DNA of 64,000 bases from Sphingomonas sp. (GTDB lineage Bacteria; Pseudomonadota; Alphaproteobacteria; Sphingomonadales; Sphingomonadaceae): positions 1 through 64,000 of the forward strand of contig NZ_JAIEPC010000009.1 in assembly GCF_019749955.1 (NCBI RefSeq). Reading direction: 5' to 3'. Below are positions 1 through 64,000 of this stretch, one piece after another. How positions within the stretch are numbered: position 1 is the stretch's first letter; every line of letters starts with the position of its first letter. A model generated the notes under the pieces. It did no database searches, was not told the DNA's origin, and saw nothing but the letters and a program-made list of their open reading frames with translations. The translations under genes and the position numbers were made by a program.

Positions 1-152
1 TCTGGAATCGCTAGCGAAATGATGGTCGCCGCAGTCAGTGCCATGCCCCACAATATCGCTCTTTGCCGCACTTTGGACATGGCGTTGAATCTGGCTGATA
101 TGTTCGCTCGCCACATTCCGACACCACGCCCAACCTTTAGGATGACGTTCAT
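1..152 (-). CDS. virB2: VirB2-like type IV secretion pilin, N-terminal part (runs off window)
   Basis: A reading frame on the minus strand starts at an ATG (152-150) that overlaps the TGA of the virB1-like gene by the ATGA arrangement and stays open to base 1. The first 50 or so residues are a basic stretch (RQRAIL) followed by a hydrophobic segment (WGMALTAATIISLAIP), which fits the long signal segment of VirB2 pilins. VirB2 forms the conjugative pilus and normally follows virB1 in these operons. Only the N-terminus is present, so the call depends on position and the hydrophobic profile rather than on a full domain. The frame is too short for most gene finders. Confidence 0.55.
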   Translation of the reverse strand, partial: MNVILKVGRGVGMWRANISARFNAMSKVRQRAILWGMALTAATIISLAIP

Positions 153-829
153 ATGCTGCCCCTTTCGTTTTCAGCGAGGATTTGCGTCTCCCGTTCGTAA
201 GCGGCGCGCTCGAAGACATTCCATTTTGGCGGCGGCGCTGGGCGGGCTTGCAAAATGGGTGTCGCAAGCCCGCTATTTTCGGCAGCGAGGTTCACACGCA
301 AATCGCCGCTTGCGGGCGCGGCGATGGTCACCGCAGGAATCTGATCGCTATAAAGTGGCGCTGCGTTTACCACGCCAGCGTTGCCAACGACCTTTGCTAC
401 GTAGCCATTCCGAAATCCGCGCGTCTGGCTTCCCGTGTTATACATCGAGAGCGCGACCCGAAGGGCGGTTTGCGGATCACGACCGGCTTTTACCGAATTA
501 TAGTTCGTGGTGAGGACGCGAGCCAAAGCCGCGACGTTGGTGCAGGGGTCGAACACCGTCTCCCATGTGAGGCCGAGCCAGCGCATGTTGCGCGAGTTGA
601 TTTGACCAAGCCCCAGATCGACTGAATATCCTGCTGCTACATAAAGCCGGGCAGTTGCAGCGGCATCGGCTGCGCTGGTTTGGCGCGCGGGCTGCCTCCC
701 GCCGTTGACGTTGAGGGCGAATTGTTCGCCGCTGCTTTCTGTTTGAATGATGGCAAGCACCGTTTCGGGTGCAACTGTTGGTGCGCATTGCGACGCCAAG
801 GCAAGTATGGCCGCCGCTGAATGGGCCAT
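149..829 (-). CDS. virB1: VirB1-like lytic transglycosylase
   Basis: 226 residues from ATG 829. The N-terminal half reads as a SLT/lysozyme-fold transglycosylase: catalytic Glu in IIQTESSG, then NVNGG, a GLGQINSRN motif and LSMYNTGS, all typical of VirB1 family proteins that open the peptidoglycan for type IV secretion assembly. The C-terminal third is low in complexity and Pro/Ala rich. An upstream ATG at 892 is possible, but its extra residues are basic and unlike the family; neither start has a strong Shine-Dalgarno. It is translationally coupled to the virB2-like gene downstream and implies a conjugation operon extending left of the window. Confidence 0.82.
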   Translation of the reverse strand: MAHSAAAILALASQCAPTVAPETVLAIIQTESSGEQFALNVNGGRQPARQTSAADAAATARLYVAAGYSVDLGLGQINSRNMRWLGLTWETVFDPCTNVAALARVLTTNYNSVKAGRDPQTALRVALSMYNTGSQTRGFRNGYVAKVVGNAGVVNAAPLYSDQIPAVTIAAPASGDLRVNLAAENSGLATPILQARPAPPPKWNVFERAAYERETQILAENERGSI

Positions 830-1193
830 TACACGCTTTCGCCCCCGGCCTTTAGGACCAACTTTGGTCGCGCTCCCCCATTCATTGTGCATCGCTCCCG
901 ACTTGCTGAATTCGTTAAAGAATGTCCCGTTTGTCTATCGAACTATTGATAGCCGTCAGGCGAAACGGTCAGCTATGGAATCACGAAGGCATTACGGGCG
1001 TTTCGGCTCGCCTGTCGAAAGCCGTAATGGCTTTTGACCTTCACTCTTGATCCTGCGGACTGTGTGCCTTGCGTCGCTAGGTGGGTTCGCTGACGGTCGA
1101 TTCTTGAAGCCTGTTCACACAAGTAAGGCGAAATCGAACATTCGCCTTCGCAAACCCAAGGCCCCGCTGGCGTCATCCAGCTAGGGGCTAACT
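830..1193. other. intergenic region between divergent virB1-like and Lrp genes
   Basis: About 360 bases between divergently transcribed genes. It should hold the promoters for the VirB operon and for the Lrp-type regulator. I see no convincing gene; short frames here have no recognisable features. Confidence 0.5.
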
Positions 1194-1655
1194 ATGAACC
1201 GAAGCCGTTATGTAATCCGGCAACTCGACAAGACTGATCGAGCGATAATCGTGGCATTGACCGAAGATGGCCGCATGACCATCCGCGAACTTGCCATCCT
1301 AATTGATATGTCCAGTCCCAGCGTGAGCGAGCGGATTCTCAAGTTGAAAGATGCAGGCGCGATCCTGGGATATGGGGTATTGATCGACCCCAAGGTGTTC
1401 GGCCTTGGCACTTCGGCTTATGTGCGATTGAACGCGATGCCTGGCCAAGTGACGAGATTGGAGACGATGCTGGCCGATTCACCAGAAGTGGTCGAAGCAG
1501 ATCGGGTGACTGGTCAAGACTGCTTTATTGCTAAAGTCGTGGTCAATGACGAACACGAACTCCAAAACGTGGTTGATCGTTTCGTGCCGTTCGCATCGAC
1601 CGACACAGCCATCATCCAATCCTCGCCGGTCATCAGACGCCTACCCAAATTATAG
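1194..1655 (+). CDS. Lrp/AsnC family transcriptional regulator
   Basis: 153 residues. An N-terminal winged helix (LDKTDRAIIVALTEDGRMTI, then SVSERILKLKDAGAILGY) is followed by the RAM/AsnC ligand-binding domain from about residue 65 (AYVRLNAMPGQ, VTGQDCFIAKVVV, FVPFASTDTAIIQS). Length and domain order are standard for feast/famine regulators, which respond to amino acids and related metabolites. The ATG at 1194 is preceded by AGGGG. The gene stands alone, divergent from the VirB operon and followed by a convergent LysR gene, so its target is not evident from context. Confidence 0.9.
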   Translation: MNRSRYVIRQLDKTDRAIIVALTEDGRMTIRELAILIDMSSPSVSERILKLKDAGAILGYGVLIDPKVFGLGTSAYVRLNAMPGQVTRLETMLADSPEVVEADRVTGQDCFIAKVVVNDEHELQNVVDRFVPFASTDTAIIQSSPVIRRLPKL

Positions 1656-1869
1656 TTCAACCCAGCGGGGGCTGACTCAAATGGCCCAAATCAGCAGATT
1701 GCTAAATCGACGTTCAAGTAGGTGTTTGGCCATGCTCGTTGACGGGCTGTCCCTCTGCCATCGGCATTGGCCGAAGCCACCCGGATTCCGCGATCAGGCC
1801 GCAATGGTCGAAACGGACATAATCACACTTGTTCTTACGGCGCTTGTACCGTGCAGGCGGCAGAAGCAG

Positions 1870-2787
1870 TTAGCGATCAAATGACGTTGCCAGAATGGCA
1901 CGTGCTTCCTCGCCAATCGCTGCCGCAATTGTCCGATAATGATCCGAAAACGCAACGCCCTCTCGCCAAGCTGCGGCGATCGAGCGCGAGGCATCCCAAT
2001 CAGTAACCGTGAGCCGCTTTACCATTTCCTCTCCGCCAACCTCGGATAGCAGATAAAGTTCAGGCAGGATAGCAAAACCAAGGCCCGACCCACACATTTG
2101 CCGAAGGCTGTCGAGACTGGTTCCTTCATAATCTTCGAGCAATTCGGCCCCTAACTCCGCGCAAATTGTCAGCGTCTGCCGGTGTGCGTGGTGTCGCAGA
2201 TCAAGACTTAGAATGCCGATGCCGGCGAGATCCCGGACGCCGACCTCAGATGCTTGCGAAAGATCATGTTCGGGCGGAGCAACGATGTGCAACGGCTCCC
2301 GGAAGAGTGGCTCGATATGCAGATTGCTCCCGGATATAGGCAGGGGAGACAGCAGCATGTCGAGTTCCCCACGTGCCAGCTCACGCGCCTGATCGTCAGG
2401 AATGCCTTCACGAATATGGAGGCGCATGTCCGGGAAACGCTTGTGCAAAGAAGCGATGATGCCAGGCATCAAGTAGGGACCGATCGTCGGTGAGATTCCA
2501 AAGCGGATTGTCCCGCCCACGCCGTCTTTTGCGCGACGGGCGAGGTCTTCAATGTCTTTGACGCCCAGCAGAATCTTGCGCGCACGGGTTACGATTTCGC
2601 GCCCGATCGGCGTCATCTGGACGGGACTTTCATTGCGTTCGACGAGCGTGACGCCAAGCCTTGATTCGAGCGCACGCAACTGTTGGCTGAGCGTTGGTTG
2701 CGAAACATTCACGGCATCAGCTGCGCGCCGGAAATTGTGATAATCAGCGACCGCTACGAGATAGCTGAATTGACGAATTGTACTCAT
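1870..2787 (-). CDS. LysR-type regulator, OxyR-like but lacking the peroxidatic cysteine
   Basis: 305 residues. The N-terminal helix-turn-helix (FRRAADAVNVSQPTLSQQLR) and the effector domain resemble OxyR throughout (GISPTIGPYLMPGI, TSLDSLRQMCGSGLGF, ILPELYLL). When read against E. coli OxyR, the position of the peroxide-sensing Cys199 is His200 here (DLRHHAHRQ), while the resolving Cys208 has an equivalent, Cys209; another Cys is at 232. So a classic H2O2-sensing disulfide seems impossible. The ATG at 2787 has a good AGGAGGT site. A perfect ATAG-N7-CTAT palindrome lies just upstream, consistent with autoregulation. The universal stress gene is divergent from it. Confidence 0.88.
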   Translation of the reverse strand: MSTIRQFSYLVAVADYHNFRRAADAVNVSQPTLSQQLRALESRLGVTLVERNESPVQMTPIGREIVTRARKILLGVKDIEDLARRAKDGVGGTIRFGISPTIGPYLMPGIIASLHKRFPDMRLHIREGIPDDQARELARGELDMLLSPLPISGSNLHIEPLFREPLHIVAPPEHDLSQASEVGVRDLAGIGILSLDLRHHAHRQTLTICAELGAELLEDYEGTSLDSLRQMCGSGLGFAILPELYLLSEVGGEEMVKRLTVTDWDASRSIAAAWREGVAFSDHYRTIAAAIGEEARAILATSFDR

Positions 2788-2798
2788 GACACCTCCTG

Positions 2799-2813
2799 AT
2801 AGTTACTGCCTAT
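2799..2813. promoter_or_regulatory. ATAG-N7-CTAT palindrome, probable operator of the LysR regulator
   Basis: Perfect dyad: ATAG at 2799-2802, seven bases, CTAT at 2810-2813, extending to TGATAG/CTATCA. This matches the half-site layout of OxyR operators. It sits directly upstream of the Shine-Dalgarno of the OxyR-like gene and in the divergent promoter region of the UspA gene. Three further copies are found in this block. Confidence 0.6.
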
Positions 2814-2998
2814 CACAAGTGCGTTGGTAATTCAATTTGAACAATCACTGCGGTCGGTTAATCTGCGAACTTGAAGAGGACTCGGCTGAGCACGCCCTTG
2901 ACCGCCACCGGCACGTTTCCGGTGGCAAGTCCGGACGTTGATAACGCGGTCGCGATTCTGCCGATCAAGATTTGAAAAAAGCGAAAGGATACACAATT

Positions 2999-3841
2999 AT
3001 GCTCACCTCCGCCCGAAAATCCGTTTTCCTCTATGGAACCGTCGACACATTTTCCATGACGGAAGGCGGGCCCAGGCTGGCGCTTGACGTCTGCGAATCC
3101 ATTGGAGCCTGCCTGACGGCAACATTCTACAATTTGGAAAACAATGTGCCGCCGCCAAAATGGGGACGCGATAGCGCTGAGCTTGAGGCTTTCTCTGACC
3201 GCCGCGAAGCCGCCAATTTAGCGAACGTCGAAACATTACGCTCCGAAGCCCTACGACGGAGTATCGGCTTCAGCGCTGTCACCAACATCGTTCATTCGCA
3301 CGGCGTGGTGGCGAGCCTGGCTGATCGGGCTCGTTTGTACGACCTGATCGTTACCGGCGTCGATCGTCACGGTATGCTCAGTGATCGCAGCATCGCCGAG
3401 CATCTCTTGTTCGCGACGGGACGCCCGGTTCTGGTGACACCGACCCACTTCAGCGCCACCTTCTCCTGCCGCCGAATGGTCGCCGCATGGGACAATAGTC
3501 GGTCTGCCGCACGCGCACTCAACGATGCGCTGTTGCTGTTCCCGGACGTAGAGGAAATTGTCCTGCTGGTTATTGGAGGAGAAAAGGCAATCGACTCCAG
3601 CCTCGACGACGCCGAAGTCCTCGGTGCGCTGCAAATGCGCAATGTGCAGGCAACGATAGAGCGACGCGCATTCGGCGGTCGATCGATCGGGTCAGCGATC
3701 CAAGAATCGGCAATCGATCTTTCGGCGGACCTGCTCATTATGGGAGGATACGGGCATTCTAGGCTGCGCGAGTTCCTGCTTGGTGGTGCCACGGCTTCGG
3801 TGCTCGATCAGCCGATGCTGCCTGTCTTGCTATCACATTGA
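2999..3841 (+). CDS. universal stress protein, tandem UspA domains
   Basis: 280 residues from ATG 2999, chosen because an AAAGGA site lies nine bases upstream; a TTG at 2972 would add an unlikely lysine-rich leader. Two UspA domains are arranged in tandem. The second ends with the nucleotide-binding signature GGYGHSRLREFLLGGAT and a VLLSH tail. Usp proteins are cytoplasmic stress proteins, many ATP-binding. It is a paralogue of the gene at 13067 and opens the first of two stress cassettes (UspA, DUF465, zinc ribbon, TerC). Probably controlled by the divergent LysR gene. Confidence 0.88.
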   Translation: MLTSARKSVFLYGTVDTFSMTEGGPRLALDVCESIGACLTATFYNLENNVPPPKWGRDSAELEAFSDRREAANLANVETLRSEALRRSIGFSAVTNIVHSHGVVASLADRARLYDLIVTGVDRHGMLSDRSIAEHLLFATGRPVLVTPTHFSATFSCRRMVAAWDNSRSAARALNDALLLFPDVEEIVLLVIGGEKAIDSSLDDAEVLGALQMRNVQATIERRAFGGRSIGSAIQESAIDLSADLLIMGGYGHSRLREFLLGGATASVLDQPMLPVLLSH

Positions 3842-3898
3842 CGCCACATTGCGCAGTATCGACATATCCCAATGCCCGCTTCAAGAATTGCTAATGCG

Positions 3899-3913
3899 AT
3901 AGACGCATCCTAT
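3899..3913. promoter_or_regulatory. ATAG-N7-CTAT palindrome upstream of the small DUF465-like gene
   Basis: ATAG at 3899-3902 and CTAT at 3910-3913 with seven bases between, flanked by G and C to give a longer dyad. It lies 72 bases before the start of the DUF465-like gene, a sensible operator position for the cassette 3985-5560. Confidence 0.55.
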
Positions 3914-3984
3914 CGTTTCGGGTATGGAAATTCGATTGGATCAATAACTGCAATCCAGCTATTTGTTTGTCATGGAGATGCAAT

Positions 3985-4158
3985 ATGAAACAGATGCTTA
4001 AGAAGCTGCAGCAAAGTCACCGCCGATTGAACCGCCTGATCGATAACACCCGAAACCCGGCGCAACAGGATGAAATGAAAACCCTGAAGCGCCTTAGACT
4101 GCTGTTGAAGGATAAGATTTCGCAATTGCTGCGTTCGCAAAGGTCGATTGCTCCTTAG
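3985..4158 (+). CDS. small DUF465-like (YdcH-type) protein
   Basis: 57 residues from ATG 3985, preceded by GGAG. The protein is highly basic and predicted wholly helical (MLKKLQQSHRRLNRLIDNT, then KTLKRLRLLLKDKISQLL), as in the short coiled-coil DUF465/YdcH proteins, whose function is unknown. It is followed by a strong terminator at 4173-4220, so it may form its own transcript. The gene at 11796 has the same role in the second cassette. Confidence 0.7.
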   Translation: MKQMLKKLQQSHRRLNRLIDNTRNPAQQDEMKTLKRLRLLLKDKISQLLRSQRSIAP

Positions 4159-4172
4159 AAATCCAGCCTTGC

Positions 4173-4220
4173 GGGGCGGCGTGATGACCATTCCCCAGTC
4201 ATAACGCCGCCCCATTTTTT
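4173..4220 (+). terminator. Rho-independent terminator after the DUF465-like gene
   Basis: A 10-bp perfect stem (GGGGCGGCGT at 4173-4182 with ACGCCGCCCC at 4204-4213), with further pairing inside the loop, is followed by six T residues at 4215-4220. Confidence 0.85.
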
Positions 4221-4257
4221 ATTTGTACCGATGCAGGTGTCGGAAAAGGAACAGATG

Positions 4258-4518
4258 ATGACAACCAATGTTGTAATGTCCTGTCCGACTTGCAATGTTG
4301 CGCTGGTAATGAGCGAGCGACAAGGAATCGAGATTGACTATTGCCCGCAATGCCGGGGCATTTGGCTCGACCGGGGCGAACTCGACAAGATCATCGAGCG
4401 TTCCGCAGCTCCAGTCCAGGGCGACACACTTCAACCGTCATCTGATCGTGCCCACAGCCGCGACCCGCATTATCGCGGGAAGAAGCGCAAGTCCTTTCTT
4501 TCCGAGCTGTTCGATTGA
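4258..4518 (+). CDS. zinc-ribbon (zf-TFIIB family) protein
   Basis: 86 residues. The first 45 form a zinc ribbon with two CPxC knuckles (SCPTCNVAL and DYCPQCRGIWLDRGELDKII), the signature of the zf-TFIIB family. A disordered basic linker follows, ending in KRKSFLSELFD. The start at 4258 is favoured over 4255 because AAAAGGA is seven bases upstream. The paralogue at 11979 has the same knuckles and the same C-terminal tag, so the tail is probably functional. Role unknown; the family is small, cytoplasmic and presumed nucleic-acid or protein binding. Confidence 0.82.
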   Translation: MTTNVVMSCPTCNVALVMSERQGIEIDYCPQCRGIWLDRGELDKIIERSAAPVQGDTLQPSSDRAHSRDPHYRGKKRKSFLSELFD

Positions 4519-4579
4519 CCGTTTTCCTAACCCACCCGCGCGCCAACGAGCCAGAAAATTTGAATGACAGGATCGCAGC

Positions 4580-5560
4580 ATGACTGAATGGCTTTTTTTC
4601 GATTTTCTGGGCAAGCCTGCCTGGCTTTGGTTGAGCTTCGTCGCAATCGTCGTCGTTCTGCTTGTCATCGATCTTGGCGTTGTCCATCGTAAATCGAAAG
4701 AGATCGGCGTTGCCGAGAGTCTGATTACCTCGGCAGTCTATATTATGCTCGGGTTGGCTTTTGGCGGCTGGGTGTGGTGGTATATGGGTGCCACAGCCGG
4801 AATGAACTATCTTACCGGCTTTGTTATCGAAAAGAGTCTGGCGATGGACAATGTGTTCGTAATCGCCATGATTTTCACCTATTTTGCGGTTCCGCGGATT
4901 TACCAGCATCGCGTACTTTTCTGGGGCATCCTGGGTGTCATTGTGCTGAGAGCGATCATGATCGGCCTCGGTGCCACGCTGGTCGAGCAGTTCAGCTGGG
5001 TTCTTTATGTTTTCGCTGCCTTCCTGGTCTTCACCGGAATCAAGATGTGGGTGTTCGCCGACAAGCAATATGACGTGTCTGCAAACCCGGTGCTGAAATA
5101 TGTCAAGCGCCGTTACCGTGTGACCGACGAGCTGCATGGCGAACGCTTCTGGGTGCAGCAGACTGATCCGAAGACGGGAAAACTTGCGTGGTTCATGACG
5201 CCATTGTTCCTCGCGCTCATCATGATCGAGATCGTCGACCTGGTGTTTGCGGTCGATAGCGTGCCTGCAATTTTTGCGATCACGACCGATCCGTTCATTG
5301 TTTATACGTCGAACATCTTCGCAATTCTGGGTCTGCGCGCCTTGTACTTTGCTCTCGCGGCAATGGTCGATCGTTTCCATTACCTTAAATATGCGCTTGC
5401 GGTTCTGCTGGTCTTTATCGGGTCCAAAATCTTCGTCGCCGACGCGTTAGGCCTCGCCAAGATTCCGCCGCCAGTCTCACTCGCAATCACATTCGCAATC
5501 CTTGCAGTCGGCATCGGCTGGTCGCTCTGGAAAACCCGCAGCGCGGCATCGTCGCGCTGA
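4580..5560 (+). CDS. TerC family integral membrane protein (copy 1)
   Basis: 326 residues with about nine membrane segments. It carries the two TerC acidic motifs within membrane segments (KSLAMDNVFVIAMIF and DLVFAVDSVPAIFAIT). TerC proteins are linked to tellurite resistance and, in many bacteria, to manganese handling during metallation of exported proteins (family knowledge, such as Alx/MeeF). The start is an ATG 61 bases after the zinc-ribbon gene in the same direction. Copy 2 at 14032 shares the N-terminal DFLGKPAWLW and both motifs. Confidence 0.9.
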   Translation: MTEWLFFDFLGKPAWLWLSFVAIVVVLLVIDLGVVHRKSKEIGVAESLITSAVYIMLGLAFGGWVWWYMGATAGMNYLTGFVIEKSLAMDNVFVIAMIFTYFAVPRIYQHRVLFWGILGVIVLRAIMIGLGATLVEQFSWVLYVFAAFLVFTGIKMWVFADKQYDVSANPVLKYVKRRYRVTDELHGERFWVQQTDPKTGKLAWFMTPLFLALIMIEIVDLVFAVDSVPAIFAITTDPFIVYTSNIFAILGLRALYFALAAMVDRFHYLKYALAVLLVFIGSKIFVADALGLAKIPPPVSLAITFAILAVGIGWSLWKTRSAASSR

Positions 5561-5596
5561 CCCCTACATTAACCAACAGAATAGTAAGGAATATAC

Positions 5597-6199
5597 ATGA
5601 ACCGTTTTACATTTTCAGTACCAGTGTTCGCTGGATTGGCCATTGCCGCCGCACAGCCTGCCTTGGCCCACACTTCAGTTACCGCCACAAACACAGCCGA
5701 GCAAAAAGCCACGGCAGTCTATGCGCCAATCACGGTCACTGAAGTTGAGGCCGCCCAACAGGCATGGGGCACGGCGCTGGTTGCGATTGCAACCGAATAT
5801 GACCGAAACGGCAGGGTTGCGGCCACCCGCATCGCCGAACAAGTGCTCGACACAGCATATGGCTACAATATGGGCCCGGTGCTGTTCAAGCCAACGCTGA
5901 CGACCGCGCCAACGACGTTCCGCACTACTCGTGAAGGTGCGCTGGCCTATTTCGTCGGCGGGAACCGGGCGTTTCCCGGTGACAGCGGGTTCGCATTCAA
6001 GGGCTGGCGCAGCTACAAAATCGACAATGCTGGCATCCTGATTACCGGCAACAGTGCAATCTCCATGGGTAATGTGACGCTGACCGACAGCAAGGGCAAC
6101 GTTACCGTGGTCGACAAGACCTGGGGCTTTGTCCGCGATGGCGAAGGTAAGCTCAGGGTCGTTTTGCACCATTCGTCGCTGCCATATGCGGCGAAGTAG
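5597..6199 (+). CDS. secreted NTF2/SnoaL-like protein
   Basis: 200 residues with a clear Sec signal peptide (hydrophobic core to about residue 24, cleavage after PALA). The mature part looks like a SnoaL/DUF4440-type cone fold, with an early helix (VTEVEAAQQAWGTALVAIA) and late strands (KTWGFVRDGEGKLRVVLHHS). The His pair and WGF segment are typical of this superfamily. Likely periplasmic; no substrate can be inferred. It follows TerC by 36 bases and may belong to the same transcript, which could end at the stem 6228-6268. Confidence 0.6.
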   Translation: MNRFTFSVPVFAGLAIAAAQPALAHTSVTATNTAEQKATAVYAPITVTEVEAAQQAWGTALVAIATEYDRNGRVAATRIAEQVLDTAYGYNMGPVLFKPTLTTAPTTFRTTREGALAYFVGGNRAFPGDSGFAFKGWRSYKIDNAGILITGNSAISMGNVTLTDSKGNVTVVDKTWGFVRDGEGKLRVVLHHSSLPYAAK

Positions 6200-6227
6200 G
6201 TCGCCTACACGCTCTCGCTAGTCCACC

Positions 6228-6268
6228 CATTCAGGTCGCCGCCGCCTTCTGCTCAGGCGACCTGAATG
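6228..6268 (+). repeat. 13-bp perfect inverted repeat, possible transcription end
   Basis: CATTCAGGTCGCC (6228-6240) pairs with GGCGACCTGAATG (6256-6268) over a 15-base loop. It lies just after the secreted protein gene but lacks a T-tract, so it may be a processing or Rho-assisted site rather than an intrinsic terminator. Confidence 0.5.
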
Positions 6269-6370
6269 TGGCCATCCCTGCCGCGAAAACCTGATGTGCC
6301 GTCGTGGTTAGACGGCGCAGGGAGTCGTGCGCGCCCGCAATCCAGTTCCAATCCCAGTATGAGGTAAATC

Positions 6371-7048
6371 ATGAAACATCTATCAGTCCAAATCACTCTT
6401 GCCGCATGTCTTGCGGTCACGCCTGTTACCGCGTTTGCACAACCCGAAGGCGGACAGATCCAGGTCAAACTACTAGGCACGGCAGTGCTGCCCGAAGGCA
6501 ACATTACCAGCGTTCGAACCGATACCATCGGGCTGCCCGCAGGTTCACAGACTAAGGCTGACAATAGCGTGGTTCCAACTATCGCTGCCGAATATTTTCT
6601 GAGTCCGAATTTTTCGGTCGAGACCATCTGCTGCATTACGTCGCATAATGTGAGTGGCAATGGTGCTCTGGCGGGCGCGAACTTGATCAAGAATGCGGTA
6701 ATTCTGCCCGCGACGATCACTGCGAAGTATCACCTGAATACCGGCACGGCCTTCAAGCCTTACATCGGGGCGGGGCCTTCTTACTTCGTAATATTCGGTG
6801 AAGACGTTGACAACAGTGCGCAAGCGCTCGGCGCAACGAGTGCCAGCCTTTCGAACGATTTGGGCTTTGCGCTGCAAGCAGGGGCCGATATCACCCTGAA
6901 CGACAAAGGCCTCGGGCTAAGCATTGATGCAAAACGATACTTTATCGACACCACGGCTCGCTTTCGGGCAGGGACCACAACGCTACTCGAAACGAAACAC
7001 AGGCTTGATCCCTGGGTGATCAGTGCTGGACTCGCGTATCGTTTTTGA
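6371..7048 (+). CDS. OmpW family outer-membrane protein
   Basis: 225 residues with a signal peptide ending at AFA-QPEG. The mature sequence has alternating beta strands, the OmpW hallmarks AAEYFLSPNFSVE and TAKYHLNTGTAFKPYIGAG, and a C-terminal aromatic (AYRF) for Bam-dependent assembly. OmpW proteins form eight-stranded barrels passing small hydrophobic molecules and are often stress-regulated. It stands as a single gene between two hairpins. Confidence 0.9.
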   Translation: MKHLSVQITLAACLAVTPVTAFAQPEGGQIQVKLLGTAVLPEGNITSVRTDTIGLPAGSQTKADNSVVPTIAAEYFLSPNFSVETICCITSHNVSGNGALAGANLIKNAVILPATITAKYHLNTGTAFKPYIGAGPSYFVIFGEDVDNSAQALGATSASLSNDLGFALQAGADITLNDKGLGLSIDAKRYFIDTTARFRAGTTTLLETKHRLDPWVISAGLAYRF

Positions 7049-7416
7049 TCGGCTATGATGGCGCATTCAGTTGTCCAAGTTGTACCGCTTGCGGGCAGCT
7101 TGCCGCTGGTTCCTAGAATGGCCAATTTCACGGGCAAAACCTCAGATTCCGCCGACTTCATCGGTCCGGCGGAATTTGAGGCGTGCCATCCCGAGCAGAT
7201 CCCGAGTAACCGTTCTGAAAACGAATTTAACAGCGTGACCCATGCAGACCATTCCTTGGTTGATCGAAGGTTGGGCTGGGCTAAAGATTATATGTGTTAA
7301 AGTGTAATTCAAAAAATAGTCTTGGCCGTTTCAATTACAGAACAGCCTGGCATTGATAGCTATCAATCTGTGCAATTACATCACGTCGATATGCAGACGC
7401 CCGAGGAAGCAACCGA
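7049..7416. other. intergenic region with a 14-bp hairpin and a GATAGCTATC dyad
   Basis: About 370 bases without a credible gene. 7141-7154 and 7167-7180 form a 14-bp stem with one mismatch, probably the end of the ompW transcript. A short palindrome, TTGATAGCTATCAA, at about 7354-7367 precedes the DUF2490 gene and shares the ATAG/CTAT elements of the block's operators but without the 7-base spacer. Confidence 0.5.
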
Positions 7417-8073
7417 ATGAAGACTCACGCCACTCTAATCATCTGCCTCGGATTCGCGCTTGCACCCGTTCCGGCGCTGGCGAACAACGATTCCGCCGAG
7501 TTGTGGTTCAACCCGTCGGTTTCGTTCGACCTTGACGCGGATACGGGCATCGAAATTGAAACTGCGCAGCGTTTCCGCAATGCCGGTGACGGGCGTGTTG
7601 ATACCTATTTCGGACGCATCTGGCTGAACCAGAGTATTTCCAAGAATGCCACGCTTAGCGGTGCGATCGAGCGACGGATCAACAATGGAGGCGATGACGA
7701 AACGCGCCTCATCCAGCAGCTTTCGACCAGCCACGGTATTCTGCGCACCCGGCTGCGGCTCGAACATCGGTTTGTCGGCAATGCAGACCAGGTTGGATTT
7801 CGCTTGCGGCCAAGACTTGGCGTGGCAGTGCCGCTCGACACGGAAAAACGCTGGACCCTCAGAACCGATGCAGAGCTCATGTTCACGCTTCGGAGCACGC
7901 GCGACGGAGGGACTAATGGCCTTACCGGACTGCGGACGCAGCTGGGCGTGAGTTACGACATCAACGACCGCCTCACCCTGAGCGGTACTTACTTGCGACA
8001 ACAGGAGTTCGAACGCGGTGCTCCCGATGATGTCGGTCACGCCCCGCTTATCGGCATCGAATACGCCTTCTGA
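7417..8073 (+). CDS. DUF2490 family outer-membrane protein
   Basis: 218 residues with a signal peptide (cleavage near ALA-NNDS). The mature part is a beta-barrel-like repeat of amphipathic strands (LWFNPSVSFDLD, FGRIWLNQSISK, RTRLRLEHRF, GFRLRPRLGVAVPL) ending in IEYAF, the C-terminal Phe signature of outer-membrane proteins. DUF2490 members are uncharacterised. Good GAGGA site before the ATG. The bicarbonate transporter gene follows 18 bases later and may be co-transcribed. Confidence 0.82.
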   Translation: MKTHATLIICLGFALAPVPALANNDSAELWFNPSVSFDLDADTGIEIETAQRFRNAGDGRVDTYFGRIWLNQSISKNATLSGAIERRINNGGDDETRLIQQLSTSHGILRTRLRLEHRFVGNADQVGFRLRPRLGVAVPLDTEKRWTLRTDAELMFTLRSTRDGGTNGLTGLRTQLGVSYDINDRLTLSGTYLRQQEFERGAPDDVGHAPLIGIEYAF

Positions 8074-8091
8074 AGTGAATGAGGCCGATCA

Positions 8092-9069
8092 ATGTCGATG
8101 ATGATTGATACTGGAATGACCGCCCTGCTGTCGCCTATGATCCTGTTTTTTGTGCTCGGCGGATTTGCAGGTTTGGTGCGCTCTGACTTGTCCGTGCCGG
8201 AAGCGCTGGCAAAAGCAATGTCGATATACCTTATGGCTGCCATCGGCCTGAAGGGCGGCATCCAGATTGCCGAGACCGGGCTTACCTCTCAATTTGTTCT
8301 TGCTCTCGTGGCGGGCGTTACCTTGAGCGCGGTTTTGCCGATTCCGGTCTATGCCTTGCTACGCAAAGCAGGCGGACTTGATCGCCTGAACGCCTCTGCT
8401 GTTGCCGCTCATTACGGTTCGGTCAGTGTCGTCACTTTCGTGACAGGATCAGAAATCCTAGCGGCGATGGAAATGCCTGCTGCCGGTTTCATGGTCGCCG
8501 TTATGGCCGCCATGGAAACGCCTGCGATTATTGCAGGACTGTTGTTGGCGCGCAGCGCCATGAGCCCTGGAACTCGCTCGCCTGGCCCTGCTATCTGGCA
8601 TGAAACATTGCTGAACGGATCGGTAGTTTTGCTCGTCGGCAGCCTTGCGATTGGCTTTGCGGTTGGCAAGGAAGGAGCAGCCCCCGTCCAGCCATTCTTC
8701 GAGGCGGGCTTCCGGGGCGTTCTGTGCCTTTTCCTGCTCGACATGGGCCTCATTGCGGCGAGAAGGCTCAGAGAAACGAGAAATCTGACCTGGCGGCTGG
8801 TTGCCTTGGGTGTCGCGATCCCCGTTGCGCAAGGCGCTCTGGGCGTTGTCACTGGCCACGCGATCGGGCTGGATACGGCCACGTCAGCCGCGCTGGGCAT
8901 ACTCGCTGCCAGCGCATCCTACATCGCTGTTCCCGCCGTAATGCGCATGTCGCTCCCGCAGGCCGATCCTGGAATCTCGCTTGGAATGGTGCTCGCCGTA
9001 ACATTTCCATTCAATGTAATTTTTGGCATACCGGTATATATCGCACTGGCATCGAGGATTGGGACATGA
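8092..9069 (+). CDS. sbtA: SbtA-type sodium-dependent bicarbonate transporter
   Basis: 325 residues, about ten membrane segments in two repeats. The N-terminal repeat MILFFVLGGFAGLVRSDL and SIYLMAAIGLKGG, and the matching FLLDMGLIAARRL and AASASYIAVPAVMRM of the second half, are characteristic of SbtA (formerly DUF897). The family imports bicarbonate with sodium. The stop overlaps the start of the SbtB-like gene by four bases, the classic sbtAB pairing. Presence in a probable heterotroph without visible carbon-fixation genes suggests a role in anaplerosis or pH balance (inference). Confidence 0.88.
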   Translation: MSMMIDTGMTALLSPMILFFVLGGFAGLVRSDLSVPEALAKAMSIYLMAAIGLKGGIQIAETGLTSQFVLALVAGVTLSAVLPIPVYALLRKAGGLDRLNASAVAAHYGSVSVVTFVTGSEILAAMEMPAAGFMVAVMAAMETPAIIAGLLLARSAMSPGTRSPGPAIWHETLLNGSVVLLVGSLAIGFAVGKEGAAPVQPFFEAGFRGVLCLFLLDMGLIAARRLRETRNLTWRLVALGVAIPVAQGALGVVTGHAIGLDTATSAALGILAASASYIAVPAVMRMSLPQADPGISLGMVLAVTFPFNVIFGIPVYIALASRIGT

Positions 9070-9380
9070 AAGTTGAAGTCGTTCAGCGCCGCAGGATCGA
9101 AGTTCTCCTTGATCGGCCGCTTGCTTCGCTTGTGATAGATGCCACTGTTCGCGCCGGAATCAATGGCTATACCCTCTTGCCAGTACAGAGTGGGGCGGGC
9201 CATAGCGGGACGTGGACGGACGATGAAATTAGCGGAGCGCAGGCAAAGGTCATTTTACTTAGCGTCACATCGCAGGAAAAAACCGAACGGTTCATAGACG
9301 ATATCGCTCCAATCCTCGACAGTCACGGCCTGGTTCTGTTCATTGGCATCGTTGATGTTGTTCGTGGGTCGCGATTCTAA
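9066..9380 (+). CDS. sbtB: SbtB-like PII regulatory protein
   Basis: 104 residues from ATG 9066, overlapping the sbtA stop (ATGA). It has a PII-like ferredoxin fold: short beta strands, a T-loop region with SGAGHSGTW, and a C-terminal FIGIVDVVRG strand. In cyanobacteria SbtB binds adenine nucleotides and cAMP and inhibits SbtA. The C-terminus ends VVRGSRF and lacks the cysteine-bearing R-loop of cyanobacterial SbtB, so redox control of that type is not expected. Confidence 0.8.
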   Translation: MKVEVVQRRRIEVLLDRPLASLVIDATVRAGINGYTLLPVQSGAGHSGTWTDDEISGAQAKVILLSVTSQEKTERFIDDIAPILDSHGLVLFIGIVDVVRGSRF

Positions 9381-9467
9381 TACCCTGCCGCCTTTTTGAA
9401 CTGACATGACGCTCGACAAGAGGCGGGAGCAGGCGTCATCGGACCTGTCGAGTGAACCCGATCAGGA

Positions 9468-10241
9468 CTACAACATTGCCCGCGCGACTCCGTAGAGGCT
9501 GGTGATCGTAAGCACGATTCCGACCAGAATTAGCAGCGGCTTGGCTGGAACCCGCTTCGTCACCAAAGCCCCGAGCGGCGCAGCGACGACGCCGCCGATG
9601 ACCAACCCAGCCGTGGCGATGGTGAATGCGGCGAGACCGAGGGTGAAAATGAACGTAGCGGAGATAGACACAGCCAAAAAGAACTCGACGGTATTGACGG
9701 TGCCAACCACTTTTCGAGGGCTTCCGCCTTGTACCAGCAGGTTGCTGGTCACCACTGCACCCCAGCCGCCGCCGCCTGCCGCATCCAGAAAGCCCCCGAC
9801 AAGCCCAAGCGGCGCAACAAACTTGTGCGTCTTTTCGGTTGGATGAAATCTGATACCCCGCCACAGCAGATACAGGCCAATGGCACACAAGTATGCGAGT
9901 ACGAATGGCCGAGCCGCTTCGGCATTGACCGAGGACAGTATATAGGCACCCAGAACGCCGCCAGCCACGCCGGGAATCACCAACCGCCGGAAGAGCTTCC
10001 AATCGACATTGCGGTGGGCGATGTGGCTAATGCCCGAAGCGCCGGTAGTGAAGCTTTCGGCCGCATGGACCCCGGCCGAGGCTGCGGCCGGAGGAACGCC
10101 CATGCTGATTAGTAACGTATTTGAGATGACACCGAACGCCATGCCAAGCGCGCCATCCAACAGTTGCGCCGCAAAGCCGATTGCGATGAAGGGCAGCAAG
10201 GCCTCAAAGGTGAAAGCCGAAAGATCCATGGCGGCTATCAT
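9468..10241 (-). CDS. TauE/SafE (TSUP) family membrane permease
   Basis: 257 residues with two repeats of about four membrane segments each. FAAQLLDGALGMAFGVISNTL and VGGFLDAAGGGGWGAVVTSNLL are the paired family motifs. TSUP proteins export sulfite, sulfonates or other organic anions. It starts at ATG 10241 with a close GAGGAC. Transcribed against sbtAB and alongside the Bax-inhibitor-like gene, with 151 bases between them. Confidence 0.9.
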   Translation of the reverse strand: MIAAMDLSAFTFEALLPFIAIGFAAQLLDGALGMAFGVISNTLLISMGVPPAAASAGVHAAESFTTGASGISHIAHRNVDWKLFRRLVIPGVAGGVLGAYILSSVNAEAARPFVLAYLCAIGLYLLWRGIRFHPTEKTHKFVAPLGLVGGFLDAAGGGGWGAVVTSNLLVQGGSPRKVVGTVNTVEFFLAVSISATFIFTLGLAAFTIATAGLVIGGVVAAPLGALVTKRVPAKPLLILVGIVLTITSLYGVARAML

Positions 10242-10392
10242 GTCCTCAAGATCGAACGACCGAGCCGTTCCTGCTGCTCCGGTCAGGGCAATGGCTCGCT
10301 TAATGCAGTGGCCATCGGGTAGCCGGGATTCACCGGCAAGTGCTCATGGGCGCAGCTCTCGCGCCTGAGCACTCGCTGGCAGTAGCGATGAT

Positions 10393-11139
10393 TCAGCGGC
10401 GCTGGCCCAAGAACTGAAGCAGGAAGCTGAACATGTTGACGAAGTCGAGATAAAGCGACAGCGCGCCCATGATCACGGTTTTGCTCATCATGTCGGTGCC
10501 TGCCACTTCGAAATACAAGCTCTTGATCCGCTGCGTGTCGTAGGCTGTGAGGCCGGCGAACAGCAGCACGCCGATGAAGCTGATCGCCATTTGCATCGCG
10601 GTCGATTGCAAGAAGATGTTGATGATCATCGCCACCAACAAGCCGACCACGCCCATGATCAGGAAGGTGCCCATGCCGGACAGATCCTTCTTGGTGGTGT
10701 AACCGAACAGGCTGAGGCCGGCGAACGCCGCCGCCGCCGCGAAGAAGGTGGTGGCGATCGAGGTGCCGGTGTAAACTAGGAAGATCGATGCCATCGACAG
10801 GCCCATCACCGTTGCGAATGCCCAGAAGAGCAGTTGCGCGGTTCCTGTCGAAAGCCGATTGATGCCGAAGCTCAGCACCAGCACGAACGCCAAGGGGGCA
10901 AGCATTATCACATATTTGAGGATGCCTGGACCGCCGAGAACCTGCGCCGCCGCCCCGGTGCTTGCAAACAGCAGAGCAACTATACCGGTCAGCAGCACGC
11001 CAGACGCCATGTAATTGTAGACCGACAGCATGTAGGATCGAAGACCCTCATGGTAGGCGATGCTTTCTTGGCCGACTCCAGCCCCTACCAGTTGCGGGCT
11101 GATTGACGATCTGGGATCAAATCTGTTTGCCACTTTCAT
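10393..11139 (-). CDS. Bax inhibitor-1/YccA family membrane protein
   Basis: 248 residues, seven membrane helices after a soluble N-terminal arm. The segment AYDTQRIKSLYFE carries the conserved Asp between the last helices that gates calcium or proton leak in BI-1 proteins, and the C-terminus LYLDFVNMFSFLLQFLG is the family signature. Many alphaproteobacteria have this gene in the core genome. Upstream lies a long intergenic region with two ATAG-N7-CTAT sites. Confidence 0.92.
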   Translation of the reverse strand: MKVANRFDPRSSISPQLVGAGVGQESIAYHEGLRSYMLSVYNYMASGVLLTGIVALLFASTGAAAQVLGGPGILKYVIMLAPLAFVLVLSFGINRLSTGTAQLLFWAFATVMGLSMASIFLVYTGTSIATTFFAAAAAFAGLSLFGYTTKKDLSGMGTFLIMGVVGLLVAMIINIFLQSTAMQMAISFIGVLLFAGLTAYDTQRIKSLYFEVAGTDMMSKTVIMGALSLYLDFVNMFSFLLQFLGQRR

Positions 11140-11310
11140 TCTCCATTATTTAAAGAGGCGCCTGCCCGTCGAGGAACATCAGTTGGCTTCAGAATACGTC
11201 TAAACTGAGCTGCCCTACTTTCACTCGAAACCATAGTGTTGGGTCTTTTGCCGATCAGTCAATGCCTCGGACTTGTGGTTAAGTCTATTCGAAAGGTTGA
11301 CCATAAAGTG

Positions 11311-11325
11311 ATAGATAGCATCTAT
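11311..11325. promoter_or_regulatory. ATAG-N7-CTAT palindrome upstream of the Bax-inhibitor-like gene
   Basis: ATAG 11311-11314, seven bases, CTAT 11322-11325, extended to GATAG/CTATC. It is 172 bases upstream of the start of the leftward gene. The spacer itself begins with a second ATAG. Confidence 0.5.
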
Positions 11326-11580
11326 CGCTTTATGTTGCACTTGACAGTGCTATCGTTCACTCGCTGGATGTTATCGTTCCCCGAGTGGGCCTCCTAAATT
11401 TGGATCTGCGGCGGAAGTATGTCGGCTCTCAGCCAGCGACAGTAAGCCAGCCGGATCGCTCCGCCGCGATGTGGTAATCCGGCGCTGCCAGCTATGCGTC
11501 CATCGGACAATTGCTGACCGGATACAAATCGAGGCTCTGGAACTGATCAGGTAAAATGCTTACCCGCCTTCGAGGCGGTG

Positions 11581-11595
11581 ATAGTCTGTAGCTAT
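11581..11595. promoter_or_regulatory. ATAG-N7-CTAT palindrome upstream of the second stress cassette
   Basis: ATAG 11581-11584, seven bases, CTAT 11592-11595. It lies about 200 bases before the second DUF465-like gene, the equivalent position to the box at 3899 in the first cassette. Confidence 0.5.
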
Positions 11596-11795
11596 TACTC
11601 TACGTGAAAGATCATATTAGCTTCTAATTGCATATAGCTCTAAATCAGATTTCGCGGACCGGGCCCCTCTGGTGGCTGTTCTCCCTGACAGTTGCGATGT
11701 CGGACCGCCTCAGGCTGGCCCGATGCGTTCCCTCCTCCCCTCGGATGGCATCGTGGCTGGCCTGACCGACCGAACCATTGATTGGAGATATGGCA

Positions 11796-11975
11796 ATGAA
11801 CAGGCTTAGTTATCGACTGCTGCTGATTTACAGCAAGCTAGATGCCGAGGTGCGTCGCGAGCACCAGCGGCGCTTCCCGAACCCCTTGCGGTTGCTGCGG
11901 CTGAAGAAGCTGCGGCTCGCAATCAAGGATCGGATGCACCGGCTTGCGTTCGTTCGTCAAACCGGAAAGGCATGA
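11796..11975 (+). CDS. small DUF465-like protein (copy 2)
   Basis: 59 residues from ATG 11796, chosen over the ATG at 11790 because GGAG at 11784 gives an eight-base spacing. Basic helical protein (SYRLLLIYSKLDAEVRREHQ, then LLRLKKLRLAIKDRMHRL), with the same helix-turn-helix-hairpin layout and KLRL-IKD-like motif as the gene at 3985. The zinc-ribbon gene begins four bases later, so the pair is surely one transcript. Function unknown. Confidence 0.68.
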   Translation: MNRLSYRLLLIYSKLDAEVRREHQRRFPNPLRLLRLKKLRLAIKDRMHRLAFVRQTGKA

Positions 11976-11978
11976 ACC

Positions 11979-12281
11979 ATGCGAACCGCAGAAACTGTCG
12001 CAGTCATGCCCTGTCCGGTCTGCAAGACCGGCCTTAGCTTATCCGACCGCCAAGGCGTCGAAATCGACTATTGCCCCACCTGTCGGGGCGTATGGCTGGA
12101 CCGAGGAGAATTGGACAAGATCATCGAACGCAGCGTCGAAGATACAGCACCGGCCCGGCGTTCGGCCGAACCGCCAAGTCGAGAGTCGCGTCCGACTGGC
12201 TATGATCATTTTGATGATGATGACGGTCGATATCGCCGTGGCAAACGGAAGAAATCGTTCTTGTCGGAACTATTCGACTGA
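11979..12281 (+). CDS. zinc-ribbon (zf-TFIIB family) protein (copy 2)
   Basis: 100 residues. Zinc knuckles CPVC and CPTC within DYCPTCRGVWLDRGELDKII, then an acidic disordered linker (HFDDDDGRYRRG) and the tail KRKKSFLSELFD. The copy at 4258 shares both ends and differs only in the linker, so the two conserved parts probably bind different partners. It follows the DUF465-like gene by three bases. Confidence 0.82.
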   Translation: MRTAETVAVMPCPVCKTGLSLSDRQGVEIDYCPTCRGVWLDRGELDKIIERSVEDTAPARRSAEPPSRESRPTGYDHFDDDDGRYRRGKRKKSFLSELFD

Positions 12282-12438
12282 TCTGGTCCGCTGCTTGCGA
12301 CGGCTCTCCATCCACATCGCTGAATTGACGCCGCTATGGATAAGGCGACGACATCTATGTCTCACACCGCATCATCAGCGATATCCGCCACATTCATTTC
12401 CGCTGAGCATGCACTGATTTTAGAATGGAAACACCACA

Positions 12439-12906
12439 ATGCCTAATCGCACATCGTCAAGGCGCTTTTCCAAGCAGTCTTGGGAAGAACTCATCGCCGA
12501 ATCCCCGCCCCAATATAATCAGCGTATTTTGGAAGGGGTCGTCGCTGGTTGTGCAATCATGGCCTATGCGGACGGATGGGTCACCGACGATGAGCGTCGG
12601 CGCATGCTCGGGTTGATCCGCCGTTTCGAACCGATTGCGGTATTCGGTCTGGACGACATCAACGGCTATTTTGAAGAAATTAGCGCCATTTTCATCGATG
12701 ACCACGACAAAGGTGAACGCGAATCTCTGGCTATACTTTCACGACTCAGCGGCGAAAGTCGAAATGCTGCACTACTCGTCGAAGCCTGTTGCGCCATTGC
12801 ATCCGCCGACAGTTGTTTCGATGCCGATGAGCGCGCAGCCGCTGTCCGGATATGCGAAGCGCTGGGGCTTGACCCGGCAGATTTCGACCTCGCCGATGCT
12901 GCCTGA
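12439..12906 (+). CDS. TerB family protein
   Basis: 155 residues. Two halves each carry the TerB acidic metal-binding pattern: AYADGWVTDDERRRMLGLI near residue 40-58 and ASADSCFDADERAAAVRIC near residue 117-135. TerB-fold proteins are helical, bind divalent cations and act with TerC in the tellurite/stress modules. First-cassette counterpart is absent, so TerB is particular to the second cassette. No strong Shine-Dalgarno; the ATG at 12439 fits the family N-terminus. Confidence 0.85.
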   Translation: MPNRTSSRRFSKQSWEELIAESPPQYNQRILEGVVAGCAIMAYADGWVTDDERRRMLGLIRRFEPIAVFGLDDINGYFEEISAIFIDDHDKGERESLAILSRLSGESRNAALLVEACCAIASADSCFDADERAAAVRICEALGLDPADFDLADAA

Positions 12907-13066
12907 GGCCTCGCCGTCGAGATGGCGCGCGACCGACCCTCAGACAATTGAAAAGTTCAATTTCGACCAAGGAAGCAACCCGACTGCGAGCCGACATCAC
13001 CAAGCACCAGCTCAATAGCGTGATGCCGCACTTGCGAACCATAAAAGCAATTCAGGAGGTATGAAA

Positions 13067-13912
13067 ATGGCGTTCAAGGATGTTCTCCTCCAATTGAGCA
13101 GCTACCCCGAAGCGACCCCTGCCAAAGCAATCGATCAGGCGGTCCGCATCGCCGAGAATCTGGGTGCCCACATTTCGGCGCTCGCGCTGGAAATAGAAAT
13201 GCCAAATGCCGGCAATGCGCTCGCGAACGCAATGCTCGATATCAAGGGCATGATCGCCGCCGAAAGACGCAAAAGTTCGGCGAATGCTCGGCAGTTGATC
13301 AAGACATTCGATGACATTGCGACACAACGCGGCGTTGGACATGATCACATTCCCGGAGCGTGTCAAAGCTCGCAGCTCGCAGCGATCGTTACCGCTCAAG
13401 CCCGAATGCATGACATCACGATCATTCCGGTCGGCGATCAGCCGCAGCAGCTATATGTTGCCGAAAGCGTCATATTTGGTTCCGGTCGACCGACTATGAT
13501 TTTGCCGGAAGCGTCAGCAAACGAGAGTTCTACTTCGTTCGGCAGCATCGGAGTAGCTTGGGATTTTAGCCGACCGGCAGCGCGCGCAATCGCGGATGCC
13601 ATGCCCATTTTGCGGCGCGCCAAATCTGTTCAAATTTTGACCATCACGCAAGACAAGGTGATGGACACAAAGCACACCGGCGCGGATCTGGCGAGGCATC
13701 TGGCTTGGCATGGAATTGAGGTTGTGCTGAAGGAGAAATCTGCCGCAGGCCGTCCGATCGGGCAGGCATTGGCAGATTACGCAGTCTCCGAGCAATTCGA
13801 CCTGCTTGTTATGGGTGCATACGGTCATTCGCGCATGCGTGATTTCATTCTGGGCGGCGCAACAACAACCATCCTCGATAACCCGCCACTGCCGGTGCTG
13901 CTGTCGCATTGA
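13067..13912 (+). CDS. universal stress protein, tandem UspA domains (copy 2)
   Basis: 281 residues from ATG 13067, since AGGAGGT at 13054-13060 abuts the alternative ATG 13061 and spaces correctly to 13067. Two UspA domains; the second ends GAYGHSRMRDFILGGAT and PVLLSH, close to the gene at 2999. The first domain has lost the glycine-rich nucleotide loop, as in copy 1. Lies between TerB and TerC in the same direction. Confidence 0.88.
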   Translation: MAFKDVLLQLSSYPEATPAKAIDQAVRIAENLGAHISALALEIEMPNAGNALANAMLDIKGMIAAERRKSSANARQLIKTFDDIATQRGVGHDHIPGACQSSQLAAIVTAQARMHDITIIPVGDQPQQLYVAESVIFGSGRPTMILPEASANESSTSFGSIGVAWDFSRPAARAIADAMPILRRAKSVQILTITQDKVMDTKHTGADLARHLAWHGIEVVLKEKSAAGRPIGQALADYAVSEQFDLLVMGAYGHSRMRDFILGGATTTILDNPPLPVLLSH

Positions 13913-14031
13913 GATGCTGCCATATCATAGTCCGTGACGAATTTGAATCGGACGCAACCAAAAAAACAATGGCGCCCCCGAAAGGCGTCTCCCTCGATGC
14001 AAAAGTGTCGGCCAAGAAATAAGGACTACTC

Positions 14032-15093
14032 GTGGAATTTATTGTCGAATTTATGAATAACGATTTCCTGGGCAAGCCTGCCTGGCTCTGGTTCATATTC
14101 CTTATCATCGTCGGGGCGTTGTTGGCGTTCGACCTTGGCGTCCTGCACAAGGATGACAAGGAACTGGGCGTTGCGGAAAGCCTGGCTTTATCGGCGTTCT
14201 ATATCGCCATCGCGATGGTGTTCGGTGCATGGCTGTGGTGGTCGATGGGACCGGTCTCGGGGATGGAATATTTCACCGGATATGCGCTCGAAAAGGCGCT
14301 TTCGATCGACAATGTCTTCGTGATTTCGCTGATCTTCGGCTATTTCGCCATACCTGCCAAATACCAGTATCGCGCCCTATTATGGGGTATCCTGGCGGTG
14401 TTGATCCTGCGCGGCATCATGATCGGGCTCGGTGCAGCTCTGGTCCAGCAGTATGAATGGGTGCTCTACATTTTTGGCGCCTTCCTGATCGCCACAGGGG
14501 TCAAGATGCTGGTCATGGGAGACAGCCCGCAGGACGTGTCAAAGAACCCGATCGTGCGCTTCCTGTCCAAGCGGATGCGCGTCACCGACGAGTTGCATGG
14601 TCCGCTGTTTTTCGTCCGCAAGCTCGACCCGGCGACCGGAAAATTGGCCCGTTTCGCGACACCACTATTTCTCGCGCTCGTCGTAATCAACATTGCCGAT
14701 CTCGTGTTCGCGGTGGACTCCGTGCCGGCGATCTTTGCCATCACGACTGACACCTATATCGTATTCACGGCCAATATCATGGCAATCCTCGGTCTTCGCG
14801 CCCTTTATTTCGCGTTGGCCGCAATGGTGCATCGCTTCGAATATCTGAAATACGCGCTTGCCATCGTTCTCGTCTTTATCGGGGTCAAAATTTTCTGGAA
14901 CCAGATCGTCGGCAAGGTCGATCCGTCAATCTCGCTCGGCGTGACGCTCTCGATCATCGCAACCGGCGTTTTCTACTCACTTTGGAAAACGCGCGGCGCT
15001 GTGGCGCACGAAATTGCCGTTTCGGAAACGGAAGCGCCGCCCCGCCTCCAAGAAGGCCGGTCCCCATCGCCTTCAGCCGGAACCGATCCATGA
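14032..15093 (+). CDS. TerC family integral membrane protein (copy 2)
   Basis: 353 residues from a GTG at 14032 with AAGGA seven bases upstream; the first ATG (14053) has no such site. Same motifs as copy 1 (EKALSIDNVFVISLIFGYF and DLVFAVDSVPAIFAIT) and about nine membrane segments. It carries an extra hydrophilic C-terminal tail of about 35 residues (ETEAPPRLQEG), absent from copy 1. Role as for copy 1: metal or tellurite related, inferred from the family. Confidence 0.9.
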   Translation: MEFIVEFMNNDFLGKPAWLWFIFLIIVGALLAFDLGVLHKDDKELGVAESLALSAFYIAIAMVFGAWLWWSMGPVSGMEYFTGYALEKALSIDNVFVISLIFGYFAIPAKYQYRALLWGILAVLILRGIMIGLGAALVQQYEWVLYIFGAFLIATGVKMLVMGDSPQDVSKNPIVRFLSKRMRVTDELHGPLFFVRKLDPATGKLARFATPLFLALVVINIADLVFAVDSVPAIFAITTDTYIVFTANIMAILGLRALYFALAAMVHRFEYLKYALAIVLVFIGVKIFWNQIVGKVDPSISLGVTLSIIATGVFYSLWKTRGAVAHEIAVSETEAPPRLQEGRSPSPSAGTDP

Positions 15094-15132
15094 TCGCTAA
15101 CGCCGCATCAGCGGCTTTCAGCTTCGCAAATT

Positions 15133-16860
15133 TCAGCCGGTTTCGACCAATCGTTGTTTCACGATGCGGCGCATTACGGCGTCTGGTTCCACGCCGATCT
15201 CTAGCAGCACATTGCTCGCGAGCTGAAGACTGGCATCAATGGTTTCGGGTGTGCAGAAAGTTGCGCCCAGCGCCTTTAGCCTACGGGCGTGTTCGGCGTC
15301 TCTGGCTCTGGCATGGATCGGGACCATCGGCCAACGGCGGTGTATCTCGCTCACGATACCGCTTGCGGCGACCGCATCATTCATAGTCACGACCACTGCG
15401 GCTGCTTCCTCGATTCCGGCTTTGGCGAGAATGTCGATCCCCGAAGCATCGCCATAAAAGACGGGCAGTTTAAGATCCCTGAGCCTGGCGATCAGCGCGG
15501 CGTCGACATCGACCGCCACAAATTCCACCCCTTCGGCCCTTAACGTCTCAGAAAGCGTCTGCCCGACCCTGCCAAAGCCTGCAATAATAACGTGACCCTC
15601 GCAATCGCGAAAACCGTCGTCATCATCCTGCCCGTCGATCGATGCACTCTTGCGGTCCATTTGTCGTGAGAGCTTTTGTGCCAGTTGCGCAACAATTGGC
15701 GTCAACAGCATCCCCACGCCCGCGAGGATCAAGATGCGCTGTTGCATATCACCGGCGATGAGGCCGACGCTCGCCGCAGCGCCAAGGATGACAAATGCGA
15801 ATTCACCGCCTTGGCCAAGCAGAAGGCCCGTTTCGATTGCTACCGTGCGCGACTTGCCAAACAACAAAGCCAATATAGTTATGATCGACGCCTTGAGGAA
15901 CCACAGTCCTGCGACGCTCGCGCCAATGACAAGTGGATCGGAGAACACATCTCTCCAATCAATTCCCATGCCGACAGACATGAAGAACAAGCCGAGAAGC
16001 AGTCCCTTGAACGGTTCGATATCAACTGCGATCTGGTGACGATATTCGGTTTCAGCGAGCAGCAGGCCGGCAAGCAATGCACCAAGCGCCATCGAAAGGC
16101 CGAAAGATGCAGTGAGAGCGGATACTCCGACCGCTACAAGCAATACGGCAGCCGTAAACATCTCGGCGTTTTTTACTTGCGCGACCTGACGCAGGAGCGG
16201 TCGGAGCAGCACGCGCCCGGCTGCATATATGGCGACGATGACCAATACGCCCTTGCCCAGTGCAAGGGCCAGCCCGCCGATCGGACTCTGGTCGCCGGAC
16301 GTCGCAAGAACGCCCACCATGAAAAGTATCGGCACGACGGCAAGGTCTTGCATCAACAATATCGCGAACCCCGTCCGGCCGACCGGCGTGGTCTGGAGGC
16401 GGCCTTGCATGAACATCTGCATGACGATGGCGGTGGACGATAAGGATAGCGCCGCGCCGATGATTACGGCGGAGGTGCTGTCGGCACCCAGGCCCGTTGC
16501 GATCCAGGCTATGAGTGCGGTGGTCACGATGATCTGGAGCGCGCCCATCCCGAAAACGAGTCGGCGAGACGACCACAGCCGATCAAGTGAAAGCTCCAGT
16601 CCGATCATGAACATCAGGAACACCACACCGATCTCGGCGAAAGCGCGAACGCCCGCAGTATCGGATATCACCATGTCGGACAGGAACGGGTATTGTTCCA
16701 CCAGCAAACCGATGCCGAAGGGTCCGATCAGCCCGCCGATCAGCAGATAGCCGAGCACGGGGCTGACCTTCACCCGGGTGAGCAGAGGCACCGCAATTCC
16801 GGCAATCGCAAGAAATATAAGGGCTTCGCGCAGATAGGGGATGCCATATTGCGTCTCCAT
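15133..16860 (-). CDS. KefB/YbaL-like CPA2 cation/proton antiporter with RCK domain
   Basis: 575 residues. Residues 1 to about 390 form a 12-13 helix CPA2 exchanger domain (VLGYLLIGGLIGPFGIGL, GLELSLDRLW, LLGQGGEFAFVILGAA). After an acidic linker, a Rossmann RCK/TrkA-N domain follows (HVIIAGFGRVGQTLSETL with the GxGxxG motif). Such proteins exchange K+ (or Na+) for H+ at the inner membrane and are gated by nucleotides or glutathione. Convergent with TerC copy 2. No clear Shine-Dalgarno at ATG 16860; a GTG one codon earlier is possible. Confidence 0.9.
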   Translation of the reverse strand: METQYGIPYLREALIFLAIAGIAVPLLTRVKVSPVLGYLLIGGLIGPFGIGLLVEQYPFLSDMVISDTAGVRAFAEIGVVFLMFMIGLELSLDRLWSSRRLVFGMGALQIIVTTALIAWIATGLGADSTSAVIIGAALSLSSTAIVMQMFMQGRLQTTPVGRTGFAILLMQDLAVVPILFMVGVLATSGDQSPIGGLALALGKGVLVIVAIYAAGRVLLRPLLRQVAQVKNAEMFTAAVLLVAVGVSALTASFGLSMALGALLAGLLLAETEYRHQIAVDIEPFKGLLLGLFFMSVGMGIDWRDVFSDPLVIGASVAGLWFLKASIITILALLFGKSRTVAIETGLLLGQGGEFAFVILGAAASVGLIAGDMQQRILILAGVGMLLTPIVAQLAQKLSRQMDRKSASIDGQDDDDGFRDCEGHVIIAGFGRVGQTLSETLRAEGVEFVAVDVDAALIARLRDLKLPVFYGDASGIDILAKAGIEEAAAVVVTMNDAVAASGIVSEIHRRWPMVPIHARARDAEHARRLKALGATFCTPETIDASLQLASNVLLEIGVEPDAVMRRIVKQRLVETG

Positions 16861-17260
16861 CACGCAGCGTTTTCGCGCAGCACGATTGTGTCGCCAATCT
16901 GATTATGGCTTGGCCATTGCTTCAGGCAAAAAAGCCACCGAGCAGGCTTGATGGAACCGAATCCGGCTGTTGCCGATACCTCTCTTTGAAAGAGCGTTCC
17001 AAAAGGGCCTGACGATGATATTCTTGCAGGCACTGTCAACATTTTGTCCATCGCACGATCCCCTATCCCATATCGGTACCATTGTCGCCAAGCACTCAGC
17101 TGGCCCGAAAAATCGCGTTCGCACCGCACAATCTTGATGCTATTGTGGATTGTTCCGATAACCCGTTGGTCCATCGCATGTTTACGTCTGGTCGATCAAG
17201 CGAACCTGATCTAGAGACGAATATTGCTGACGCGTTTAACTATCATGCTAACCGGATCGG
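16861..17260. other. intergenic region between divergent antiporter genes
   Basis: About 400 bases separating the leftward KefB-like gene and rightward nhaA; it must hold both promoters. No gene or clear repeat was seen, and no ATAG-N7-CTAT box. Confidence 0.5.
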
Positions 17261-18475
17261 ATGGCGATGAAAATGCTTAACCGTCCAAAATCGATGCTGC
17301 GTGACTTCATCAAATCTGAGGCGTCGGGGGGCATAATCTTAATGATCGTGGCTTTTGTTGCCATGATTATGGCGAACTCTTCGTTTGCATCCTCGTATTT
17401 CGGAATACTTGATTGGACCATTGGACCCACATTTACGCCAAAACTCGGTCCCACGACGCTTCATTTGTGGATTAACGACGGCCTGATGGCCATTTTCTTT
17501 TACGTCGTTGGCCTTGAGGTAAAACGCGAGTTTCTTGATGGTCATTTGACGACTTGGGCCGACCGGCGCCTCCCGCTGGTCGCCGCGCTCGGCGGCATGG
17601 CTTTTCCTGCCGTCGTTTATCTGAGCATTGTTGCCGGCAATGCTGACCTGACCCGCGGTTGGGCGATCCCGGCGGCGACTGACATCGCGTTCGCGCTCGG
17701 GGTCGTCGCAATGCTCGGAAAGCGCGTGCCGACTTCGCTCAAGCTTTTTCTGACAACCGTTGCGATTATCGATGACATGGGTGCGGTGGCGATCATCGCC
17801 CTGTTTTATACATCGACGCTCACGTTGTGGGCGCTGGCCGCCGCTATCGCAGTCTTTGCGCTTCTGTTGCTGCTGAATCGCTGGGGCGCCCGGCATCCTG
17901 CCTGGTACCTGATTGGATTTGCATTGATGTGGTATTTCATGCTGGTCTCTGGCGTCCATGCAACCATCGCCGGCGTGCTGGCGGCATTCGCCGTACCGCT
18001 CCGCGCAACACCGGCCGCACCGGAAGCCGCGGACTCTACGCTTCACCGCCTTGAACACGGACTGCACCCCTGGGTTGCCTTTGCCATCGTCCCGATCTTC
18101 GGATTTGCCAATGCTGGTGTATCTCTCGATGGTCTGGGGCTAGATACAGTGTTGGCTCCGCTTCCGCTTGGCATTGCTCTGGGATTATTCATCGGCAAGC
18201 AACTTGGTGTTTTTGGCTTGGTCGCGCTGGCAGTGCGTCTGCGAATTGCACAGCGTCCAGCAGGGGCAAGCTGGCGACAAATCTATGGCGTGAGCCTGCT
18301 GTGCGGCATCGGGTTCACGATGAGCCTGTTCATAGGAGCGCTGGCCTTCCCGAATCAACCGGAAGCCGACGCGGCAAAAATTGGCGTTCTCATCGGCTCT
18401 CTTGCGAGTGCATTGCTCGCAGTCTTGGTCCTGCGCTTTTCCGGTTCCTTGCTACCTAAGCCAGTGAAATCTTAA
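17261..18475 (+). CDS. nhaA: Na+/H+ antiporter NhaA
   Basis: 404 residues with about 12 membrane helices. The ion-binding pair of aspartates of NhaA is present in LTTVAIIDDMGAVAIIA, along with AIPAATDIAFALGVVAMLGKR and LLCGIGFTMSLFIGALAF. The enzyme extrudes Na+ for H+ at the inner membrane and supports alkaline and salt tolerance. It is the last gene before the tRNA-Leu fragment. Confidence 0.95.
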   Translation: MAMKMLNRPKSMLRDFIKSEASGGIILMIVAFVAMIMANSSFASSYFGILDWTIGPTFTPKLGPTTLHLWINDGLMAIFFYVVGLEVKREFLDGHLTTWADRRLPLVAALGGMAFPAVVYLSIVAGNADLTRGWAIPAATDIAFALGVVAMLGKRVPTSLKLFLTTVAIIDDMGAVAIIALFYTSTLTLWALAAAIAVFALLLLLNRWGARHPAWYLIGFALMWYFMLVSGVHATIAGVLAAFAVPLRATPAAPEAADSTLHRLEHGLHPWVAFAIVPIFGFANAGVSLDGLGLDTVLAPLPLGIALGLFIGKQLGVFGLVALAVRLRIAQRPAGASWRQIYGVSLLCGIGFTMSLFIGALAFPNQPEADAAKIGVLIGSLASALLAVLVLRFSGSLLPKPVKS

Positions 18476-19196
18476 TACCTGGTCCGAGCTAGATGATCCG
18501 ACGTTCAGCGCAAGCGGAAGATCGCCCCGCCTTTTTTTCGCAGCGTAATCGGCGCTGAGTCATACCTGTTGGCTAACCGCTTATCCGCTCGCCGGACAAG
18601 TCGGCGCGCGGTTCGGACAACAAACAGCGTTATTCGTGTTGGCCGCACTTGCGATGTGTGGTGTCGCCATCGCATTCCGGCTGTGGCCTGCGCGAAACCC
18701 AAAGGCGATCAAGCATTAGATCCAGACCTATCCGGCAATCATCCGCACAAGCTGGACCATGCAACGTCGCAATCATGACATGTGCATGACTATCTGATCG
18801 ACGATCTTCACGCCAACTGGCCACGCTGATTCTTGGCAGAAATCCGAAGCCACATTCGGGGTAGCCCAAAAAAATCTACACTGTTCCTGCACAGGACAAA
18901 AATGGTCTGTTTTTGTGAGTTATTTCCGTGACTTACAAGTCGTCGATATGGTCGGGACGACAGGAGAGCGACGCGATGAACGGCGGCTGCCTCAATCCCC
19001 GCAAAGCAGGCATGCCGCGCGAGCGTATGCTTGCGCATAGATTGTTTAACGCGGCGCCGGATGAAGAGGAGTTGCCGCGTCGTCGCAGCCATAATTTCCA
19101 TTGATTGACGCTGAAAATTTACACAAAACCTTACACAGTTCTTGACCCAAGGAAAATAATGTTATATTCTACAAATGCTTACGGTAGTCTCGTCCC
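18476..19196. other. terminal non-coding part of the island
   Basis: About 720 bases without a supportable gene, between nhaA and the tRNA-Leu fragment. Several short frames exist on both strands with no recognisable domain. The composition is mixed and AT-richer near 19,100-19,170. Islands often carry an empty stretch of this kind next to the attachment site. Confidence 0.5.
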
Positions 19197-19252
19197 ACTT
19201 AAAATCTGTCTTCCCTATGGAAATGCGGGTTCAAGTCCCGCCGTCCGCACCA
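19197..19252 (+). other. 3' fragment of a tRNA-Leu(UAA) gene, probable att site of the island
   Basis: The segment holds the anticodon loop (CTTAAAA), a long class II variable arm, a perfect T-arm (GCGGG TTCAAGT CCCGC, 19225-19241), the 3' acceptor strand CGTCCGC and CCA. No matching 5' acceptor strand (GCGGACG) or D-arm is found upstream, so the gene is incomplete here. Tyrosine integrases commonly use tRNA 3' ends as attB, which leaves an intact gene at one end of the element and such a fragment at the other. The solute-binding gene starts 36 bases later. Confidence 0.75.
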
Positions 19253-19288
19253 TAGCCCCCGGCCCGCCCGCGTGGCACAAGAGCTGTC

Positions 19289-20755
19289 ATGCGCCGACTC
19301 CGAGCTGCCCTTTCGATTGCCTTCGCCGCGCTGGCGCTGGCCGGTTGTGACCGCCGCGCCGATCGCGGCCCGGTGATTGTCAGCGCGATCGGCAAGACGC
19401 CGGGGCTGGTCGATCCCGCGCGCGGGGCGACCGACATGCCCGCGCGGCTGATGATCGATTCGGTCGCGCAGGGGCTCGTCCGCTTCGACGCGAGCGGGCA
19501 GATCGCGCCGGGGCTCGCCGAACGCTGGACCGTGCTCGACAATGGGCTCAGCTATGTTTTTCGGCTGCGCGATGCCGAATGGAGCGATGGCGAAGCGGTG
19601 AAAGCCGCCGATGTCGTCGCGGTGCTGAACCGCGAACTGGGGCGCGAGTCGCGCAATCCGCTCCGCCCCTTCCTGACAGCGATCGACGAAGTCGTCGAAA
19701 TGACGCCGCAGGTGGTCGAGATTCGCCTGTCACGCCCCCGCCCCGATCTGCTGAAGCTGTTCGCCCAACCCGAACTCGCGATGTTCAAGGCGCGCCCACC
19801 GGCGGGCAGCGGGCCGTTCCGGCTGCAGGCGCGCGGGCGCAACTGGGTGATGCTGCGCCCCGCCTTTGATCCGGTCCGCGCCGCCGCCGAAGATGTGCAG
19901 GAGCCCGGCCCCGAGCAATCGGTGCAGCTGTACGGCGAACGCGCGTCGCGCGCGATCCTGCGCTTCGTCGCGCGCGAATCGGACATGGTAACGGGGGGCA
20001 GCTTCGTCGACTGGCCTTTGCTCGCGGGCGTGCAGGTGGCCCCCGCCAATTTGAAGATCGATCCCGCCGCGGGGCTGTTCGGGCTCGCTGTCGTCAACCG
20101 TGACGGCTTCCTGGCCGATGCGGCGAACCGGCTCGCGGTCGCGCAGGCAATCGACCGCACCGCTCTCGTCGCGGCTTATGCGCCGGGCTGGACCGCCGAC
20201 GAACGGCTGCTGCCCGATCAGCTCGATTCGAGCAGCCCGCCGGTGCTGCCGAGCTGGACCCGGCTCGACCCCGCCGCGCGGCGCGACGGCGCGCGCGCCC
20301 GCGTCGCGCGCTGGCGGGCTGACAACGACACAGCGCCCGTGCTGCGGATCGCGCTGCCCAAGGGGCCGGGCGCGACGATCCTCTATGGCTTTGTCGGCGC
20401 ATCGCTCCGCGCGATCGGTATCGAGCCGCAGCGCGTGCCGATGGGCGCCAGCGCCGACCTGCGGCTAATCGATGCGGTTGCGCCCTATGACAGCGCGCGC
20501 TGGTACCTCGGCACCGCGTGCCAGCTTTGTAGCCCCGATGTCGCTGCCAAGATCGATGCGGCGCGCGAAGCACCCGACATGGCCAGCCGTGCGGCGCGCC
20601 TTGCCGAGGCGGATATGGCACTGGCCGAGGACGGTGCCTATATCCCGATCGCGCGGCCCTTGCGCTGGAACCTCGTCGCGCTGCGGCTGGCCCGGTGGCA
20701 GGGGAACGCCCGCGCGTGGCATTCGTTGAATGCGCTGCGTAACGAGAGGCAATGA
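19289..20755 (+). CDS. family 5 extracellular solute-binding lipoprotein
   Basis: 488 residues. The N-terminus has a lipoprotein signal with lipobox ALAGC (Cys19). The body matches family 5 binding proteins of peptide/nickel ABC importers: LVRFDASGQIAPGLAERWTVLDNG and YVFRLRDAEWSDGEAVKAADVV near residues 75-125. No permease or ATPase gene is adjacent, so it is an orphan binding protein. It begins 36 bases after the tRNA-Leu fragment; its original promoter may have been displaced by the island. Confidence 0.82.
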   Translation: MRRLRAALSIAFAALALAGCDRRADRGPVIVSAIGKTPGLVDPARGATDMPARLMIDSVAQGLVRFDASGQIAPGLAERWTVLDNGLSYVFRLRDAEWSDGEAVKAADVVAVLNRELGRESRNPLRPFLTAIDEVVEMTPQVVEIRLSRPRPDLLKLFAQPELAMFKARPPAGSGPFRLQARGRNWVMLRPAFDPVRAAAEDVQEPGPEQSVQLYGERASRAILRFVARESDMVTGGSFVDWPLLAGVQVAPANLKIDPAAGLFGLAVVNRDGFLADAANRLAVAQAIDRTALVAAYAPGWTADERLLPDQLDSSSPPVLPSWTRLDPAARRDGARARVARWRADNDTAPVLRIALPKGPGATILYGFVGASLRAIGIEPQRVPMGASADLRLIDAVAPYDSARWYLGTACQLCSPDVAAKIDAAREAPDMASRAARLAEADMALAEDGAYIPIARPLRWNLVALRLARWQGNARAWHSLNALRNERQ

Positions 20756-21207
20756 TGGCTGGCCGCACTTCCCGTATCGATCCCGAGACCGTGTCGCGGT
20801 TCGCCGAAGTCTTGGCGCTGAAGGACGATCCGGCGTCGGTGCGGCGCCGGGTCGAGGCGCTTGAACATCTGATGGAAGGATTGGTGACGCTCCCCGGCAT
20901 CAACCGCAAAATCGGCCTCGACGTGATCCTCGATCTGGTGCCGATTGCGGGCGATGCGGTGGCGGCGGCAATGGGCGCCTATATGATCTGGGAAGCGCGC
21001 AATCTGGGCATGTCGCGCTGGCAGATGACGCGGATGGCGACCAATGTCGGCATCGACTTCGGGCTGGGGCTGATCCCCTTTGTCGGCGCGATCCCCGATT
21101 TCTTCTTCCGGTCGAACACGCGCAACCTGAAGATCATCAAGCGCCACCTCGACAAACATCACCCGTCGAGCGTGCTTATCGACGCGAAGCCCCGCGCCAA
21201 ATCTTGA
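20752..21207 (+). CDS. DUF4112 family membrane-associated protein
   Basis: 151 residues. The central part matches DUF4112: LDVILDLVPIAGDAVAAAMGAYMI and GLGLIPFVGAIPDFFFRSNTRNLK, two glycine/proline-broken hydrophobic segments. Function unknown. The start overlaps the stop of the preceding gene by four bases. Its last 32 bases overlap the 3' end of the convergent RNase T2 gene. Confidence 0.85.
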   Translation: MMAGRTSRIDPETVSRFAEVLALKDDPASVRRRVEALEHLMEGLVTLPGINRKIGLDVILDLVPIAGDAVAAAMGAYMIWEARNLGMSRWQMTRMATNVGIDFGLGLIPFVGAIPDFFFRSNTRNLKIIKRHLDKHHPSSVLIDAKPRAKS

Positions 21208-21892
21208 TCGGCGCGTCCGCCGCCAGCCCGCCCTGATGCGCGGGGCAGCGCGCATAGGCGAATTGCTTGTCGAGGCAGAGCCACACTTCCTCTAGCCAGC
21301 CCGATTTGTTGGCCGTGATCCGCATCATATCGGCATTGATGCCGCGATTGGCGCCCGCAATCGCCGTCGCGACGTCGCCCGCCGTCAGCCCGTCACGCCG
21401 CGACAGCGCGTTCATGTCGGGATAGCGCAGGGCCGCATAGAGCCGGGAGGATTTGGCGAAATAATCGGCCGGGCGGCTGCTCATGCAGGTGCCGTGCTTG
21501 GCCCATTCATGCTGGATCAACTGCGCCGAGGGGGTCGCGCAGAGCTGGCCGCGAATAACCGGCGCGGGGACGATGCCCGTCGCGCGGCAATATTGCGGCC
21601 ATTCGGGCCCCTCGCCATCGGGCCACAGCCCGTGCAGCGTGAAGCCGAAGCGATTGCCGCTGCCGCATTCGAACTTGGCCGACGCGTCGCTGGCATTGTT
21701 GTGGCAATATTGCGCGGCCCAGCTGATCGCCAGCGTATAGCCGCCGATCGGCAGCACGCGCTTGGGCTGGGCGGGCGTCGGCAGATCGGGGCGCGGGCGC
21801 GGCAGCTTGGCCGGGACCGCGCAGCTATAAGCCTGCGCCTGTGCGAGCGTCGGCAGCGCGAGCGCGGCGAGCGTCAGCGCAAGGCGGATCAT
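21176..21892 (-). CDS. secreted ribonuclease T2 family protein
   Basis: 238 residues from ATG 21892, with a signal peptide (LTLAALALPTLAQAQA). Both catalytic segments of RNase T2 are intact: FTLHGLWPDG (CAS I) and HEWAKHGTC (CAS II), each with its histidine. Cysteines are present for disulfides, fitting a periplasmic location. The enzyme cleaves RNA through 2',3'-cyclic phosphates. The start overlaps the stop of the upstream membrane protein gene by four bases. Confidence 0.9.
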   Translation of the reverse strand: MIRLALTLAALALPTLAQAQAYSCAVPAKLPRPRPDLPTPAQPKRVLPIGGYTLAISWAAQYCHNNASDASAKFECGSGNRFGFTLHGLWPDGEGPEWPQYCRATGIVPAPVIRGQLCATPSAQLIQHEWAKHGTCMSSRPADYFAKSSRLYAALRYPDMNALSRRDGLTAGDVATAIAGANRGINADMMRITANKSGWLEEVWLCLDKQFAYARCPAHQGGLAADAPIKIWRGASRR

Positions 21893-22323
21893 GCCGCGCG
21901 CGCCGTTTCGCCGAACCACGCCGGCGTATCGGGCCGGAACATCATGCTAACAGCCGCCATCAGCAGCGCGGACGCCCCAAGGCTGAACAGCGACCCCACG
22001 AGACTACGCGACTCAGCGCCAAAACCGGTCACCAGCCCGAACAAAAGAAACGCCGCACCGAGCAAATTGATCGCTGCGAGCGCCACCAGTAGCCATTTGG
22101 CGACGACTGCTCCTTTACGGCTGATGAAATACCACAGCAGAAGCTGCGCCAGCACCCCCAGCCCGAGCATCGACGGCAGCAGCCATGGGCCGACAGTCTC
22201 ATTGGCCTGCGCCAGCGCGGGATTGTCGCTGCCGAAGAGGGCGACCGACGACCCCACCAGACCGACCATGATATGGCCGAGGTAGAATTGTTCGAAGCGA
22301 ACGATCGATGCGGGCCGGTTCAT
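21889..22323 (-). CDS. small four-helix membrane protein, unknown function
   Basis: 144 residues with four hydrophobic segments (HIMVGLVGSSVALFG, LLPSMLGLGVLAQLLLWYFI, WLLVALAAINLLGAAFLLFG, LGASALLMAAVSMMF). No domain recognised. ATG 22323 follows AAGGGGAA. Its stop overlaps the RNase T2 start, so the two are one operon, though any functional link is unclear. Confidence 0.72.
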   Translation of the reverse strand: MNRPASIVRFEQFYLGHIMVGLVGSSVALFGSDNPALAQANETVGPWLLPSMLGLGVLAQLLLWYFISRKGAVVAKWLLVALAAINLLGAAFLLFGLVTGFGAESRSLVGSLFSLGASALLMAAVSMMFRPDTPAWFGETARAA

Positions 22324-22371
22324 GGCAATTCCCCTTGGTGTTGCGTCATCATAGCGCCCGGCTGGCGCGGC

Positions 22372-23217
22372 TCAAGCGGCTGAAAAATCGAGACCGATAT
22401 CGGCAGCGGGCGCCGATTGCGTCAGCCGCCCGACGCTGATGAAGGTCACGCCCGTCTCGGCAATCGCGCGGATCGTGTCGAGCCGGACGCCGCCCGAAGC
22501 CTCGGTCGGCACGCGCCCGGCGACGAGCGCGACCGCCTCGCGCAGCATCGGTGGCGGCATGTTGTCGAGCAGCAGGTGCGTGGCGCCCGCCGCCAGCGCG
22601 GGCGCGATCTGATCGATCCGGTCGACTTCGACGATGATCCGCTCGATGCCCGCCCCGACCGCGCGCCGCACCGCTTCGCCGACCGACCCTGCAACCGCGA
22701 CATGATTGTCCTTGATCATCGCCGCGTCCCACAGGCCCATGCGGTGATTGGTGGCACCGCCCATCCGCGTCGCATATTTTTCGAGCATGCGCAGGCCGGG
22801 AATCGTCTTGCGCGTATCGAGCAAGGTCGCACCGGTCCCCGCAATCGCATCCACGTAGCTGCGCGTCATCGTAGCGATGCCCGACAGATGCTGAACCGTA
22901 TTGAGCGCCGACCGTTCCGCCGTCAGCAGCGCGCGCGCGCGCCCTTCGAGCCGCAGCAAATCGGTGCTCGCCGCGACGCTGTCGCCGTCCGCCACCAGCG
23001 CCTCGATCCGCACCTCGGGGTCAAGCGCGCGGAAAAAGGCTTCGGCAATCGGCAAGCCCGCGACCACAATCGGGTCGCGGCTGTCCATCACCCCGGTGAA
23101 GCGCGCGTCGGCGGGGATGACGGCGGCGGCGGTGATGTCGCCCCCCTGCCCCAAATCCTCGGCCAGCGTCGCCGCAACGAACGCGTCGAGATCGACTCCG
23201 GGCAAGGCAATGTTCAT
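22372..23217 (-). CDS. nadC: nicotinate-nucleotide pyrophosphorylase (carboxylating)
   Basis: 281 residues, the usual length. Family signatures include EDLGQGGDITAAAV near the N-terminus, LSGIATMTRSYVDA, the PRPP/quinolinate-binding LLDTRKTIPGLRMLEKYA, GGATNHRMGLWDAAMIKDNH, and the C-terminal EASGGVRLDTIRAIAETGV. It converts quinolinate and PRPP to nicotinate mononucleotide in de novo NAD synthesis. A core housekeeping gene. Confidence 0.97.
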   Translation of the reverse strand: MNIALPGVDLDAFVAATLAEDLGQGGDITAAAVIPADARFTGVMDSRDPIVVAGLPIAEAFFRALDPEVRIEALVADGDSVAASTDLLRLEGRARALLTAERSALNTVQHLSGIATMTRSYVDAIAGTGATLLDTRKTIPGLRMLEKYATRMGGATNHRMGLWDAAMIKDNHVAVAGSVGEAVRRAVGAGIERIIVEVDRIDQIAPALAAGATHLLLDNMPPPMLREAVALVAGRVPTEASGGVRLDTIRAIAETGVTFISVGRLTQSAPAADIGLDFSAA

Positions 23218-23247
23218 GCGCTGCGCCTTGGCAAAACCCCCTCGCGA

Positions 23248-24945
23248 TTACCAGCCCTGCGTCGCCGTCCCCGCCACGGTGTAGAGCGTCACCAACAGCC
23301 CGACGAGTATCGCCCCCGGCCGGTGGCTCCCCGTCCGCCGCCAGGTGAAGATGCCGATCGCGGCGATCACCGGCAGCAGCACGATGAACTGGATCGCGAT
23401 CACCGTCGTCAGGGGGTCGAACGCCGTCGGCAATTGGCCGGTCAGGTAGAACACGCCGTAATCAACCGCGAGCAGCACGAAGATGCCGAACACCATCGCC
23501 GCCTTCGCCCAGCCATATTGCGCCAGCCAGCCGTCGCCTTTCACCGTCAGCCGCCCGGTCAGCGTCCGCATCGCCGCGACAAAGCCGAAGGTGATCGGCA
23601 CGACATAGATCGCCGCGATCGTCAGTTGCTGCACGCTCGGCAGCTTGATCCCGACCACCCACAGCCGGAAATCGGTGACGAAGACCCGGTCGACCAGCGC
23701 CAGCAGCGCATAGCCCGCAGCGGTGCTGAGCGCCGCAATCGCGATCGACTGGCCCCAGCCCGATTGCGGCCCGACACGCGTCCCCCGCCCGATCCAGGTA
23801 CTGATCGCCGCGCCCACCAGCAGCCACAGCGCCACTTGCGTGCTCACCGTCTGCGGCAGCACCGGATTGGGCGGCACCAGCAGAAACACGGCGATGAAGC
23901 AGGGGAAGAAGGTCAGCATCGGCAGGAAGGCGGTTTGCAGGAAAGCGGTGCGCCATTTGCCGTCACGCCGCACGCTGCCCGGAACCGGCTCGCGCCGCAG
24001 CCCTGCAAAGGCGGAAACGCCGAGGAGCAGATCGAACGTGCCGAGCACCACCAGCACGAAGCCGATCAGCCCGAGGCCGGTGCCGATTTCCTTGCCGACC
24101 CAGATCTGGTCGCTCGACGGAATGGCCTTGCCGCCCTTGAGCGTCACCGAAAACCAGTCGATCGCGCGCGCCACCGCTTCGGGCGAAATATGGTCGCCCG
24201 GATGCGTCACCGCCGGCGTCGCCAAAATGCGCGCGGTGCCATCGGCGATCGATCCATAAAGCTTGCGTGGCTGAATCGTTTCGGTGGTACCGAACACGGC
24301 TTTGAGCTTTGCGGACGTACCGATGTCACGCGCCTTGTCGACGCCCCACATCAGTTTCGAGAATTCATCGTACTGGCTGAACACCAGCCCCAGATTGCGT
24401 GGCCATACCGGGCTGCCTTCCTTGGCGAAGGGCGCGCCGGTCGACGATCCTTCGAGCACGATCGCCTTATACGCATCGGGCATCGCGGCGGCGGCGGCGA
24501 GCACGGTCCAGCCGCCCATGCTGTGCCCCTCCAGCCCGATATTGGCGGTGTCGACCATCGGCAGCGACCGCAGATATTTCAGCCCATCCGGCCCGCCAAA
24601 GCCATCGGCATAGGCCGGGCCATCGCTATAACCGTGCCCGCGCTGGTCCAGCGCCAGCACGACACAGCCGCGCCGCGCGAATTCGATCGCGAACGCATCC
24701 TGCGTCTCGCGCGAGTTGATATAGCCGTGGACCGCGAGAATGCCGGGCGCCTTGGCCAGCGGGGTCGCGCCCGGCGGCACATAGAGCAGCGCGCTCATCG
24801 TCTTGCCGCTCGCGCCAATGAACCGGATGTCGCGCACCGACACGCCGCCGCTGGTCTGCACCGACGATGCCCACCAGGCGCCGCCGATTGCCAGGATCAG
24901 CCCCAGCACCACCATCCACAACCCGCCGCGCGGTGTCCTTGCCAT
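23248..24945 (-). CDS. alpha/beta hydrolase fused to a multi-helix membrane domain
   Basis: 565 residues. An N-terminal membrane anchor is followed by an alpha/beta hydrolase domain with HGYINSRET (oxyanion region), DQRGHGYSDG and the nucleophile elbow GHSMGG. From about residue 290 to the end there are about seven hydrophobic helices. So the hydrolase is probably membrane-tethered and faces the periplasm. Three consecutive ATGs exist; 24945 fits best with the GGGGG site. Substrate unknown. On the opposite strand lies a very long, spurious open frame. Confidence 0.78.
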   Translation of the reverse strand: MARTPRGGLWMVVLGLILAIGGAWWASSVQTSGGVSVRDIRFIGASGKTMSALLYVPPGATPLAKAPGILAVHGYINSRETQDAFAIEFARRGCVVLALDQRGHGYSDGPAYADGFGGPDGLKYLRSLPMVDTANIGLEGHSMGGWTVLAAAAAMPDAYKAIVLEGSSTGAPFAKEGSPVWPRNLGLVFSQYDEFSKLMWGVDKARDIGTSAKLKAVFGTTETIQPRKLYGSIADGTARILATPAVTHPGDHISPEAVARAIDWFSVTLKGGKAIPSSDQIWVGKEIGTGLGLIGFVLVVLGTFDLLLGVSAFAGLRREPVPGSVRRDGKWRTAFLQTAFLPMLTFFPCFIAVFLLVPPNPVLPQTVSTQVALWLLVGAAISTWIGRGTRVGPQSGWGQSIAIAALSTAAGYALLALVDRVFVTDFRLWVVGIKLPSVQQLTIAAIYVVPITFGFVAAMRTLTGRLTVKGDGWLAQYGWAKAAMVFGIFVLLAVDYGVFYLTGQLPTAFDPLTTVIAIQFIVLLPVIAAIGIFTWRRTGSHRPGAILVGLLVTLYTVAGTATQGW

Positions 24946-25026
24946 CATCATCCCCCGTTGACCGCGCCCATTAACCATATCAGGCATCGCAGCGACGGTC
25001 GTTGCCGCGCAGTTGGAGAGCCGATC

Positions 25027-25722
25027 ATGCCCGAGGTCAAGGTTTTCGCGTTCGATGTGTTCGGCACCGTCGTCGACTGGCGCAGCAGCATCGCGCGCGA
25101 GGTCGCGCCGCTGGTGGGCGATGCGATCGATCCGGGCGCCTTCGCCGATGCGTGGCGCGCGCGCTATCAGCCCGCGATGGAGGCGTGCCGCAGCGGGGCG
25201 CGGCCCTATACGCGGCTCGACATCCTCAACCGCGAGACGCTCGACGATCTGCTCGGCTTGCTGGGTCTTGACTGGGACGAAGCGACCCGCGCCGATATCG
25301 CCATGGCGTGGCGGCGGCTCGATCCTTGGCCCGATGCGGTGGCGGGCCTCGCGCGGATCAGGGCGCATTTCCCCATCGTGACGCTGTCGAACGGCAATAT
25401 CGCGCTGACGCTGGAGATGGCGCGGCGTGCGGGCCTGCCGTGGGATGCAATCCTCGGCGCCGAAGCGACGGGGATCTACAAGCCGCTGCCGGGCGCGTAC
25501 CTCGGCACCGCCGACATCCTCGGCATCGCGCCCGAGGAATTGTGCCTCGTCGCCGCGCACCACAGCGACCTCGCCGCCGCCCGCGCCGCCGGGTTAAAAA
25601 CCGCCTTCATCGCCCGCCCGATGGAATATGGCGGCGCCCCCGCCCCCGACGCGCATTTCGCGCAGGCGTGGGAGTGGTCCGCCAACGCTATCACTGATCT
25701 GGCGACGCAACTCGGCTGCTGA
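25027..25722 (+). CDS. HAD superfamily hydrolase, haloacid dehalogenase type II
   Basis: 231 residues from ATG 25027. The nucleophile motif FDVFGTVVDWRSS (Asp10) is that of L-2-haloacid dehalogenases; TLSNGNIAL is motif II with the Ser/Asn pair, and the Lys of GIYKPLPGAYL is motif III, followed by AAHHSDL for motif IV. It probably hydrolyses (S)-2-haloacids or a related small acid, but many members have other substrates. Confidence 0.85.
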   Translation: MPEVKVFAFDVFGTVVDWRSSIAREVAPLVGDAIDPGAFADAWRARYQPAMEACRSGARPYTRLDILNRETLDDLLGLLGLDWDEATRADIAMAWRRLDPWPDAVAGLARIRAHFPIVTLSNGNIALTLEMARRAGLPWDAILGAEATGIYKPLPGAYLGTADILGIAPEELCLVAAHHSDLAAARAAGLKTAFIARPMEYGGAPAPDAHFAQAWEWSANAITDLATQLGC

Positions 25723-25783
25723 CGCTTGCCATACCGCGCGCGCCAAGCGCAGATGCGCGCAAACCAAGCACAGGAGCGGACGC

Positions 25784-26746
25784 ATGAAAGCAGCAGTCTA
25801 TTACAGCAACGGCGACCCCAGCGTGCTTGTTTATGAGGATGTGGCCGATCCCGTCTGCCACCCCAAGGGCGTCGTGATCCGCGTGGAAGCGGTGAGCATC
25901 GAGGGCGGCGACACGCTCAACCGCTGGCGCGGCCCGCTCGTCACCACGCCGCACATTGTCGGCTATCAGGCGGCGGGCGAGATCATCGAAGTCGGCGCCG
26001 AAGTCACGCATCTGAAGGTTGGCGACCGGGTGGCGACGGTCGACGCGTTCGGCTCACATGCCGAACTGCGCCCGGTGCCTGCGCGCAATTGCTGGCCGAT
26101 CCCCGCCGGGCTTGATCCTGCCAAGGCCGCCGTCGTGCCGGTCGCGTTCGGGACGGCGCATGAATGCCTGTTCGGGCGCGGTGGGCTGAAGGCCGGCGAA
26201 GTCGCGCTGATCCAGGCGGGCGCAAGCGGCGTCGGCATCGCCGCGATTCAGCTGGCGAAACAGGCCGGGGCGACGGTGCTCGCCACCGCATCGAGCGACG
26301 AGCGGCTCGATCGGTTGAAGGCCTACGGCCTCGACCACGGCATCAATTACAAGCGCGATGAGGTGGCGGCCGAAGTGCGGCGGCTGACCGGCGGCAAGGG
26401 CGCCGATGTGGTGGTCGATCCGGTCGGCGGCACGACGCTCCAAGGCTCGATCGACGCGCTCGCCTATCGCGGGCGGTTGTCGATGGTGGGCGCGGCCGGG
26501 CGCGAGGCGATGAAGGTCGACGTCGCCTCGCTGATGGGCGGCAACCGGAGCCTGAGCGGCGTTTTCCTCGGCGCCGAAATCATGACCGACCGGGTGCACG
26601 ACATGATCCAGGGGCTGATCGAGGATGTCGCTGCGGGGAAGCTGGAAGTGGTGATCGACCGGAGCTTCGCGCTATCGGAAGCGGCGGAAGCGCATGCGTA
26701 TATCGAGAGCCGGCAGGCGGTCGGGCGGGTGGTGCTGGTGCCTTGA
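25784..26746 (+). CDS. zinc-type alcohol dehydrogenase / quinone oxidoreductase family protein
   Basis: 320 residues from ATG 25784 with AGGAG eight bases upstream. MDR fold: an N-terminal GroES-like domain and a Rossmann domain with IQAGASGVGIAAIQLAKQAG (GxxGxG). The zinc-binding cysteines of classical ADHs are missing, which fits the zinc-independent NADPH:quinone reductase branch. Follows the dehalogenase by 61 bases in the same direction. Confidence 0.88.
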   Translation: MKAAVYYSNGDPSVLVYEDVADPVCHPKGVVIRVEAVSIEGGDTLNRWRGPLVTTPHIVGYQAAGEIIEVGAEVTHLKVGDRVATVDAFGSHAELRPVPARNCWPIPAGLDPAKAAVVPVAFGTAHECLFGRGGLKAGEVALIQAGASGVGIAAIQLAKQAGATVLATASSDERLDRLKAYGLDHGINYKRDEVAAEVRRLTGGKGADVVVDPVGGTTLQGSIDALAYRGRLSMVGAAGREAMKVDVASLMGGNRSLSGVFLGAEIMTDRVHDMIQGLIEDVAAGKLEVVIDRSFALSEAAEAHAYIESRQAVGRVVLVP

Positions 26747-26778
26747 TGGGCGCGTGGGGAGCGGGCGCCTTTTAGCGA

Positions 26779-27234
26779 TTAGCTGACGTTCGTTCCCGGA
26801 TCGGCGCAAGGCGGTGGCTTCGTTGGACGAAGGTTTGCGACCGTTGCCCTGATAATGACGCGAGCTGGAGCGTCGCTGTCGTCTTCTGTGACTCCGACAA
26901 TATCACCACGAAAGAACTTCATACCGTACAGCGTTTTCCCGACACGCATGCGCTCCATTCCAGCGAGCACTTCTTCGTTAACTTCGATCCAAAAGGGTGA
27001 TCCGACGCAGTCTTGGCTTTGAAGCGTGAGAGGTCCGTCCGGCGAGTAAGCGATCAGGCCTTTCGACGCTGTCACCTTGGATCGTGGCGGCAGGCGGAGC
27101 GAACGACTGTCAAACGTCGAGGCAAGCACCACCGCTTTCGGCGGCTTGGACAAATTTGAGGCGGTATCTGGCGGGCCCGAAGAGCATCCGTGAATGATCA
27201 TGCCGCAAAGGCACAGGGCAAGTATTGCGCGCAT
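26779..27234 (-). CDS. putative lipoprotein, unknown function
   Basis: 151 residues from ATG 27234. The N-terminus is a short hydrophobic stretch with a possible lipobox (IIHGCSSG), suggesting attachment to a membrane. The rest has a beta-rich pattern (ASKGLIAYSPDGPLTLQS, RMRVGKTLYGMKFFRGDIVG). No domain recognised. A different N-terminus from 27270 would extend into a less plausible sequence. Confidence 0.55.
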   Translation of the reverse strand: MRAILALCLCGMIIHGCSSGPPDTASNLSKPPKAVVLASTFDSRSLRLPPRSKVTASKGLIAYSPDGPLTLQSQDCVGSPFWIEVNEEVLAGMERMRVGKTLYGMKFFRGDIVGVTEDDSDAPARVIIRATVANLRPTKPPPCADPGTNVS

Positions 27235-27288
27235 GGCCAAGCTTATTACAGCAACGCCGAACTGCAGCAATTGGCGGAAAGTAGCCGT

Positions 27289-27726
27289 TCAGCATGACAC
27301 GATGTTTAGGTAATCCGGCTCGGCATCGGCAATCTGCTGGATCATCCTGTCCCGCGTGACAAGCCCGAGTTTACGCACGCGCGCCGTAGCCATCAAGAAG
27401 CAGTCGCCGGGGTCGCGATGCCTCGTCGCGATCACCACCGCCGCCGCCTCGCACGCAATCCGTTGGTTGATCGCGATCACCTTTGCCTCGGTGACGGCAA
27501 CCGCCTGCCGAAACCAGCGCGCGGGCGATTCGTCGCCCAGATGCGGACGGCCGGCGACCCGGTTCTTCTGCGTCGCAATCGACAATTCCCACGCGGTGAT
27601 GGGCGACACGAACAGCGTCCCCGCCGCCTGATTCTCGCCGATTGCAACGAGCGCCTCTTCGGTAAGCACGTCTTCGCCGCTGACGAGCCAAAACAGCGCG
27701 TGCGTATCGAGCAGGATGCCTCGCAA
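27289..27726 (-). CDS. vapC: PIN-domain ribonuclease toxin (VapC family)
   Basis: 145 residues. PIN motifs are intact: LLDTHALFWLV (first Asp), AWELSIA (Glu), and RHRDPGDCFLMATA (Asp pair), as in the VapC/PIN_Sll0205 type. These toxins cleave RNA using Mg2+. The start is a TTG at 27726, two bases after the stop of the small upstream gene, so translation is likely coupled. No better ATG exists in frame. Confidence 0.85.
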   Translation of the reverse strand: MRGILLDTHALFWLVSGEDVLTEEALVAIGENQAAGTLFVSPITAWELSIATQKNRVAGRPHLGDESPARWFRQAVAVTEAKVIAINQRIACEAAAVVIATRHRDPGDCFLMATARVRKLGLVTRDRMIQQIADAEPDYLNIVSC

Positions 27727-27728
27727 GG

Positions 27729-27890
27729 CTAGCGCTTGGTCGGGCCAGCGAAAATCGGCTTGGTGAGATCGACCTTCTTGCTGATCGTCAGCTTGCCCCT
27801 AAGCGCGCCAGCACCCTTCACGGTTACCAGCCGACCGGACTTGGAGTCCCGTACGGTGGTGGTCGTTGTCGTGGGTGCGCTGCTTGCCAT
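27729..27890 (-). CDS. small VapB-like antitoxin
   Basis: 53 residues from ATG 27890, directly upstream of the VapC toxin and separated by two bases. The sequence is basic and Thr/Lys rich with a compact core (RLVTVKGAGALRGKLTIS), fitting a very small antitoxin with an AbrB/SpoVT-like N-terminus or a PIN-partner peptide. Supported mainly by its position; no family is certain from reading alone. Confidence 0.6.
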   Translation of the reverse strand: MASSAPTTTTTTVRDSKSGRLVTVKGAGALRGKLTISKKVDLTKPIFAGPTKR

Positions 27891-27952
27891 CACCGCAATA
27901 TAGCAAATTGGACCAGTCGCTTCCAGCCTCGGGTGACATCATGTCCCCCCTC

Positions 27953-28058
27953 GTAACCCCGGCCTTGTGCCGGGGCCTACCGGGCGTCAGGCGATGCACT
28001 TTCCGCTCAAGCCGCTTCGCTTGCGGCACCGTGGGCCCCGGCACAGGGCCGGGGTGAC
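27953..28058. repeat. REP-like imperfect inverted repeat
   Basis: Two 25-base arms, 27953-27977 and 28034-28058, match as inverted copies with two differences (GTAACCCCGGCCTTGTGCC against GTCACCCCGGCCCTGTGCC) over a 56-base spacer. GC-rich elements of this form are widespread between genes in sphingomonads and caulobacters. Confidence 0.7.
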
Positions 28059-28086
28059 GGTTAGGGTGTGGAGGGCTTAGCCGCCC

Positions 28087-28866
28087 CTATTCCGCATAGC
28101 CCGGATTATGCCGGTCCAGCTTCCGCAGCAGCGCGGGCCAGGCCAGCCCTTGCGCGAGCATTGCCATCCCGGCGCCGCTCGATTGTTCCTCGACCTTGCC
28201 CTCAACCCCCTGTGGCGGGTTGTGGAGGCCGTTCCGCCCCGCTGCCAGCATATGCACCTGCGCTTCGCACGCGCGTTCGAGGAAATAGAGGCGCAGGAAC
28301 GCCTGCGCCACCGTCGCGCCCACTGCCAAGGTGCCGTGGTTGCGGAGGATCATCGTGTTCTTCTCGCCGAGATCCTCGACCAGCCGCTCGCGCTCCTCGA
28401 GCTCGGTCGCGATGCCTTCATATTCGTGATAGGCGACATCGTGCCCGGCGATCATCGATGTCTGGGTGTGCGGCATCAACCCTTCGGCCATCGCCGACAC
28501 GGCCTGACCGTAAGGCGTATGCAGGTGCATCACCGACGCCGCATCCTCGCGCGCCATGTGGATCGCCGAATGGATCACGAAGCCCGCACGGTTGACCGGG
28601 GCGGGCGTGTCATCGACCTTGTTGCCGTCGACATCGATCTTGACCAGCGCCGATGCGGTCATTTCCTCGAACATGTGCGTATAGGGATTGATCAGGAAAT
28701 GATGCTCGGGCCCCGGCACCCGCGCCGACAGATGCGTGAAGATCAGGTCGTCCCAGCCGTACATCGCGACCAGCCGGTAGGCGGCGGCAAGGTCGACGCG
28801 CGCTTGCCATTCTTCGGGCGAGCAGCGGTCACGGAGTGTTTCGGCGGGCTTGAGCGCAGTGGCCAT
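28087..28866 (-). CDS. class II aldolase/adducin family protein
   Basis: 259 residues. The metal-binding set is present: the first two histidines in VMHLHTPYGQAVS and the third in MILRNHGTLAVG, with a YHEYEGIA stretch between. The fold is that of L-fuculose-phosphate aldolase relatives; this subgroup is often annotated as a hydroxyacid decarboxylase or aldolase of unproven substrate. The CoA ester lyase gene lies upstream in the same direction, 12 bases away, so they likely form one operon of organic-acid breakdown. Confidence 0.88.
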   Translation of the reverse strand: MATALKPAETLRDRCSPEEWQARVDLAAAYRLVAMYGWDDLIFTHLSARVPGPEHHFLINPYTHMFEEMTASALVKIDVDGNKVDDTPAPVNRAGFVIHSAIHMAREDAASVMHLHTPYGQAVSAMAEGLMPHTQTSMIAGHDVAYHEYEGIATELEERERLVEDLGEKNTMILRNHGTLAVGATVAQAFLRLYFLERACEAQVHMLAAGRNGLHNPPQGVEGKVEEQSSGAGMAMLAQGLAWPALLRKLDRHNPGYAE

Positions 28867-28877
28867 CGGGGCTTCTC

Positions 28878-29741
28878 CTAATCGTCTTTGTGCGCAGCAT
28901 AGGCCGAATTGGCGGCGGCGAAAAGCGCGAGCGTACGCTGCGCTTCGGCGAGGTGGAGCCGCTCGACCATCCGCCCGTCGAGCCGGATCGCGCCCTTGCC
29001 TGCATGTTCGAGGAGGTCGAATGCGGCGACGATCGCGCCGGCGCGGGCGACTTGGTCCGCGCTCGGCGTGAAAACGCTGTTGCAGGCGATGATCTGCGCG
29101 GGGTGAATGAGGGTCTTGCCGTCGAAGCCCAGATCGCGCCCTTGCTCGGCCTCGGCGAGAAAGGCTTCGACATCGCTGAAATCATTGCGCACGCCGTCGA
29201 GCACGGTCAGCCCGCTCGCCCGTGCGGCGGCGACCGCGAGGGTCAGCACCGGCAGCAACGGCGCCCTGCCTGCGCAGCGCATCTCCAGCGCAAGGTCGTT
29301 GGTGCCGATCACGAACGCGCCACCCTCGCCCACCGCATCGGCAATCGGCTGGAGGTTCGCGACCGCGCGCGCGCTTTCGATCATCACCCAGAGCTTCTGC
29401 CCGCCCAGCCGCTCGCGGTAGCGCGCCACGTCGGCGGCGGTCGCGATTTTGGGGACGAGCACGGCGTCGACATCCATATCGGCGACAGCGGCCAGATCAC
29501 CCTCACCCCACGCCGTATCGAGGCCATTCACCCGCAGCACGGTCAGCCGCTCGCCGAACCCGCCGGTATCGAACGCGACCACCGCCGCCGCCCGCGCTTC
29601 GGCCTTGGCTTCGGGCGCGACCGCGTCTTCGAGGTCGAGGATCACCGCGTCGCACGGCAGCCCGCGCGCCTTCTCGATCGCGCGCGGGTTCGAGGCGGGC
29701 AGGTACAGCGCCGAGCGGCAGGGGCGAATGGGCTGAGTCAT
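28878..29741 (-). CDS. CoA ester lyase (citrate lyase beta / HpcH-HpaI family)
   Basis: 287 residues from ATG 29741, with AAGGTGG upstream. Family features: RSALYLPASNPRAIEKARGL, CDAVILDLEDAVAPEAK (Glu/Asp metal ligands), VLRVNGLDT, and MIESARAVANLQPIADA. This group includes (3S)-malyl-CoA and citramalyl-CoA lyases. The neighbouring aldolase and acyl-CoA genes support an acyl-CoA breakdown role. Confidence 0.88.
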   Translation of the reverse strand: MTQPIRPCRSALYLPASNPRAIEKARGLPCDAVILDLEDAVAPEAKAEARAAAVVAFDTGGFGERLTVLRVNGLDTAWGEGDLAAVADMDVDAVLVPKIATAADVARYRERLGGQKLWVMIESARAVANLQPIADAVGEGGAFVIGTNDLALEMRCAGRAPLLPVLTLAVAAARASGLTVLDGVRNDFSDVEAFLAEAEQGRDLGFDGKTLIHPAQIIACNSVFTPSADQVARAGAIVAAFDLLEHAGKGAIRLDGRMVERLHLAEAQRTLALFAAANSAYAAHKDD

Positions 29742-29820
29742 GACCACCTTCTAAAGGACAGGGCTGGACAAATCACGCGGTTGCGCGGAATCGGGTTTCG
29801 ACCATTCAGGAGCACATCAC

Positions 29821-31005
29821 ATGTCCGGCATGAGCAGGTTCGACTGGGCCGATCCCTTCTTCATCGACGATCAGCTCGATGACGAGGAACGCGCCGTCCG
29901 CGATACCGCGGCTGCCTATGCGCAGGACAAGCTGGCGCCGCGCATCATCGATGCGTTCCAGCACGAAACCACCGATCCCGATATCTTTCGCGAAATGGGC
30001 GCGCTTGGGCTGCTTGGGCCAACGATCCCGGCGGAATATGGCGGCGTCGGTGCATCCTATGTCGCCTACGGTCTTGTCGCCCGCGAGGTAGAGCGGATCG
30101 ACTCGGGGTACCGCTCGATGATGAGCGTGCAGTCGAGCCTCGTGATGTTCCCGATCTACGAGTACGGCTCCGAGGAACAGCGTCACAAGTATCTGCCCAA
30201 GCTCGCGAGCGGCGAATGGATTGGCTGTTTCGGCCTGACCGAGCCCGATGCGGGTTCGGACCCCGGCGGCATGCTGACCAAGGCCGAAAAGATCGACGGC
30301 GGATACCGGATTTCGGGCGCGAAGACCTGGATTTCCAATTCACCGATCGCCGATGTTTTCGTTGTCTGGGCGAAGAGCGACGCGCATGGCGGCGGCATTC
30401 GTGGCTTCATTCTCGAAAAGGGCATGAAGGGCCTCGCCACGCCCAAGATCAAAGGCAAGCTGAGCCTGCGGGCGTCGATCACCGGCATGATCCAGATGGA
30501 CGGCGTCGAAGTTGGCGAGGACGCATTGCTGCCCAATGTGCAGGGGCTGAAGGGGCCGTTCGGCTGCCTCAACCGCGCGCGTTACGGCATTTCATGGGGC
30601 GCGATGGGCGCCGCCGAATTCTGCTACCACGCTGCGCGGCAGTATGGCCTCGACCGCAAGCAGTTCGGGCGGCCGCTGGCGGCGACGCAGCTTTACCAGA
30701 AGAAGCTCGCCGACATGGTGAGCGAAATCGCGCTGGGCTTGCAAGCCAGCTTGCGGGTCGGGCGGCTGATGGACGCGCATAAATTCGCGCCCGAGATGAT
30801 CTCGATCGTCAAGCGCAACAATGTCGGCAAGGCGCTCGACATCGCGCGGGCGTCGCGAGACATGCATGGCGGCAATGGCATTTCGGGCGAATATCAGGTG
30901 ATGCGCCACCTGATGAACCTGGAGACCGTCAACACCTATGAAGGCGCGCATGACGTCCATGCGCTGATCCTCGGCCGGGCGATTACCGGGATTGCGGCGT
31001 TCTGA
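29821..31005 (+). CDS. acyl-CoA dehydrogenase, glutaryl-CoA dehydrogenase type
   Basis: 394 residues. ACAD features: [35 protein letters not shown] (FAD contact), [31 protein letters not shown] (characteristic of the glutaryl-CoA branch), and the catalytic Glu in [15 protein letters not shown]. It oxidises and decarboxylates glutaryl-CoA to crotonyl-CoA in lysine/tryptophan/benzoate pathways. A GNAT and a CoA-transferase follow with overlapping ends. Confidence 0.9.
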
Positions 31006-31544
31006 TGCTTGAGACGACGGAATTCGATGCGCAGCCGACGCTCGTCGGTGCGACCGTCACGCTGTCGCCGCTGCGGGACGAGGATTGGGACGCGCTGTTC
31101 GCGGTCGCATCTGATCGGCTGATCTGGGAAGTCCACCCGGCGCATGATCGCTGGCAGGAGCCGGTGTTCCGCCGCTTCTTCGCCAATGCGATGGGATCGG
31201 GCGGCGGGCTGATCATCCGCGACAACGCCAGCGGCGCGGTGATCGGGTCGAGCCGCTATGATCGCACCCGCGTCGAACCCGGCGAAGTCGAGATCGGCTG
31301 GACGTTCCTCGCGCGCGCTTATTGGGGCGGCACCACCAATCGCGAGGTCAAGGCGCTGATGATCGGCCACGCGCTGCGCTGGTTCGACGCGGTGGTGTTC
31401 TACGTCGGCGCGGAGAACGTCCGCTCGCGCCGGGCGATGGAGAAGATCGGCGGCACATTGCTGCCGGATCGCACGATCGACTTCGACATGGCAGGCGTGC
31501 CGACCAGCCACGTCGTCTACGCGATCCGCCAGCCGCTCGCATGA
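31005..31544 (+). CDS. GNAT family acetyltransferase
   Basis: 179 residues. RimJ/RimL-type GNAT: LSPLRDEDWDALFAVASD, EIGWTFLARAYWGGTTN, and an AENVRSRRAMEKIGG acetyl-CoA segment. Start ATG overlaps the dehydrogenase stop by one base (TGATG). Acceptor unknown. Confidence 0.83.
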   Translation: MLETTEFDAQPTLVGATVTLSPLRDEDWDALFAVASDRLIWEVHPAHDRWQEPVFRRFFANAMGSGGGLIIRDNASGAVIGSSRYDRTRVEPGEVEIGWTFLARAYWGGTTNREVKALMIGHALRWFDAVVFYVGAENVRSRRAMEKIGGTLLPDRTIDFDMAGVPTSHVVYAIRQPLA

Positions 31545-32662
31545 CGGCGCGGCCGCTCTCCGGCATCAAGGTGGTCGAGCTGGCGCGCATCCTCGCGGGG
31601 CCGTGGTGCGGGCAATTGCTCGCCGATCTGGGCGCCGAGGTGATCAAGGTCGAGCGCCCCGGCGCGGGCGACGACACCCGCCACTGGGGCCCGCCGTTCA
31701 TGATCGGACCCGACGGCGCCAATCTCGACGCCGCCTATTACCACTCGACCAATCGCGGCAAGACCTCGGTCGCAATCGACATCGCCACGCCCGAGGGACA
31801 AGCGCAGGTCCGCGCGTTGATCGCGGGTGCCGATGTCGTGATCGAGAATTACAAGGTCGGCGGGCTGGCGAAGTACGGCCTCGACCATGCGAGCCTCAGC
31901 GCCGCCTATCCTCGGCTGATCACCTGCTCGATCACCGGATTCGGCCAGACCGGCCCCTATGCCCACCGCGCGGGCTATGACTTCATCATCCAGGGCATGG
32001 GCGGCATCATGTCGATGACCGGCGAGCCCGATGGCGCGCCGCAGAAGTCCGGGATCGCCTATGCGGATATCTTCACCGGCGTCTATTCGGCAGTGGCGAT
32101 CCTCGCCGCGCTGCGCCAGCGTGATGCCACGGGACAGGGCGCACATATCGACATGGCGCTGCTCGACACCCAGGTGGCGGTGCTGGCGAACCAGGCGCTC
32201 AACTGGATGGCATCGGGCGTGGTGCCGCATCGGATGGGCAATGGCCACGCCAATCTCGCGCCTTACCAGTCGTTCGTCTGCGCCGATGGCAATTTGATCA
32301 TCGCGGTGGGCAACGACGGGCAGTTCCGCAAGCTGTGCGCGGTGCTGAAGCTCCCCCTCGCCGACGATCCGCGCTTTGCGACCAACCCTGAGCGCGTCCG
32401 CAACCGCGCTGCGCTGATTGCCGCACTGACCGCCGTTATCGTCACCTGGGCCAAGGCCGATCTTTACGAAGCGCTCGAAGCCGCTGGCGTCCCCGCCGGG
32501 CCGATCAACCGCGTCGATGAAGTCTTTGCCGACCCGCAAGTCATCGCACGCGGGATGCAGATCGCGCGCGACAGCATCCCCGGCGTCGCCAGCCCGATCG
32601 TCATCGACGGCCACCGCATGGTCTCCGCCACTGCCAGCCCGCCCCGCCCCGAGCCCGCATGA
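31541..32662 (+). CDS. CaiB/BaiF CoA-transferase family protein
   Basis: 373 residues from ATG 31541, overlapping the GNAT stop. Class III CoA-transferase motifs: VVELARILAGPWCGQLLADLG, STNRGKTSVAIDI, SITGFGQTGPYAHRAGYDF with the region around the catalytic Asp, and GGIMSMTGEPDGAP. Adjacent to a glutaryl-CoA-type dehydrogenase, it most likely forms glutaryl-CoA or a related dicarboxyl-CoA (inference from context). Confidence 0.9.
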   Translation: MTARPLSGIKVVELARILAGPWCGQLLADLGAEVIKVERPGAGDDTRHWGPPFMIGPDGANLDAAYYHSTNRGKTSVAIDIATPEGQAQVRALIAGADVVIENYKVGGLAKYGLDHASLSAAYPRLITCSITGFGQTGPYAHRAGYDFIIQGMGGIMSMTGEPDGAPQKSGIAYADIFTGVYSAVAILAALRQRDATGQGAHIDMALLDTQVAVLANQALNWMASGVVPHRMGNGHANLAPYQSFVCADGNLIIAVGNDGQFRKLCAVLKLPLADDPRFATNPERVRNRAALIAALTAVIVTWAKADLYEALEAAGVPAGPINRVDEVFADPQVIARGMQIARDSIPGVASPIVIDGHRMVSATASPPRPEPA

Positions 32663-33201
32663 CCAAGTTCACCGTCAACAACCAGCCGATCGACTATCGG
32701 ATGGACCCCAAAACGCCGCTGCTGTGGGCTTTACGCGATGCGTCGAACCTGACCGGCACCAAATTTGGCTGCGGCACCGGGCACTGCGGCGCCTGCACGG
32801 TCGATGTCGATGGCAATGCCGTGCGGTCGTGCCAGGTCGCGATCGGCAGTCTGGAAGGCACCTTCGTCACGACGATCGAAGGGCTGTCGCGCGAACGCGA
32901 ACATCCGGTGCAGCAGGCGTGGATCGCCAAGAACGTGCCGCAATGCGGCTTCTGCATTCCGGGCATGATCATGGCCGCCGCCGTGCTGATCAAGAACAAC
33001 CGCAATCCGTCCGAAGAGGATATCGAAGCCGCGATCACCAATATCTGCCGCTGTGGCGTCTATCCGCGCGTGATCGAAGCGGTGCAGCTCGCCGCGCGCA
33101 TCCAGCGCGGTGACGAGACGGTCGCGGGTCCGCCGCGCCCCGGCATCGAGCCCGCCGATGCCGCGCGCATCGTCCCGGCGCTCACCCCGCCGAAGAATTA
33201 A
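32659..33201 (+). CDS. (2Fe-2S)-binding subunit of a xanthine dehydrogenase family oxidase
   Basis: 180 residues. Two 2Fe-2S clusters are encoded: the plant-ferredoxin type (FGCGTGHCGACTVDVDG, then SCQ) and the four-helix type (PQCGFCIPGMIMAA and NICRCGVYPRV). This is the small subunit of isoquinoline 1-oxidoreductase or similar molybdo-flavin enzymes. The usual large molybdopterin subunit does not follow; the next gene is unrelated. The protein may work with a distant subunit. It overlaps the CoA-transferase stop by four bases. Confidence 0.85.
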   Translation: MTKFTVNNQPIDYRMDPKTPLLWALRDASNLTGTKFGCGTGHCGACTVDVDGNAVRSCQVAIGSLEGTFVTTIEGLSREREHPVQQAWIAKNVPQCGFCIPGMIMAAAVLIKNNRNPSEEDIEAAITNICRCGVYPRVIEAVQLAARIQRGDETVAGPPRPGIEPADAARIVPALTPPKN

Positions 33202-33310
33202 GCTTTCAATAAGCTGTCACGCCAATTCAGAAACCGCTCATCGCGTGAAGCGCAAAAGCACGTCATCGTCGCCACCGGCCTTTCGGATCGACGCGTGTTT
33301 GGAGGACATG

Positions 33311-34510
33311 ATGCGTAAGTCGTTTTTTGTCGGTCTGCTGGCTGCGGTGGCGTTGATCCCTGGTGCGGCGCTTGCGCAGGAAGAGGGCGATCGCTTCGAG
33401 CCCGTGCAGCGCCTGCTCAATGAAGGCGGCCCGCGCTTTCAGCCATCCGAGTCGCGCCCGCAGCGCGAATTCCGCGCGCCGCCGCAGTTCCAGCAGCCGC
33501 AAGCGCAGCCGCAGTTTCAACGGCCTGATCGTGGCTTCAACCAGCCGCAGCAGCCGCAATTCCAACGGCCCGACCGTGGCTTCAACCAGCCGCAGCAGCC
33601 GCAATTCCAGCGCCCCGATCGCGGCTTCAACCAACCGCAGCAGCCGCAGTTCCAACGGCCCGACCGTGGCTTCAACCAACCGCGCGCCGATGTGCCGCAG
33701 GTGACCATCGACCAGCGCCAGCAGCCGCCCACGCCGCCCGTGTTCCAGCAGCAGCCCCGGTTCCAGGGTCAGGTGCGCGGTGATCGCCCCGATTTCCGGG
33801 GTGACCGGCGCGACAACCCGCAGGATTTCCGCCAGAATCGCGGCACCTTCGGCGGCACCCCACCCGCGCCGCAATTCCGCGACCAGCGACCGGACTTCCG
33901 CGCGGACCGGCGTGATGATCGTCAGGACTTCCGCGCCGACCGCCGCGATGACCGGCAGGATTTCCGTCGCGATCAGCGCCCGGACTTCCGCGGCGACAAT
34001 CGGCCGGGGTTCCGCGACGATTTCCGCCGCGACTTCCGGGGCGATAATCGTCAGGGATTCCAGGGCGGTTTCCGTCAGGATTTCCGGAGTGACAACCGCC
34101 AGGGCTTCCGGGGAGACTTCCGCCAGGATTTCCGTGGCGCCTATCGCAACCAGCCCAATTATCGCGGCGACGGGCGCTTTGGTAATGGCTTTCGCGGTGC
34201 GTGGAACCGCGACTGGCGGCGCGACAATCGCTGGAACTGGCAGAGCTATCGCAGCTTCAACCGCGATATCTTCCGCCTGCCCCGCTATTACGCACCCTAT
34301 GGCTGGAGCTATGGCTATCGGCGGTTTTCGATCGGCTACACGCTGAACAGCATCCTGTTCGATCAGCGTTACTGGATCAGCGATCCCTATTATTACCGCT
34401 TGCCCGAAGCCTATTACCCCTATGAATGGGTGCGCTATTATGGCGATGCGCTGCTCGTCGATGTCGAGACGGGCGAAGTGGTCGATGTGGTTTACGGCAT
34501 CTTCTACTGA
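33311..34510 (+). CDS. RcnB family periplasmic protein with long repeat region
   Basis: 399 residues from ATG 33311 (GGAGG spaced seven bases away; the ATG at 33308 is too close). Signal peptide to about ALAQ. The centre is very low in complexity: four tandem copies of a 15-residue Gln/Pro unit (residues about 66-125) and then many RQDFRGD-type repeats rich in Arg, Asp, Phe and Gly. The C-terminal 70 residues match RcnB (YAPYGWSYGYRRFSIGYTL, ISDPYYYRLPEAY, LLVDVETGEVVDVVYGIFY). RcnB relatives are periplasmic and linked to nickel/cobalt balance. A terminator follows. Confidence 0.8.
   Translation: MRKSFFVGLLAAVALIPGAALAQEEGDRFEPVQRLLNEGGPRFQPSESRPQREFRAPPQFQQPQAQPQFQRPDRGFNQPQQPQFQRPDRGFNQPQQPQFQRPDRGFNQPQQPQFQRPDRGFNQPRADVPQVTIDQRQQPPTPPVFQQQPRFQGQVRGDRPDFRGDRRDNPQDFRQNRGTFGGTPPAPQFRDQRPDFRADRRDDRQDFRADRRDDRQDFRRDQRPDFRGDNRPGFRDDFRRDFRGDNRQGFQGGFRQDFRSDNRQGFRGDFRQDFRGAYRNQPNYRGDGRFGNGFRGAWNRDWRRDNRWNWQSYRSFNRDIFRLPRYYAPYGWSYGYRRFSIGYTLNSILFDQRYWISDPYYYRLPEAYYPYEWVRYYGDALLVDVETGEVVDVVYGIFY
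33506..33685 (+). repeat. four tandem 45-bp repeats in the RcnB-type gene
   Basis: Four in-frame 45-bp units encode QPQFQRPDRGFNQPQ, with only synonymous differences between copies apart from the last residues of the fourth. A likely site of copy-number change by slippage. Confidence 0.88.
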
Positions 34511-34529
34511 CGTCGTGATCTGAACGGAC

Positions 34530-34565
34530 AAGGCCCGGCGGCGCCCCCGCCGGGCCTTGCTTTTT
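34530..34565 (+). terminator. Rho-independent terminator after the RcnB-type gene
   Basis: A 12-bp perfect stem (AAGGCCCGGCGG at 34530-34541 with CCGCCGGGCCTT at 34547-34558), five-base loop, followed by a GCTTTTTG tract. It ends immediately before the start codon of the next gene. Confidence 0.9.
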
Positions 34566-34567
34566 GC

Positions 34568-35266
34568 ATGAGCAGCGGCAGAGTCGCCCGCGTGTTCAAT
34601 CGCTTCAAAAAATCGGGTCCGGCCTCGCCACTACGCGCCGGGATCGGCGCCTCGGTTGCCGCGACGCTGGCCGCCCACCCGCGCGCGACGCCGATTCGTG
34701 TCGAAGGCGTGCAAGCCTATCGCGTCGAGAATTTCCTCGATGCCGCCACTTGCGCGCGGCTGATCGCGCGGATCGATGCGGGGCGGCGACCCTCGACCTT
34801 GCTGAGCGATCACCCCGAGGAGAATTTCCGCACCAGCGAAAGCTGCGACCTCGAACGCTGGGCCGATGATATCCGCCCGGTCGACGAGGGCATTGCCGCG
34901 CTGCTCGGCCAGCCGCCCGAACAAGGCGAGACGATCCAGGGCCAGCGCTATGCCCCGGGTCAGCATTTCCGCGCGCACCATGATTATTTCTTCGAGACGC
35001 AATCCTATTGGCAAAAAGTGCGTGAGCAGGGCGGCCAGCGGACCTGGACCGCGATGGTCTATCTCAACGATGTCGAGGACGGCGGCGCAACCTGGTTCCC
35101 GCAGGCCGGTTTCCGCGTCGCGCCCAAACGCGGCCTGCTGCTCGCGTGGAACAATATGACGCTCGACGGCAGCCCGAACGCCCTGACGCTGCACGAAGGC
35201 ATGCCGGTGGTGCGCGGCGTCAAATACATCATCACCAAATGGTTTCGCGAGCGCAGTTGGCTGTAG
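34568..35266 (+). CDS. prolyl 4-hydroxylase-type 2OG-Fe(II) oxygenase
   Basis: 232 residues. The 2OG-Fe(II) triad is seen as HxD in FRAHHDYFFE, the distal His in ALTLHEGMPV and the 2OG-binding Lys in YIITKWF. MVYLNDVEDGGATWFPQAG is the P4H signature. It hydroxylates proline or another residue of a protein or peptide substrate. Its only in-frame ATG (34568) is two bases after the terminator T-tract with no Shine-Dalgarno; translation may start at a later GTG (34593) or be leaderless. Confidence 0.85.
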   Translation: MSSGRVARVFNRFKKSGPASPLRAGIGASVAATLAAHPRATPIRVEGVQAYRVENFLDAATCARLIARIDAGRRPSTLLSDHPEENFRTSESCDLERWADDIRPVDEGIAALLGQPPEQGETIQGQRYAPGQHFRAHHDYFFETQSYWQKVREQGGQRTWTAMVYLNDVEDGGATWFPQAGFRVAPKRGLLLAWNNMTLDGSPNALTLHEGMPVVRGVKYIITKWFRERSWL

Positions 35267-35313
35267 CGCGCGCCCGCGCTAATCTTCTGCCGGGTTCGAA
35301 AATGGGGGTCATC

Positions 35314-36228
35314 ATGCGTCGATTGCGGTCGTGGCAGCTCGTGGCGGTCGGCGCGCTGGCGCTGAGTGGCGCCGCGCTGGCCGAAAGCGTCAAGATCACC
35401 GGGCGCTTCCCCGCCGATTACCGCGAGCCGAGCTTTCTGAAGCGCATGGGCGTCGACCGCATCGACGGCCCCGATGGCCGCGCGCTCGGCTATGCGCTCG
35501 AACGCGCGATCGGCAATCGCGGCCATTATAGCGTCGTCGCGGGCGGAGCCGATGTCGACGGCATCCTATCGGGCTTCGTTTCGACCGAAATCAACGAAGC
35601 GCGCGTGTCGCAGGAACGCGAGAATTGCGTCGAGAAGACCAAGGACCCATCGGGCAACGAAAAATGCGTCCGCAAGGAAAAGCAGACAATCTATTGCCGC
35701 CAGCGCACGATCGACGTGTCCGCCGACCTGCGGATCGCGCGCGCGAGCGACGGGCGGGTCGTCTATTCGACCCGCAAGCCGCGCCAGAATGCCGTGACCT
35801 GGTGCCCCGGCGAGAGCGCCCCTGGCGCGGTCGACGGTGTGGTGCGCGGGCTGACCGACAGCATTGCTGAGGAAGTGGCGCGCGAAATCAGCCCGCACAG
35901 CGAAACCTATGCGCCGCGCTTCTACGAAAGCCGCGAAGGGATGCCCAAGGAATTTCACGACCGCTTCAAGGCGGCCGTGCGCGCCACCCAGCGCGACCTG
36001 ACCGGCGCCTGCACTGAACTCGCCGCGCTCGACCAGGCGACACCGCATTTCGCGCTCGCCTATGACACCGGCATCTGCGCCGAGGCACGCGGCGAGTATG
36101 AAGCCGCGATCGACGCCTATCGCCGCGCCGCAACGCTCCGCCCACGCGACACCGCCGACTTCAACGCGAGCATCGACCGGGTGCGCAAGCTCATCGTCCA
36201 ACGCGACGACGAACGCGCACGGCGGTGA
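35314..36228 (+). CDS. periplasmic protein with a C-terminal TPR-like repeat, unknown function
   Basis: 304 residues from ATG 35314 (GGGGGT upstream). Signal peptide to about ALAES. The middle contains a four-cysteine stretch (RENCVEKTKDPSGNEKCVRK, then YCRQR and WCPGE), suggesting disulfides. The end resembles a single TPR (LAYDTGICAEARGEYEAAID). No family recognised. The following gene overlaps it by four bases. Confidence 0.68.
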   Translation: MRRLRSWQLVAVGALALSGAALAESVKITGRFPADYREPSFLKRMGVDRIDGPDGRALGYALERAIGNRGHYSVVAGGADVDGILSGFVSTEINEARVSQERENCVEKTKDPSGNEKCVRKEKQTIYCRQRTIDVSADLRIARASDGRVVYSTRKPRQNAVTWCPGESAPGAVDGVVRGLTDSIAEEVAREISPHSETYAPRFYESREGMPKEFHDRFKAAVRATQRDLTGACTELAALDQATPHFALAYDTGICAEARGEYEAAIDAYRRAATLRPRDTADFNASIDRVRKLIVQRDDERARR

Positions 36229-37247
36229 AGCGCGGGTCGCGGTTTTCCACGCTAGCCCTCGCCCTCTTCGCAGGCAGCATCGCGGGACCGGCGTGTACGC
36301 AGGCAAGCACGGCCGACGACCCTGCCCCGGTCGAGATCCCGAAGGTCGAGCGGCCCGGCGTGTGGCAGCCGACGCCGGGCGGGACGCAGATCCCGCTCTG
36401 GCCCGCCAATGTCGCGCTCGCCAAGCCCGACAGCGGCGATCATCCCGAAGCAACGGGCAATGGCTCGCCGCTGGTGGGCGGGCGCAAATGGTATTGGGCG
36501 AGCTATATCACGCGCCCGACGATGACGCTCTACCGCCCGATCGGACGCAATAGCGGTGCCACGATGCTGGTCCTGCCGGGTGGTGGCTTCTACGCGGTGG
36601 CGACCGATCTCGAAGGCACCGAAATCTGCGATTGGGTGATCCGGCAGGGGATGACCTGCGTGGTGCTCAAATACCGCACGCCGCAAGTTTGGCCAAAGGT
36701 GAACGGGCGGCAGCAGCGGCCCAAGGTCCTGTTGGGGCTGGAAGACGCTCAACGCGCAATGGGGCTGCTGCGGCATCGCGCCGCCCGCTACGGCATCGAT
36801 CCGCACAAGATCGGCGTGATCGGCTTTTCCGCCGGCGCCTATCTGGTCGCCAACATCAGCAACGTCGAAGCGCGCACCTATCCGCCCACCGACGCCGCCG
36901 ATGCGCTATCCCCCCGCCCCGACTTCGCGATCATCGCCTATACCGGGCGGCTGTGGGACTCGAGCAGGGCCAAGACCGACCTGACGCTGCAACCCTGGGT
37001 GACGATCAGCCCCAAAGCCCCGCCGACCTTGTTCATCCACGCGATGAACGACCCCGTCGACGATGTCCGCGAAGCCATGGCCTATGCGCTGGCGCTGAAC
37101 GACGCAGGCGTGCCGGTCGACATGCGGCTCTACGCGCGGGGCGGCCATGCATACGGGATGCGCCCGACGGCCAATCCGATCACGACGCAGTGGCCGGGAC
37201 AAGTGCGGCAATGGCTGCGCGATATTGGAGTGTTGTCTGGCCGGTAA
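36225..37247 (+). CDS. secreted alpha/beta hydrolase (esterase/lipase type)
   Basis: 340 residues. It begins with a GTG that overlaps the previous stop. Signal peptide or lipoprotein signal at the N-terminus (GSIAGPACTQAS, lipobox-like). Hydrolase features: LVLPGGGFYAVA (oxyanion hole), GVIGFSAGAYL (nucleophile Ser), PPTLFIHAMNDPVDD (Asp) and GGHAYGM (His). This is the BD-FAE/xylan esterase-like group; polysaccharide ester cleavage is plausible but not shown. Confidence 0.83.
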   Translation: MKRGSRFSTLALALFAGSIAGPACTQASTADDPAPVEIPKVERPGVWQPTPGGTQIPLWPANVALAKPDSGDHPEATGNGSPLVGGRKWYWASYITRPTMTLYRPIGRNSGATMLVLPGGGFYAVATDLEGTEICDWVIRQGMTCVVLKYRTPQVWPKVNGRQQRPKVLLGLEDAQRAMGLLRHRAARYGIDPHKIGVIGFSAGAYLVANISNVEARTYPPTDAADALSPRPDFAIIAYTGRLWDSSRAKTDLTLQPWVTISPKAPPTLFIHAMNDPVDDVREAMAYALALNDAGVPVDMRLYARGGHAYGMRPTANPITTQWPGQVRQWLRDIGVLSGR

Positions 37248-37297
37248 TTGATTGATCGCTTGGCCGATCAGCCATCACCCCATCGCGATATCGGCTT

Positions 37298-38176
37298 TCA
37301 CTTCTTGACCACGGGCGTGATTTCCAGCCCGCCCGGCTCGACGATATTCACGCCCCCGAAGACGAATATCCCGCCGCGAAACTCGATCAGACTGTAATCC
37401 TTGTAACGCCCCAAATCGAACCCCCGCCACTTCAAAGGCTTGCCGACAAACGGCAGCAAGCCGTTGGTCTCGACCTTGGCTTCGTCGTTCCGGGGAAAAG
37501 GCTGCGAACGATCCAGCAGCATCACGTTAACGGCCGTATCGAGTTCACTCGTCAGCAATTCCTTCAGGCCGGCACCTTCGTTTTCGGTCAGGCTCGCAAG
37601 CGGCAGCGCCTTCCCTTCGCAGCAGAAATATTTGATCGTCTTGCCTGAGCCGGTCCCAGTCGCGAGCTTTGTCTTCAGCACGACGAACGGGCGAACATCA
37701 TTGGTCTTTTTGACGAAGGTGAGCACGACATAGGGTGTCACCGTCATCGTGCTTCCACCCGGCTGGGGCGTGAGCGTATAGGCCGTCCGGAACTGGTCGC
37801 TCGCCATGATCCTGTTGGTCACTTCAATCGCCTGCGCCCGGACGTCGAAGCGCAGGTCATCCTCGACATTGCGAACCTTGCCCGTGGTGGTTTCGGTGCT
37901 GATCGAGCTTTGCACCAACATGCCGACCACACCGAACAAAATCCCCAACGCACCGCCGCCCTGATACCCCGAGACGACGACGTTGCTGTCGGGGATGCGA
38001 TGGACGCCCATCGGCAGATCGCTCGCCCCGTTGGGCCCCTTTTCCGAAAAGACAATGGCTGTCGGGAAAGCCGATGCGGGGGCCGGGGCAGCGACGGGCT
38101 TTTCTTGCGCGGCCGCCGCCAGTGGCATCAACGCAACTGCACCCGCAATCATCGTGAGAGTGATTGTCCGCTTCAT
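37298..38176 (-). CDS. secreted protein of unknown function
   Basis: 292 residues from ATG 38176, with a clear signal peptide (GAVALMPLAAAAQE). One more hydrophobic helix occurs near residues 75-90 (GGGALGILFGVVGMLVQS). The rest is beta-rich (TPYVVLTFVKK, PFVVLKTKLATG) without recognised domain. Convergent with the hydrolase gene. Confidence 0.65.
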   Translation of the reverse strand: MKRTITLTMIAGAVALMPLAAAAQEKPVAAPAPASAFPTAIVFSEKGPNGASDLPMGVHRIPDSNVVVSGYQGGGALGILFGVVGMLVQSSISTETTTGKVRNVEDDLRFDVRAQAIEVTNRIMASDQFRTAYTLTPQPGGSTMTVTPYVVLTFVKKTNDVRPFVVLKTKLATGTGSGKTIKYFCCEGKALPLASLTENEGAGLKELLTSELDTAVNVMLLDRSQPFPRNDEAKVETNGLLPFVGKPLKWRGFDLGRYKDYSLIEFRGGIFVFGGVNIVEPGGLEITPVVKK

Positions 38177-38309
38177 CCCATTACCCCCTGAACCTTGAGC
38201 CGCGATGCTGCCCCCGGCCTTTTTCGCGACCATAGAATCAAGGGCTAGCTGAAGGCCTTAGCCAAAACAATCCCGTGGACGGTGCGCACTGCAGCGGCAG
38301 CCGCATTCG

Positions 38310-40157
38310 TCAAAGTGTATCGCAATCGCCCAAGCAGTCGGGCAAACCGTACACATCCCACGCAGCTCTGAGGCCGATCCGCGCTGCAAAGGCCGGGAAG
38401 TCCGGATGTTCACGCAAGCCGCGCTGAGGGGCAAAGCCGCACCAGAGCAGGCACAGGATGATGTGGTTTCCGGGTTCAGCCCGGTCCCCAAACGCATCGA
38501 AAAAGGCGTCATATCCGCCGCAAGACAAGAGAATATGGAGGAAGGCAACATCGGACCGCCGGGTTGGCTCGGGAATCATCGCCAGCATTTGCGCGATGAG
38601 GCCCTTCCGCTGCTCGTCGGTTCCGGCAAAAACGATAGTCCCGACCATCCGCCAGAGTTGCGGCGTTGCGACTTCGGAAACGAACGCACGGGATGCTGAA
38701 GTCTCGATACCCGCGACCATCCGCTCAATCGCGAGTTCAGCGTTGCCCGCGGCCTTGGCGGCCAGTTGGACAGGCAGGCTCGCCGCATGATATTGCAGAC
38801 CAACGGCGAGCTGGCCGTGATGCTCCGCCCCGTCGACATCCCCTGCGGCGAGCAGGGCCATGGACAGGATCATATGATTGCGGCCCTGAATGGGGTCCAG
38901 CTCAACTGCCTTCCTGATCGGCGGGAGCGCATCCCTCACGCGCCCGATGACCGCCAGATAATAGCCGTAGCGGACGAGCACATCGGGATCATCGGGCGAA
39001 AGCTGACAGGCGCGGTCCGCAAGCCGGATCGACTCTGCAAAGCTACCTTGTGACAGCGGAGTCCAAGATCGAACCATCCAGGGCAGGCCGTAATCGGGCC
39101 TGAGATCGATTGCCTTTTGCGCGGCGTCATACGACTTGGCGAGCACCAATCTGCGGTCCTCCGCCGCGACATAGCCTGCCATCTGAGCCAGTGCATAGCC
39201 AAGCTCCGCCCAAGCCTCGGCGAATTCAGGATCAAGCGCTATAGCGCGTTTGAAGAAATCCTCGGCTTGCTCAAGAACGCCCGCGCCAAAGATGCGCTCG
39301 CGCAGCGCCCGTCCCTGAAGGAACAGGTCATAGGCTTCCTTGCTCGCCGTGAGCGCAGGGGCAAGGCGCCCTTCATTCTCATCAAGGTGGAAAATGACCC
39401 GTAACTCATTGCAGACCGAGCGGGCAATCTGATCCTGAAGATCAAACACCGAATCGACCGTGCCATGATAGGTGTGGGACCAGACGTGGGTATCGCTGCG
39501 CGCATCAACCAGCTGTGCGACAATCCGGAGCTGCTCCCCTTGCTTGCGGACCGAGCCTTCAAGGACATGATCGACGCCCAATGCCTCGCCAATTGCGCTG
39601 ATGCGTTTGTTCTCGCCCTTGAACGAAAAGGAGGATGTCCGCCCCGCGACTCGAATGCCGCTTAGGGGCACCAGCGCGTTGATGATTTCCTCGGCCACGC
39701 CGTCGGAGAAATAACCCTGGTCCTGGGTGGCGCTCATGTCGGCGAAGGCAAGCACCGCGATTGAGGGGCAGGTTTCGGCCGGGGCGGCAGCGGGAAGCCT
39801 TGCTTCTGGCGCTGCTGACCTTAGCGGCGAGACCGGGACTGCGAGCCGGTAGCCCTTCTTGGACACAGTCTCGATCGGTTTCTCATGACCCGACATGTGG
39901 GCGAGAGCGCGGCGCAAGATATAGATTGCGCGGGTCAGGCTTTCGTCCGAGCCGAACTTCACCCCCCACACGTGATCGATCAGCTCATCGCGCGACACGA
40001 CGTCATCACCGCGCGCGGCGAGCAGACAACAGACATCCATAACCTTGGGTTCAAGGCTCGCCGTCTCATCGCCAAATGTGATCAGGTTGCGCTTGGGATG
40101 GACGCTGCACGCCCCTAATTCAAAACCTGTGGCTAAAGTCTCTCCAGCAAATGCCAT
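38310..40157 (-). CDS. CadC-like winged-helix regulator with TolB-like and TPR domains
   Basis: 615 residues from ATG 40157, with GGGAC upstream. Residues about 10-105 form an OmpR/CadC-type winged helix (SLEPKVMDVCCLLAARGDDVVSRDELIDHVWG, ETVSKKGYRL). Next comes an adenylate-cyclase/TolB-like domain (IAVLAFADMSATQDQGYFSDG, VDHVLEGSVRKQG), then several TPRs through the C-terminus. No membrane segment is visible. Such proteins are soluble transcription factors whose signals are unknown. The divergent UrcA gene is a possible target. Confidence 0.85.
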   Translation of the reverse strand: MAFAGETLATGFELGACSVHPKRNLITFGDETASLEPKVMDVCCLLAARGDDVVSRDELIDHVWGVKFGSDESLTRAIYILRRALAHMSGHEKPIETVSKKGYRLAVPVSPLRSAAPEARLPAAAPAETCPSIAVLAFADMSATQDQGYFSDGVAEEIINALVPLSGIRVAGRTSSFSFKGENKRISAIGEALGVDHVLEGSVRKQGEQLRIVAQLVDARSDTHVWSHTYHGTVDSVFDLQDQIARSVCNELRVIFHLDENEGRLAPALTASKEAYDLFLQGRALRERIFGAGVLEQAEDFFKRAIALDPEFAEAWAELGYALAQMAGYVAAEDRRLVLAKSYDAAQKAIDLRPDYGLPWMVRSWTPLSQGSFAESIRLADRACQLSPDDPDVLVRYGYYLAVIGRVRDALPPIRKAVELDPIQGRNHMILSMALLAAGDVDGAEHHGQLAVGLQYHAASLPVQLAAKAAGNAELAIERMVAGIETSASRAFVSEVATPQLWRMVGTIVFAGTDEQRKGLIAQMLAMIPEPTRRSDVAFLHILLSCGGYDAFFDAFGDRAEPGNHIILCLLWCGFAPQRGLREHPDFPAFAARIGLRAAWDVYGLPDCLGDCDTL

Positions 40158-40473
40158 GACGTCCCGTCCCCTCGTCACAACAGCGTCCTCTCTCCACCCA
40201 CGCAGAACGCACACTCGACAGGTCTTTCAGGCCCGGGAGAGACTGGCCGGAATCGGGTGATGGGTCAAGGATAGGTTATTTTGCTGTTCAGGAGGCTGCG
40301 GTGCGAAGCCCAACGGAAAAATTGCAGCTCAAGTCTCTGTAAAAACTATCAATCACGTCCCATCATAAATCCATCATGTCGAAATCATACCGGCCACAGG
40401 ACGTTTCGAGGGGCCTCCTCCAGAAAGACTGCACAGCCAGCGATGGTTGGTAGCCCAACTGAGGAGACACATC
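40158..40473. other. intergenic region between the CadC-like regulator and the UrcA gene
   Basis: About 315 bases of divergent promoter region; AT-richer around 40,340-40,400. No gene seen. Confidence 0.5.
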
Positions 40474-40788
40474 ATGTCAAGGACTGCAAAAGCCTTCATC
40501 ATCGGCGCTGTCGCCATCCTTTCCGCTTCAGCCGCTGTGGCTCAGGAAGCCGAATCCGTCACCTTCCGGTATAGCCCTGCCCGTTCGGTTGAAGCCAATT
40601 ATGAAGCTTTCAAGCTGACCGCCGCGCGCGCGTGCAGCGATGTCTCGACCCTCGGCAAGGTCAATGCGCAAAGGGAATGCCGCGATAGCCTGGTCGCTCA
40701 GGCCGTTGCAGCGACCCAGGTCAGTGGCTTTATCGCTTACTACCAGCGCAGCATGGGTACCGTGCAGGTGGCTTTGGCCACGCGATAG
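40474..40788 (+). CDS. UrcA family secreted protein
   Basis: 104 residues from ATG 40474, with GAGGAG upstream. Signal peptide ending at AVAQE, then a short helical mature domain with two cysteines (ACSDVSTLGKVNAQRECRDSLVAQAV). This pattern (Cys-x-r, KVNAQREC) is that of the UrcA family frequent in sphingomonads and caulobacters; function unknown. A perfect 16-bp inverted repeat follows the stop. Confidence 0.85.
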   Translation: MSRTAKAFIIGAVAILSASAAVAQEAESVTFRYSPARSVEANYEAFKLTAARACSDVSTLGKVNAQRECRDSLVAQAVAATQVSGFIAYYQRSMGTVQVALATR

Positions 40789-40807
40789 AGAGCCGTGCGC
40801 CCGAGCT

Positions 40808-40844
40808 GAATGGTCATTCCAAATCTAGTTTGGAATGACCATTC
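40808..40844 (+). repeat. 16-bp perfect inverted repeat downstream of the UrcA gene
   Basis: GAATGGTCATTCCAAA (40808-40823) is repeated inverted at 40829-40844 with a five-base loop. It can form a very stable stem, but no T-tract follows. Within each arm GAATG and CATTC also form a smaller dyad. It may end transcription or act as a two-way operator. Confidence 0.7.
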
Positions 40845-41002
40845 GGATCAAACCCCGCCCACACCCCTCGCCTCGCCTTGCGCGGGTGCAGGCGACCGGT
40901 ATTCCCCTTACGTTCAAAACCACAAACCCGCTCTCCGGTTTCCGCTTCGCGAGGGCGGGTGCCACAAGCGCGACCGAAAGCGCGGGGCATAGGAGAAATG
41001 TC

Positions 41003-41485
41003 ATGAAGAAGCCTAATTCCACCCTGTCTGGCGTGATCGCCGCACTCTCAATGATCGGCATGGCCGCCCCCGCTTTTGCCCAAAGCGGTGACACCACCTT
41101 CACCTTTACCTCGACGAGCAATGCCCCGACCACGGTCGGCGGGAATGGAAAGAACGGCGTCCCATATTCGGGCATGCACTGGACCGGCAGCAGCGTAGGC
41201 AAGACCTCGACCGGCCAGACCACCAAGGCCAGCTTCAGCTGCGTCATGATGACCCAGCCGCCCCGCGATTCGCTGTTCGAGTTCCATATGCTGTGCGACG
41301 TCACCGCCAGTGATGGCGCCTATAGCGCGGCAATGGGCTGCCAGTTCATCGACCAAGCGACCCAAGAAGTCAGCTGCATCGGCGGATTGTACGGCACCAG
41401 CGGGGCCTATGCTGGACGGCGCGGAACCATTACAAACCACGCCAAGGGCAGTGCCTCATCAGGCACGGGCCAGTGGTTCCAGTAA
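41003..41485 (+). CDS. secreted beta-rich protein, unknown function
   Basis: 160 residues from ATG 41003, after GGAGAA. Signal peptide ending PAFA-QSGD. The mature part is rich in Ser, Thr and Gly with three cysteines and the late stretch SGAYAGRRGTITNHAKGSAS, which recalls the gly-rich loops of allene-oxide-cyclase-like barrels, though this is only a resemblance. A terminator-like stem follows. Confidence 0.62.
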   Translation: MKKPNSTLSGVIAALSMIGMAAPAFAQSGDTTFTFTSTSNAPTTVGGNGKNGVPYSGMHWTGSSVGKTSTGQTTKASFSCVMMTQPPRDSLFEFHMLCDVTASDGAYSAAMGCQFIDQATQEVSCIGGLYGTSGAYAGRRGTITNHAKGSASSGTGQWFQ

Positions 41486-41501
41486 GCGTTGAGTCTTGAC
41501 G

Positions 41502-41532
41502 GAGCGGGAAGGAGAAGCGCCCCTTCCCGCTC
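41502..41532 (+). terminator. terminator-like stem after the secreted protein
   Basis: 11-bp perfect stem GAGCGGGAAGG (41502-41512) with CCTTCCCGCTC (41522-41532) and a nine-base loop. The T-tract is weak. Confidence 0.6.
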
Positions 41533-41652
41533 AGGCTGCGTTTGAAAGCGCCGCAGCGCGAGTCGCTATGTCCATCGCAGTGTCACCTTTGTTCGCTCTG
41601 ACCAGCGCATCGCACATGTTGTGGTCCAGTTTTCATTTTCGGGAGAACTCCA

Positions 41653-42426
41653 ATGAGCAGTTTCCAGAACAAAGTCATTCTCATCACCGGCGCCACATCC
41701 GGCCTTGGCGCGACAGCGGCGGTTTCGCTGGCGAGCAAAGGCGCGAAGGTCGCCATCACCGGGCGACGCGAGGAGCAAGGCCGGGCCGTCGTGGCGCAGA
41801 TGGAAGCGGCGGGCGGCGAAGGGATGTTCATCAAGGCCGATGTGACGGTGCAGGCCGATGTCGATGCAATGGTCGCGCGCGCGGTTGATCGCTTTGGGCG
41901 GCTCGACGGCGCGGTCAACAATGCAGGCATAACCGGCGGGATGTTCAAGCCGGTCGCCGACTTTACCGACGAAGATTGGCACAGCGTCATCGACATCAAC
42001 CTGACCGGCGTGTTCGCCAGTATGCGCGCCCAGATTCCGGCCATGCTCGCCAGTGGCGGCGGATCGATCGTCAACATTTCGTCGATTTACGGCACCGTTG
42101 GCGGCGACATCGGCAATTGCGGTTATGTGACCAGCAAATGGGGCGTCATCGGCCTGACCAAGACTGCGGCGATTGATTACGCTCGTCGGGGCATTCGGGT
42201 AAACGCCATCTGCCCCGGCTATTGCCATTCGGAAATGGTCGATCCCTATGCCGAGGCCGAACCGGCTTTGTTCGAAAAGCTGCTCGAACGCTACACCGCA
42301 ACGGGCAAGCTCGGTGAATCGCACGTTGTCGCCGATGCGATCGAATTCCTGCTCTCCGACCAATCGAGCTTCATCAGCGGCGCGGCAATCCCCGTGCAGG
42401 GCGGCCAACACTCACGGCTTTATTGA
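41653..42426 (+). CDS. SDR family oxidoreductase
   Basis: 257 residues. Rossmann motif TGATSGLGATAA near residue 11, NNAGITGG near residue 90, catalytic NISSIYGT and YVTSK (Ser, Tyr, Lys), and the C-terminal SSFISGAAIPVQGGQ. Classical short-chain dehydrogenase using NAD(P)H; substrate not deducible. Confidence 0.92.
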   Translation: MSSFQNKVILITGATSGLGATAAVSLASKGAKVAITGRREEQGRAVVAQMEAAGGEGMFIKADVTVQADVDAMVARAVDRFGRLDGAVNNAGITGGMFKPVADFTDEDWHSVIDINLTGVFASMRAQIPAMLASGGGSIVNISSIYGTVGGDIGNCGYVTSKWGVIGLTKTAAIDYARRGIRVNAICPGYCHSEMVDPYAEAEPALFEKLLERYTATGKLGESHVVADAIEFLLSDQSSFISGAAIPVQGGQHSRLY

Positions 42427-42569
42427 GCTGCTGCGCGGGGCGCCGGTGCAATTGTGATGTCGGCGAGCATGGCTCGTCGGGCGAGCTTCATCGGCGCATC
42501 CGTTTGGCGCAGTCCACCGCCCACCAAAACCGATTCCCGCCCGCGCGCCTTTCCCCTACACCCTCCCCA

Positions 42570-44324
42570 ATGTCCCATGTCCTCAACATCACCCAGTCGA
42601 TCCTCGGCCAGCCGTGGCGGTGGCGGGCGCTTGAAACCGATGCGCGCCACGACCTCACCGGCGACGATCTCGTCACGCAGCTCCTCCTGTCGCGCGGGTG
42701 TTCGCGCGAGACGCTTGAGGCGCACCGCGCGCCCAGCATTCGCGGTTTCATGCCTGACCCCTCGATCTTCCGCGACATGGACCGCGCTGCCGAGCGACTC
42801 GCGACCGCCGTCCTCGCGGGGGAGCGCGTTGCGGTGTTCGGCGATTATGATGTCGACGGCGCGACCTCCGCCGCGCTGATGATCCGGCTGTTGCGGTCGC
42901 TCGGGCTCGATCCCGTCGCCTATATCCCCGATCGGCTGATGGAGGGCTATGGCCCATCGGGCGAGGCGCTGGTGCGGCTCGCGGGTGAGGGCGCGAGCCT
43001 GATCGTCACGGTCGATTGCGGCGCGCAGGCGTTCGAAGCGCTGGCGATGGCGCGCGCGGTCGGCGTCGATGTGATCGTGGTCGATCACCACAAATGCGCG
43101 CCTGCCCTCCCGGTCGCTTACGCGCTGGTCAATCCCAACCGGCTCGACGAGGCCGAGGGCGCCGCGCACGGGCATCTGGCGGCGGTCGGCGTGGCGTTTC
43201 TGCTCGGTGCGGCGCTGATCCGTACGCTGCGGACGCGCGGCCATTTCGCGAGCCGCCCCGAGCCGAAGCTGCTCGAGCTGCTCGATATCGTCGCGCTGGG
43301 TACGGTCGCGGACGTGGCGGCGCTGCGGGGCCTCAACCGCGCGTTCGTGGCGCAGGGGCTGAAAGTGATGGCGCAGCGCCGCAACATCGGCCTGTCGGCG
43401 CTGCTCGACGCGGCCCGCCTCACCCGCGCGCCGACCGCGACCGATTTGGGCTTTGCGCTGGGGCCGCGCATCAATGCAGGCGGGCGTGTGGGAAAGTCCG
43501 ATCTCGGCGTGCGCCTCCTCACCACCGACGACCCCGAAGAGGCCCGCGTCATCGCCGCCGAGCTCGACCGGCTGAACGGGGAACGCCGCACGATCGAAGG
43601 CGATGTCCAGGCGAGTGCGGAGGCCATGGCCCGCCCCGACCGCGCCGTCACGATCGTCGCGGGCCAAGGCTGGCACCCCGGCGTCATCGGCATCGTCGCC
43701 GGGCGGCTGAAGGAAAAATTCGGCAAGCCCGCGATCGTCATCGCGCTCGACGAGCAGGGCATCGGCAAGGGATCGGGGCGATCGGTGTCGGGCGTCGATC
43801 TCGGCCAGGCGGTGCTGGCGGCCAAGGAAGCCGGACTGCTCGTCGCGGGGGGCGGCCACGCGATGGCGGCGGGGCTGACGATCGCCGAAGGTGACATCGC
43901 CGCTTTCAGCGACTTCCTCGAAGCGCGCCTTGCCGAGGGCGTCACCCGTTCGATCGGCGACCGCGCGCTGCTGGTCGATGCGCTGCTCACCCCGCGTGGC
44001 GTCTCGCCCGCGTTGGTCGATGCGCTCGAAGCCGGCGGCCCTTACGGCATGGGCTGGCCCGCGCCGCGCGTCGCGGCGGGGCCGGTGCGCGTGATCAAGG
44101 CCGATATTGTCGGCAATGGTCATGTGCGTGCCATCATGGCGGGCGAAGATGGCGCGCGGTTGAAGACAGTGGCGTTTCGACAGGCCGAAAGCCTTTTGGG
44201 ACAAGCGTTGCTGTCGGCGCCGTCGCACCGGCGCTTGTGGATTGCCGGGCGCGCGAAGATCGATGATTGGGGGAGCCAGCCCGCCGCCGAGATTCACCTC
44301 GACGATGCCGCCTGGGCCGACTGA
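42570..44324 (+). CDS. recJ: single-stranded-DNA exonuclease RecJ
   Basis: 584 residues from ATG 42570. DHH-family motifs: VFGDYDVDGATSAALMI (motif I), LIVTVDCGAQ (II), VIVVDHHKC (III), GTVADVAALRGLNR (IV), then the DHHA1 domain with GGHAMAAGLTI and a C-terminal OB-fold (ADIVGNGHVRAIM). It digests ssDNA 5' to 3' in recombination and repair. A long in-frame leader to 42423 lacks similarity to the family and is excluded. Confidence 0.95.
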   Translation: MSHVLNITQSILGQPWRWRALETDARHDLTGDDLVTQLLLSRGCSRETLEAHRAPSIRGFMPDPSIFRDMDRAAERLATAVLAGERVAVFGDYDVDGATSAALMIRLLRSLGLDPVAYIPDRLMEGYGPSGEALVRLAGEGASLIVTVDCGAQAFEALAMARAVGVDVIVVDHHKCAPALPVAYALVNPNRLDEAEGAAHGHLAAVGVAFLLGAALIRTLRTRGHFASRPEPKLLELLDIVALGTVADVAALRGLNRAFVAQGLKVMAQRRNIGLSALLDAARLTRAPTATDLGFALGPRINAGGRVGKSDLGVRLLTTDDPEEARVIAAELDRLNGERRTIEGDVQASAEAMARPDRAVTIVAGQGWHPGVIGIVAGRLKEKFGKPAIVIALDEQGIGKGSGRSVSGVDLGQAVLAAKEAGLLVAGGGHAMAAGLTIAEGDIAAFSDFLEARLAEGVTRSIGDRALLVDALLTPRGVSPALVDALEAGGPYGMGWPAPRVAAGPVRVIKADIVGNGHVRAIMAGEDGARLKTVAFRQAESLLGQALLSAPSHRRLWIAGRAKIDDWGSQPAAEIHLDDAAWAD

Positions 44325-44334
44325 GGATGCGTGT

Positions 44335-44727
44335 ATGTTCAGCCATGTCACTCTGGGCACCCGCGATCTGGACCGCGCGCGCGCCTTTTACGAACCGGTG
44401 ATGGCGACGCTCGGCATCGGCCAGCCGTTCAACATGACCGGCGCGCTGGTGTTCGGCGAAGCGGCGGGCATGAAGCTGTTCATCCTCGAACCGTTCGATG
44501 GCCGCCCGGCGGCGCGCGGCAATGGCAATCACGTCGCGCTGGTCGCGCCGTCGCGCGCGGCGGTGCATGCGTTTCACACCGCCGCCCTCCAGCATGGCGG
44601 CACCGACACCGGTATTCCCGGGCTGCGGCCGCACTACCACGCCAATTATTACGCCGCCTATGTCCGCGATCCCGATGGCAACAAGCTGCAAGCGGTTTGC
44701 CACCACGAAGTCGGCGCGGACGCTTGA
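44335..44727 (+). CDS. VOC (glyoxalase-like) family protein
   Basis: 130 residues from ATG 44335. VOC fold: HVTLGTRDLDRARAFYEPVM at the start, then GNHVALVAPSRAAVHAFH, and YYAAYVRDPDGNKLQAVCH at the end. Metal ligands His5 and His near the second half are present. Function within the superfamily unknown. It begins 10 bases after recJ and could be co-transcribed. Confidence 0.87.
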   Translation: MFSHVTLGTRDLDRARAFYEPVMATLGIGQPFNMTGALVFGEAAGMKLFILEPFDGRPAARGNGNHVALVAPSRAAVHAFHTAALQHGGTDTGIPGLRPHYHANYYAAYVRDPDGNKLQAVCHHEVGADA

Positions 44728-44772
44728 CCCCTGCCTTGGGTTTGATTAGGGCGCCCGCTCAAGCTCCGGTTT

Positions 44773-44847
44773 GGCCCCTTCGTCTAAGGGTTAGGACGCG
44801 GCCCTTTCACGGCTGAAATACGGGTTCGAATCCCGTAGGGGTCACCA
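44773..44847 (+). tRNA. tRNA-Glu (anticodon UUC)
   Basis: 75 bases including encoded CCA. Acceptor arms GGCCCCT/GGGGTCA with the usual mismatch, D-arm, anticodon loop CTTTCAC (UUC), T-arm CGGGTTCGAATCCCG. Confidence 0.96.
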
Positions 44848-44888
44848 AAGACTCAAATCATCCGGGGGATGATTTGTGCTTTGGTGAC
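44841..44888 (+). repeat. large two-part hairpin starting in the tRNA-Glu 3' end
   Basis: GTCACCAAAG (44841-44850), which includes the 3' end of the tRNA, pairs perfectly with CTTTGGTGAC (44879-44888). Inside it CAAATCATCC (44854-44863) pairs with GGATGATTTG (44867-44876) over a GGG loop. The precursor could fold into this 20-bp structure. Copies of GGTGACGGAAGCG occur at 44883 and 44944. Confidence 0.6.
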
Positions 44889-45206
44889 GGAAGCGAAGCG
44901 ACCTCACCAGCGATCCACCCGCCCGGGCGAAGAAGTCTGCCACGGTGACGGAAGCGCCAGCGCCCTCACCAAAAAATAACCACGACGATCCGGCTAAAGC
45001 GCCCACTCGACTATGGTCGCACGCGCGAAAGGTTACAAAAGTCACGACCATCCCAGGGGGGTCAGGCCATCGCGGTGCCGCGCGGGCGGCGAGTCGGGTT
45101 CGATTGTCAAAGAGCGCGCGGCAAACGTTGCAGAAGATTTCCGACATTGGAAGGGTGGTGCATTTAGTAAACTGTCACCGTAATTCCAGGAGATGGTGCG
45201 CAAGTC

Positions 45207-45533
45207 TTGGGAACCTACACAGGATTTGCTCCGCTTGCCGTTGCTGGCACCGCTGCAGAATATATGAGCATCGGGGGGTCAGCGCTCCTTCATTGGAGTA
45301 TAGGTGATAATCACGGTCTTATCGAAGACGGAGCTAGTTTCGCCGCTGGTTACTTGCCAGGTGGTAGGATCGCGCGCAAAGTTGGCGGCGCTGCTTTTGA
45401 CTGGGGGCGGAGGGCAAATGGCCGATTTGTGAAAAGGTGGAATCGGAAACAGAAAGCGCAAGACGCTCTGCATTCGAGTGGTCAATCATTTGCGGTTTCT
45501 ACGGGATCGATTTGTCCGGTGAAATCTGGGTGA
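45207..45533 (+). CDS. possible C-terminal fragment of a polymorphic toxin, unknown
   Basis: 108 residues from a TTG; the frame opens at 45171 after a stop. The sequence (IGGSALLHWSIGDNHGLIEDG, YLPGGRIARKVGGAAFDWGRRANG) resembles the linker regions of polymorphic toxins, which often end in a short toxin domain. No full toxin gene precedes it and no good Shine-Dalgarno is seen, so it may be a relic. The following membrane protein could be its immunity partner (inference). Confidence 0.35.
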   Translation: MGTYTGFAPLAVAGTAAEYMSIGGSALLHWSIGDNHGLIEDGASFAAGYLPGGRIARKVGGAAFDWGRRANGRFVKRWNRKQKAQDALHSSGQSFAVSTGSICPVKSG

Positions 45534-45552
45534 TCGGAGAGGGTTGATCAAT

Positions 45553-45879
45553 ATGAACACCGACGTCATCCTTGTTCTTGTTCTCGTTCCAGCCTTTGTG
45601 ATCGGACTGCAGAAATATATTGAAGTTCGAGCCAGTTATTCTCCTCCGAACGAGGCTGAAATTCTGAAAGTTGAAAAGGTTTATGGAGCGATGATGGCTC
45701 GAACCGTGAAAGTTATTCCAAAAGTTCGAATCGTCATCCTGATTACTGCCATCTCGCTGCTTTACGTCTTTGGCTTCGCGGATCATCCTGGTCTAAAGTG
45801 GTCCGCCATCGGCGGAGTCGGTATTTGCGTGATCGCCATGTCTGCTTTGGTGAACTGGCATCTGGTTTACGACGCATGA
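45553..45879 (+). CDS. small three-helix membrane protein
   Basis: 108 residues from ATG 45553. Hydrophobic segments at about residues 5-19 (VILVLVLVPAFVIGL), 60-75 (IVILITAISLLYVFGF) and 84-102 (SAIGGVGICVIAMSALV). No family recognised. It lies 20 bases after the possible toxin fragment in the same direction; a membrane immunity protein is one possible reading. Confidence 0.5.
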   Translation: MNTDVILVLVLVPAFVIGLQKYIEVRASYSPPNEAEILKVEKVYGAMMARTVKVIPKVRIVILITAISLLYVFGFADHPGLKWSAIGGVGICVIAMSALVNWHLVYDA

Positions 45880-45903
45880 GTGTAATGCCGCAAGGATTAC
45901 GGG

Positions 45904-46629
45904 TCAGGGCAGCGCCACCCCCACCACCGCCAGCACTTCCGCCGCAATTTCCGCCGCGATCGCCTCGGGCGTCCGCATCGCCCCGTTGGCCCCTGTGACG
46001 TCCGCGACCGTGCGCACCGTCACCCAGCGGCCCAGCACGCCGGCCGCCGCCATCGCCGCATAATTTTCCCGCACGCGTGCTTGCAGCGCGAGATCGGCTT
46101 CATGCTCGTCATAGCTGCGATCGGTGTAGCTGCGCTGGCGCTTGCGCAGGATCAGGTCGCGCGCGACCTCCAGCGGGGTGTCGAGATAGATCGTCAGTCC
46201 CGGCGCAGGCAGGCCGAACTGGCCGGTCTCCAACCGCACGATCCAGTCGATCAGCGCGGGCGCTTCGCCCGGCGGCACCTTCGCGGCCTGATAGGCGATG
46301 TTCGACGCGATGTAGCGATCGAGCACCACCAGATCATGCGTGGCGGCCAGCGAGGCCAGATGCGCCGCCGATTCGAACCGGTCGAGCGCATACAGCACGG
46401 CGGCGGCTTGCGGCGTCAGTGCACGCGGCAGGCGCCCGGCGAGAAAATCGCCGATCACATGCCCTCCCACAGTATCGCCGTAGCGCGGGAAGGACAGCAC
46501 CGTCGCCGTCAGGCCTGCGGCTTGCGCCAGCGCGACCAGATTGGCCGCCGCCGTCGCCTTGCCCGCGCCATCGCCGCCTTCGATCGCGACGAGCAGCGCC
46601 GCGCGCGAGGAGAGCGAAGGGTGCGTCAT
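45904..46629 (-). CDS. tmk: dTMP kinase (thymidylate kinase)
   Basis: 241 residues. P-loop AIEGGDGAGKAT, then LSFPRYGDTVGG, LYALDRFESA, VVLDRYIASNIAYQAAK and a LID-like LRKRQRSYTDRSYDEHE. It phosphorylates dTMP to dTDP. The P-loop has Ala where Ser/Thr usually follows GK, as also varies in mycobacterial Tmk, and the FPRYG/DRYxASN layout is of that divergent type, so it is probably active. Whether the genome has a second, standard tmk cannot be seen here. Confidence 0.88.
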   Translation of the reverse strand: MTHPSLSSRAALLVAIEGGDGAGKATAAANLVALAQAAGLTATVLSFPRYGDTVGGHVIGDFLAGRLPRALTPQAAAVLYALDRFESAAHLASLAATHDLVVLDRYIASNIAYQAAKVPPGEAPALIDWIVRLETGQFGLPAPGLTIYLDTPLEVARDLILRKRQRSYTDRSYDEHEADLALQARVRENYAAMAAAGVLGRWVTVRTVADVTGANGAMRTPEAIAAEIAAEVLAVVGVALP

Positions 46630-46999
46630 CAGTTTCGGATCGACGCCCTATCGCGCAAGGGGTGGAGCGGGTGAAGGGAATCTGCTCCACATTTTGACTG
46701 TCCTGAAACCCGCAGCAATCCGCGATTCTTAGTTCGTCCGAAATCGTGTGTGCTACAGGTTGGTGCGCAGTTCAAGCGACAACCGGCAGCTCGGCGGGCG
46801 TCTCAACCATTCGATCAAATTCTGATCTCGTTTGAGATCATATTTGATGATGATCATCTTGGCATCGCTCTCCAAACGAAGTTTCTCGGCATAAGCTGCC
46901 GTTTGCCGCTGAAGAAGCAGACCATCGGCAATGCACCCTATCGCGGTCGTTCGCCGGGCCAATCACTGATCCCGTAAGCCAGCGTTTGCTCAGGTCGGG
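46630..46999. other. intergenic region between tmk and the putative defence operon
   Basis: About 370 bases. A 69-codon minus-strand frame (46753-46962) has an ordinary amino-acid profile but no recognised family or good Shine-Dalgarno. The end of the operon transcript must lie here; no clear terminator was seen. Composition drops in GC near 46,800-46,900. Confidence 0.45.
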
Positions 47000-48133
47000 T
47001 CACGTCGCCGCTGATGGAACCGGACTTCCATCGCCTTCTCGTGCGGCGTTCGGTCCCATTGCGTCGGCGTCGCCGTGCGTTGGGGATGTCGCGACGCTCA
47101 AGTCATGCAGTTTGTAGGACCACATGATCCCGGTGGCCGGCGTTTCGGTTTCCACGTATCGGTCGGGCATCCGGCAAACCAGCGTGAAGTCTGGCCTGAT
47201 TAAGGCGGCGATGCCGAAGCCTATCGCATGCGGCTTCGTGCCGAGGCAGAGGCCGACCTCTTTGAACCTATCGCAGCGGTCCAGGACGTCGATCACGATT
47301 TCCGCGGCGGCTGCGGCGTCCCCGGCCGGGCACCTCAAGATCTCGCGCTCGTCGAGGTCGAGGTTGGTGGCGAGCGCTTTCGCCTCCTTCTCGCTTTGGT
47401 CACCGTATTCTGGGGAGAAGCCCGGGTAGGGCGTCACTAGGCAATGCCGTTCGGCCTCGTAGACGCGGATCAGCTTCCTCGCCTGGAACGTCTCGAAGCC
47501 GATCGAGGCGATGACCTCGACCTTTTTGTCGGGTGACAGCCGCCCCTCGAGGTAGGGCACCGGCAGCGAGCGCCACGCCCCCTCGGTGAACGCATGGTCC
47601 GGAGAGAGAGACGTGTTCCCGTCGGAAGGCGCGTAGCGCCCCTCGGCATACAGGAGCCGTAAGGACCGAACCGATCCGGACGACACGCAGTAACCCATAA
47701 GCGTCAACATATAGTATTTTGGGAGGCAGCTAACGTCGACGACCATGTCGAGCGGCCTTCCCAGCTCGATCCGCGTTCGGGCGACGAGCTCGGCGATTGC
47801 GTCGCGCCAGCTCTCGACATCCGACACGGACTGACGGCCGAGATCGGCTACGCTCACGGCATGTTCGGTCGCAAGGCGCCACAGTTCGGCGTCGTGATCA
47901 GCCCGGCGTCCAGATGTTCCTTCCTCGGCGAAAGTTATCACGGTGGCCACGGCGTAGCGGCCGTGCATCACTCGGGCGACCTCGATGCATCTTCGCTCCC
48001 AGCTCGAGGTGAGAACCAGCAGGTCGCCCGCAGCCTCCATCCTTTCGCTGATGCGCCGCTCCTGCCGCATTTCGACGTGTCCGCGTCGCCAAATCACGTC
48101 ATTCATCCCCGCCGAGGTTGCGTTGCTAACCAT
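47000..48133 (-). CDS. uncharacterised alpha/beta protein, third gene of the MPE-ATPase operon
   Basis: 377 residues from ATG 48133, whose A is the last base of the ATPase stop (TGATG). Alternating strands and helices suggest a Rossmann-like N-terminal domain: DLLVLTSSWERRCIEVARVM, ATVITFAEEG, and DMVVDVSCLPKYYMLTLM followed by RSLRLLYAEGRYAPS. A second half begins with VEVIASIGFETFQARKLI. The DVSCLPK and LYAEGRY segments look like conserved motifs of a ligand-sensing or effector family, but I cannot name it. The operon position suggests an effector or accessory subunit. Confidence 0.75.
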   Translation of the reverse strand: MVSNATSAGMNDVIWRRGHVEMRQERRISERMEAAGDLLVLTSSWERRCIEVARVMHGRYAVATVITFAEEGTSGRRADHDAELWRLATEHAVSVADLGRQSVSDVESWRDAIAELVARTRIELGRPLDMVVDVSCLPKYYMLTLMGYCVSSGSVRSLRLLYAEGRYAPSDGNTSLSPDHAFTEGAWRSLPVPYLEGRLSPDKKVEVIASIGFETFQARKLIRVYEAERHCLVTPYPGFSPEYGDQSEKEAKALATNLDLDEREILRCPAGDAAAAAEIVIDVLDRCDRFKEVGLCLGTKPHAIGFGIAALIRPDFTLVCRMPDRYVETETPATGIMWSYKLHDLSVATSPTHGDADAMGPNAAREGDGSPVPSAAT

Positions 48134-50103
48134 CAGAGGAGTCTCGGATGCTCGTCCGGCGACTCGCGCAGAATGCGGGCGTACGCCCGACTCACCGCCT
48201 CGTCGACCTGGACATCGGATCCCGCGTCGCACACCTCGGCGAACTCCTCCATCGGCATCTGCAGGATCCCGTAGGGTCCACGGTGAGAGAAGCCGAAGTA
48301 GGAGGCGAAGCGGCGGTGCAAGTGGAAGGTCAGTTCCGGCTCTTCACGCCCTTCGCCAATCTGCCCCTGGCGCGGGGGGCGCAGCAGCCCGTCCGCCTCG
48401 CATCGCCTGAGCAGACGCAGGATGAACGCCTTCCTGTCCGGCGTGGACATGCGGCCCCGACCGAGCGTGTCCAAATCGAAGTGGAAGTTGCCCCGCTCGG
48501 GTGTGGAGAGGGTGGAGGTCGAGGCATGGTTCGACTGCAACCTCGCGGTGAGCTTGCCGATGAACTCCATCGCCCGTTCGGCCTCGGCTCCGTCGCGTTC
48601 GAAGTTATTGCGGATGCCGTCGTATTTGGCCTTGCTCGACACTCGGACACCCTCGAGCTGGGTGTCCGCCGAGAGCGGCTCCTCCCTTCGCTGAAGGTCG
48701 GCGATTGAACGGATCTCGCCGCGCGCGACAGCCTGTTCAAAGATCGCCCCCATAATCTCGAGATAGTCGCGTATGCAAGTGTCGCCCATGTTGGTGATCG
48801 TCTGGGCGCCGACGTAGGGGATGCGGCTGAGCCGGAATTCGGAGTAGATCGCAAGAAGCGCGGCGAACTGCTTCCTGCGCATGTAGGCATCCACGTTCTC
48901 GTCCCGGGTGTCGCGCAGTCGCTCGCCCAGCTTCTCGAGCACGTAGGTCTCATAAATCGGCGGCGCCTTTCGGCGCGTTGCGGAGCTCGAACGCCGGCTC
49001 TTCTCAACCAATGCAGCGAGGTCCGAGGAGAGCGAGTTCCGCGCCGCCTCCAACAGCGCCTGGTCCACGTTAAGGCTTCCGAGGAGGTCGCGCAGATTGC
49101 AGTATCTCGCCGGCAGCCGGTCCGGCGGGGGACGGTCTCCGCTAATGTCTGAATAGTATATGCGAAGTCGGGAGACGTTCTCGCAAAGCCGGTAGAAGTG
49201 CTTACCGTCGATCTCGTCTAGGTGGAGTTGCGCGCGGTCGGCGTCGCTGAGTGTCTGGTTGTGCTGGATAGTGTTGGTCGAGTCGTAGTCGACCGACACG
49301 AAGCTGATCACCCAGAACAGTGGATGGCTCGAGTTACGGACCATCGTGTTGAGGAAGCGCTGCTGGAGCGGTCGGAGCGTCTCGCAGTCGTCGATGCAGA
49401 TTTTCACGTGGAAGTCAGCCGAGCAGACGCCGTCGGTCGAGCAGGCAAGCGATCTGAGCGCAGAAGCCAAGTCGTTAATGAAGAAACCCGGCTGCACCGG
49501 CAGGGTATGGTCCAGCGCCTGGCGCAGCATGCCTCGCGTCATCAGCACGTTGAGGCGCTGGTGGGCTTCGCGAAAAAGTTCAGACAAGTCATCCAGGCTG
49601 CGGCAGACCCCCGTCCGCCTGACGTCGAGCGACGGGTATCGCGACATTAGGCCGCGAACGGTCTGTTCCTCCTGCTCGAACGGGTAGGGGAAGCGGCCGG
49701 CGGCGCGCAGCGATGCTAGCGCCTCGCAAATCAGCTGAGCGGCGACGAATTCTATGAGCTGCGAAAACAGAGTATGCCCAACCGCTTCGGCGCTTGGGCT
49801 CTCGGGGAAGGCCGTTGACCAGTCGATGAGGCCTATTGCGCTCGCGAGGTAGTCGGGCAGCCGGAAGTAGACCGCCAGGTAGTCCGGCGCATCAGACCCC
49901 AGTTGATCGCGGACCGTGGGATTGTGAAGCCGCTCTCTCCAGTTCACCGCCTTTAACAGGCTGGTCTTGCCGCTACCGCGCGTCCCGGCGACGTAGGCCG
50001 ACTTCGTCCCTTCCAGCTTACTCACGTCGGGCGAGATCCAGATCAACGGATGCTGCTCGTGCTCAAAGCGGGTGGGTCGGAAAGGGTTCCTGATCTCGGT
50101 CAT
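48133..50103 (-). CDS. ORC/STAND-like P-loop ATPase of the putative defence operon
   Basis: 656 residues from ATG 50103, which overlaps the metallophosphoesterase stop by four bases; the longer frame upstream is not protein-like. Walker A GTRGSGKT is at residues 40-47 (SAYVAGTRGSGKTSLLKAVNW). Walker B is near 234-241 (KICIDDCETL), followed by a sensor-like strand FWVISFVSVDYDS. The order NPF, ISPDV, P-loop is typical of ORC-like ATPases in defence loci. The C-terminal half is helical with a winged-helix-like stretch near the end. Likely an activity switch for its two partners (inference). Confidence 0.8.
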   Translation of the reverse strand: MTEIRNPFRPTRFEHEQHPLIWISPDVSKLEGTKSAYVAGTRGSGKTSLLKAVNWRERLHNPTVRDQLGSDAPDYLAVYFRLPDYLASAIGLIDWSTAFPESPSAEAVGHTLFSQLIEFVAAQLICEALASLRAAGRFPYPFEQEEQTVRGLMSRYPSLDVRRTGVCRSLDDLSELFREAHQRLNVLMTRGMLRQALDHTLPVQPGFFINDLASALRSLACSTDGVCSADFHVKICIDDCETLRPLQQRFLNTMVRNSSHPLFWVISFVSVDYDSTNTIQHNQTLSDADRAQLHLDEIDGKHFYRLCENVSRLRIYYSDISGDRPPPDRLPARYCNLRDLLGSLNVDQALLEAARNSLSSDLAALVEKSRRSSSATRRKAPPIYETYVLEKLGERLRDTRDENVDAYMRRKQFAALLAIYSEFRLSRIPYVGAQTITNMGDTCIRDYLEIMGAIFEQAVARGEIRSIADLQRREEPLSADTQLEGVRVSSKAKYDGIRNNFERDGAEAERAMEFIGKLTARLQSNHASTSTLSTPERGNFHFDLDTLGRGRMSTPDRKAFILRLLRRCEADGLLRPPRQGQIGEGREEPELTFHLHRRFASYFGFSHRGPYGILQMPMEEFAEVCDAGSDVQVDEAVSRAYARILRESPDEHPRLL

Positions 50104-51413
50104 ACCGCCCTCGAGATGCGCCAGTGCGCGCTTGGCCTGTCGGGGTTCTGGACGTGGACTAGCCCGAGCCACCGGAGTTCGTCGATGACACCGTGCAGCA
50201 TGGCTGCCTCCCAGCCGGTGCTGATCGAGAGTTCGGCGGAATACTTCACTTGATCGGGCTCGATTTTCCGCATTAGCTCCCGGCCGTTCGCGCTCACCAT
50301 GTTGAGGCCCTCCCGAGCATCCCAAATCGGAACCGACTGCGACGTCAGTCGCTCGACATGGCTGCCGCTGCGCCGGTGACGGCCCACTTGGCAGCCGAGC
50401 GGCACGCCGTCCTCGTTGAAGGCGATCTTGACGACGTTGAAGCCGTCCCGCAGCAGCGGCGCGGAGATCGAGATGATTGCGCCGCCCGGATGGCTCGGCG
50501 ACCGCACAACCTCGACCGGATCGTCGTGGAGGTGGCCATGCAGGAAAATCACTGGCCGCTTGAGGGTCAAGAGCGCCGATCGGACTGAACCGGCGTTGAT
50601 GAGTTCAGAGTAAGGCGCGATGCGGGGAGTAGTCTGCGGTAGGATGTTGTGGTGCGCGCAGACGACCGGCATCGCCGTCTCGGGCAGAGCCGAGATCGAT
50701 TCCCGGAGGAGCCGCATTGTCTCATCGTCGATCGCCGGAGTGTCGATCCCCTCGTAGATCTCATTTAGTTCAGCCTCGCTGCCGCCATCGCGGAGGATGC
50801 GCTCAATCTCTGGACCCGCCTGCTTTGCGAGGATGCCGCCAAGCAGGCGGATCTGGCCGCAGCCCCGGCAACTGTTGACGCCGTATACGCGAAGCTCTGC
50901 GGGCGAGGTCCCTCCGAACACCCGCACCTCCGGGTTGAGCACGCTCGCGGCTGGGAAGCCCGCGCCGGTGATCGAAGCATTGATGTCGTCGAAGCGCTGG
51001 TCGGTCTCGGGATCTTTTCGGCGGTCGACGTCGTGGTTGCCGATCAGCAGCTGGCAGTCCGGTGCCGAGCCACTGGACCAGTCAGTCGGGAAGAGATTGC
51101 GCAGGTAACTCAGGCATTCGTCGAGGCCGGTCTGGTCACCCCGATTGGTGAAGTCGCCCATGAAGGCTACGAGCTGAGGCCGCTCCTCCTCAACGCTCTT
51201 CGCGAGTGCCCGGTAGATCGACTGGAGGGGCGGCATCCCGATAGAGGCCGACAGGGTCTTCGGGAATCCGGGGTCCTTGTTATCCACTGGGGACGCTGTG
51301 TTCTCCTTGTCCGTGTAATGGACGTCTCCGACTTGTATGACCTTAAACAGCTGCAAGTTCTGTCCTGTTCTGCGTTCGTCGTCAGTGCCGCCTCGCTGAC
51401 TGGAATAGCACAT
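50100..51413 (-). CDS. calcineurin-like metallophosphoesterase with C-terminal winged helix
   Basis: 437 residues. All five metal motifs are intact: GDVHY (29-33), GDFTNRG (86-92), GNHDVD (125-130), AHHN (253-256) and GHLHDD (293-298). The fold is that of Mre11/SbcD-like and cyclic-nucleotide phosphodiesterases. The last 80 residues (VKYSAELSISTGWEAAMLHG, LRWLGLVHV) look like a winged helix, suggesting nucleic-acid binding. ATG 51413 directly abuts an IS remnant; a TTG at 51356, with AGGACA upstream, is an equally good start. First gene of the three-gene operon. Confidence 0.85.
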   Translation of the reverse strand: MCYSSQRGGTDDERRTGQNLQLFKVIQVGDVHYTDKENTASPVDNKDPGFPKTLSASIGMPPLQSIYRALAKSVEEERPQLVAFMGDFTNRGDQTGLDECLSYLRNLFPTDWSSGSAPDCQLLIGNHDVDRRKDPETDQRFDDINASITGAGFPAASVLNPEVRVFGGTSPAELRVYGVNSCRGCGQIRLLGGILAKQAGPEIERILRDGGSEAELNEIYEGIDTPAIDDETMRLLRESISALPETAMPVVCAHHNILPQTTPRIAPYSELINAGSVRSALLTLKRPVIFLHGHLHDDPVEVVRSPSHPGGAIISISAPLLRDGFNVVKIAFNEDGVPLGCQVGRHRRSGSHVERLTSQSVPIWDAREGLNMVSANGRELMRKIEPDQVKYSAELSISTGWEAAMLHGVIDELRWLGLVHVQNPDRPSAHWRISRAV

Positions 51414-51497
51414 TCAGGTTGAGCTGCACCCAGTTTTGCGGGGACCAAGCGAGGCTACGTTAGCCTGCTTCTCGAAGTCCATGGGGCTGAGATAGCC
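51414..51497 (-). pseudogene. C-terminal remnant of an IS3-family transposase
   Basis: On the minus strand the frame GYLSPMDFEKQANVASLGPR...SST ends in TGA at 51414-51416. GYLSPxxFE is the conserved tail of IS3-family OrfB transposases. Only about 27 codons remain, and the usual terminal inverted repeat is not evident, so it is a decayed or recombined end. It separates the RelA/SpoT gene from the metallophosphoesterase operon. Confidence 0.72.
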
Positions 51498-51596
51498 TTA
51501 ACCCAAAAAGCAGTCGTTAGCCTGGGTTCTTGCGGGCGGCCCTGACCTTGGCCGCATCTGAGTTCGCTGGGCTGAATTGCTTCAGCGACTTGTTCG

Positions 51597-54593
51597 CTAG
51601 GAACCGTCAAACTCGATGTTGCGCAGCGCGATGGTCCGGTCGGCGCGGCGGCGCTCCATCGCCATCTGGTTGTCCGCCGACCGGATGAAGCGCGCAGCGA
51701 AGTCGCGAACGGCCTGGTTCTCGTCGGCCTCCCATTCGGCGACCAGGGCCTTCCGCGCCTCCTGCGCTTCGACCCTGCCATATTCGCCGACGAGAACGCC
51801 GCTCGAGTCGATGACGACGTCGACGATGTTCAGCAGCTCGTCGTCTGCGGGCAGGAAGCCGACGATGGCGCGCAGCAGCGGATGCAGGAACTTCTCGCCC
51901 TCGTAGGCCCTCAGCACCGAGAGCACGAAGTCGATGCCCTCGCGCCCCTGTTCGAGTTGGCTGTAGAGCAGCGCATAGAGCGGGTGCTCCAGTGCGGGGA
52001 AGAGCTCGGCGATGAGCCGGCCGCCGTGGAACTGCGAGAACGCCGGATTGGCGTCGAACCACGCCCTCGCCGCCGCCACGATCTCGCCCGGGGCTGCCGC
52101 GAGCGGCGCGCGCAGGTAGTAGAGGCCGTGCGGCAGGTCCTCGTATCTGACGTCCCCACTCTTGCTGTCGTGCTGGAAGCGCCGGCCGATCAGGTCGATG
52201 ACGGCCTGGACGTGTTCCGCCGCGATGACGGCGAGCATTGCCTCGCCGTCGCTGCCTAGCCGCGGCACGTCGGTCATCAGCCCGAGCAGCGGGTCGACCT
52301 GCTCGGGGGAGAGTCCCTTGAGCAGCGCGACCTGGTCCCAGTTGAACATGCCGCCGGTCCAGCTGAAGACGCCGCGCGACGCCAAGGACCGCGCGGCCGG
52401 AAGGTAGATCTCGTCGAACAGGCCCGACGGATGCTTCGCCGACTGACGGGCCGCAGCGATGGCGGCGTTGTGCAGGATCGCGTCGTCCGCTGCGGCCAGC
52501 CCCTTGCCGGTAATTGTGGCCAGCAGGTCGAACCGGAACGCCTCGGCGAACTGCAGATAGTAGGCAATCGAGGACAGGTGCCGGTCCTCGCCGATCCAGC
52601 CTTCGACCAGCCGGTCTATATCCGGACCGCGCCCGGCTTCCCAGAGCCCGTGAAGCATGCCGGGCAGCCATGCGGCGAGGCGGTCGCTGAGCCGGGGCAA
52701 CCACGACAGCAGGATGTCGGGCTGCTTCGTCGCGAGCCGCTTGATGAAGTCCTGGAGTCCCACGAACGTCGCCCCGTCGCTGCTGCGCGTCTCGACGAAG
52801 CGCTCGAGCCGCGCGAGCCACTCGTCCAATGTGTCGGCAGTGACTTCCGCGATCAGCGCGTCGATGCCTGCGGACTGCTCTTCCTTCCTCGCCTCGTAGT
52901 CGAAGCCCGGCTTCGCCCACATGCTCGCGGTGACGCTGTCGTAACCGACGAGTAACCGGTAGCGGCCCAGTTCGGGATCGGCGTCGAGCGCGGCACGCAC
53001 GGCAGCGAACGCCTCGAGCAGCCGCCCCTGCGCCGCCGCCAGCGCGGCGTTCCCGGCCATGGCGGGCGGCAGCGCGTGGTAGGCGTAGTATCGCTGATGG
53101 ACGGCGACCTCGAGATGACGCCTCGCCTCGAGCCCGAGGCCGGGGATCACCCCGGCGAAGAACCCCATGACCTGCGCGAGGTCGTCCATGATGACTTCGC
53201 CCAGCTGATCGGTGTAGCCGGCGTTGTTCGGCGTGCTGCCCGCAGCGAGCATGGCATGGCGCACATTGCCCTTCAGCCTGTCGTTGGCGAGAAGCACGTG
53301 CAGGCGCTCGAGCTGCCCCAGCGCGTCGCGGCGGATCTGCTTCAGCGCACCGGTGACGACGACCGATCCATTGTGGAGCAGCATCGCGTCGGCCTTCCAG
53401 CTGGTGCCGGTCACCGTGCTCGAGAGGGTTTCCTTTAGCATGATGGTGGCGTTTGCGGCGGCATCGAGCAGTGGCGCGTCGTCCATCCCGGCGAACCTGT
53501 CGACGATCAGCCGCTGGATCGCCGGCCCGACCCGTTTCCAGGCATGGAGCTCATACTGGGCGAACCGCCGGGCGAGATCGTCGATAGGCTTGCGCTCGTC
53601 GTCCGTGACGACAGCGCGGCGCATGGCGATCACGGCGTCGAACATCCGCTCGGGCGCCGCATAGAGCAGATACCCGCTTTGCAGGATCCGGCAGATCTTG
53701 ACGATGACCGCGTGGCTCTCGGTGCCGGGGTACTCGCGGTTGAAGTAATTGAGCGGCACCTCGGGCATCCCGGGCGCGCGCATCGCCGCGTCGGACATCG
53801 CGTCGATGATGTCGGGCGCGGCGGCGGCATAGTCGTCGAAGTGGGGCAGCACGAAGTTCGAGTAGCGCTCGACCGTCTCCTCGAGGCTGTTGCGATCCTC
53901 GCAGGCGCGGATCGCCGCGAGGGCGTCTCCGTCGAACATCTCCTTGCCGTCCCGCAGGCGGGCATAGTCGCTCGCGATCTTGTCGAAGGCGTAGCCAGCC
54001 GGTTGGAGGTGCTCCTGCATCACCTTGCGCAACCGCTTGCGCATCGCCTCGATCTTCGCGGCCCCGAACCCCACGTCGGTCATCGGCTTGTAGATGGTGT
54101 CGTGCGCCATCTCGGCCCAGGCGTGGTCAAGGATCGTCTGGACCTGGATTTCACAGCGCAGTCCGGTAAAGCGGCGGTATTCGGGAAGCGCGCAGCGCTT
54201 CTCGCTCAGCTTCACCACCCAGTTCTCCGATATGAAGAACTCGGCGCCCTCCTCTTTGCTCTCGGGGTAGTGCATCTTGGAGCGATCGTAATCGACGTCG
54301 AAGTTGTCGCGCAGGATGCCGCTGTGTCCGAACCGCTGGACGTCGCCGTTGGTGTAGAAGATCACGCGGCAGCCCGAGACGTCCTTGGCGACGTCGCCGA
54401 TCGGTGTGTCGGCGGTTGCCCCGCCCCGGGCGAGCTTCGCCTCGAGCGACACCGGCTCCTTCGCCCGGCGCTGAATGTTCTGCAGGCGAAGGTCGCATTG
54501 CTCGGCGATCGCGGCTTCGAGGATCGCCGCTACCGCCTCAGCAAACTCGGCGTAAAGGACCATCCCTCCGCTCTGATATTCGTCGAAGGTCAT
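51597..54593 (-). CDS. large RelA/SpoT-domain nucleotidyltransferase protein
   Basis: 998 residues from ATG 54593, with GGGAG six bases upstream. Residues about 40-175 form a RelA/SpoT-type (p)ppGpp-synthetase fold: SLEAKLARGG, DVSGCRVIFYTNGDV, FDVDYDRSKMHY, the core GLRCEIQVQT (145-153) and HAWAEMAHDTIYK (157-169). The hydrolase, TGS and ACT domains of long RSH enzymes are absent. The remaining 800 residues are helical and repeat-like. Comparable toxin/effector synthetases modify nucleotides or tRNA; here the target is unknown. Lies upstream of the MPE operon in the same direction, with an IS relic between. Confidence 0.8.
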   Translation of the reverse strand: MTFDEYQSGGMVLYAEFAEAVAAILEAAIAEQCDLRLQNIQRRAKEPVSLEAKLARGGATADTPIGDVAKDVSGCRVIFYTNGDVQRFGHSGILRDNFDVDYDRSKMHYPESKEEGAEFFISENWVVKLSEKRCALPEYRRFTGLRCEIQVQTILDHAWAEMAHDTIYKPMTDVGFGAAKIEAMRKRLRKVMQEHLQPAGYAFDKIASDYARLRDGKEMFDGDALAAIRACEDRNSLEETVERYSNFVLPHFDDYAAAAPDIIDAMSDAAMRAPGMPEVPLNYFNREYPGTESHAVIVKICRILQSGYLLYAAPERMFDAVIAMRRAVVTDDERKPIDDLARRFAQYELHAWKRVGPAIQRLIVDRFAGMDDAPLLDAAANATIMLKETLSSTVTGTSWKADAMLLHNGSVVVTGALKQIRRDALGQLERLHVLLANDRLKGNVRHAMLAAGSTPNNAGYTDQLGEVIMDDLAQVMGFFAGVIPGLGLEARRHLEVAVHQRYYAYHALPPAMAGNAALAAAQGRLLEAFAAVRAALDADPELGRYRLLVGYDSVTASMWAKPGFDYEARKEEQSAGIDALIAEVTADTLDEWLARLERFVETRSSDGATFVGLQDFIKRLATKQPDILLSWLPRLSDRLAAWLPGMLHGLWEAGRGPDIDRLVEGWIGEDRHLSSIAYYLQFAEAFRFDLLATITGKGLAAADDAILHNAAIAAARQSAKHPSGLFDEIYLPAARSLASRGVFSWTGGMFNWDQVALLKGLSPEQVDPLLGLMTDVPRLGSDGEAMLAVIAAEHVQAVIDLIGRRFQHDSKSGDVRYEDLPHGLYYLRAPLAAAPGEIVAAARAWFDANPAFSQFHGGRLIAELFPALEHPLYALLYSQLEQGREGIDFVLSVLRAYEGEKFLHPLLRAIVGFLPADDELLNIVDVVIDSSGVLVGEYGRVEAQEARKALVAEWEADENQAVRDFAARFIRSADNQMAMERRRADRTIALRNIEFDGS

Positions 54594-54965
54594 TCCGTGC
54601 TCCCGCCCCGCCCCCAAAGCCGAATTGCGGGAAACATATCCGACGACGATCCGCGGAGCTACCTAGCTTTGGCCTGGCAGAGAGGGACAGCTATCTCGTT
54701 CGTCATCGAAGTGAGCTGCCGGTCTGCTACCGGCTCAAGTTTTGCCGTCTGCAAGACATCGGGCATGCGAATGCGCAAATGTCTCTTCCTGACAATTGCG
54801 GCCGTTCGACGCGGCGAGCGCAAACGGCAGCGAAATGCCAATCCACACCGAAATCAGACCATGACTGGGCGTGCGGCTGGGGCAGTCGGCGCCATCGGCC
54901 GGCATGCCGCATCGGCGCAAACCCCTTGGCCGACTGTCGCGACCCTAGGGCCTGTAAGGAGGGCA
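54594..54965. other. intergenic region upstream of the RelA/SpoT gene
   Basis: About 370 bases between two leftward genes. It should contain the promoter of the RelA/SpoT gene. No coding region with family features was seen. Confidence 0.45.
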
Positions 54966-55583
54966 CTACTCATAGTCGTCATCGCGATAATCGAAATCGT
55001 CATTTCGGCGAGCTGTCGCTGGCGGAATGCCTGACAGGTCGGGAAGATCCGTTGTATCAGCCGTATCCGGCGAGGGATCGTCACCGGTGACACCGACCCC
55101 AGCTTGCTGTGAATCGCGGTCAACCTCGTCGTCGAAGACATCGCCCAACGCCTTCGCGATACAGTGCCGATCAAACCGCATGAAACCGCGACCGACGTTC
55201 ATGAAGAAGCCTGCCTTCCGGTAGGCCGATACCAATCCGCGCAACGCTCCGTCGGTCGGATCCCAACCGACCGAAGCCGCCGCAGAGCGCATCTCGGCCG
55301 TGCCAAACCCGTCATGCCTGCCCAACTCCTTCAGCCATGCCCGCTTCTGTGGAGTGACCTGGGGTGCATGAATGCGACTCTTATCTCGCTGGCCGGCGAA
55401 ATAGACCCGCTTTGCGACGTCAAGATCTCGTCTGGCCGTCTCCCGCTCCGCTTCCGCGATATGCAGGTCGCGACTGACCTGTTCGACCGTATACTCAGCC
55501 CTTCTGAGGACGCTGATGCACCGACGGACTTCTGAACCGGCGTCGCCATGCCACTGCTCTTCATCTAACATGTTATCTAACAT
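54966..55583 (-). CDS. uncharacterised protein with possible winged helix
   Basis: 205 residues. The N-terminal part has a helix/coiled-coil look (VSRDLHIAEAERETARRDLDVA). The middle (DGFGTAEMRSAAASVGWDPT, GALRGLVSAYRKAGFF, RGFMRFD) reads as a small winged helix, as in DNA-binding accessory proteins. The C-terminus is acidic and disordered, ending DDFDYRDDDYE. No named family. The start codon region repeats ATGTTAGAT twice, a motif seen again in the upstream non-coding DNA. Confidence 0.6.
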   Translation of the reverse strand: MLDNMLDEEQWHGDAGSEVRRCISVLRRAEYTVEQVSRDLHIAEAERETARRDLDVAKRVYFAGQRDKSRIHAPQVTPQKRAWLKELGRHDGFGTAEMRSAAASVGWDPTDGALRGLVSAYRKAGFFMNVGRGFMRFDRHCIAKALGDVFDDEVDRDSQQAGVGVTGDDPSPDTADTTDLPDLSGIPPATARRNDDFDYRDDDYE

Positions 55584-55998
55584 TCAAATACGCGCTGTGC
55601 CGACCTTAGCGCCGGAAAGCACGCAATATAGCCATTTTTGACCATTACGGCAACCCAATGTTAGATTGATGGGTGAGTTTTTGAATCGCAAATCCGTCCC
55701 ACAGCCCCTTTTTGCACCTAACATTGGGGTTTTTTGGTAGGCGCGGCACCGCGCACGAGATTGCCTTCGCGCAGGCCGGTGTCAGCCTGGCGATGATTCG
55801 GATCGCAAACAAGTTTCAGTATAGACCATCCGCTCGCCAACGTCAACCAGGCCGACAACGTCGGGCACATTGACGCTGCGCCCCCCGTGCTGGCGGTCAC
55901 GCTCGAACCGGCCGCGTGAGCCTAGGCGACGCGGCCGACATGACCATGTCCCCAATAGCCGGAGAGCGATGATGCTCGTCGCTCAAGAAGACCCACTT
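55584..55998. other. regulatory-looking intergenic region with ATGTTAG motifs
   Basis: About 415 bases. CCAATGTTAG at about 55655-55664 and CTAACATTGG at about 55718-55727 form an exact inverted pair, and two more ATGTTAG copies are in the start codon region of the next gene. The stretch just after the second copy reads GGGGTTTTTT. No gene can be supported. Confidence 0.5.
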
Positions 55999-57231
55999 CT
56001 ACCGCCCGTGCACCGCGGGTTCTGCCAGCGCGCGTGCGTCAAGCGCATCGTCCAACTTGCTTCTATCGATCGCCACCAGCCTGCGGACTATCGACGAACC
56101 CTCCGGACCTGGCATCATCACACCATCGAAGAACCCATTCCGGCCCATTTGGAGCTCGACCGTCGGCGTACTCTCCTCGAACAGCAGGAAAAGCCACAGT
56201 CGACGCTCCTGCTCGGTCATACCCACCTTCATCCGAGTGCAGTATTTGTCCAGGAAACGCTGAGCTAGCAAGCCATTCCGATCCGATTCCGCTCCCTCTG
56301 CAAACGACATTTCTATCCCTGTCGGTGGCGCTAGCGCCATCATCGACCGATCAGGCGGAAGCTGCATCCGCGTCACCGCCAGGTCCTCGTCAGAACTCAT
56401 CAGGCGCTCCTCGATCCGATACCCAGTGTGCGACACGTCAATGTCGCCCCAGATGCCGCCGAGTGCGACGGTCGTCATGGCCAGCGAAGTATCCGTCGAA
56501 CCTTCTGACGGCTGGACCAAGCCGCCCTCGTCCTCGTCTGGCGGGACAGTCGGCGAGCCATCCCCTGCTTCAGACCATGTCGATGGAGGGAGGGCATCGG
56601 GGACCGCGTCCAACGCTTCCTGGTGCCCCATCTCCTTGATCGCCGACACCACCAAAGCAAGCCGTGCCTTCGGCATGTTCCGGACGTCGTCTACCAGCAC
56701 ACCTGACGCCATCAGGCGGTTGACGAAATCGACCATGGCCGTCGGGATGTTGCGGAGCTCATCAGCAGCGCGACGCCTCGCATCGTTGGCCATCGCCCGC
56801 AGCTCGTGGTCGATAACCACATGCTCGACCAGATGGCGCACGAGCGTCGCAATAACCCGGTCATTCGCATATACTGCGCTATCTGCGAATGAAAACGCAT
56901 TTTCCGGGGATTTGCTGTTGAGCATCGTCCGGAGGCCTGCGAACGCCTCTTCGAGGCCGTCGTCGTCACCTTCGCTCGACTCCTCCGAATCCAGGACAGA
57001 TTTGCCTCCGGAGACCGCATTCCCAAGTTCCCGGCTAATTATCCGGGAAATCCGGTCGAGCTTGCCTCCGATCCCCTCCTCCTCGATCGGGAGTGCCTGG
57101 CCGTCTACCGACTCGAACAGGGCTTGGCCTGCCAACTCAGGGGCATGGGCGACGACCATTTTTGCAAGAATCCCTTGGCTTTTGTTTGGCCTACCTCTGC
57201 CTCGCACCCATGAAGTGGCGTTCTTCCCCAT
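55999..57231 (-). CDS. uncharacterised 410-residue protein
   Basis: 410 residues from ATG 57231, with GGAAG seven bases upstream. Basic N-terminus (VRGRGRPNKSQG), a helical central region (VRHLVEHVVIDHELRAMAND, RRRAADELRN), an acidic linker (PPDEDEGGLVQPSEG) and a folded C-terminal part (MTEQERRLWLFLLFEES, VELQMGRNGFFDGVMM). No family recognised and no metal or nucleotide motif. The RGRGRP stretch resembles an AT-hook-like basic patch, hinting at DNA binding. Transcribed toward the other putative defence genes. Confidence 0.6.
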   Translation of the reverse strand: MGKNATSWVRGRGRPNKSQGILAKMVVAHAPELAGQALFESVDGQALPIEEEGIGGKLDRISRIISRELGNAVSGGKSVLDSEESSEGDDDGLEEAFAGLRTMLNSKSPENAFSFADSAVYANDRVIATLVRHLVEHVVIDHELRAMANDARRRAADELRNIPTAMVDFVNRLMASGVLVDDVRNMPKARLALVVSAIKEMGHQEALDAVPDALPPSTWSEAGDGSPTVPPDEDEGGLVQPSEGSTDTSLAMTTVALGGIWGDIDVSHTGYRIEERLMSSDEDLAVTRMQLPPDRSMMALAPPTGIEMSFAEGAESDRNGLLAQRFLDKYCTRMKVGMTEQERRLWLFLLFEESTPTVELQMGRNGFFDGVMMPGPEGSSIVRRLVAIDRSKLDDALDARALAEPAVHGR

Positions 57232-57767
57232 AATTCACTTCCACTTCCCATGCTCGATCTGTCCGAAGCAGATCGTCACCCCGGATAAATCGATTCCATT
57301 TCCCTTCGATTCAAATACACGGTGTTGACTGGCATCGCAACAGGCTTCAGACTCCCGACTTCGATTTATCCGTCAATGAAAAATCGGCGCACCGGCTCAA
57401 TCGCGCCGATTCAGCCTATAAAGGGTGCCTACAGGCCCCCTTTTTTACAGGCGCAATACCGCTAACAACGCGGGTGCCCCGCGTTGTTAGCTCAGGCGCA
57501 ATACCGTAGTTGTGGGCTAAGCCCACAACTACTGCCCCTTCCGCTTCGCTCCAGGAGGCCCGGCCGTCCCGGCCGCCGGCAGGCCGACGTCGTCGTCCTG
57601 CGTGTCGCCCCTGCGTGGCTCGGATCGGACCGCCCTGCGGTCCTCTGGTTGCGCCAGCCTTCGGCGGCGCTGTGACCTTCGCTGACGCTCTGGCGAGAAG
57701 TTTGGGTGAATGAAAAAAAGCCCGAACTTCTCCGGCGCCGGCCGGTTCCGGCATCGGAAAGAATGCC
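57232..57767. other. intergenic region between the 410-residue protein and the exonuclease pair
   Basis: About 535 bases, divergent promoters. The middle carries two tandem 45-bp units with hairpins (57448-57532). The rest, 57540-57740, is GC-rich with several small dyads and no gene. Confidence 0.55.
57448..57532. repeat. two tandem 45-bp units: shared 14-mer followed by a perfect hairpin
   Basis: CAGGCGCAATACCG occurs at 57448-57461 and 57493-57506, 45 bases apart. Each copy is followed directly by a perfect hairpin of different sequence: arms 57461-57474 and 57478-57491 (14 bp, three-base loop), and arms 57506-57518 and 57520-57532 (13 bp, one-base loop). Same layout, different stems. Confidence 0.85.
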
Positions 57768-58562
57768 ATGACCACGTTCATCATCTTCGACGTCGAATAC
57801 CGTGTCGATCACGAAGCGCACGGCCGCTATCTCGCGGCCGAGCGCACCGAGCCGGACGCACCGGATCTGTCCGACCGCGATCCCCGAGCTACGCCGCGCT
57901 GGCCCTTCCGTCGGCCTGTGGCGATCAGCTGGATGACCCTGGCGCCGGATGGGGACGGTATCCCCACGCCTGTGACGATGCGGACGGCCGGCAGCCCTGA
58001 GCAAACCGAAGGCGAGATGTTGCGCGGCTTTTTCGCTGACGTCTCCAGCGTCGTGCAGTTGGTCCTCGTGTCCTGGGGCGGTGCTGCAACCGATATCCCC
58101 CAAATCCTGCTGGCCGCGGCGAGGCATGGCATCACGCTGCCAGAATGCCTGCAGCCGTTCGCGCGGCCCTTCGACATGCGGGGCCGGTGCCACACCGATC
58201 TCATGTTGGCGATGGCGCATGGCGCGGCGCGGGTCCATCTGGCCGAGATGGCGGCCGCCATGGACATCCCGGTCAAGCCAGTCGGCGCGCCGACGGCAGT
58301 GGCTGGCTATATCGAGGCAGGCAAGTGGTCGCTTGTGAAGGCAACGGCTGAGGCGGACGTTCTGACCACCGCCTTGGTGCTGGCTCACCACCTTGGGCTC
58401 ACGATGCCGTCCTGCACTGTCCCCATGTGCGACCGCATCGCCAGCTATGCGGTCAAGATGACGCATCGCCCGTTCGCCAGCGATTTCGCCGCCTATCGCG
58501 ATCGTCTGCGCGCTGCAGCCCTTGCCGAGGCACGGTCCAGTTACGACCGGCTCGCTGCCTGA
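57768..58562 (+). CDS. 3'-5' exonuclease-like protein, PolB-exonuclease type
   Basis: 264 residues from ATG 57768, after GGAAAG. It begins with IIFDVEYRVD, the DxE motif of DEDD exonucleases. VLVSWGGAATDIPQILLAAA is the second region and RCHTDLMLAMAHG the third; together they match the predicted PolB-like exonuclease group. Probably a DNA 3'-5' exonuclease acting in repair or element replication. The next gene is also an exonuclease. Confidence 0.68.
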   Translation: MTTFIIFDVEYRVDHEAHGRYLAAERTEPDAPDLSDRDPRATPRWPFRRPVAISWMTLAPDGDGIPTPVTMRTAGSPEQTEGEMLRGFFADVSSVVQLVLVSWGGAATDIPQILLAAARHGITLPECLQPFARPFDMRGRCHTDLMLAMAHGAARVHLAEMAAAMDIPVKPVGAPTAVAGYIEAGKWSLVKATAEADVLTTALVLAHHLGLTMPSCTVPMCDRIASYAVKMTHRPFASDFAAYRDRLRAAALAEARSSYDRLAA

Positions 58563-58605
58563 TCCCCTGAGCCCTGCCCGTCGTGGCAGCCTGAAAGGAA
58601 ACATC

Positions 58606-59493
58606 ATGAAGTTCTATGAATTCGAGGGCGATCCCGCCCTCGAAATGCGCGCGCGTGAGCTCGAACAATCAAGCGACTTTCGCGTCCTGCGGCGCGTGCC
58701 GCACCTCCACGAGCTATGGGTGGCGCCGACGCCTGCGCAAGGGCGATCCATCCAGCTGGCGGTCATCGACAGCGAGACGACCGGTCTTGGTGACGGCGAC
58801 AAGATGATCGAGTTCGCAATGGTGAAGATGGCGCTCGATGCCGATGGCCAGATTTGTGATATCGCTGGCCCAATCGACGGCCTGGAAGACCCCGGCACGC
58901 CGCTGCGCCCCGAGATCGTCACGATCACCGGGCTCGACGACGCAATGCTGGCCGGTCAGGGCTTCGACGACGACGGCCTGCGGGAACAGCTCGCCGACGT
59001 CGATGCGATCGTCGCTTTCAATGCGGTTTTCGATGCTCGCTTCTGGCGCGTACGCTTTCCATGGCTGACGAAACCATGGATCTGCGCGCAGAAGGATCTG
59101 GATTGGCATGCCCAAGGCCATGCCGAGCGGTCGCAGTCGGCATTGCTGGCAGCCAAAGGCTTTTTCTACGGGGGGGGCCATCGCGCGGCACCAGACGCCT
59201 GGGCGTTGGCGATCCTGTTGGCCACGCAAGCCCGTGACGGCCGCACGGTCGCCGCCAACCTTGTCGATGGCGCTTTCAGGATCACCCACCGTGTCCGCGC
59301 CGCTGGGGCGCCGTTCGGCTGCCGCGCTGATCTCAAGGAGGCGGGCTACAAATGGGACGCGAAGGCCCGGGTGTGGTGGACCGACGTCGAGGCCAAGGAT
59401 CTCGATGCCGAGATTCTCATGCTCACGGCAATACACCCGTTGATCAAGCCGATGCACGAGCCGGTAGATTGTTTCAATCGGCACATATGGTGA
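58606..59493 (+). CDS. DnaQ-like 3'-5' exonuclease (DEDDh)
   Basis: 295 residues from ATG 58606, with AAAGGA upstream. A DEDDh fold: LAVIDSETTGLGDGDKMIEF (motif I), ITGLDDAMLAGQGF, DAIVAFNAVFDARFW (motif II) and GGGHRAAPDAWALAILL (motif III). The C-terminal 70 residues (GCRADLKEAGYKWDAKARVWW) are a separate small domain often found on such exonucleases. Pairs with the preceding exonuclease-like gene; both likely act on DNA ends. Confidence 0.82.
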   Translation: MKFYEFEGDPALEMRARELEQSSDFRVLRRVPHLHELWVAPTPAQGRSIQLAVIDSETTGLGDGDKMIEFAMVKMALDADGQICDIAGPIDGLEDPGTPLRPEIVTITGLDDAMLAGQGFDDDGLREQLADVDAIVAFNAVFDARFWRVRFPWLTKPWICAQKDLDWHAQGHAERSQSALLAAKGFFYGGGHRAAPDAWALAILLATQARDGRTVAANLVDGAFRITHRVRAAGAPFGCRADLKEAGYKWDAKARVWWTDVEAKDLDAEILMLTAIHPLIKPMHEPVDCFNRHIW

Positions 59494-59709
59494 CCGATTG
59501 ATTTGAGCGTGCAGGCGTCGGCCACCGTCCGGCGTCTGCACGCCGACAGGCACAAACCAAAAAGACACAGCAAGCCAAAAGCCGACATGGTGTCTGACTC
59601 GAATGTGCCAATCGACCAGAAATGACTACCAGAACAAGCAGCGCGGAGCAATACGCGGACTGCGCTAAGGCCAATCGCCGAAGGACGATCACCGCCAGAA
59701 ACTTGGCGC

Positions 59710-61770
59710 TTACATGCCACGAAAATCTTCAAGATACTCTGATGCTGGCCGCACGCCGGTGAGCAGAAGGTGCTCGCGGGCACGCGTGCAAGCGACGTAG
59801 AGCAAGCGTCGCTCGGTCTCGTATATCTCGTCGAGCTCAGCCTCGTCAGCGGCATCGGCGACACGCTCATCGAGGGGGAGGATGCCTTCGTCGCAAGCCA
59901 TGACGACGACGGCCCTGAATTCCAATCCCTTCGCAAGATGCATCGGCACCGTCGTCAATTGTTCGGCAGCTTCCAGATCGCTCATTGCAGCACGTGCTCG
60001 TGTGACGAGTTCGGGCGTTCTAACGAAGATGCCGATCTCGTGCGCTGCAATGCCGTCAGCCAGCCATCCGCGCACCGCCGCTCGCACTGCGTCCTGCTCG
60101 GCTTCCACCGAAGCGAAGCTCTCAACCAACGGCGCTGGCCCGTCGAAGACCGAAACAATGCCGCGCCGCTCATCCGCGATACCATCGACATCGCGCAGCA
60201 CGGCGGGCAACAAGTGGTCGGCTGCCTCCCGGATCTGCTGTGAGGTGCGGTAGCACACCTTGAGCGTGTGCGACCGACCCCGAACGTCCACCCCCAGGCT
60301 CGACCACGAAAAGGGATGCTGGAAAATCCGTTGGCCCATGTCCCCAGCGAGGAAAAGCGCGTCTGACCCGGCGGGTGCCAAGGCGGCGAAGAAGCGCAGC
60401 TCAGCCGGTGCCAGATCCTGCGCCTCATCGAGGATGATATGGTCGAATGGCTTGTGCGGTCGATCTGCCAGGACCTCCGCCAGCTCGGTGAACACTTGCG
60501 CCCAAGTCGTGTATCGCTCCGCGACTAGCGCCGACCGCACTGCCTCAAACACGGGCCATAGCCGTTCGCGCTGGTTCGGGCCGAGCCGGCTCTTGCGCCC
60601 CATACGTTGGACAGTCGCATAGGCGTCGAAGGTCGGAATCCCCCACGCGTCAATGACGTTCGTCCATTCTGAAAGGAGGAAGCGGTCCGAAAAGCCCTTG
60701 AGTTGCACTGCTTTCGCTGCCTCCCCCAAGCGATCGCGCAGCACCATATCCGCAATGATACGCGGTCGGACACGATGCTCGAGCTGATACATCTGCTCGG
60801 CGATGTCGCGGAACGACGCGGTCGTAATTCGTGGCACGATGGCGCCCGTTTCCGGCGCAAGCACCAACAGCTTCTTCGCCATGGCATTGGCAAGCGGCTG
60901 GGAGAAGCTCGCGAGCAGGATGCGTGCATCGGGGTTCTCGCGAGCCAACCGCACAGCCCGGTGGATCGCGACGATCGTCTTGCCAGTGCCCGCCGATCCA
61001 GCGACGCGGGCGGGCCCGGCAAAGCTGCGGTCGGCCAGATCACGCTGAGACGGGTGGAGGAATACGCCCCACTTTTCCCAGGGAAAGGCCAGCGCCTGCT
61101 CGAGCTCGTCATGGTCAGCGATCGGCCGGATACGACGCAGCACATCGGGATGCGTGAAGGGGTCTGCCGTGGCCGGCACTGCTGCGGGCAGCGGTAGCGC
61201 GCCGGTCGCGGCGTATTCCAATAGCGCCTCGGACGCCTCGGCGGGGAGGTGCTCGGCAAGCGCGAAGAAACCATCCTCGGTCGCCGCACGCACATCGGCC
61301 AGCCAATCGGCAGGAACGCCGATCGACAGCAGCGCATCGTCGTCCAGTGCCGCGAACAGCGCGGGGGATGTTTGAGCCGGGGCCGGGTTGGCATCAGGAT
61401 AGATGAAGTCGAACGATTCGGGGCGGGCGATCTCCTCCACCCGCTCACGCACTTCGACGATCTGGACCGCACCGGTGCGCGGATGTGCCTCGATTCGCCG
61501 CCTCTCTGCCCAAGCATAGGCATCGTCGTGATGATCGACATAGGCGACCAGCATCGACTCGCCGGTCCTGTGGACGATCAGTCGCACGTCGCGATTGACC
61601 CTCGCCGACCAGAAGTTCGGATCCTTGCTCTTGTCGATGCGGTGGAGTTGAAGGCCGTTGCCGCTCGGGTCCATTTGCAGATCGAACACGCTCGCCTTGA
61701 CCGCCTTCTGATCCGGGGAGGACAAGCGGCTGAATGCGGCGGTGAAGGTGTCGGCGATGAGGAAGTTCAT
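59710..61770 (-). CDS. UvrD-type helicase with an N-terminal RelE-like domain
   Basis: 686 residues. Residues 1 to about 90 resemble a RelE/ParE fold (FSRLSSPDQKAVKASVFD, LHRIDKSKDPNFWSARVNRDVRLIV). Helicase motifs: GSAGTGKT at 258-265, ILLASFS, DEAQDLAP at 448-455, LAGDMGQRIFQHPF, CYRTSQQIR, HLAKGLEFRAVVVMACDEG and LLYVACTRAREHLLLTG. An SF1 3'-5' helicase; the RelE-like part may bind RNA or simply be structural. Its ATG overlaps the stop of the small basic gene by four bases. Confidence 0.88.
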   Translation of the reverse strand: MNFLIADTFTAAFSRLSSPDQKAVKASVFDLQMDPSGNGLQLHRIDKSKDPNFWSARVNRDVRLIVHRTGESMLVAYVDHHDDAYAWAERRRIEAHPRTGAVQIVEVRERVEEIARPESFDFIYPDANPAPAQTSPALFAALDDDALLSIGVPADWLADVRAATEDGFFALAEHLPAEASEALLEYAATGALPLPAAVPATADPFTHPDVLRRIRPIADHDELEQALAFPWEKWGVFLHPSQRDLADRSFAGPARVAGSAGTGKTIVAIHRAVRLARENPDARILLASFSQPLANAMAKKLLVLAPETGAIVPRITTASFRDIAEQMYQLEHRVRPRIIADMVLRDRLGEAAKAVQLKGFSDRFLLSEWTNVIDAWGIPTFDAYATVQRMGRKSRLGPNQRERLWPVFEAVRSALVAERYTTWAQVFTELAEVLADRPHKPFDHIILDEAQDLAPAELRFFAALAPAGSDALFLAGDMGQRIFQHPFSWSSLGVDVRGRSHTLKVCYRTSQQIREAADHLLPAVLRDVDGIADERRGIVSVFDGPAPLVESFASVEAEQDAVRAAVRGWLADGIAAHEIGIFVRTPELVTRARAAMSDLEAAEQLTTVPMHLAKGLEFRAVVVMACDEGILPLDERVADAADEAELDEIYETERRLLYVACTRAREHLLLTGVRPASEYLEDFRGM

Positions 61771-62069
61771 GATTGCTTGATCGTTCGCGTAGCTACGATC
61801 TCTCCACCACGCCTGTGTTCGACGACGACCGTTTTGTCAGCCTGTTTGTATTTCTCGCGTGCCCGTTTCGCCGCCTTCTTTTCAGCGTTGGAAATCTGGA
61901 GCTTCTTTTTCTCGCCCGTGGCGAGGGTTCGAGCTCGGTCGCGTTTTTCTTTCTGAGACAAATGGGCGTCCACATTAGTGGCCTGCGTGAGCTTGTTTGG
62001 TGACGCGCCCGTGAACGCGCCGGCAAAGCTAATGACCGACGAGCCGCCAAGATAGGAGCCTTTACCCAT
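61767..62069 (-). CDS. small basic protein coupled to the methyltransferase and helicase
   Basis: 100 residues from ATG 62069, directly after the methyltransferase TAG with no gap, and overlapping the helicase start by four bases. Very basic in the second half (KEKRDRARTLATGEKKKLQ, NAEKKAAKRAREKYKQ), likely a coiled or disordered nucleic-acid-binding tail. No named family. Confidence 0.7.
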   Translation of the reverse strand: MGKGSYLGGSSVISFAGAFTGASPNKLTQATNVDAHLSQKEKRDRARTLATGEKKKLQISNAEKKAAKRAREKYKQADKTVVVEHRRGGEIVATRTIKQS

Positions 62070-64000
62070 CTAAACCCCAAACACTTTCATCACCTCATCG
62101 CCGAAGTGATTGATGACCTTCACCGCGATTTTTCCGCCCGCCGGCCGGTCGAATGGCCTTGATGTGTCCGCATACAGCGTCGCCCAGGCGTCCTCGTCGA
62201 TCTCGGCCTGCAGCGCGGTCTTGAGGCTTTTGTAAGGGTCGTTCGCCCCCAGGAAATAGGCGTGCCGGACGAAGAAGCTCTCTTCGTTGTAATCGGTGTC
62301 GATGAACCAGGCGGCGATGCCCTTCGTGTCGCTGGAGCGGATGTCGCCGGTGTTGGGATCGAACACATCGACGCCGTTCACCTTGACGCGGATCGTCGTG
62401 CCGCCGTCGTCGATGACGTCGACGTCGGGCTCGCCAAAGACGACGAACATGTTGCCGCGGCCGGTGTTCTTGAGTTCCTCTGACATATGCATGTCGGGGT
62501 TGATCCGCGCCTTCAGGATGGTGAGGCTGCCGAGCTTGTCGAGCTCGGATGAATGGGCGTCGAAGTTGAAGGCGCAGGCGATCAGCACGTCGAAGCGGTT
62601 GTCCACCGCCTCGCGCGCGGCAGCGACCAGGTCCTGCCGACCTACGGTGCCGTATTCAGGACCAATCAGGATTGCGGCGCGGCGCTCGGGTCCATCCTCG
62701 CCCTCGATGAACGTCGCGGCGGCGCCGATGAAATTGCCAGGCCAGGGCGCGATGCTCTCGAAGGTGATGCGGTCGCCTTTAGCCTGCTGCTTGACGCCCT
62801 CTGCCTTGAGATATTCGATGACGATCCCGGCGAAGTCGGTGCCGGCGAGATCAGCGTCGGAGGCAGAGCGGTTGCCGTCGGCAGCGTCGATCGTTTCGAT
62901 CAATTCCTGCTCGCTTGCCGGAAGGACGCGGTGCGGCGACAGGCTTTCGACCGTGAACGGCCCGGCGACGCGGACGCGAGCGGGATCGGTGTAGGGCTTA
63001 TCGTAAAGGTACTCGACATCTGCGCGAGCGACGATGCTGGCGTCGATCTCACGCTGCCGAGCGATGCGCGCTTCCCACCATTTTGTATGCGGCTCGGTGG
63101 CGCTGGGCGGGGCGGTGGCTGACAGCTGTCGCGGAATCTGCCATTCATCCCAGTCTGCGCTGGCCGCGGCGTTGAGCTCGGCGCGCAGCGGTTCCAGCAT
63201 CGCCTGCCACTTCTCCCAGATGTCGTCGATCAGCGGGTTGTTGGCGATCGATTTGAGCGTGATGTGCGGCACCCGCTCATAGACGAAGCCTTGCCGGATA
63301 TCGTCGTGGGTCGGCGTTTCGGGCGGCACCCTTTGGGTGAGCACGGCTTCCTTAGTGCGACCCTCGCGGCTGTCGGCGAGCAGATACCAAGGATAGCGCG
63401 CCGCCATCAACCGCGTGCGGGCGAGCGCTAGCGCAACGCGGCTGGTGTCTATCGTGATCCAGCGTCGGCCCCATTGCTCGGCAACGATAGCAGTAGTTCC
63501 CGAGCCGCATGTCGGGTCGAGCACGAGATCGCCGGGATCTGTGACCATTTGAATGCAACGCTCGATGGCCTTCGAACTTGTTTGAACTACATACACCCGT
63601 TCGACCGCGAACGTGCTTTCCATTGTGTCGAGCCAGATCGGGGTAAGCGGAGTATAGGAGCTCTCATCGAGATATTTTTTGAAAGTAAGCGTTTTACCCG
63701 CCAAATAAAGCCGGCCAGAAATACCTACTCTAGGCATCGATTGAAGAGATACTTTCCAGTGGTTTCCTTTGCTTGGCCTACAAATTATTCCGTTGAAAGA
63801 GAACGCCTGATCCTCTTTTGACGCCCCATCAGACATCATTGGGGACATTTGAAACCGGCGACCGTCAGGGAAATCAACCTCTCCTCGAAGTTCTTTTTTT
63901 GAAATTCCGCGACAGACGCCGTCAGGCAATTCAATATTTCCAAAACCGGAATCAACTGCCGCATCGCTTCGATTGGTCAAAAGTCGGCGAAATTTACCAA
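62070..64000 (-). CDS. Mod-like adenine DNA methyltransferase, partial (N-terminus beyond window)
   Basis: The frame is open to base 64000, so the N-terminus is missing. The SAM-binding motif DLVLDPTCGSGTTAIVAEQWG near the middle of the visible part is the FxGxG-type motif I of beta-class N6-adenine/N4-cytosine methyltransferases; the catalytic DPPY motif would be upstream. The long C-terminal part (GNFIGAAATFIEGEDG, DVLIACAFNFDAHSSELDKLG, INHFGDEVMKVFGV) is that of type III-like Mod proteins. A type III Res helicase does not follow; a small basic gene and a UvrD-type helicase do. Confidence 0.82.
   Translation of the reverse strand, partial: GKFRRLLTNRSDAAVDSGFGNIELPDGVCRGISKKELRGEVDFPDGRRFQMSPMMSDGASKEDQAFSFNGIICRPSKGNHWKVSLQSMPRVGISGRLYLAGKTLTFKKYLDESSYTPLTPIWLDTMESTFAVERVYVVQTSSKAIERCIQMVTDPGDLVLDPTCGSGTTAIVAEQWGRRWITIDTSRVALALARTRLMAARYPWYLLADSREGRTKEAVLTQRVPPETPTHDDIRQGFVYERVPHITLKSIANNPLIDDIWEKWQAMLEPLRAELNAAASADWDEWQIPRQLSATAPPSATEPHTKWWEARIARQREIDASIVARADVEYLYDKPYTDPARVRVAGPFTVESLSPHRVLPASEQELIETIDAADGNRSASDADLAGTDFAGIVIEYLKAEGVKQQAKGDRITFESIAPWPGNFIGAAATFIEGEDGPERRAAILIGPEYGTVGRQDLVAAAREAVDNRFDVLIACAFNFDAHSSELDKLGSLTILKARINPDMHMSEELKNTGRGNMFVVFGEPDVDVIDDGGTTIRVKVNGVDVFDPNTGDIRSSDTKGIAAWFIDTDYNEESFFVRHAYFLGANDPYKSLKTALQAEIDEDAWATLYADTSRPFDRPAGGKIAVKVINHFGDEVMKVFGV

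Follow-up and report, generated by a model that had tools for sequence, protein, structure and literature searches.

A tandem pair of repeat-hairpin units on a Sphingomonas genomic island resembles MOBQ-type origins of transfer and probably serves mobilisation in trans

The origin of transfer (oriT) of plasmid RSF1010 consists of a 10-bp inverted repeat followed by GGTAAGTGCG/CCCTCCC, and the study describing it reports that specific contacts are made by the stem base only (PMC4814116). Transfer origins are also carried by elements devoid of a relaxase gene. According to one report, oriT mimics of the staphylococcal pWBG749 family are used in trans on such elements, and some staphylococcal plasmids hold two or three of them, mostly differing in subtype (PMC8136818). 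For integrated elements that possess an oriT and no relaxase, the term iOriT is in use (PMC11389934). Among sphingomonads, plasmid pPDL2 of Sphingobium fuliginis is described as mobilizable and integrase-bearing, with a predicted structured oriT and a RepB protein reported to resemble weakly a MOBF relaxase (PMC3516476). In a literature collection from which subscription journals are largely missing, searches on sphingomonad oriT, MOBQ, IME, oriT mimics and tandem or multiple oriT found no description, by title or beginning of abstract, of the unit presented below. A search for its core letters revealed no such element among the matches listed, and these letters occur in a cinI primer in one article (PMC4992315).

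The window, a stretch of 64,000 nucleotides of a Sphingomonas sp. contig, contains two exact copies of the 14-mer CAGGCGCAATACCG spaced by 45 bases (Table 1). As the initial annotation had described, each copy runs into a different perfect stem (14 and 13 bp, the second forming 12 bp in the fold). The last base of the repeat (G at position 14) is already the first stem base in both copies. The core conserved among relatives is GGCGCAATACC, and the stem starts directly after it in both window units and within ~1 base in relatives. For the pair, a 181-nt stretch had a fold z of -7.48, with none of 200 dinucleotide shuffles being equally stable, and the window contained 6 perfect-stem placements (stem of at least 12 bp, loop of at most 5) versus 0 in 20 mononucleotide shuffles. 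Another perfect hairpin, of 16 bp with stem GAATGGTCATTCCAAA, is found at window positions 40808-40844. The initial annotation was right to call the units unlike terminators: no T run follows either stem and a terminator scan calls neither, while a TTTTTT run sits just before unit 1. As to the proposed promoter region, the pair does lie between divergent genes and heads two exonuclease genes, but a sigma-70 consensus scan of positions 57200-57800 detected no promoter.

Table 1. Positions of the repeat-hairpin pair, its flanking genes and the island borders (window coordinates unless stated otherwise).
Feature	Position	Strand	Remarks
Left 21-bp island repeat	46662..46682	+	repeat search
Divergent gene, function unassigned	55999..57231	-	upstream of pair
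Unit 1 repeat	57448..57461	+	exact repeat; core GGCGCAATACC at 57450-57460, kept in relatives
Unit 1 hairpin	57461..57491	.	stem 14 bp, loop TGC; covariation over relatives
Unit 2 repeat	57493..57506	+	exact repeat; core at 57495-57505
Unit 2 hairpin	57506..57532	.	12 bp in the fold, loop TAA; formally 13 bp with 1-base loop
PolB-like 3'-5' exonuclease gene (PF10108)	57768..58562	+	Pfam E 1.8e-13; first gene downstream of pair
RNase_T-type (PF00929) exonuclease gene	58606..59493	+	Pfam E 1.3e-6; homologues downstream of other units
Right 21-bp island repeat	contig 72076-72096, beyond window		at 3' end of tRNA-Gly gene
tRNA-Gly(CCC) gene	contig 72077-72150	-	right repeat at its 3' end

In the 3.22-Mb genome, the exact 14-mer occurs at these two places only, unlike the dispersed common motif lacking a hairpin that would have refuted the initial annotation. 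Allowing up to 2 mismatches, we counted 55 matches in the genome, somewhat more than the 33 of a reversed-pattern control, and, with up to 3 mismatches, 16 in the window against 10.4 +/- 3.3 expected; near-matches by themselves are thus of little informative value. A covariance model that includes the hairpin retrieved just the two units from the genome at E<=10. Of 199 family genomes, the own one alone contains the exact pair, which is also absent from the viral contigs searched. For the 561-bp intergenic region, matches were limited to 23-27 bases and to 4 of 99 further genomes, with none in plasmids. A near-match pair at 33551/33596, with the same 45-base spacing, was rejected as a coding repeat unrelated to the units. 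The surrounding window positions 33480-33680 are a coding stretch whose 45-base repeats imitate the unit spacing.

Copies of the unit were found in relatives, where the initial annotation had proposed to seek them. A first covariance model, made from the two window units alone with stem 1 trimmed by two pairs, matched 13 of 298 family genomes at E<=0.01 (own included); the matched sequences consist of AGGCGCAATACCG, or a sequence near it, followed by stems that vary from genome to genome. A second model was built from 17 units and applied with stricter filters at both family and class level. At E<=0.001 it detected 1-3 units each in 27 genomes, two of them doubtful and one being the own genome, out of 397 in the family; at class level, 2 of 289 genomes matched, both from the host family. 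The doubtful loci, L168 (G107) and L169 (G305), have no family genes nearby and were left out of the unit and array counts. Among named species, a search for pairs of cores separated by 25-55 bases returned 34 stretches. Ten of them are from Sphingomonadales (three from Sphingomonas, one each from Sphingobium, Sphingopyxis, Erythrobacter, Qipengyuania and Porphyrobacter, and two from further Sphingomonadales/Sphingomonadaceae) and have hairpin scores of 8.5-11 for the better unit, whereas the remaining 24 score 8.0 or less. This composition points to Sphingomonadaceae in the broad sense as the host family. Among the 24, those coming closest belong to Parabacteroides (L141, with two stems of 8 bp) and Prosthecobacter (L150, score 7.0), so that the separation is clear, not wide. 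Two loci, L119 and L121, have a second core without a good hairpin in this test, and three viral tandem-core stretches score at most 4. In the collections searched, with the named and other genome sets coming from overlapping catalogues and being perhaps not all independent, the unit is confined to Sphingomonadales.

The hairpins of these units covary. All 12 stem pairs of a 17-unit alignment change on both sides, with 98.0% of 198 cells paired and a covariation score of 0.849 versus 0.224 shuffled, and sliding the partner by 1-3 columns makes pairing fall to 31-44%. An alignment of 52 rows gave 94.3% of 580 cells paired and a score of 0.752 versus 0.191 shuffled; two of five measures, the number of pairs changing on both sides (reached in 353 of 500 shuffles) and that of further pair types (41 of 500), were not clearly above shuffles. 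Fitting both alignments to the model inflates the proportion of paired cells. The stems are conserved in relatives as paired structures of changing sequence, as had been suspected from the window alone. The stems do differ from one another, as the annotation stated, but they are not wholly unrelated, since the 17 aligned units have a loose 5'-arm pattern in common.

Genes encoding relaxase-like proteins adjoin many of these units. A search of the 13 first-found genomes with the MobA/MobL profile PF03389 yielded 26 matches, of which 16 are strong (E<=1e-67) and 10 weak (E>=1e-15). An element precedes seven of the weak matches (genomes G014, G128, G146, G371, G190, G029 and G385) by no more than 3 kb on the same strand, and none of the 16 strong ones; the proposal to look for a relaxase beside other copies was therefore rewarded in 7 of 13 genomes. 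With HMMs built here, 20 of 38 element loci proved to have a relaxase-like gene on the unit strand no more than 6.2 kb downstream (7 with long, 7 with compact and 6 with small HxH proteins), 10 of these loci being independent of HMM training and the other half having served for it. Exonuclease genes of three HMM families likewise follow the units, on their strand, in 21 of the 38 loci, including the window, 8 of the 21 having been used to build the HMMs. These HMMs detected no relaxase-like gene in the remaining 18 loci, of which two are doubtful elements and two (L122 and L131) have less than 200 bases of downstream flank. Neither kind of gene was found in 24 control loci, a weak control since most of them come from other phyla and none exceeds 8 kb. 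The small proteins (frames of ~210-280 aa) at L069, L075, L076, L157, L159 and L161, downstream of units, form one HMM family, and those whose frames were read contain an HxH motif. One of them, scanned against PF03389, remained below cut-off (E 0.098); they are candidates for an unrecognised compact relaxase family.

Gene order differs between the window and its relatives. At L070 and L071 it is oriT, relaxase, RNase_T exonuclease and PolB-like exonuclease, whereas in the window the pair is followed by the PolB-like and RNase_T exonucleases with no relaxase found. Because the window pair heads exonuclease genes and not a relaxase gene, its presumed use rests on the relatives. Searching with the first (PolB-like) exonuclease by tblastn retrieved 5 plasmid records and no phage record, and its scan of genome contigs yielded no confirmed match. 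Inspection by eye of the stretches upstream of 15 of 30 exonuclease loci revealed no common leader, the element being located some kb further up in several genomes.

The bottom strand of each window unit reads as a hairpin followed by GGTATTGCGCC. This sequence aligns to the RSF1010 nick consensus GGTAAGTGCG/CCC with one gap and one mismatch, a score of 7 for which we chose strand and side ourselves, so that the odds are flattered; it was reached by 600 of 200,000 random 11-mers of 64% GC (0.3%), by 285 among as many of uniform composition and by 506 among 200,000 permutations, and the nick regions of RP4 and R388 score 2. The RSF1010 oriT letters matched 206 plasmid records of which 201 are classed as mobilizable, a check that concerns the query letters only. 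Given the conserved unit, the covariation, the MobA/MobL genes beside relatives and the likeness to RSF1010, the two units are probably a tandem pair of MOBQ-like oriT on a mobilizable island of the iOriT type, relaxase-less and mobilised in trans; the last point follows from no relaxase having been found in the island. The transfer-origin or protein-target option of the initial annotation is thus the one favoured by the relaxase genes beside many copies and by the covarying stems.

We infer the nick position and strand, the excision, the transfer and the helper as follows. The 25.4-kb island would first excise. A MobA-like HUH relaxase, borrowed from elsewhere for mobilisation in trans, would then attach to the hairpin, including the base of its stem, cut the bottom strand in the adjacent GGTATTGCG/CC, and lead the nicked strand into the recipient through the secretion system of another element. 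From the alignment with the RSF1010 nick region, the predicted bottom-strand nick separates the complements of 57452 and 57451 in unit 1 (5'-GGTATTGCG/CC-3') and those of 57497 and 57496 in unit 2, with the divergent-gene side expected to enter the recipient first. If so, the unit provides a sequence signature that flags otherwise silent genomic islands of Sphingomonadales, such as the present one with its restriction and further defence-type genes, as probably mobilizable and lets the helper of such islands be asked after.

The same architecture might, alternatively, be a rolling-circle origin of the excised island, at which an HUH protein of the Rep type would nick at the hairpin and start replication instead of transfer. 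HUH proteins and hairpins suit replication as well as transfer, the Rep model REP_ORF2-G2P has a weak match (E 0.15) in the long relaxase of L070, and the exonucleases could serve replication or repair. However, both the long and the compact neighbouring proteins exceed the MobA/MobL cut-off, and the direct contact of conserved core and stem recalls the oriT of RSF1010, which makes a replication origin unlikely.

The covariation might also reflect a structured RNA (a leader, an attenuator or an ncRNA) at the 5' end of the exonuclease/relaxase operons, and such an RNA would agree with the very stable RNA fold and with the position of all relaxase-like and exonuclease genes found near elements on the unit strand. 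RNA pairing would favour G-U over A-C, which a DNA hairpin would not. Among 568 cells (the antisense palindrome match L009:1558-1593, kept in the 52-row alignment, was excluded from this count), 522 are Watson-Crick, 13 G-T and 9 A-C (p 0.52), so that a wobble excess is not clear and DNA pairing rather than RNA pairing seems to be kept; the hairpin is apparently under selection as DNA. In addition, the first downstream gene varies among loci, neither stem is called a terminator, and an Rfam search of the window at gathering score matched only tRNA and terC, both away from the units. An RNA element is consequently quite improbable. The retron or ncRNA suggested by the initial annotation fares no better, as the 14 island proteins scanned with Pfam (one of them in part) gave no reverse transcriptase match either.

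The island to which the pair belongs is 25.4 kb long and delimited by the two 21-bp repeats. A tRNA at 44773 was dropped as a candidate border, with no repeat of it at contig 64-80 kb. An island protein encoded at contig positions 69921-71996 matches DUF6538 (E 1.3e-7) and, below cut-off, Phage_integrase (E 0.2); its integrase family occurs in 8 of the 38 element loci, 5 of which trained the HMM, on a strand that is not always that of the units. Part of its cargo is a minus-strand run of defence-type genes at 47000-57231, possibly an undescribed defence operon, which encodes a CARF6-like protein, an ORC-CDC6-like ATPase, a metallophosphatase and a RelA/SpoT-domain protein of 1006 aa and has two further genes without Pfam match over cut-off. 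Other cargo genes specify a UvrD helicase and a type III-like restriction-modification pair. The UvrD-type helicase (59710-61770) has a long N-terminal part, which by eye resembles a RelE-like toxin, and a protein upstream of the unit at L157 has a similar start. The presence of an integrase on the island and the tandem arrangement of the hairpins would also suit targets or ends recognised by a transposon, a recombinase or a REP-type system, or sites bound by a regulator that senses hairpins. This is the least credible reading, as the island repeats lie elsewhere, at tRNA-Gly, the units are not dispersed (2 in the own genome at E<=10 and 1-3 per matching family genome), and relaxases and exonucleases adjoin them.

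Concerning the mobilisation in trans of the MOBQ-like pair, neither PF03389 nor the relaxase HMMs built here matched in the island, and Pfam searches of the same 14 proteins, which do not cover every frame, gave no relaxase or secretion match. Outside the island, the genome has MobA/MobL matches on two contigs (C79 and C112) and one VirB4 match on a third (C113), so that transfer partners may be present in the genome itself. C112, which carries a compact relaxase match, has no unit at E<=0.01. Its locus L101 (G000:C112, 3418-6029) is a second module in the same genome that combines a PolB-like exonuclease with a MobA/MobL match and is preceded by GGGCGCAATAG without a hairpin unit, possibly a decayed oriT.

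Units frequently occur in arrays. We counted 56 hairpin units in 36 loci, 14 of which have more than one and up to three units. Ten of the 36 loci were found through tandem cores, and 8 of these are multi-unit, compared with 6 of the 26 not selected in this way (window included). Spacing is tight in three of the six, the window, L077 and L080, while in L069, L073 and L156 the units are ~240-540 bases apart (~240 instead of 45 at L069 and L156). Units of the same locus resemble each other in the first five stem bases more than units of different loci do (0.762 versus 0.591 shuffled, reached in 2 of 5000), with related lineages as a confounder, whereas the likeness of distal stems within loci is not clear (0.418 versus 0.362 shuffled, reached in 571 of 5000). 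For 32 of 34 units the best distal match is in another locus, a figure inflated by the larger number of candidates there. The stem-base likeness within loci weakens the idea that dissimilar units are selected for at a locus. This likeness fits a relaxase reading the stem base, apart from the confounding lineages; the window units differ in the stem base too (GCTAA versus GTAGT). Several unlike transfer hairpins might lie side by side, like keys on a ring, so that different helper relaxases could each mobilise one island, and the window pair would then open a relaxase-less defence-type island to two kinds of helper. This seems possible, though rather doubtful. In any case, unlike hairpins on one common core make relaxase specificity (stem base versus distal stem) directly testable.

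Upstream of the units, seven other element loci have a related divergent gene at ~0.1-2.5 kb, and a second divergent gene family is common to six loci. The window's divergent gene joins the seven-locus family marginally, with an E of 6.3e-5 when left out and none found in a search starting from the window gene. In MOBQ4 plasmids, the accessory gene mobC adjoins the oriT, and its transcription runs opposite to that of the relaxase gene (PMC6856555). By analogy with this divergent position, our guess is that the window's gene could be a relaxosome accessory gene.

Compared with known systems, the units share with the RSF1010/R1162 oriT (MOBQ1, MobA) an inverted repeat directly beside the putative nick region, a GGTA..TGCG/CC core that can be aligned on the same side and MobA/MobL relaxases beside the sister units. 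They differ from it in a core that is one base shorter and diverged, frequent arrays with unlike stems, relaxases that match MobA/MobL weakly, and a distribution limited to Sphingomonadales in the collections searched. The pWBG749-family mimics are on plasmids and not on islands, have another oriT sequence, and contrast with units ~45 bases apart. The pPDL2 oriT likewise belongs to a sphingomonad mobilizable, integrase-bearing element, a likeness drawn from its description. With iOriT elements, the window island shares its integrated state, the oriT-like units and the lack of a detected relaxase; it differs by its defence-type cargo, and its transfer is a prediction. A MOBQ-like oriT on a mobilizable island is an already known kind of arrangement, whereas the unit family, the arrays of unlike units and what seems to be their use by a defence-type island devoid of a relaxase appear to be new.
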